From positions 1 to 21,039 of the IMG/VR virus record IMGVR_UViG_3300047281_000035: a DNA stretch of 21,039 nt; one strand, given 5' to 3'. The position numbers were made by a program, and so were the translations under genes. Source of the DNA: a virus. Under the pieces are notes generated by a model. The model saw nothing but the letters and a program-made list of their open reading frames with translations. It made no database searches and was not told the origin of the DNA. This document shows, one piece after another, positions 1 to 21,039 of the stretch; positions within the stretch are counted from its first letter, which is position 1, and each line of letters starts with the position of its first letter.

Positions 1-1578
1 AGTAGCTAACTCCATTGCTTGCCACCAATTATATGATCCGTAAGTACTAGAACCTGAACCGCCATACATTAAAGGTACTTTTGGCGGACTAGAACCGTCG
101 GCAATTGTTACGTTATATTTACTAGAGCCATTTGTAATTGCATCCACACCTGTCAAATAAATATCCATCCAAAACCCGCCGGCAATAAGTGCCATGCCGC
201 GCGGATCTATTGCAGTCGGACGGAATTTTAAATCCCAAATTGAGTATTCATTGATCTGTGGAGTTGTATTGCCACCTGATTGAGCCGTTGCGTTGCCACC
301 TGGTGCGTAATGAAAACCGCCGATTTTGCGACTATTGGCAACTGGTGGGGAAGTGAAATTGGTAGTAGCTTCTAATGAACCGTCAGGTTTAACCCAAATT
401 GCATAATCGGTACCAGCCACGGGGCTTCCTGGCATTGTGACAGCAGTAGATGATGCAATAACTTGAACAGTTCCGTTCACTTCAATTTTTAATTGTTGAG
501 AAGTTGATACCGTAAAGTTTCCAGTTTTAGTAAAAGCCACAATATCCGAATTGGCTTTTTTGAATAATCCTGAATTGCCAATTGAAACTACACCCGTTGC
601 CGGATTCAACAAAACTACTTTATCAAGTGTTGCGTCATATTGAAACAAGAGCCAATGACCTGCGCCTGAAATATCGCCCAAACTTAACGCTGAGTTATTT
701 CCTTTGACAATTGTTTTAGCCCCCAAAACGCCGTTATTCGCACTAAAAGTTGGCGTTGTTGTGGCATTAGCAGAAGTCGCTCTAACAAAAAATGGCACAC
801 CTTCCACCCAACGACGAGGAGCAGGATTAAAAGTCGCAGTAATAGCATCCGCAGTTCCAGCCGCAAAAGCCACTTGAAAACTTAAAAGGGAAATAGCATC
901 TTGAAGACTACTATAAATATTTGTGCCGTCCCCAATGATAGTTTGCACAGAATTGACAATTGCACCTGTGCCAGCACTGGTTTTGCAAGTAATACTGTAA
1001 GGGCCTGTCGTATTATTAATAACTACCCATTGACGTGCAATGTCAGGAAAAATTAAATTTAAATTTGCAGTCAATAAACCACTAATAATGATTGTCGGTT
1101 TTCCATATTGCAATTCACTTAATGTGACGTTTGCGTTCGTCATCGTAATTGCAGATACTCCAGCCGTATAATCAGGAACCCATCCAGCGGCTAAAGCGCC
1201 TGCAGCTTCGGGATTTGTGGCGTTATTGTCCACAGTATTAAACCAATATCCTAGCCCATCGGAACGTAGAATGCGCGCACCTTTAGGATAGCCATTAACA
1301 TTTGCATTAGTGGCAAAAGCGGCATCGTAAACATAACCGCCACCGGCGTTTGCCCATCGAACAATTGCAGACAATTCATACAAAATACCGTTCATATCCT
1401 CACCGGATGGAGGTACGCCTCCCGCAGCCAATGGGGTACGAGTTAAAGGTGGAAAGCCGTCAGTTAATGAAGCTGCGCCGCCAGTAATACCAATTTGAGA
1501 ATCAACGGGAATAGTATTTTTTGCGCCACTTTGAGCGAAAGGTAAAAGAAGTTTACCTGGGGAATTAATTAGCTGCAT
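1..1578 (-). CDS. mtd: Receptor-binding tail fibre with Mtd-like C-terminus (partial, 3' end beyond window)
   Basis: An open frame of 526 codons runs without a stop from the ATG at 1578 to the left edge, so the C-terminus is missing. Residues 1-235 match the usual N-terminus of myovirus tail fibres (GITGGAASLTDGFPPLTRTP at 30-49, PPSGEDMNGILYE at 56-68), which probably docks on the baseplate. Residues 236-330 look like a common fibre shaft domain (KTIVKGNN at 288-295, GAGHWLLFQYD at 305-315). From about residue 337 the sequence follows remembered Bordetella phage BPP-1 Mtd almost without gaps: VAFTKTGN 347-354, KIGGFHYAPG 418-427, INEYSIWDLKFRP 442-454, DPRGM 458-462, KYNVTIADGS 487-496. In Mtd this is the beta-sandwich and the start of the C-type-lectin fold that displays DGR-variable residues. 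The variable repeat would lie in the missing ~135 residues. The start overlaps the end of the preceding gene by 14 bases. The Mtd match is by recall, not by a search. Confidence 0.88.
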   Translation of the reverse strand, partial: MQLINSPGKLLLPFAQSGAKNTIPVDSQIGITGGAASLTDGFPPLTRTPLAAGGVPPSGEDMNGILYELSAIVRWANAGGGYVYDAAFATNANVNGYPKGARILRSDGLGYWFNTVDNNATNPEAAGALAAGWVPDYTAGVSAITMTNANVTLSELQYGKPTIIISGLLTANLNLIFPDIARQWVVINNTTGPYSITCKTSAGTGAIVNSVQTIIGDGTNIYSSLQDAISLLSFQVAFAAGTADAITATFNPAPRRWVEGVPFFVRATSANATTTPTFSANNGVLGAKTIVKGNNSALSLGDISGAGHWLLFQYDATLDKVVLLNPATGVVSIGNSGLFKKANSDIVAFTKTGNFTVSTSQQLKIEVNGTVQVIASSTAVTMPGSPVAGTDYAIWVKPDGSLEATTNFTSPPVANSRKIGGFHYAPGGNATAQSGGNTTPQINEYSIWDLKFRPTAIDPRGMALIAGGFWMDIYLTGVDAITNGSSKYNVTIADGSSPPKVPLMYGGSGSSTYGSYNWWQAMELAT

Positions 1579-2233
1579 GGATTGCACCTTCCTGAATAAA
1601 TGGGGCTTGACCAAATGGCGCTGCCGAACCCGTTCCAGCTTCAGAAAAGCCGAAAACGGGGGTATTCGTTGTAATAAGTATGGCATTTACCCCAGCAGGG
1701 CGAGGTAATGCCCCCGATTGCGTCATAATTGCAAATTCATATGGGGTCAGTAAGAATTCAAAGGTATACCTTAGACTCATACCGCCCGTGTCGTTAGCAT
1801 AACACCGCCCCCGACCCGCAAACAAGTTCTGTAAAAGTTGATTAATAGAAGGCGCATTTGTGGCCGAAATATTTGCCAAAGCTTTTACTAATATTAATTG
1901 CCGATATGCATCATCGCTTAATTGATAAGTTTGAGTTGCCGGATCAATTCCACTATAAAAAGGTTGTTCCGCAAAAGGGTAAGAGCCTGGAAGAGCTTCA
2001 TTAAATCCGAAATAATTAGGTGCATCGGGGACTAATATCTCTCGGCTAATGTTGACAATTTCACCCCAAATATCAAGCCCAAAACCTTGGGCGGTTTCAA
2101 CATTCCAAACAAAATTATAAAAGCTATCAAAGTCAGCACGTGGATCTAAATACTCATTCATATTCTGAATAAGTTTAGTTATCGTCGCACTATTACCATA
2201 TTGGCTAATAATCGTTTGTTCAACATTAATCAT
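1565..2233 (-). CDS. DUF2612-type tail/baseplate protein
   Basis: This 222-aa protein resembles the DUF2612 family, found between the gpJ-like wedge protein and the tail fibre in many myophages. By position it corresponds to the P2 gpI / Mu gp48 slot and may link fibre to baseplate; that role is inferred. An early GFGLDIWGEIV stretch (50-60) is typical of the family. There is an internal repeat: FGFNEA...PFAEQPFYSG (75-95) is echoed near the C-terminus by FGFSEA...PFGQAPFIQEG (194-216). The ATG at 2233 overlaps the upstream stop in an ATGA arrangement, and its own end overlaps the tail fibre start, so the three genes are probably translationally coupled. Confidence 0.85.
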   Translation of the reverse strand: MINVEQTIISQYGNSATITKLIQNMNEYLDPRADFDSFYNFVWNVETAQGFGLDIWGEIVNISREILVPDAPNYFGFNEALPGSYPFAEQPFYSGIDPATQTYQLSDDAYRQLILVKALANISATNAPSINQLLQNLFAGRGRCYANDTGGMSLRYTFEFLLTPYEFAIMTQSGALPRPAGVNAILITTNTPVFGFSEAGTGSAAPFGQAPFIQEGAIHAAN

Positions 2234-3447
2234 ATTAAATTCACAACAATGTCCGAAGCTGTCAAAGTTGGCGATTTGTCAATCCCCACATCCACTTTAG
2301 TCAATGTAGCGGTCGTAGTTCCAATATAAATTGAGATTACTGCCACTGTGGATGCTACCGCTGAAACTGGAGCATAGTAACGACTTGCAAAAATGGACGA
2401 ACCGATACGTTCACGATTAGTGCCATCGGCACCATTAAAACGAGCAATGATCGCAGTTTTGACTAAATCGACAATGTTAGAGGGAAGTGTCGGATCGTCG
2501 ACAATGTTTACTTCAAATTTAATCGGCAAAGACGCTGGACGTTCAAATTTAACGGTATATGTCGGTTGCGGAAAGTTATAGCCCGACTCATCCTTAACTA
2601 TAACGCTTGTGTTCCCGTTATAGTCACAGCCCAAATCTTTTTTACTCCAAATGGCTCCAGCAATATCATCATCAAGCCCACCAACAACAGCCACATAAAC
2701 CGAATGCGGAGCTAATGGGTAATTGGTTACTCCAGTATTTACAACGCTATTAGAAGGATTGTCGATTGCGTAAACATCCAATACGTTATCCAAATTATAG
2801 ACAGTTGCATAAATTGCCCCGAGAGTGCCTTCAGCATTAATAGCTACTGAATTTTTACGACGATATTCAAAATCTGCTCGACTTTCAACTACTGAACCCA
2901 TTATTCCGTCGGCGGCATTTGTGATTGCATCCCATCCTGGGATTGCTTGATAAACGGAAATTAATGTGCCTGCCGCACACGGTATGGGGCCAGTTTCAAT
3001 GTTTTGAAACTGAGCTTGTACTGAGCCAGTAATATCAATAGTGACATCACCAACGCAGATATAGGTATTACCTGAAGTATCTTGAGCTAAAGTTCCGGCT
3101 GGAACAACCGTACCAGATAAACCTGTTAATGTAGCAGCTACTGTAGTAGGAGTAGCGGGTTTTCTAGTCAAGAAATAAATGCGACCAATGGCATCTTGAA
3201 AACGCCCATCTGCAAATTGAGGATCAATTTGATTTACAAAATAAGCAAACTCATTATTTTTATCGCCAATCACAGCGGTTTGACTAGAAGCCAATTGCCC
3301 CTGTGGAGTTTCTAAAGCTGGATTTAAGCCACCACCAAATGCGGCGTTAATATCACCTTGAACTCCTGACAATATGTCAGCTTCAGCAGGGATAACCAAG
3401 CCTGCCTGAGTAAACTGGATTTTTGGAACACTAGATGCTGACGGCAT
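2230..3447 (-). CDS. Baseplate J/gp47-family wedge protein
   Basis: About 405 aa, resembling the P2 gpJ / Mu gp47 / T4 gp6 baseplate wedge family, which forms the outer ring that opens on contraction. The N-terminal GLNPALETPQGQLASSQTAV stretch and a central VVESRADFEYRRKNSVAINAEGTLGAIYATV segment spread over about 30 residues are typical of the family. The reading frame extends to a TTG at 3468, but the first ATG at 3447 (MPSASSVPKI) is preferred because it reduces the overlap with the upstream gene to 17 bases. The stop overlaps the next ATG (ATGA). It sits between the gp25-like and DUF2612 proteins, as expected. Confidence 0.92.
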   Translation of the reverse strand: MPSASSVPKIQFTQAGLVIPAEADILSGVQGDINAAFGGGLNPALETPQGQLASSQTAVIGDKNNEFAYFVNQIDPQFADGRFQDAIGRIYFLTRKPATPTTVAATLTGLSGTVVPAGTLAQDTSGNTYICVGDVTIDITGSVQAQFQNIETGPIPCAAGTLISVYQAIPGWDAITNAADGIMGSVVESRADFEYRRKNSVAINAEGTLGAIYATVYNLDNVLDVYAIDNPSNSVVNTGVTNYPLAPHSVYVAVVGGLDDDIAGAIWSKKDLGCDYNGNTSVIVKDESGYNFPQPTYTVKFERPASLPIKFEVNIVDDPTLPSNIVDLVKTAIIARFNGADGTNRERIGSSIFASRYYAPVSAVASTVAVISIYIGTTTATLTKVDVGIDKSPTLTASDIVVNLI

Positions 3448-3790
3448 TAGCGGCCCCCGTTTCGTCAATAAATTGGACTTGTCCCGAAATTTCTCGGGCG
3501 TTGAATTCTGAAATTATACATTGAGCAGTCACCACTCCAGGCACCGTTAAGGCTGCTTTTTCAATATAGCCTGTTAGTAGCGATAGGGGTGGTAAATGAC
3601 CCAAAACCTCTTCAAAGTATGGAATACCCTTTTGAGTGTTGTACCATAATTCGCCTAAAAATAAACGCACCGCACTTGCCACATCTTGAGCTAATGCGTA
3701 GGGTGGCGTAGCCATCGCAATATTACCTGAGCTATCTATTACTAAATCCCATGCCGTTTGATCTAATAAGAGGGTGTTATATTGCGTCAT
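3431..3790 (-). CDS. Baseplate wedge protein, GPW/gp25-like
   Basis: A 119-aa protein in the position and size range of P2 gpW / T4 gp25 / Mu gp46. These bind the base of the sheath and connect it to the wedge ring. The LDQTAWDLVIDSSGNIA start, the AQDVASAVRLFLGELWYNTQKGIPYFEEVLG core (split here over residues ~34-65) and the VPGVVTAQ segment fit this family. The ATG at 3790 overlaps the spike stop codon (ATGA), which supports translational coupling with the spike gene. The family is divergent and small; the assignment rests on the core motif and on the neighbouring gpJ-like gene. Confidence 0.85.
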   Translation of the reverse strand: MTQYNTLLLDQTAWDLVIDSSGNIAMATPPYALAQDVASAVRLFLGELWYNTQKGIPYFEEVLGHLPPLSLLTGYIEKAALTVPGVVTAQCIISEFNAREISGQVQFIDETGAANAVSI

Positions 3791-4566
3791 ACTGGTATCC
3801 CTGTTTGAGCACCGCCCGCAACTACTCCACCGTGTTTATGAGTATGTACGCTAGTACCTTGGGCGGTAACGTCCCCAGCGACAGTCATAGAGCCTGAAAA
3901 ACTAGCATCTCCACCTCCAGCTTGCGAAATCGTACCGTTTAACACTGTAGCCCCATTTACTGTAAATGTTGGAGTAGTAATTGTAGTGGAAGTTGAGCCA
4001 TTTATCTCAATTGTTCCGGCTTCTAATAGAATGGCAGGGGCATCTAATTTGATTTTAGTAGGCGAATGTATGCGAATGCCGTCATTGCTAAATTGAATAT
4101 ATTGGCTCGGAGTGCCATTAAGCATACCCCCGAGATATAAACCATCGGCAAAATTGTATTGTCTAAAACTGCCTGGATTGCTTTGTTTTTTAGTAGCTTT
4201 GACTTTTGATAGATCGCGAGAAGCAAATACGCAAACACCAATGTCGCCTTTTTGCGGGTCAATAATGATGCCATTAGCTCCACCCTGTAATCGAAAATAA
4301 GGAATATTAAAAATAGTCGTATGAGGGGTAGGTTTACCCGATCCATCCAATTGATTAACTAAAGGGGTCACATCCACAAACCCGACTGGGGATAAACCGC
4401 CACTATTGGTACATTTTTCAATGCGTACCAATGTGGCAGTCTGCATCTTACTTAGTGCTTGTTGCACCATGAAAGACATGTTATTAAATTCACCCCAAGT
4501 AGATGAAGGCTTTTGTTGCCCACTTGGAACTTCTTTATCTTCCGGTGACTGCGAGGCCATTGGCAT
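3787..4566 (-). CDS. Membrane-puncturing spike, Gp138 family
   Basis: A 259-aa protein resembling the Gp138 family of central spikes (phage phi92 Gp138, functional equivalent of P2 gpV). Residues ~25-130 look like the N-terminal OB-fold domain (TATLVRIEKC, FNIPYFRLQGG, PQKGDIGVCVFASRDLS). Residues ~150-225 are repetitive beta-rich sequence (IKLDAPAILLEAGTIEINGS), as in a trimeric beta-helix. The end carries His-rich HTHKHGG at 241-247; in P2 gpV and phi92 Gp138, His-x-His side chains from three chains hold an iron ion at the needle tip. The ATG at 4566 is used, with another in-frame ATG two codons later; the gene overlaps the hub gene by 32 bases. Confidence 0.9.
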   Translation of the reverse strand: MPMASQSPEDKEVPSGQQKPSSTWGEFNNMSFMVQQALSKMQTATLVRIEKCTNSGGLSPVGFVDVTPLVNQLDGSGKPTPHTTIFNIPYFRLQGGANGIIIDPQKGDIGVCVFASRDLSKVKATKKQSNPGSFRQYNFADGLYLGGMLNGTPSQYIQFSNDGIRIHSPTKIKLDAPAILLEAGTIEINGSTSTTITTPTFTVNGATVLNGTISQAGGGDASFSGSMTVAGDVTAQGTSVHTHKHGGVVAGGAQTGIPV

Positions 4567-5410
4567 TCCCTCTCACGCTTGAAAACCACGCACCGCCTGG
4601 TTTTTCTGATTCTAATCTATGAGCAACAGATGTCACAATCCATTCCCCTGCCGCTTGAAGAATATCGGTTGCTAAAAAAATGCTTCCCCCAAAGGTAATG
4701 GAGGGGTCAAATAATGTCTGAAAATTTACTCCAACGCCATCATAGGTCGGATAGCCAATTAACCCGCTATCTTTTGAAATAAATGAAATGACTCCTTTTC
4801 GAGGCACATTTGGGGGAGTAATGGCTAAAATTTTATCGTCAAGATATAAATCACACCCAGCCATACGAGCGAGGTCTTTCGCTTGTTCCATGCCAGTATT
4901 CGGCAAATACACATCAACTAATTGCGTTTTAACACCATTATTTTCAAAAGTGTACCCAAGATCACGCGCAATTTGACTCATGACGCTGGCCACATCAATT
5001 TGACCTTTAAAACTACGAGGAGGAACGGCTTTAAGTTGATTGAAAAAAGCCGATTGCGCTTGAATGTGCAAATAAACATCGGGCATGGATTGATAATCAC
5101 CCCATGCATTGACGATATTTCCCGCAAATACAAGTGTTTCAGCAGTCCCATCAATTGCGTAAACTTCAACAGTATTTGGAATTAATGAACCAGGTTTCCA
5201 CTGTAAAGTAGTTGCGCTATTCATATCAGCCTGAGACACGCCATAAATTTTGGCGCGCAATGTCCCCATCATCATGCCACCAGCTTTATCAATATCAACA
5301 AGCGCCCTAAAGCCTTGCAATATTATTTGATCATTATTACTTGAGCCGAATTTACCCGTGCCCAATGTAATAACGAAACGCAATTCTTTTTTAGAACTAA
5401 ATGAGGGCAT
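4535..5410 (-). CDS. Baseplate hub protein, E217 gp41-like
   Basis: A 291-aa protein resembling baseplate hub proteins of simple contractile phages (E217 gp41 type; analogous to P2 gpD / T4 gp27), which trimerise between the tail tube and the spike. Typical features are the N-terminal RFVITLGTGKFG strand, GFRALVDIDKAGGMMMG, the AWGDYQSMPDVYLHIQAQS region and the C-terminal WIVTSVAHRLES (about 257-268), which recalls late-control gene D proteins. It lies directly upstream of the spike gene and overlaps it by 32 bases, and it overlaps the plug gene by 14 bases. Both overlaps support co-expression of the hub-spike module. Confidence 0.87.
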   Translation of the reverse strand: MPSFSSKKELRFVITLGTGKFGSSNNDQIILQGFRALVDIDKAGGMMMGTLRAKIYGVSQADMNSATTLQWKPGSLIPNTVEVYAIDGTAETLVFAGNIVNAWGDYQSMPDVYLHIQAQSAFFNQLKAVPPRSFKGQIDVASVMSQIARDLGYTFENNGVKTQLVDVYLPNTGMEQAKDLARMAGCDLYLDDKILAITPPNVPRKGVISFISKDSGLIGYPTYDGVGVNFQTLFDPSITFGGSIFLATDILQAAGEWIVTSVAHRLESEKPGGAWFSSVRGNANGLAVTGR

Positions 5411-5705
5411 ATTCGTCTGCCGTCAAATAAACTAATGTCCAGCGATTCCCAAGGCTTTCATAACTCGGATCACTACTACCCTGAGTGTCAATAAATAGCA
5501 GATTGCCAATAAAATCAACATATTCACGGCACACAATAGGAACAGCGTCCCTTGCAATTATTCCTGTGACAATGTCGACCCCATCAGAATTAATATCCAC
5601 AAAAAGACCCTGTGGCTTTTGATACAAATAAATTTGCACGTTTTGACCGCCCAAAACTACTTTAGTGACTTGAATTGGAACGGATTGTAAGGGTACGGTT
5701 TGCAT
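5397..5705 (-). CDS. Baseplate plug-like small protein, Pam3 gp18 family
   Basis: This 102-aa protein has the size, position and pattern of the small baseplate plug family named after cyanophage Pam3 gp18. It begins with paired short strands (VPLQSVPIQVTKVVLGGQNVQIYLYQK divided by a turn), followed by FVDINSDG, IIARDAVPIV and a C-terminal GNRWTLVYLTADEY. In Pam3 such a protein closes the channel in the hub; that role is transferred by similarity and gene order only. The start ATG overlaps the preceding stop codon (TAATG), and the end overlaps the hub gene by 14 bases. No transmembrane segment or enzymatic motif is visible. Confidence 0.78.
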   Translation of the reverse strand: MQTVPLQSVPIQVTKVVLGGQNVQIYLYQKPQGLFVDINSDGVDIVTGIIARDAVPIVCREYVDFIGNLLFIDTQGSSDPSYESLGNRWTLVYLTADEYALI

Positions 5706-6421
5706 TAGAGACCTATTCCCAATTTAGTGGCAACGCTTTTTAAAGTAGAGACTTGAGGCGCTTGTGCTTGCACTTTTCCAGCATCTACTTTAGGGGTAGA
5801 GCCTGCATCTTTTGGGGCATTGATGAGGCTACTTGCCATAGTAAACAATGAGGAAACTTGTCGAATCTCTTTCAAAGATAATTCAACAATGAGTAAAGTG
5901 GCACCACGATTAGCGCGGCGCTGATAGTTGTATCGTTCAATTGCATAATCAACATAGGTAACTTCAGGGGTCACTACGCTATATAAATCAGTCGACTTAG
6001 TCGCTTGATCAATCGCATCTAAAAAGGAGCGCCGATCATTTTCACTGCCAGTAAGACACAAGCTAACTAATGGATTGGCAGGGAGCTCAACTTTATTGTA
6101 ACTAGCAAAACTGCCTTGTTCGACTGGAAAATCACTTACTCTAGTTTCTTTTGAATAATCAATTCCTCCAGTGGACATTGTTGTACCAAGTCCAGCAGAA
6201 TCAAATGCTGCGCCAATAAGCCCCGTAAATTTTGACGGGTCACCTAATGGTTGACCGGAACTGTCATAAACACCCCATTGAGTTTGCACTTGAAATAAGC
6301 GCCACAGTAAGCCTTGCAATAAACCTTGACCTGCAGCGGCTAAAGGTGAAATTGTCGCCAATCTGGGGATAGCAGGCACTCCAGGTACAGGTGGGACATT
6401 TGGGAATGGAATTAACGGCAT
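5705..6421 (-). CDS. Dit-like tail/baseplate protein
   Basis: A 238-aa protein directly after the tape measure, where simple contractile phages encode a Dit-like component joining tail tube and hub. It starts with a Pro-rich segment (IPFPNVPPVPGVPAIP). Residues ~47-175 (WGVYDSSGQPLGD, VSDFPVEQGSFASYNKVELP, FLDAIDQATKSTDLYSVVTP, IVELSLKEIRQV) resemble the Dit N-terminal beta-barrel core, in which the DFPVEQGSF-type motif is frequent. The last ~40 residues are Ala/Gln/Lys-rich and look flexible. It begins two bases after the tape measure stop and ends with a TAATG overlap with the plug gene. Assignment is by motif and synteny. Confidence 0.78.
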   Translation of the reverse strand: MPLIPFPNVPPVPGVPAIPRLATISPLAAAGQGLLQGLLWRLFQVQTQWGVYDSSGQPLGDPSKFTGLIGAAFDSAGLGTTMSTGGIDYSKETRVSDFPVEQGSFASYNKVELPANPLVSLCLTGSENDRRSFLDAIDQATKSTDLYSVVTPEVTYVDYAIERYNYQRRANRGATLLIVELSLKEIRQVSSLFTMASSLINAPKDAGSTPKVDAGKVQAQAPQVSTLKSVATKLGIGL

Positions 6422-6422
6422 A

Positions 6423-8255
6423 TCAATTTAATCCGTAATTAGCTTGTGAGGCGAACAAATAGTCTAAAGATTTACCCATATCTTTGGCAATACCATTAGC
6501 ATCCGTGGCCGCCGAGTAAACTTTAACTTCCCCAATATGAGTTTCTACACTACGATTACCGCCAATTGTTGTGGGCGAATTAGCTTGAGCAACATTCGCA
6601 GCCCCAGCACCTGCGGCGGCTCCCGATGCACCTGGCACACCGCCAAGCATTTGCAATGCCAATTGACCTCTAACACTAGCCTCTTTAGCCGTATCTTTTG
6701 GTCGCTCGTAATGAGTTGATACTACTGCGGCAGATTCGGCGGCTCCGCTTGTTCCTCGCAAAATGTCGCCGGCACGCTTTTCTTTGCCTTGCGTAAGTTC
6801 ATATTGCATAAATGCCAATTGGTCAGCCATACTTGACCCTTTAATTGACTTACCAAATATTTTCTCAAATTCAGCTTGACGATCAGGATGCCATTGAGCA
6901 ATCCCGTAAGCTTTACCGTTATCGCCAACGGCATTCGCTTTAAATCCACTTTCTTGTTTAATGTTAGCCACAAGCCCAGCGGATTGCTCTTTAGTCCACC
7001 CTTGAGCTTGAAAGTAGCTCATAGCAGCTTCTTGTTCTTTACCAACATCAATTTGAGGGCCTTGGGGAGCTGCGCCATATTCTTTACCGTTACCCGTTAT
7101 GAACTCTTTAGCGGCGCGTTGTGCACCTTTCCAATCACGCTTAAAGAGGGATGCCAAAACGTCAGCGGCAGCAATAGCCCTATACATTAAATCACCCATC
7201 AGGTCTTTAAGCCAACGAATGCCTTCACCGGCGGCTTTAAATCCTGGCTCCCATTTTGACCAGTCGATGAAGCTTTCGCCTCCACGTTTCCAAGTTTGAT
7301 AATCCTGCCACAGGGCTGAAATGGCTGCAGCCAATCCTAATATAGCAACAACTGTCAAATTAATCGGAATCATAGCGGCGGCAATAGCCCCTAGACCAAC
7401 CGCAATAATGGACAAAAATGTTTGGACAAATTCTTTATTTTCTCGCATCCACGTACTTAATGAATAAAACACATCAATAAGTGTTTCAAGCGCTGGAGTG
7501 GCGGCGGTCAGCAATTCACGACCAAATGCCTCAAAACTTTGACGAGTTCCGACCATTGCCATTTGCATTCTTGTGGCTTCTTCAGCTTGTTGCTTTGTGA
7601 CTGCCCCATATTGCTTTTGGCGGGCAATCATGAGTTCAACCTCTGAGCGCCCTTTAAGTAACAAATTCATCGTACCTTGATCAATGCCCATCATGCGACC
7701 CATATTGTTCGCAGTAGGTCGATCTAATTTACTGAATCTATCGGCTAGATCAAGCAGTAAATCACTAACTGGACGAGCTTTACCCTGAGTATCGGCAAGG
7801 CTGATAGATAACGCAGAAAAGTAGGGGATAAGATTGGATTGCCCAGTGAGTTGTAATTCAGTCTGAGATTGACTGAGCATATCCATCGTACCTTGCAATC
7901 CGGCAGCAGTTCCACCCAATATTTCCACCGCATTGGAATACGCCGAAATACTAGAAACACTCTCATTTAAATTTTTCGATAAGCGATCTAAAGCCGCTGA
8001 AGACTCAATGGTCTGCTCAATAAAGCGCTTAACAACAACAGTACCGCCAAGTAACGCTAAGAATTTTGCGGCACTTTTGGCGACATCTTCAAACCCCTGC
8101 GCGCCCGTTTTTCCTGACTGATTAAGTTTTTTACCAGTCTCTTCGGCTTTAGTGCCAGTTTCCTTAAGCCCTTTATCAACTTTTGCTTTTCCAGCATCGA
8201 ATTCCGAAGAATCAATGCCAAGAGTCATTAGTAGAGAATCAATAATGGTTGCCAT
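6423..8255 (-). CDS. Tape measure protein with embedded tail lysozyme domain
   Basis: A 610-aa protein that sets tail length and likely opens the cell wall. Residues 1-55 (DSLLMTLGIDSSEFDAGKAK, then a Lys/Glu/Thr-rich helix) are a typical tape measure start. Residues ~60-275 are mainly helical, and ~279-316 form a hydrophobic stretch that could cross a membrane. Residues ~408-537 form a phage-tail-lysozyme-like domain: FQAQGWTKEQSAGLVANIKQ, catalytic Glu candidate E435 in QESGF, and GIAQW at 451-455 followed by HPDRQ. The C-terminus is low-complexity Gly/Ala, then a short beta segment (ETHIGEVKVYSA). It starts five bases after the chaperone GT stop. No strong ribosome-binding site precedes the ATG, so coupling with GT is likely. 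Confidence 0.93.
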   Translation of the reverse strand: MATIIDSLLMTLGIDSSEFDAGKAKVDKGLKETGTKAEETGKKLNQSGKTGAQGFEDVAKSAAKFLALLGGTVVVKRFIEQTIESSAALDRLSKNLNESVSSISAYSNAVEILGGTAAGLQGTMDMLSQSQTELQLTGQSNLIPYFSALSISLADTQGKARPVSDLLLDLADRFSKLDRPTANNMGRMMGIDQGTMNLLLKGRSEVELMIARQKQYGAVTKQQAEEATRMQMAMVGTRQSFEAFGRELLTAATPALETLIDVFYSLSTWMRENKEFVQTFLSIIAVGLGAIAAAMIPINLTVVAILGLAAAISALWQDYQTWKRGGESFIDWSKWEPGFKAAGEGIRWLKDLMGDLMYRAIAAADVLASLFKRDWKGAQRAAKEFITGNGKEYGAAPQGPQIDVGKEQEAAMSYFQAQGWTKEQSAGLVANIKQESGFKANAVGDNGKAYGIAQWHPDRQAEFEKIFGKSIKGSSMADQLAFMQYELTQGKEKRAGDILRGTSGAAESAAVVSTHYERPKDTAKEASVRGQLALQMLGGVPGASGAAAGAGAANVAQANSPTTIGGNRSVETHIGEVKVYSAATDANGIAKDMGKSLDYLFASQANYGLN

Positions 8256-8259
8256 GGAT

Positions 8260-8505
8260 TTATTCTTGTTTTGCTATCGCTTGATTGTAATCGTCGGTAC
8301 TAACAATTTCTAGCATATCGTAAACGTCTCGAACTCCGTAAACAGTATCCAATTCATGTAAAGTGGCGATTCTTTTCGATAGCAAAGTCCCTATTATTGG
8401 TGAAACATTTAAGTATTCCGCGAACCTTTTTTGCGGGCCGTCGCTTGCAATTCGCTTGAAATGGAGGGGGCGACGACCTTCAAAAAACCCACGTGTAATT
8501 TCCAC
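8260..8505 (-). CDS. GT extension reading frame (-1 frame), made by frameshift from G
   Basis: This open stretch lies in the -1 frame relative to G and overlaps its 3' end by 97 bases. It opens just after an in-frame TGA near 8511, has only a GTG as possible start at 8505, and lacks a convincing ribosome-binding site, so it is not expected to be translated alone. If ribosomes slip at 8487-8481, G residues 1-129 join 73 residues beginning EGRRPLHFKRIASDGPQKRF and ending AIAKQE, giving a GT protein of about 202 aa spanning 8260-8867. In lambda, the T part binds tail tube subunits while G binds the tape measure. The stop lies four bases before the tape measure start. Confidence 0.8.
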   Translation of the reverse strand: MEITRGFFEGRRPLHFKRIASDGPQKRFAEYLNVSPIIGTLLSKRIATLHELDTVYGVRDVYDMLEIVSTDDYNQAIAKQE

Positions 8506-8867
8506 ACTTCAGCGCGAAGTTTTACTCGCGTTGTTATTTCTTCAATATCCGATTCAATTAAGTTACGAACGACATGAGGTTTACTAGAATCAGGCATGAT
8601 TTGCACACAAGCCCACATTTCATCTAATAACGGTTCAGCTACATCCCATTTAAGCCCCGCAAGAGCCTTAATGCCGACCTCAGCCATGCCCGCCATACCC
8701 ATACGCTCAAATCCTTCGGGAACTTCAACACCGCCCGCCATAAGCGCTAAAATCGCTCTCATAGCCCACGCTTCCGCTTTACTTGCGGGTAATTCCGTAA
8801 TTACAAAAATTTTACCTTGATCCCGACCTTCGTCTTGAACCGTGTAATTAATAGTCGATCTTGCCAT
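8409..8867 (-). CDS. Tail assembly chaperone G (short form)
   Basis: A 152-aa protein in the place of the lambda gpG-type chaperones that coat the tape measure during tube assembly. The frame extends upstream to a GTG at 8918, but the ATG at 8867 (MARSTINYTV) is preferred because GGAGAGG lies eight bases upstream. Residues include ITELPASKAEAWAMRAI and PEGFERMG, common in tail assembly chaperones of this phage type, and the C-terminus is helical and basic (ATARKKGSRNT). A T TTT TTG heptamer at codons 128-129 and a -1 open frame beyond it indicate that a fraction of ribosomes continue as the longer GT form. It lies between tail tube and tape measure, the usual place. Confidence 0.85.
   Translation of the reverse strand: MARSTINYTVQDEGRDQGKIFVITELPASKAEAWAMRAILALMAGGVEVPEGFERMGMAGMAEVGIKALAGLKWDVAEPLLDEMWACVQIMPDSSKPHVVRNLIESDIEEITTRVKLRAEVWKLHVGFLKVVAPSISSELQATARKKGSRNT
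8436..8478 (-). promoter_or_regulatory. Predicted frameshift-stimulating stem-loop
   Basis: Two bases after the slippery heptamer, GGTCGTCGC (8478-8470) can pair with GCGACGGCC (8444-8436) in nine base pairs including one G-U, around a 25-base loop. The position just downstream of the heptamer fits a stimulatory RNA structure. The two-base spacer is shorter than usual, so the lowest pairs may open when the ribosome is at the slip site. Confidence 0.55.
8481..8487 (-). other. Slippery heptamer for -1 frameshifting (T TTT TTG)
   Basis: Read on the minus strand in the G frame, the codons are GGT TTT TTG, giving the X XXY YYZ heptamer T TTT TTG. Both tRNAs can re-pair after slipping back one base (TTT and TTT), and the next codon GAA enters the GT frame. 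It lies at the very beginning of the overlap between the two frames. Confidence 0.8.
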
Positions 8868-8873
8868 TTTGAT

Positions 8874-8901
8874 ACCTCTCCGTACCGTTGAACCTCTCCG
8901 T
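8874..8901 (-). promoter_or_regulatory. Duplicated ribosome-binding site before chaperone G
   Basis: The ten-base sequence ACGGAGAGGT occurs twice on the minus strand (8901-8892 and 8883-8874), 18 bases apart. The proximal copy places GGAGAGG at good spacing for the ATG at 8867, which decides the start of G. The distal copy has no start codon at suitable distance other than this one. Confidence 0.6.
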
Positions 8902-8912
8902 TTTACTATGGT

Positions 8913-8967
8913 GTCCACGGGGTGCGCTGGGAGAGGGCAACGCAGGCATAAAGCCCTTCCCGTGGAC
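8913..8967 (-). promoter_or_regulatory. Large hairpin between tail tube and chaperone G
   Basis: GTCCACGGG (8967-8959) and CCCGTGGAC (8921-8913) form a perfect nine-base-pair stem on the minus-strand RNA. An inner GGGAAGGGC (8961-8953) could alternatively pair with GCCCTCTCCC around 8938-8929. There is no T-tract after the stem, so it is not a standard intrinsic terminator. It may stabilise the tail tube transcript or limit read-through into the chaperone genes; this is inference. Confidence 0.55.
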
Positions 8968-8974
8968 TAACTGG

Positions 8975-9412
8975 TTACAACAGGGCGCGATTTACGCTTT
9001 CCCAAGTGATAACGTAATCTAATGGCTGCAAAACTTTCTGAGCGTCAGGGATTTGTTTGGCATTTGTCAAAATACCCCGAGTTAAAGTAAAGCTTTCGCC
9101 AGTAGACGGCAAAGCGATGGAACCTGAAATGTAATACACTTCGCGAGCCGTTTTCATTGCTTGAATCAATGCAGTGAAAATATCTTTACTCGGACTATCT
9201 GCCTGAAGCGTTACAGTCTGCTTAGTAGGATTTGGAGTAAAGCCCGCAGTCATGCGGCCATCCACACCCATTTGCACTTCAGCAAGGTCGATAGCTTCAG
9301 TCATAAATGCGCGATCTGAAGAATAACCTTGAAGTTGCACAGGGGATGGGAAAAGGCCCGTAACAACAAGCGTAAATACGCTATTCGAACTGGTAATTGT
9401 AGTTTCTGACAT
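8975..9412 (-). CDS. Tail tube protein (DUF3277-like)
   Basis: A 145-aa protein directly after the sheath gene, matching the size and pattern of DUF3277-type tail tube proteins, which stack as hexamers to form the inner tube through which DNA passes. Typical segments are TITSSNSVFTLVVTGLFPSP near the N-terminus, QLQGYSSDRAF, DGRMTAGFTPNPTKQTVTLQ, and a C-terminal PLDYVITWESVNRALL. The ATG at 9412 has AAGGAA at good spacing upstream. The 55-base hairpin following the stop codon separates it from the chaperone genes and may keep tube message abundant relative to the low-copy chaperones. Confidence 0.88.
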   Translation of the reverse strand: MSETTITSSNSVFTLVVTGLFPSPVQLQGYSSDRAFMTEAIDLAEVQMGVDGRMTAGFTPNPTKQTVTLQADSPSKDIFTALIQAMKTAREVYYISGSIALPSTGESFTLTRGILTNAKQIPDAQKVLQPLDYVITWESVNRALL

Positions 9413-9424
9413 GATCTATATTCC

Positions 9425-10903
9425 TTACATGATGTCGATAGATGCAACGTTAATCTTCTGCACTGCGCCACCATCGGTATACCAGAAATTGATTACTGGA
9501 GTGCCACGATTGCCGCGAACTTGTGCGCCTGGGTCAAGAATTTGCAAATAGTAACCTTGCTGTTCAATTGTCGTACCTACATCACGACCAGCCGCTTGAT
9601 TAACTTGCGCCTTTTGTGATTCTGACAAAGTGACACCCGTGCGAATGCTACCGAAATTCAAACCTTGATTAATTGGGTCAATCATTGCCGCGCGAATCAA
9701 ACTGTAGCCTGATTCGTTATACGGAATAGATTTAACGCTAGTCAACAAGGAGATTAAGGCTAATTGGAATTGAGCGTTCAAATACACTTGGTTAACGAAT
9801 GTATCTACCCATTTCCATTTGCCAGTCATGTGACCGTCATAGAAAAAGTTAAATTGATCATTCGCTGTTGCATATGAACCATAGAAGCTATAACCGTTTT
9901 CAAGCAAATTCGCAGCCACTTGCTGATCAGTTACGGTAGGAGTAAAACCGCTTTGAGCTTTAAACGCTGTCGTAATGCGACCATTTAAACGGCTAAAGTC
10001 AATAGATGCCACAGAGCCGAGAACAAATGCGGCAAGCTCAACAGTGTTGTACACCGGAATTACGCCGTCATAAGCCAAGCCATCAGCAACTACGCCAAAG
10101 CAAGTTGTTGAACCGTTGACAATTGCTTGCGCGTCGGTATCCCAAACCACATAAGCGTAACGTTGATTTTGAGCGTTAGTCCATTCAGCAAAAGCTGTTT
10201 TGTCAGAAAAATCAGGCTCCCACATGGTCATAAAATCGACCCAATTTTGAGTAGCTGATTCAACTGCATCCATTGCGGTCGCTGGAGTATCAGCCACGTC
10301 ACCTTGAGACAGGATTGCGCCTGAAGCGCTAGTCAATTTTAAAGAAGCTGACAAAGTGCCAGTTGCAAAAGTCATTGAAGAATTTGCGCCAACTGTTGGG
10401 GATGTGAATACGAATGTGCTATTAACTGGATCCCAAGTAACGGCAATATCGCCCGAGGCAAAACCTGCGTCAATCTTAGTTGCGGCATCGCTAAAGCTAG
10501 TCGCAGTCGCAAGATTGATTGAAGAGGAAGTTTTAGCCACACCATTAATGGTAATTGTCAAAACGCCCGAGAATGCCTGCAAATCTGTCAGAGAAATTCC
10601 GCCCAATGATCCTGATTGCAACCAAGCGGCACGATCGGCTTCTACAAATGGCGCAAAGTACAAAGTGCCAGGCTTTATTGTAGAGTTATCAAAGCCTAAG
10701 AAATAAGTCTTAGCAATTGCATATTCGTCAGAAGCTGCGCCAAAAAAGGAGCGAACTGCCTCAGGACTCGCAAAGCCTTGAACTGAATTAGTCGGGATAA
10801 GGATATTTTTAGAAAGAATAACGCCGTTAAGCGCCAGCGGATTACCGCCGGAACCAACGACACCTGGATTTACGACAACTATGTCGCTTGCTGGAATCGT
10901 CAT
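9425..10903 (-). CDS. Contractile tail sheath protein (DUF3383-like)
   Basis: A 492-aa protein matching DUF3383-type sheath proteins; its presence establishes a contractile tail. Features include the N-terminal VVNPGVVGSGG and LALNGVILSKN, PEAVRSFFGAASDEYAIAKTYF, an inserted Ser/Thr-rich beta domain (~100-200; LTITINGVAKTSSSINLATA), and a conserved C-terminal half with RLNGRITTAFK, NGYSFYGSYATANDQFNFFYDG split over ~22 residues, and the terminal GGAVQKINVASIDIM strand that would interlock with neighbouring subunits. A strong AGGTG ribosome-binding site precedes the ATG at 10903. The tube gene follows 12 bases after the stop. Confidence 0.93.
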   Translation of the reverse strand: MTIPASDIVVVNPGVVGSGGNPLALNGVILSKNILIPTNSVQGFASPEAVRSFFGAASDEYAIAKTYFLGFDNSTIKPGTLYFAPFVEADRAAWLQSGSLGGISLTDLQAFSGVLTITINGVAKTSSSINLATATSFSDAATKIDAGFASGDIAVTWDPVNSTFVFTSPTVGANSSMTFATGTLSASLKLTSASGAILSQGDVADTPATAMDAVESATQNWVDFMTMWEPDFSDKTAFAEWTNAQNQRYAYVVWDTDAQAIVNGSTTCFGVVADGLAYDGVIPVYNTVELAAFVLGSVASIDFSRLNGRITTAFKAQSGFTPTVTDQQVAANLLENGYSFYGSYATANDQFNFFYDGHMTGKWKWVDTFVNQVYLNAQFQLALISLLTSVKSIPYNESGYSLIRAAMIDPINQGLNFGSIRTGVTLSESQKAQVNQAAGRDVGTTIEQQGYYLQILDPGAQVRGNRGTPVINFWYTDGGAVQKINVASIDIM

Positions 10904-10936
10904 TTGTTCACCTCATAAGTTAGTGGTAGTCCGCAA

Positions 10937-11440
10937 TTACAAGTCCGCTGGAATGATTGCATTTGGGATAGCCTCATCTGCAAATTCTTGCGGAACAGTA
11001 ACAATTGGATTGTATTGTATAGATACTGTAAGTGTCCATCGACTTTCATATTGCTTTTCTCCCGTAATTAGGGGAGATTGAAGGCCGTCGGATGTATACA
11101 GCGGTTTAATATTCGCTGGGAATTGTGCAAACCCCCATTGCGAACGAAAGGCTGCTTTTGCAACTTTGCAAAAATCGCCTGCTTGCACTCCATAAAAATC
11201 AATCTGAATATCAATACGCGTTGCACCATGAATATTGGCGGTATTGTCATCGGGTTGATAATTTTCATACGGTATTGCCAAATCTACCTCTAGCAATTCG
11301 GTCAGAATGACACAAGGGCTAGCAGGCATGGCAACTCGATTAGTTTGAGCGCGAGCAATCTCAGCACCATCTACTAAAGGGGTTAAAAAATCTGCGAGTG
11401 CGTCAATGACTTCATCAACAATAATACTGGGCGTATACAT
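10937..11440 (-). CDS. Tail terminator / neck protein (LIC_12616, gp12-like)
   Basis: A 167-aa protein similar to the LIC_12616 / neck terminator gp12-like family, which caps the end of the tail tube and sheath and joins it to the head. Typical parts are VILTELLEVDLAIPYENY, ATRIDIQIDFYGVQAGDFCKVAKAAFRSQ divided by a turn, and PLITGEKQYESRWTLTVSIQY ahead of the C-terminus. The frame extends to a TTG at 11458, but the ATG at 11440 (MYTPSIIVDE) is preferred: AGGTG lies seven bases upstream and the ATG overlaps the upstream stop as TAATG. Position immediately before the sheath gene supports the call. Confidence 0.85.
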   Translation of the reverse strand: MYTPSIIVDEVIDALADFLTPLVDGAEIARAQTNRVAMPASPCVILTELLEVDLAIPYENYQPDDNTANIHGATRIDIQIDFYGVQAGDFCKVAKAAFRSQWGFAQFPANIKPLYTSDGLQSPLITGEKQYESRWTLTVSIQYNPIVTVPQEFADEAIPNAIIPADL

Positions 11441-11808
11441 TAGGTCACCTGAAGGCAAATAGCCGCTTTAGTCCAATTTGGCCAGCTTTCAAGAACTTTT
11501 ACCACTAGCCAATTTTGACCATCAATTTGAATAATATCTCCGCCAATTTCATTTGGACGAATAACTCCAGCTAAAACTCCACGTAAGTAAATGGCTCTAA
11601 AAGTACCTTGAATATTTAAACCGTCCAATTGTTTCAGATCGTCACCATCTAAAGCCTGAATCTGCCCTGGACCAGTGATTGGAGTAGCGTAAGACGGCTC
11701 TTGCCTGCGTCCAGCACCAATCGTATATCCAGTAGAACGCAAAAGCGTCACAATTTTATTTTCATTGACTGTGGATGACACGCCATTAGCTATTGTTCTC
11801 AAATCCAT
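11440..11808 (-). CDS. Probable head closure (stopper) protein
   Basis: A 122-aa protein between the gp10-like protein and the tail terminator, where head closure proteins usually lie. The sequence alternates short beta strands: FRAIYLRGVLAG, GGDIIQIDGQNWLVVKVLESWPNW divided over ~24 residues, and AICLQVT, a pattern shared by head-tail joining proteins that form a small beta-barrel ring. The N-terminus is helical (TIANGVSSTVNENKIVTLLR) and a middle stretch (PITGPGQIQALDGDDLKQLD) is conserved in similar phages as I recall. It starts with a TAATG overlap and ends with another. I recognise the fold type and synteny, not a well-studied named protein. Confidence 0.65.
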   Translation of the reverse strand: MDLRTIANGVSSTVNENKIVTLLRSTGYTIGAGRRQEPSYATPITGPGQIQALDGDDLKQLDGLNIQGTFRAIYLRGVLAGVIRPNEIGGDIIQIDGQNWLVVKVLESWPNWTKAAICLQVT

Positions 11809-12251
11809 TATTTAGCTACCTCATAGCTGATTGAATTAATCATCTGAGAGGTGTCAATAAGGGGCTTAGAGAAGCCTTTAGCTTTAATGGTATTCTCGGC
11901 CAGCGGTGGGGATTGCAACTCGTTAATAGACTGCTTTAAAGCCCCTGAGATGTCTTCGCCCATTAGACCCAATACTTTATTGGCATCATAATTTGTTGCT
12001 TTAGCCAACTTAGCCATTTTTTCTGGCCAAGTTTGAGATTCTTTAGCAATCATTTGACGAAAAAATGGGCGCGCAGGTTGTTCAACGTTGCCATATTCAT
12101 TCCAATATGCCACGGCTGCGACTGGAGTTCCATCGGGATAAGTTGCGCCACCCATGAAACCCACCGAAACACTACCGCCACCCATCTTACGGGCAATCGC
12201 CTCTAATGCCTTCATGACTCCATCGGAGCCGCTTAGAACCTTGTTGGACAT
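11808..12251 (-). CDS. HK97 gp10-like neck/tail completion protein
   Basis: A 147-aa protein with the hallmark of the HK97 gp10 family: a V(A)YWNEYG motif followed by QPARPFFR (48-65), preceded by a VSVGFMGGATYPDG strand-turn. Members sit between adaptor and terminator genes and help complete the neck or tail. The C-terminal half is helical and ends with PLIDTSQMINSISYEV (about 130-145), also characteristic of the family. It overlaps the DUF4054 gene by 19 bases and its stop overlaps the next start (TAATG), so expression is probably coupled. Confidence 0.85.
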   Translation of the reverse strand: MSNKVLSGSDGVMKALEAIARKMGGGSVSVGFMGGATYPDGTPVAAVAYWNEYGNVEQPARPFFRQMIAKESQTWPEKMAKLAKATNYDANKVLGLMGEDISGALKQSINELQSPPLAENTIKAKGFSKPLIDTSQMINSISYEVAK

Positions 12252-12631
12252 GGTATATACCGGAATCTTCGCAAACTAATTGTTGCCTGCCAAAAGGCGG
12301 CACCGTATTGAGTTTGAGTAAACCAAGCATGAGAGCCTGGAGTTAAATACTCGAGACTAGCAGATACTGAACCTTCAGTCGCTTGAGATACTCTTCCCAC
12401 AGGCTTAGGTAATCCATCTGCACTCAATACGCCGTTCAAATAAGCAATATGCGCAGTAAGCATATTAAGCAAAGTCGCTCGACGTGTTAAATCTTGTACC
12501 GGACTATCGTCCGAATTTGATAAATAAAGCCCAGCTTCCCCAAAAAATGTCGACAGTCTAGCATCTGAGATTGCGGTAAATTCTGGGTAGCGGGCCTTAA
12601 AGGTCGTCGCGTTAAAAGTAACGGACGGCAT
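12233..12631 (-). CDS. Head-tail adaptor, DUF4054 family
   Basis: A 132-aa protein matching DUF4054 proteins: FKARYPEFTAISDARLSTFF near the N-terminus, a helical LLNMLTAHIAYLNGV core, VGRVSQATEGSVSASLEY, and the C-terminal WFTQTQYGAAFWQATISLRRFRYIP divided here at ~25 residues. These proteins resemble small helical adaptors (HK97 gp6 / SPP1 gp15 type) that bind beneath the portal. The gene follows the 111-aa gene by five bases and overlaps the gp10-like gene by 19 bases. Placement at the head-to-tail transition supports the assignment. Confidence 0.87.
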   Translation of the reverse strand: MPSVTFNATTFKARYPEFTAISDARLSTFFGEAGLYLSNSDDSPVQDLTRRATLLNMLTAHIAYLNGVLSADGLPKPVGRVSQATEGSVSASLEYLTPGSHAWFTQTQYGAAFWQATISLRRFRYIPCPTRF

Positions 12632-12636
12632 ATTAC

Positions 12637-12972
12637 TTATTCCTTATCAGCAGGCTTTAAATCGCCTACTTCTTGAGGCATCTTTTCGAAGCCAGTTTTT
12701 TCCTTAGATAACTCTTTAGCTTTTGCTTTAGCGTCATCGCGCGTTTTAGCTACGAAAATCGCACCAGACTTAAGTGGGCCGAATTCTTTATGAAGAGCCT
12801 CAAATGTCTCCCACAATTCGCCATCAACTTCGGTCGTCGCGTATTCCGCGCCGATAATTAGGGCTTTATTCAAACCAGCTAATTCAACTTTTTGTGTAGG
12901 GTCCAATGGATGTTCTATAACCAATCCATTTGGTAGTTTGCATCCAATAATTACAGTTTTTGACGTTGCCAT
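12637..12972 (-). CDS. Hypothetical 111-aa phage protein in head-neck module
   Basis: No family is recognised with confidence. The protein starts with a beta-rich part (KTVIIGCKLPNGLVIEHPL) and continues with a charged helical part (WETFEALHKEFGPLKSGAIF, then many Lys/Glu/Ala). The end is acidic and probably disordered (EVGDLKPADKE). A perfect AAGGAG ribosome-binding site precedes the ATG at 12972, and the gene begins right after the terminator that follows the major capsid gene, so its level would depend on read-through. Similar short proteins sit between capsid and DUF4054 genes in related phages as I recall; a minor head or connector role is possible but unproved. Confidence 0.75.
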   Translation of the reverse strand: MATSKTVIIGCKLPNGLVIEHPLDPTQKVELAGLNKALIIGAEYATTEVDGELWETFEALHKEFGPLKSGAIFVAKTRDDAKAKAKELSKEKTGFEKMPQEVGDLKPADKE

Positions 12973-12997
12973 AATTCACTCTCCTTAGATATTAAAT

Positions 12998-13026
12998 AAA
13001 AGCCCTGAGAGCCGAAGCCCCCAGGG
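12998..13026 (-). terminator. Rho-independent terminator with UUCG loop after major capsid gene
   Basis: On the minus strand, CCCTGGGGGC (13026-13017) pairs with GCTCTCAGGG (13012-13003) in ten pairs, two of them G-U, closed by a TTCG tetraloop. CTTTTATTT follows. It starts 15 bases after the capsid stop codon, and the next ribosome-binding site lies within 20 bases after it, so it probably acts as a partial terminator. Confidence 0.85.
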
Positions 13027-13041
13027 TGTACTACCTCACGT

Positions 13042-14085
13042 TTATACGCCCAACATTTGAGCGATTAAGAACGGACGATAAATCACTGTACCCCAAGTAC
13101 CTTGAGATTTCTTCTGTTTGAAAGAAGAAGCCTGCACGATAATTGGATGAGCTCGCAGCTTTTCAGTAAAGCCACAAGATGCGGTACGTTGACCTTCGAT
13201 TTCATCGGCAATCAATTGAACCAATTCACCTGAAGCAGTTGTGTACTCAGGTGCAGTTTTAACTGTTAGGTTAGGGAAATTCTTTTTGAGAATATCAGAA
13301 ACATTAACGTTAAATTCTGTGGTTTTTGTGAGAGCCACTTCAGACAATGGGGACATAGCTAAAGTCATACGAGTATCCAACTCAACTAGGCCATTAGCCT
13401 GAGTTTGAAGTCGCTTGTATAACTTTTGAATGTCGGCCACTACTTCTAAGGCAGTCGCATTTGCCCAGCTAGTACCGCCAGCAGTTTTAGTCACTGGAGT
13501 AATTGCTGCGGAAAGGCTAGGATCGTTTAATAGACCATAGTTCTGCAAACCTGCAACACCGAAGAAATAAGTCTTGTTTTGATATTTATTCAAAGTCAAA
13601 ACAGAAGCGATATTAGTACGGTTAGCCCAGTCGATACGAGCAAGACCTGCACGTTCTAATTCGCGCTCACCCCATTGGGTCATGACTTGATAAGAGAAAG
13701 ATTGACGTTGCGGGAAGTTAGTGTTAACTCCAGCATTGCCGCTTTCGCTATAGTCGCCGTACGCAGATGTCACACCTGTAGATTCAACTACTGGGAACAT
13801 TGCGGTTTCGGTTGTCCAGTCGCCTTTTTTAACTTCATCGCCAACAATCTCAGCAGCCTTCATAGGGGCGACTAAAATTTCAATCAGCTTAGGGTCAATA
13901 TAAGTAGACAAGAACGCAGGAATACCGCTATTGCTAGAGGTAACCAGTGCTGGTTGCGCATCACAAGCAAAACCGTCATGTGCAAGGCGTACAGATGCTG
14001 CTGCACCTTCTGCCTGCAAATCAGCGTTAACGCCCATAAATGTGATACCGGCGCGACTCATAAGAGCTTGTAAAGTCGAATTCAT
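13042..14085 (-). CDS. Major capsid protein (DUF2184-like, HK97 fold)
   Basis: A 347-aa protein resembling the DUF2184 family of major capsid proteins. Residues ~50-110 contain SSNSGIPAFLSTYIDPKLIEILVAPMKAAEI (spread over ~31 residues) and KKGDWTTETAMFPVVESTG; SYQVMTQWGERELERAGLAR (~131-150) and YFFGVAGLQNYGLLNDPSL are characteristic of this family, with a C-terminal WGTVIYRPFLIAQMLGV. The first ~45 residues may be a region cleaved during maturation, as a protease is encoded nearby; no site can be fixed from sequence. AAGGGG lies just upstream of the ATG at 14085. A terminator directly downstream would favour high capsid mRNA levels. Confidence 0.92.
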   Translation of the reverse strand: MNSTLQALMSRAGITFMGVNADLQAEGAAASVRLAHDGFACDAQPALVTSSNSGIPAFLSTYIDPKLIEILVAPMKAAEIVGDEVKKGDWTTETAMFPVVESTGVTSAYGDYSESGNAGVNTNFPQRQSFSYQVMTQWGERELERAGLARIDWANRTNIASVLTLNKYQNKTYFFGVAGLQNYGLLNDPSLSAAITPVTKTAGGTSWANATALEVVADIQKLYKRLQTQANGLVELDTRMTLAMSPLSEVALTKTTEFNVNVSDILKKNFPNLTVKTAPEYTTASGELVQLIADEIEGQRTASCGFTEKLRAHPIIVQASSFKQKKSQGTWGTVIYRPFLIAQMLGV

Positions 14086-14096
14086 AATTTTGCCCC

Positions 14097-14573
14097 TTAG
14101 AGAGTGATAACAGCTACTTCAGACACACCAGCGGCGCGTGAAATAGTGAAGTCGGTTTCGATAAAGCCAGCAACAGTAGCTCCGGCAGCGGCTGGTTGCA
14201 TTGTGCCATCGGCGAGTTTAGCAAAAGCCTTTTCGCCTTTTTCAGCACTAGCTACAGTTACAAGTGCGTAGTAGTCGCCTGTACGCATCAATGTCACTGG
14301 GAAGCCCACTGGAATAACATTCGAACTTTCAGCCAAGTAGGTTGAAATTAGAGCTTGTTGTTCACGATGGATAAAACCGTCAGGCTTACCAGAACCAGTA
14401 TTCAAAATGGTTTTACCATCAGTGTCGATCCATGCGAAACGACCTACGATTACACCAGCGGAACCGGCTACAAAGCCGCCTTCAGGTGCAACTACGGACG
14501 CGCGTGGATTTGCTGAAGCAAAATCACCGGCAACGGCTGGAGCCTGTTGGAGATTGACTTGGGATTGAAACAT
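14097..14573 (-). CDS. Capsid cement/decoration protein, Gp24-like
   Basis: A 158-aa protein matching the structural cement protein family (Gp24-like) encoded just before many DUF2184-type capsid genes; members bind the capsid exterior and stabilise it. Typical features are GDFASANPRASVVAPEGGFV near the N-terminus, GRFAWID, GKPDGFIHREQQALIS, GFPVTLMRTGDYYALV and a C-terminal AGFIETDFTISRAAGVSEVAVI divided over ~22 residues. It is beta-rich, Ala/Gly-rich and lacks membrane segments. A GGAGG ribosome-binding site precedes the ATG at 14573, and the gap to the capsid gene is only 11 bases, so both are expected to be strongly expressed. Confidence 0.85.
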   Translation of the reverse strand: MFQSQVNLQQAPAVAGDFASANPRASVVAPEGGFVAGSAGVIVGRFAWIDTDGKTILNTGSGKPDGFIHREQQALISTYLAESSNVIPVGFPVTLMRTGDYYALVTVASAEKGEKAFAKLADGTMQPAAAGATVAGFIETDFTISRAAGVSEVAVITL

Positions 14574-14587
14574 GATATTTCCTCCAA

Positions 14588-15271
14588 TTAAGCGTTACGG
14601 AAACGAGCTGCGCCTGGGAATTTTGCAAGCATAGCTGCAGAATCTTGAGCAACAGGTGTCGGCGTTGCGTTTGCTTTAGAAGCGGCGGCAACTTTAAATA
14701 GTGCGCGAAGAGCGGGTACGCCTTCCACACCTTGACGGTCGATTTTCATGTGATCGAGAGCAAAGCCGTAAATTTCAGCGGCAGAGTCCAAAGCCACATC
14801 GCCAACTACTGCGCGAACTTCGCGAGCAGCTTCATTAGCAGCTAGCAAATCTTTGCGCAAACCATCCATAGCGGCTTCTACTTCTTCTTTCTTCATGCCA
14901 GGCTCGACTTCTTCGTCTTGAGCAGGAGCATCAGGAAACAAGGCGCAAGCGCTATTGATTGTCTCTTCGTCAACTTTACCCGCCAATAGAGCGCGGAGTT
15001 TTTCGACTGGAGATTCGTCAGCGGCTGCCATAGGGGTCATAACTGCCTTTGGCTCTTGTTCAACATCTAATAGCGCATCAATCACGTTATCAAGTTGTTG
15101 TGGATCAAGTTCGGCATCAAGGGCTAACAGCTTACCTTTAATGTCTTCCTTGTTAAAGTTCTTGCGGGTGGCTGGACCTACCAATGCTGGCAATGCGGAA
15201 TCCGCAGCCAACACAGGAGAGGCCGCGCACAGAGCCGCAAAAAGGGCCTTGCCCAGTTTGGTCATCTTCAT
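14588..15271 (-). CDS. Possible nested scaffold protein from an internal start
   Basis: Within the protease-scaffold gene, an in-frame ATG at 15271 (residue 190, MKMTKLGKAL) is preceded by AAGGA (15283-15279) with seven bases between, a far better ribosome-binding site than that of the full-length gene. The position is exactly where the protease part ends and the helical scaffold part begins. Translation from here would give a 227-aa free scaffold, as lambda Nu3 is made inside gene C. This is inferred from sequence only. Confidence 0.5.
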   Translation of the reverse strand: MKMTKLGKALFAALCAASPVLAADSALPALVGPATRKNFNKEDIKGKLLALDAELDPQQLDNVIDALLDVEQEPKAVMTPMAAADESPVEKLRALLAGKVDEETINSACALFPDAPAQDEEVEPGMKKEEVEAAMDGLRKDLLAANEAAREVRAVVGDVALDSAAEIYGFALDHMKIDRQGVEGVPALRALFKVAAASKANATPTPVAQDSAAMLAKFPGAARFRNA

Positions 15272-15838
15272 GGCGGATTCCTTGAAAGTGAAGGGGTTAT
15301 GATCGGCAACAACAACATCCGCCCCAGCGCGGCCGATCTCAACTAACGCTAGGTGATTTCCTCGAATTTCGGTCATACGCCCGTCATATGGCTGGCCTTC
15401 AAACTCTCCAGCTTCCATGACTGGCACATAGCGATATGCGCAGGATAATTCTCGTACTTTATCAGTTTCAATCCCAGCGATTGCCGCAGCATCCCAAATG
15501 CAAATGTCGGCATCCAAATAAGGATGAGTAAAAGTAATATCTGAACCGATAGCACCAACGACCAATTCAGGCTTGGGGTCATCAACGGTAACGGGGACGT
15601 GCTCCGAAAGAATCGGCAAACGTGCAAAGGTTTCAGCCCCACGCTCCAATTCAATCGGATCACGAAAGAGTCTGTAAATTTTATTAGAGTCAAGTCCTAA
15701 TGACTCCCATCCTGGGATTTCAATCCCACGGTAAGGATTTACAGTAGCTTTTGAAATATGGGAGCGATCTACATGCAAACGACCATCAGCGTCGATTGTT
15801 CGAGCAGTACGGTCAAAAGCAAATTTAATAGTAGGCAT
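14588..15838 (-). CDS. DUF2213 prohead protease-scaffold protein
   Basis: A 416-aa two-part protein. Residues 1-~185 match DUF2213 (FDRTARTIDADGRLHVDR at 8-25, NPYRGIEIPGWESLGLD 34-50, LSCAYRY 131-137, IRGNHLALVEIGRAG 158-172), regarded as prohead-protease-like. H80, S132 and E167 are candidate catalytic residues, inferred from His-Ser-Glu order in HK97-type proteases. Residues ~190-416 are Ala/Glu-rich and largely helical, as expected for a scaffold that fills the procapsid. The frame extends upstream to 15901. ATG 15838 is chosen because family members start shortly before FDR; ATG 15862, which overlaps the previous stop as ATGA, would add eight residues. Neither has a clear ribosome-binding site. 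Confidence 0.85.
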   Translation of the reverse strand: MPTIKFAFDRTARTIDADGRLHVDRSHISKATVNPYRGIEIPGWESLGLDSNKIYRLFRDPIELERGAETFARLPILSEHVPVTVDDPKPELVVGAIGSDITFTHPYLDADICIWDAAAIAGIETDKVRELSCAYRYVPVMEAGEFEGQPYDGRMTEIRGNHLALVEIGRAGADVVVADHNPFTFKESAMKMTKLGKALFAALCAASPVLAADSALPALVGPATRKNFNKEDIKGKLLALDAELDPQQLDNVIDALLDVEQEPKAVMTPMAAADESPVEKLRALLAGKVDEETINSACALFPDAPAQDEEVEPGMKKEEVEAAMDGLRKDLLAANEAAREVRAVVGDVALDSAAEIYGFALDHMKIDRQGVEGVPALRALFKVAAASKANATPTPVAQDSAAMLAKFPGAARFRNA

Positions 15839-15858
15839 AGTCAGATTATGGCACGAGT

Positions 15859-16395
15859 TCATTTGACGGGCAATTCTTCCCACCACATATTGAATATGCA
15901 ATGAGCTTCAGAATTGCCAGGATTGCTAAATTTATAAATCCCAGTACTACCAGAAGGCGCTCCAAGTTGACTTTCCATTTCATCACCAATAGTCGCAGAT
16001 TGCCCAGTGGCACTTACTGCTTTGACATACATCAAGTCATAAAGCGTACCGCCCGTAAATGCGCCGCCCGAGGTTAAAGTGCATTGTGGGATATAAATCG
16101 GCAAAGGATTGTCCAAGAAGTCACATTTTCCAAGAATTGGCAATGCATTATTCCAAGAACCGGAAGGCGTGGCATTTCGATAAACTTCACAGCGCACATC
16201 GCCACCATTAACATGCATCCCAAATCCACGGATGACAATGTCTACTGGGCGAACCATCTTGATATTTAGAGTGGCTCCGGCTGCAAGAGTAAATTCTTTA
16301 AAAGTGCGAAATTGAGTACCGGCATAAAAGCTACCCAATTCTGAGTCAACTTTCACACGGTTATTTCTATTACCTGGCAGAGAGGACGGATACAT
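15859..16395 (-). CDS. Unassigned beta-rich head-module protein (178 aa)
   Basis: I do not recognise a named family. The protein looks compact and beta-rich: YAGTQFRTFKEFTLAAGATL, NIKMVRPVDIVIRGFGMHV, GGDVRCEVYRNATPSGSWNN, then PIYIPQCTLTSGG and GGTLYDLMYVKAVSATGQS, ending in CIFNMWWEELPVK. The pattern suggests a single jelly-roll-like domain; similar hypothetical proteins occur among structural genes of other phages as I recall. There is no signal peptide or membrane segment. AAGG lies upstream of the ATG at 16395. It sits eight bases after the minor head gene and just before the protease-scaffold gene, so a capsid decoration, head fibre or head-vertex role is possible, but this is inference. 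Confidence 0.75.
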   Translation of the reverse strand: MYPSSLPGNRNNRVKVDSELGSFYAGTQFRTFKEFTLAAGATLNIKMVRPVDIVIRGFGMHVNGGDVRCEVYRNATPSGSWNNALPILGKCDFLDNPLPIYIPQCTLTSGGAFTGGTLYDLMYVKAVSATGQSATIGDEMESQLGAPSGSTGIYKFSNPGNSEAHCIFNMWWEELPVK

Positions 16396-16402
16396 AAAAA
16401 CC

Positions 16403-17191
16403 TTACGGTATCGGCAATACTGCCCGACAAGTACAACGGCAATTTATTTCCTCTCCAGGTTGGATAAATTCGCCGGAAATTTTACAACCTTCCGCTATCT
16501 TATACCTTTTTCCGTCCGCTGCAACATGATCTTGCCTAGGATTTTTTCCAGCATGGCTATGCATCCAAATAGCTTCGGTAATTCCGAGCTCCATTTGTCG
16601 CGCCCGATTAACCACGGAATTGGCTTTATTGGATTGATCTCGGGAGATTAATTCAGCCCTGCGATGCGTTACGGGGTAAATGGCTTTAATGTCTTTAACC
16701 ATTGACTCTAAGTCACGCCCAGCACTGTAGGAGCGCATCACAACGCCCTCAACTTGTTGCAAATATTTCTCTGGAATTGAGCGGATAAGTCCGACATTTT
16801 CAGCTAGGGAAGCATTAAAAGCATCCCTAACGGCTGGAGTCATTTTAAATTCTACCGTCCAGCCCGCATCTTTTAGAGCTTGACGAAACGCCGAGTCGCT
16901 CGCCTTAAACATCCCTTGAAGGTAAGCCTCGGCTATTTTCGGAGCGTATTCGTCAAAGCGGTCAATCCAGCGTTTTGCCAAGTCATCAAGGATACCCTTA
17001 ATTTGCTGGGCAGGGCTTGCATCTTGGGCTTGATCTACCAGCATAGCCATGCGTGGCGGCTTTTTGCGATATTCAGCGGTAAGCCAATATTCCACAGAAT
17101 TACTCATTTCTTCAATGAGTTTTTGCAAAGCCTTACGATAGCGAGACTCTATTCCTCGATTAGCAGAAACTGGGCGAACGAGTTTACGCAT
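16403..17191 (-). CDS. Minor head protein, SPP1 gp7 / Mu F-like
   Basis: A 262-aa protein of the phage head morphogenesis family. The N-terminal ~170 residues are helical and charged (SRYRKALQKLIEEM; DLAKRWIDRFDEYAPKIAEA). The C-terminal domain has the diagnostic motifs: ISRDQSNKANSVVNRAR (182-198), ITEAIWMHSHAGKNPRQDHVAADGK split over 204-228, and PGEEINCRCTCRAVLP (245-260) with Cys at 236, 251, 253 and 255. Proteins of this family bind the portal and are packaged in small numbers. The start overlaps the portal gene by eight bases, the usual neighbour order. Confidence 0.92.
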   Translation of the reverse strand: MRKLVRPVSANRGIESRYRKALQKLIEEMSNSVEYWLTAEYRKKPPRMAMLVDQAQDASPAQQIKGILDDLAKRWIDRFDEYAPKIAEAYLQGMFKASDSAFRQALKDAGWTVEFKMTPAVRDAFNASLAENVGLIRSIPEKYLQQVEGVVMRSYSAGRDLESMVKDIKAIYPVTHRRAELISRDQSNKANSVVNRARQMELGITEAIWMHSHAGKNPRQDHVAADGKRYKIAEGCKISGEFIQPGEEINCRCTCRAVLPIP

Positions 17192-18722
17192 CTTTAGCTA
17201 AGAACTCTTTGCCAACAGATTGGGGGATACCTAAAGTGCTATGACCACTTGCAGCCGCCGCCATTGCTTTGTGTTGCGCTTCGCTGACACTTTTATCCAT
17301 TGCTTCAAAATTATCAGGCTCTAAAATGCTAATGTCGACATCTAAGCCCTGATAACCACTTTCAGGATCACGCGCTAAGCGTTCTCTTTCTTCGCTAGGA
17401 TCAAGTACCCCACGGTCAATATAAGCCACGGCAGTAAGCCCATCGGCGGTGCGAATCTCGGCCAATTCTTTTGGAGTCATTTGATATAGCGGGATAAAAC
17501 TAAAACTAATGTCAGGATCTATTTCGCTAAATAATGACAATTGGACGCACTTTAAAATAGTCTCAATCGGTTCGCGCCAATAAGCTTCTTGTTGAGCCGC
17601 AATCCAATCGTAGAACACTCGAATCTCACCGTCACTCGAAGCATTAAGACCGGCTGGGCTAATACCAGTCAGAACAATTGCTGGAGTTCTTGATACGCTA
17701 CACATATGCTCTTGGCTTTGCGCCTGTAGCTCATGTAATCCTGAAAGTGGTGTATTGACTTGTACGATCTCTTCCTGATCTTTATCAAGGAGCATTAAGC
17801 CCTTATTACTTCGAGTTGCAGTAAATAACTCAGCGCGCGCAAATAAATCGGCACCATCATCATTACCTTGGAGAACTTGCTCCATTGATGTGGCCAACGC
17901 AGTAATGGAGAAATTGTTAATTAGATCGGCCACACTTTGACGCGTTCTGAGCCAATTGTTGACGTAAGGTTCTGCGAGTTGAGATAGTGACATACCGGCA
18001 AAGTTAAATGCGGGCTTTAAAATATCTGGCAACGGGCGCGTGACAATGGTCATAAGGCGAGAAGCATGAACTTCTTGACCAAGCATGAACCAACGGGACG
18101 GTTTATAAAAATCAGGAGCTGCGGGATCTAAAGCGTTATATCCAGCCGGAGTAGTCCAGATGGCTTCGACACAAGATAAACGATTCAGTGAACCTTTTTT
18201 GACTGTTCTTGGATCTAAAACTAATGGAGTTTTTCGGTCAGCCCCATTAATGTCGATAAAGATTTGTGCGCGCCCGAAGTAGCAATCATTTTCAGCGGCG
18301 GTTTGCAAAATTTTACGTACATCAAGCCTTTTAAATTCATCTTCAATTAATTTAATTTTATCTGCGTTTGTATTGTCATCTTCTTGCTTGCTAGTGAATT
18401 TGATCCATTCTCGAGTCAATTCAGTACTTAGGGCAGAAGCAAACGCTCGATACTCTGCACGTGTAGCCAATTGCGATAAGTACGAAAAGCCTGGGAAACC
18501 TCCCCCAGTAGGATAAGCTTGAGCGAGCATTGAGTAATTAGTCGTCGCATCCATCGCCAATACTGGAGCATTAGCACCTTTAGGAACCACTCCATTCAAA
18601 ATATCAGGGGCTTTAACTGGATAGCCCTCCATCAAATTTGAGGATTGCGCTTTGGCTTTATTAGCAGCTTGACGCAATTTTGTCCCTTTAGGAGTATTGC
18701 GTCGAAGATTAGGCTTAGTCAT
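17184..18722 (-). CDS. Portal protein (DUF1073 / Phage_portal_3-like)
   Basis: A 512-aa protein matching the DUF1073-type portal family, the dodecameric ring through which DNA enters and leaves the head. After a basic N-terminus, GFPGFSYLSQLATRAEYRAF (75-94) leads into the portal core; later VLDPRTVKKGSLNRLSCVEA, VNNWLRTRQSVADLINNFS, ARAELFTATRSNKGLMLLDK, TPAIVLTGISPAGLNASSDGE split near the middle, and FYDWIAAQQEAYWREPIE follow. The last ~50 residues are more variable. AAGGGA precedes the ATG at 18722. The gene lies between TerL and the minor head protein, the standard order. Pfam links part of this family by name to Acb1-type anti-CBASS proteins, but size and context here say portal. Confidence 0.92.
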   Translation of the reverse strand: MTKPNLRRNTPKGTKLRQAANKAKAQSSNLMEGYPVKAPDILNGVVPKGANAPVLAMDATTNYSMLAQAYPTGGGFPGFSYLSQLATRAEYRAFASALSTELTREWIKFTSKQEDDNTNADKIKLIEDEFKRLDVRKILQTAAENDCYFGRAQIFIDINGADRKTPLVLDPRTVKKGSLNRLSCVEAIWTTPAGYNALDPAAPDFYKPSRWFMLGQEVHASRLMTIVTRPLPDILKPAFNFAGMSLSQLAEPYVNNWLRTRQSVADLINNFSITALATSMEQVLQGNDDGADLFARAELFTATRSNKGLMLLDKDQEEIVQVNTPLSGLHELQAQSQEHMCSVSRTPAIVLTGISPAGLNASSDGEIRVFYDWIAAQQEAYWREPIETILKCVQLSLFSEIDPDISFSFIPLYQMTPKELAEIRTADGLTAVAYIDRGVLDPSEERERLARDPESGYQGLDVDISILEPDNFEAMDKSVSEAQHKAMAAAASGHSTLGIPQSVGKEFLAKDA

Positions 18723-18754
18723 GATTAGATTCCCTTAGTACTGAACATTGTAGA

Positions 18755-20200
18755 TTATCTGCCTAAAGCTTTGTTTAAAGCTTCTTGAGTAATTTTAAGT
18801 TTATTAAATAACGGATAGAGGCGACGTAATGCTTGAGTAGTCGCATCAACTTGGTCATCATTAGCAGATGCCGGAAAGCTTGTCATTTCGCTTACATAAT
18901 CCTTAATCCAAGGGGCCGTGTCAGGATGTGGCAACCACACATTACCAGCTTCCCAATAGCTAGTTACTGCGTGAGCTCTAGCCAACTTGGAGCCATCGGG
19001 CTCAACTGGAATAATTCCAGGCACTTTAGATTTTAAAGTATCAATAACTGCTGGGCCATTGGCCTTGTCTTCAATAAGTACTTCGCGCACTCTAGGATAT
19101 TTATCCCTCAAATCGCAAACTTCGGTCAAAGTCTTAGTAAACGACATGCGGGCGCGAACCTGATCCAATAAGTAACTATTCGCCCCAGCCTTAGCCCATA
19201 TTTGCCCCACGACAAAGTCAGTACCGTCGGTATCTTTAAAAGTGCAGTCCCATGAGGCAATGACTTTGTCGAATTTAGTTGGCAAATCTTTAGGGTAGTA
19301 GTAGCGCAAACCTTCCTCTTTGAAGACGTTACCACCCAAAGGTTTAGGGGTTTGTTGATACATGGCCGCCCACCAATAGTCACTAAACAGACTTTTAACT
19401 TCCAATAAGAATTCAAGGCTCTTTAGCTCGGGGACGAGAGCCCCTTCAGGCAACTCAGGGTTATAGCCGACTTCTCCTGGCAAATTAATCGCCGGAAAGC
19501 GCAATATTCGTAGCCTAGAGTCGCCCTTGTAATGGGCGCAAATTCGAGCCGGTAAATCATCTTCAGCCCAGCTCGTAGCCATGACTATTTGCCCTGAGTA
19601 CTCGGAGAGACGAGTAGTAAATACGGTTTGATACCAATTCCAATGACCTTCTTTAGTTGTTGGGCTCAGGGCTTCCTTTTGATTTTTAATCGGATCGTCA
19701 ATAAGTGCGATGTCTAAAGGTCGACCCGTAAGACCGGAGCCCACACCAACGCCTAAATAACTACCAGTGCCTCCAGGTGCGGTAAATTCTCCGGTGCGAT
19801 TGACATCATATCGACGCTTCTCATCGGGGCACGGGAATACCCGTTTATGTTCATCTGAAGCAAGACCTCGGCGCACATCCTGAGCCATTGAGGTAGCTAA
19901 TTCATCGGAGTAACTAGCACCGCCCACTCGCAGATCGGGGAACTTTCCCAAAATATAAGCTGGGAGTTTGCGACTGGCAATTTCAGATTTGCCATGCTGG
20001 GGAGGGGCTTGAAGTACAAGAATCGGACGTTTGCCCGCTAAGACATCTTCTAAAAACTGATCAATCGCCAAGCAAACGGATTGACTAAAAAAACTCTCTT
20101 TGTACTTGGAATTCGTGTAATTGATATAAGCCGCTAAGTGGCTTCGAGCCTTACGACGCTTTAAGAGCTCGGTAGCAGCTTCACGTTTCGTCAACATCAT
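18755..20200 (-). CDS. terL: Terminase large subunit
   Basis: A 481-aa ATPase-nuclease that powers DNA packaging and cuts the concatemer. The Walker A motif is QAPPQHGKS (64-72); Walker B is DIALIDDP (163-170); VMATSWAEDD (206-215) is a likely coupling motif. The RNase H-like nuclease has D318 in ASWDCTFKD, acidic residues in LIEDKANG (375-382), and NDDQVDA (447-453). All expected catalytic elements are present, so the enzyme should be active. The ATG at 20200 is followed by another at 20197; the gene overlaps terS by 20 bases with no strong ribosome-binding site, suggesting coupling. It ends 32 bases before the portal gene. Confidence 0.96.
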   Translation of the reverse strand: MMLTKREAATELLKRRKARSHLAAYINYTNSKYKESFFSQSVCLAIDQFLEDVLAGKRPILVLQAPPQHGKSEIASRKLPAYILGKFPDLRVGGASYSDELATSMAQDVRRGLASDEHKRVFPCPDEKRRYDVNRTGEFTAPGGTGSYLGVGVGSGLTGRPLDIALIDDPIKNQKEALSPTTKEGHWNWYQTVFTTRLSEYSGQIVMATSWAEDDLPARICAHYKGDSRLRILRFPAINLPGEVGYNPELPEGALVPELKSLEFLLEVKSLFSDYWWAAMYQQTPKPLGGNVFKEEGLRYYYPKDLPTKFDKVIASWDCTFKDTDGTDFVVGQIWAKAGANSYLLDQVRARMSFTKTLTEVCDLRDKYPRVREVLIEDKANGPAVIDTLKSKVPGIIPVEPDGSKLARAHAVTSYWEAGNVWLPHPDTAPWIKDYVSEMTSFPASANDDQVDATTQALRRLYPLFNKLKITQEALNKALGR

Positions 20201-20900
20201 CAGCTTGAATAATAGCCGCTAATTGGCTATCGGTTAAATCTTCAGCACGAATATGAACGAGAGGCACCGGAGAGCCCCCAGGTCCGCTAATTTCTTTGCG
20301 ATCTACCAGCATACCAAGATATTTTGAAATGTTCGCCAAGGCCGCATCCTGATCCCGTGTGAGCACTTTCAATCCATCTTTCGTCTTTTGGACTCCAGCA
20401 TAGAGTTTTCGGGCAGAGCCCTTTAGCTTACGGGTATCTGTAATGTGAAGATATTCCTCTCCGTTACCGCCACACTCAGGGCAATCAGGATGCGGCTCGG
20501 CGTTCAAGTCGTAACCAAATCCTCCCATACCGTCAGGCACAGGCTTTTTCAATTCGACGGCACGATTTACCGCCTCTAAATATTCGTTCTCAGTCCACTG
20601 GTATTGATGACCATATCCATGGCAATGACGGCAACAAATGCGACGCAGTTGCGTCAAGTCATTCACATCAGCAGTAGCGATTGCTTTCCATTGGCGCAAT
20701 ACCCAAGTTGCATCCAGTTCAGCAATTTCGGCTAGTTGTTCTTTGCGCTCTTCGATTCCAGCAGCAATTTCAGGAACTTTGAGGAGGTCGTGCCCCTGCG
20801 CTCCGGCCGTTTTTTGAGAATAGCCCGCCCGTATCGCCGCCTGAGTAGCGTTGAAGTCTCGGCAATATTCTTGCACAAAGCGAATTTGTCTAGCGTTCAT
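20181..20900 (-). CDS. terS: Terminase small subunit with zinc-ribbon-like insert
   Basis: A 239-aa protein whose N-terminus (ARQIRFVQEYCRDFNATQAA 3-22, IRAGYSQKTAGAQGHDLL 23-40) is the helix-turn-helix of the Terminase_2 family that recognises packaging-start DNA. Helices to about residue 85 would form the oligomerisation core. An insert at ~88-150 carries CxxC pairs at C90/C93 and C140/C143, with nearby C89 and H94, resembling a split zinc ribbon. The C-terminus (~180-239) would contact TerL. The ATG at 20900 has only a weak ribosome-binding site. It is the first gene of the operon in this window and lies beside a cluster of short repeats that could be its binding site. Confidence 0.92.
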   Translation of the reverse strand: MNARQIRFVQEYCRDFNATQAAIRAGYSQKTAGAQGHDLLKVPEIAAGIEERKEQLAEIAELDATWVLRQWKAIATADVNDLTQLRRICCRHCHGYGHQYQWTENEYLEAVNRAVELKKPVPDGMGGFGYDLNAEPHPDCPECGGNGEEYLHITDTRKLKGSARKLYAGVQKTKDGLKVLTRDQDAALANISKYLGMLVDRKEISGPGGSPVPLVHIRAEDLTDSQLAAIIQADDVDET

Positions 20901-20909
20901 AGTGCTTTC

Positions 20910-20939
20910 ATTCTAGCCGAAAATAATCACAAAAGGCAA
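20910..20939 (-). promoter_or_regulatory. Candidate sigma70-like promoter before terS
   Basis: On the minus strand, TTGCCT (20939-20934) and TAGAAT (20915-20910) are separated by 18 bases and lie just upstream of the terS ATG. The -10 box differs from consensus at one position, the -35 at two. The leader would be only a few bases long. Late phage promoters often need phage-coded activators, so this is tentative. Confidence 0.35.
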
Positions 20940-20954
20940 ATACCCCTATACCCC
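20938..20954. repeat. 17-bp direct repeat, copy 1
   Basis: AAATACCCCTATACCCC occurs here and again at 21023-21039, 85 bases apart, in the gene-free stretch upstream of terS. Each copy holds two TACCCC motifs eight bases apart. It may be a binding site for TerS or a regulator. Confidence 0.8.
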
Positions 20955-20959
20955 CGCTT

Positions 20960-20986
20960 TACCCCGCACTTAAAAATAGCGGGGTA
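20960..20986 (+). repeat. Palindrome TACCCCGC/GCGGGGTA between the direct repeats
   Basis: A perfect eight-base inverted repeat (20960-20967 and 20979-20986) surrounds an 11-base AT-rich spacer. On the plus strand it is followed by a short TTTT, so it could act as a weak terminator for plus-strand transcription. It could equally be a protein-binding site, since its arms contain the same TACCCC motif as the flanking direct repeats. Confidence 0.6.
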
Positions 20987-21022
20987 TTTTATAACTCTTT
21001 GATTTTATTAGAAATTAGTACA

Positions 21023-21039
21023 AAATACCCCTATACCCC
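21023..21039. repeat. 17-bp direct repeat, copy 2 (at window edge)
   Basis: Identical to the copy at 20938-20954. It ends at the last base of the window, so the repeat or a larger array may continue further right. Confidence 0.8.

Follow-up and report, generated by a model that had tools for sequence, protein, structure and literature searches.

The Mtd protein of Bordetella phage is rewritten by a reverse-transcriptase system, and this rewriting leads to a change of receptor. In phage BPP-1 (NC_005357), the diversity-generating retroelement (DGR) responsible has the order mtd, avd, template repeat (TR) and brt. On a wider scale, more than 30,000 DGRs have been catalogued by Roux et al. (2021; PMC8144416); their lineages occur mainly in phages and are aimed at host-attachment proteins, the viral DGRs acting on tail and host-attachment proteins and being broadly active in nature. 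In strains of Treponema denticola, targets without TR or reverse transcriptase (RT) carry variable repeats (VRs) that differ from the TR of other strains mostly at adenines, and these were read as remnants of lost DGRs (PMC4891356). A literature search on DGR loss returned nothing relevant beyond these two papers. In its available text, the former is a catalogue of intact DGRs, and deletion derivatives, which we found here, are not its subject; the latter concerns a bacterial DGR, whereas here phage fibres with deletion junctions are described and an intact sibling element was identified. Because DGR-driven receptor switching is already established in phages, one more Mtd-type fibre is unsurprising, and the phage-fibre deletion series reported below is a modest extension of known DGR loss.

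We compared with these systems a phage DNA of 21,039 bases, which constitutes an entire virus record (hereafter the window) and ends before the expected site of VR, TR and RT. Its left end is occupied by a tail fibre gene (Table 1) that starts at an ATG at 1578 (MQLINSPGKLLLPF...), the same start as in the relatives L012 and L020, within an operon of structural genes (DUF2612, baseplate J, DUF3383, tail lysozyme, portal and terminase). A preliminary description of this DNA had rightly described the fibre and given its coordinates, and had proposed that the protein follows Mtd from about residue 337. Our searches bear this out. The fibre matched six Mtd sequences of the PDB by phmmer (1yu0 to 1yu4 and 2iou; E 1.5e-63 to 1.9e-63, 218 bits), and the alignment, which had been suggested for residues 330-526, pairs residues 338-525 (358-545 in the longer query) with Mtd residues 56-245 with short gaps only; it encloses all the motifs that had been named, that is KIGGFHYAPG, INEYSIWDLKFRP, DPRGM and KYNVTIADGS. 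The fibre was also recognised by Pfam mtd_2nd (8.5e-19), by the phrog_11262 tail protein family (2.8e-66) and by our own Mtd profile (342 bits, profile positions 1-188 of 314). This homology to the Mtd body places it among the Mtd-type receptor-binding proteins. Since Mtd has 381 residues, the window fibre lacks about 135 residues, the entire VR among them, as had been estimated, and complete relatives do continue for 124-139 residues beyond the cut, with a C-type-lectin end in which the VR is present. Judged from these matches, the gene product is a receptor-binding tail fibre made of a separate N-terminal part and an Mtd-type tip, and it comes from a tailed phage that has baseplate genes. 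The likeness to BPP-1 extends to the relatives of the window, which have the same gene order and adenine-specific differences between TR and VR. Unlike in BPP-1, the tip is joined to a long N-terminal stretch of fibre, the phage has baseplate J, hub, DUF2612 and DUF3383 genes, and any DGR would lie outside its record.

Table 1. Features at the left end of the window
Feature	Positions	Strand	Evidence and remarks
Tail fibre gene	1..1578	-	526 codons visible; open at base 1, cut by the contig end; PHROG tail fibre families
Mtd-like region, about Mtd residues 56-245; VR and C-type-lectin end outside	4..570	-	phmmer, Pfam mtd_2nd, own Mtd profile
N-terminal, baseplate-side fibre part; different tail-fibre family, phrog_12796	565..1578	-	PHROGs E 3.7e-74
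DUF2612 gene directly upstream of the fibre; synteny marker	1565..2233	-	Pfam DUF2612 3.1e-57

Within the window, which stops short of the expected RT site, no match to RVT_1 was detected and our own Avd and RT profiles gave no match, in line with the earlier statement that it contains no RT; neither of the two repeats, TR and VR, lies in it, and Rfam and tRNA searches of the window likewise gave no match. Two exact 24-mers from the left end retrieved no overlapping viral contig, and none of the 24-mers of the end segments of the window is shared with any collected relative locus.

We analysed the state of the DGR in Mtd-type relatives at large. A scan of viral contigs with the Mtd-like part gave 136 relatives, 80 of which were kept; Mtd, Avd and Brt profiles, started from the BPP-1 sequences and refined by iteration over the loci of the relatives, were then used in a second viral scan and in a scan of genome contigs. 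Among 127 distinct Mtd-type entries, tandem copies being counted separately, 74 have an RT in the locus, 26 have none (a class for which at least 1.7 kb of downstream DNA was required) and 27 are cut, so that a DGR RT is present in 74 of the 100 distinct fibre entries with readable downstream DNA. The RT-positive loci show the order mtd, avd, TR, brt, as in BPP-1, with avd in most of them; part or all of avd is retained in 2 of the 26 RT-less entries. In the 67 TR/VR pairs that could be aligned (seven further, poorly aligning entries were left out), mismatches fall on 910 of 1658 template adenines versus 74 of 5444 other bases. Close RT-positive pairs revealed differences concentrated in the VR, for example 3/810 outside and 19/135 inside for L167/L172, 5/813 outside and 13/135 inside for L007/L008. 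Adenine-biased mismatches together with VR-concentrated differences demonstrate that the Mtd-type family is a real DGR target family.

The relatives that share the gene order of the window indicate where its own cassette would lie. L001, L004, L012 and L020 have the structural genes of the window in common, at about 68-72% DNA identity. L020 carries a complete DGR, with the fibre extending to 10954, avd at 10977-11351, TR at about 11358-11478 and the end of the RT open reading frame at 12604; its TR and VR differ at 8 of 24 adenines and at no other base. L084, with the same gene order as the window, has a full cassette too. L012 is without a cassette, its fibre stop being directly followed by the last codons of brt and by the next gene. 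The end of the window corresponds to position 10564 of L020, which means that 2.05 kb to the left of base 1 would hold the entire cassette. If L020 is taken as a guide, the fibre would stop about 390 bases beyond base 1 on that side, with avd at about 410-790, TR at about 790-920 and the RT gene at about 1050-2050 bases. We consider it probable, from sequence comparison, that a BPP-1-type DGR lies in cis just beyond base 1, with the VR at the fibre end followed by avd, TR and brt. As in BPP-1, the TR RNA would be reverse transcribed with random bases placed opposite adenines, and the mutagenised cDNA would replace the VR, altering receptor-binding residues. The Mtd homology of the fibre was observed directly, and so was the cassette with its adenine signature in the relatives; that this phage would carry the cassette too, and in an active state, is our inference. 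The preliminary description had predicted a DGR at this very place. For most relatives the prediction holds, the cassette lying where expected and TR and VR differing almost only at adenines; for this phage, whose record ends at base 1, it is weakened by the absence of the cassette from the same site in about a quarter of Mtd-type relatives. An Mtd-type C-terminus alone is no guarantee of a DGR, and the loci assembled here warn against taking an Mtd-type fibre by itself as proof of one.

The nearest relatives bear on the chance that the cassette has been lost. A tree of the shared Mtd region unites the window with L001 (87% identity, 100/98 support) and groups it with L001, L002, L003, L004 and L012; L011, which has an RT, lies outside, and the set with L011 has a support of 96/91. 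In a second tree, L182, also with an RT, falls within the neighbourhood of the window as well. No RT or TR was found in L002, L003 and L012, the nearest three relatives whose downstream DNA can be read, and each retains a remnant of the 3' end of brt. An intact sibling element, L231, belongs to the L002/L003 group: right of the junction, it and L003 share 99.6% identity over 784 bases, and left of the junction its avd end agrees with L003 at 28 of 28 bases. L003 corresponds precisely to an L231-type element with a deletion across GGGCAAA, found both in the avd end and in the brt end. In L002, the mtd stop (TTAAGGGC) is joined to the same brt spot as in L003; the stop of L012 is joined to a different brt point than that of L002, implying at least two losses. 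In the repeat core, the TR of L231 differs from the VR of L002 at adenines only, and from that of L003 at adenines and one other base; the two VRs differ from each other at 18 positions, 17 of which are TR adenines (binomial p about 1e-10). As these alignments read, the fibre tips of L002 and L003 were written by a DGR that was then lost, and we infer that tropism would then be fixed. We considered the differing VRs of L002 and L003, which have their right junction in common, as proof of trans diversification after RT loss, a view that we rejected as unnecessary, since two separate deletions from a DGR-bearing population suffice, the brt-side GGGCAAA recombining separately with the avd end (GGGCAAA) or with the mtd stop (GGGC). 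Trans action or VR exchange could also account for them. The grouping of the window with these phages, their brt remnants and the exact deletion in L003 would all fit a lineage that once had a DGR and in which the phage of the window deleted its cassette, leaving a VR fixed from the lost element and a stop followed by the next gene. We regard such a loss as possible but rather unlikely, given that most relatives carry the cassette, that the intact L231 sits inside the L002/L003 group and that the sister of the window, L001, breaks at the edge of its VR.

This break is not isolated. The contig of L001 breaks off 283 residues into the Mtd region, where the first variable codons lie, and those of L004, L052, L065, L188 and L196 end likewise at Mtd-region residues 281-287. 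Such VR-edge ends account for 6 of the 17 contigs truncated within Mtd, an outcome with a probability of about 5e-5 if breaks were uniform. Three contigs, L242, L247 and L248, start at the 3' boundary of the variable core. In the DGR-positive record IMGVR_UViG_3300005613_000250, whose ends are L052 and L254, the two ends overlap by 140 bases, 109 of which are identical and are followed by 8 differing sites, all in the VR. Since the overlap differs in the VR only, the break there accompanies more than one version of the VR. (This record is a phage genome, circular or permuted, that the assembler opened at the hypervariable site.) For L001, the position of the break suggests VR heterogeneity in its population. 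The window ends some 90 residues ahead of the VR, which makes its own break uninformative in this respect. Our estimate for a DGR in cis in the phage of the window follows from the family rate of 74%, from the nearest readable kin, which are negative (though two of them have an intact sibling), and from the break of the sister, which is positive.

In several Mtd-type loci the next gene follows at a clean junction that bears no recognisable scar, and phages with a common baseplate module differ in their fibre tips. Tips are swapped between phages, so that gene order does not fix the state of the tip. The clean junctions and the differing tips would be expected if the phage had taken up its Mtd-type tip with no DGR attached, or if the tip stemmed from a branch that had always lacked a DGR in cis. 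We judge this origin highly improbable, because the scarless members still have divergent VR-like cores and because the nearest relatives of the window show an intact DGR or the scar of one.

Taking the group as a whole, we tentatively suggest, as a doubtful generalisation at present, that the DGR is a removable cassette: tips would be hypermutated at adenines, some lineages would lose avd, TR and RT by deletion between short repeats and retain the tip that was written last, with its tropism fixed, and the phage of the window could be frozen in this way or be diversified anew in trans by siblings that bear a DGR. In a search for a remote RT that might serve the RT-less forms, no Brt-like match was found in the records of L002, L003, L012, L017, L018, L038, L044 and others (several of which are fragments), nor in two Haematospirillum assemblies; Jiella pacifica gave one weak Brt-like match of 26%. 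The relatives form a useful set, with intact elements and deletion derivatives at one site, readable scars and VRs traceable to the template of a sibling, and they let one ask when phages abandon targeted hypermutation and fix their tropism.

Mtd-type fibres with divergent VR-like ends also occur in bacterial genome contigs, in loci that lack both Avd and RT, namely L221, L222, L223 (Haematospirillum) and L224-L226 (Jiella). Some loci without RT hold tandem Mtd-type fibre genes that differ in their VR cores (L018, L019, L022 with three copies, and L021 with two visible). In L048, L071 and L011, two Mtd-type genes stand beside one DGR, one of the L011 copies being broken by frameshifts.

Two further features of the window were noted. 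On the minus strand at 8260-8918, a tail assembly chaperone open reading frame (8409-8918) overlaps one of 81 amino acids in another frame (8260-8505), with CAAAAAAGG in the overlap; from its sequence, this resembles the programmed -1 frameshift that is usual in tail chaperones. At the opposite end from the fibre, a 17-base direct repeat, AAATACCCCTATACCCC, is found at 20938-20954 and 21023-21039; one copy lies exactly at the right end of the contig, and the repeat may explain the break there.
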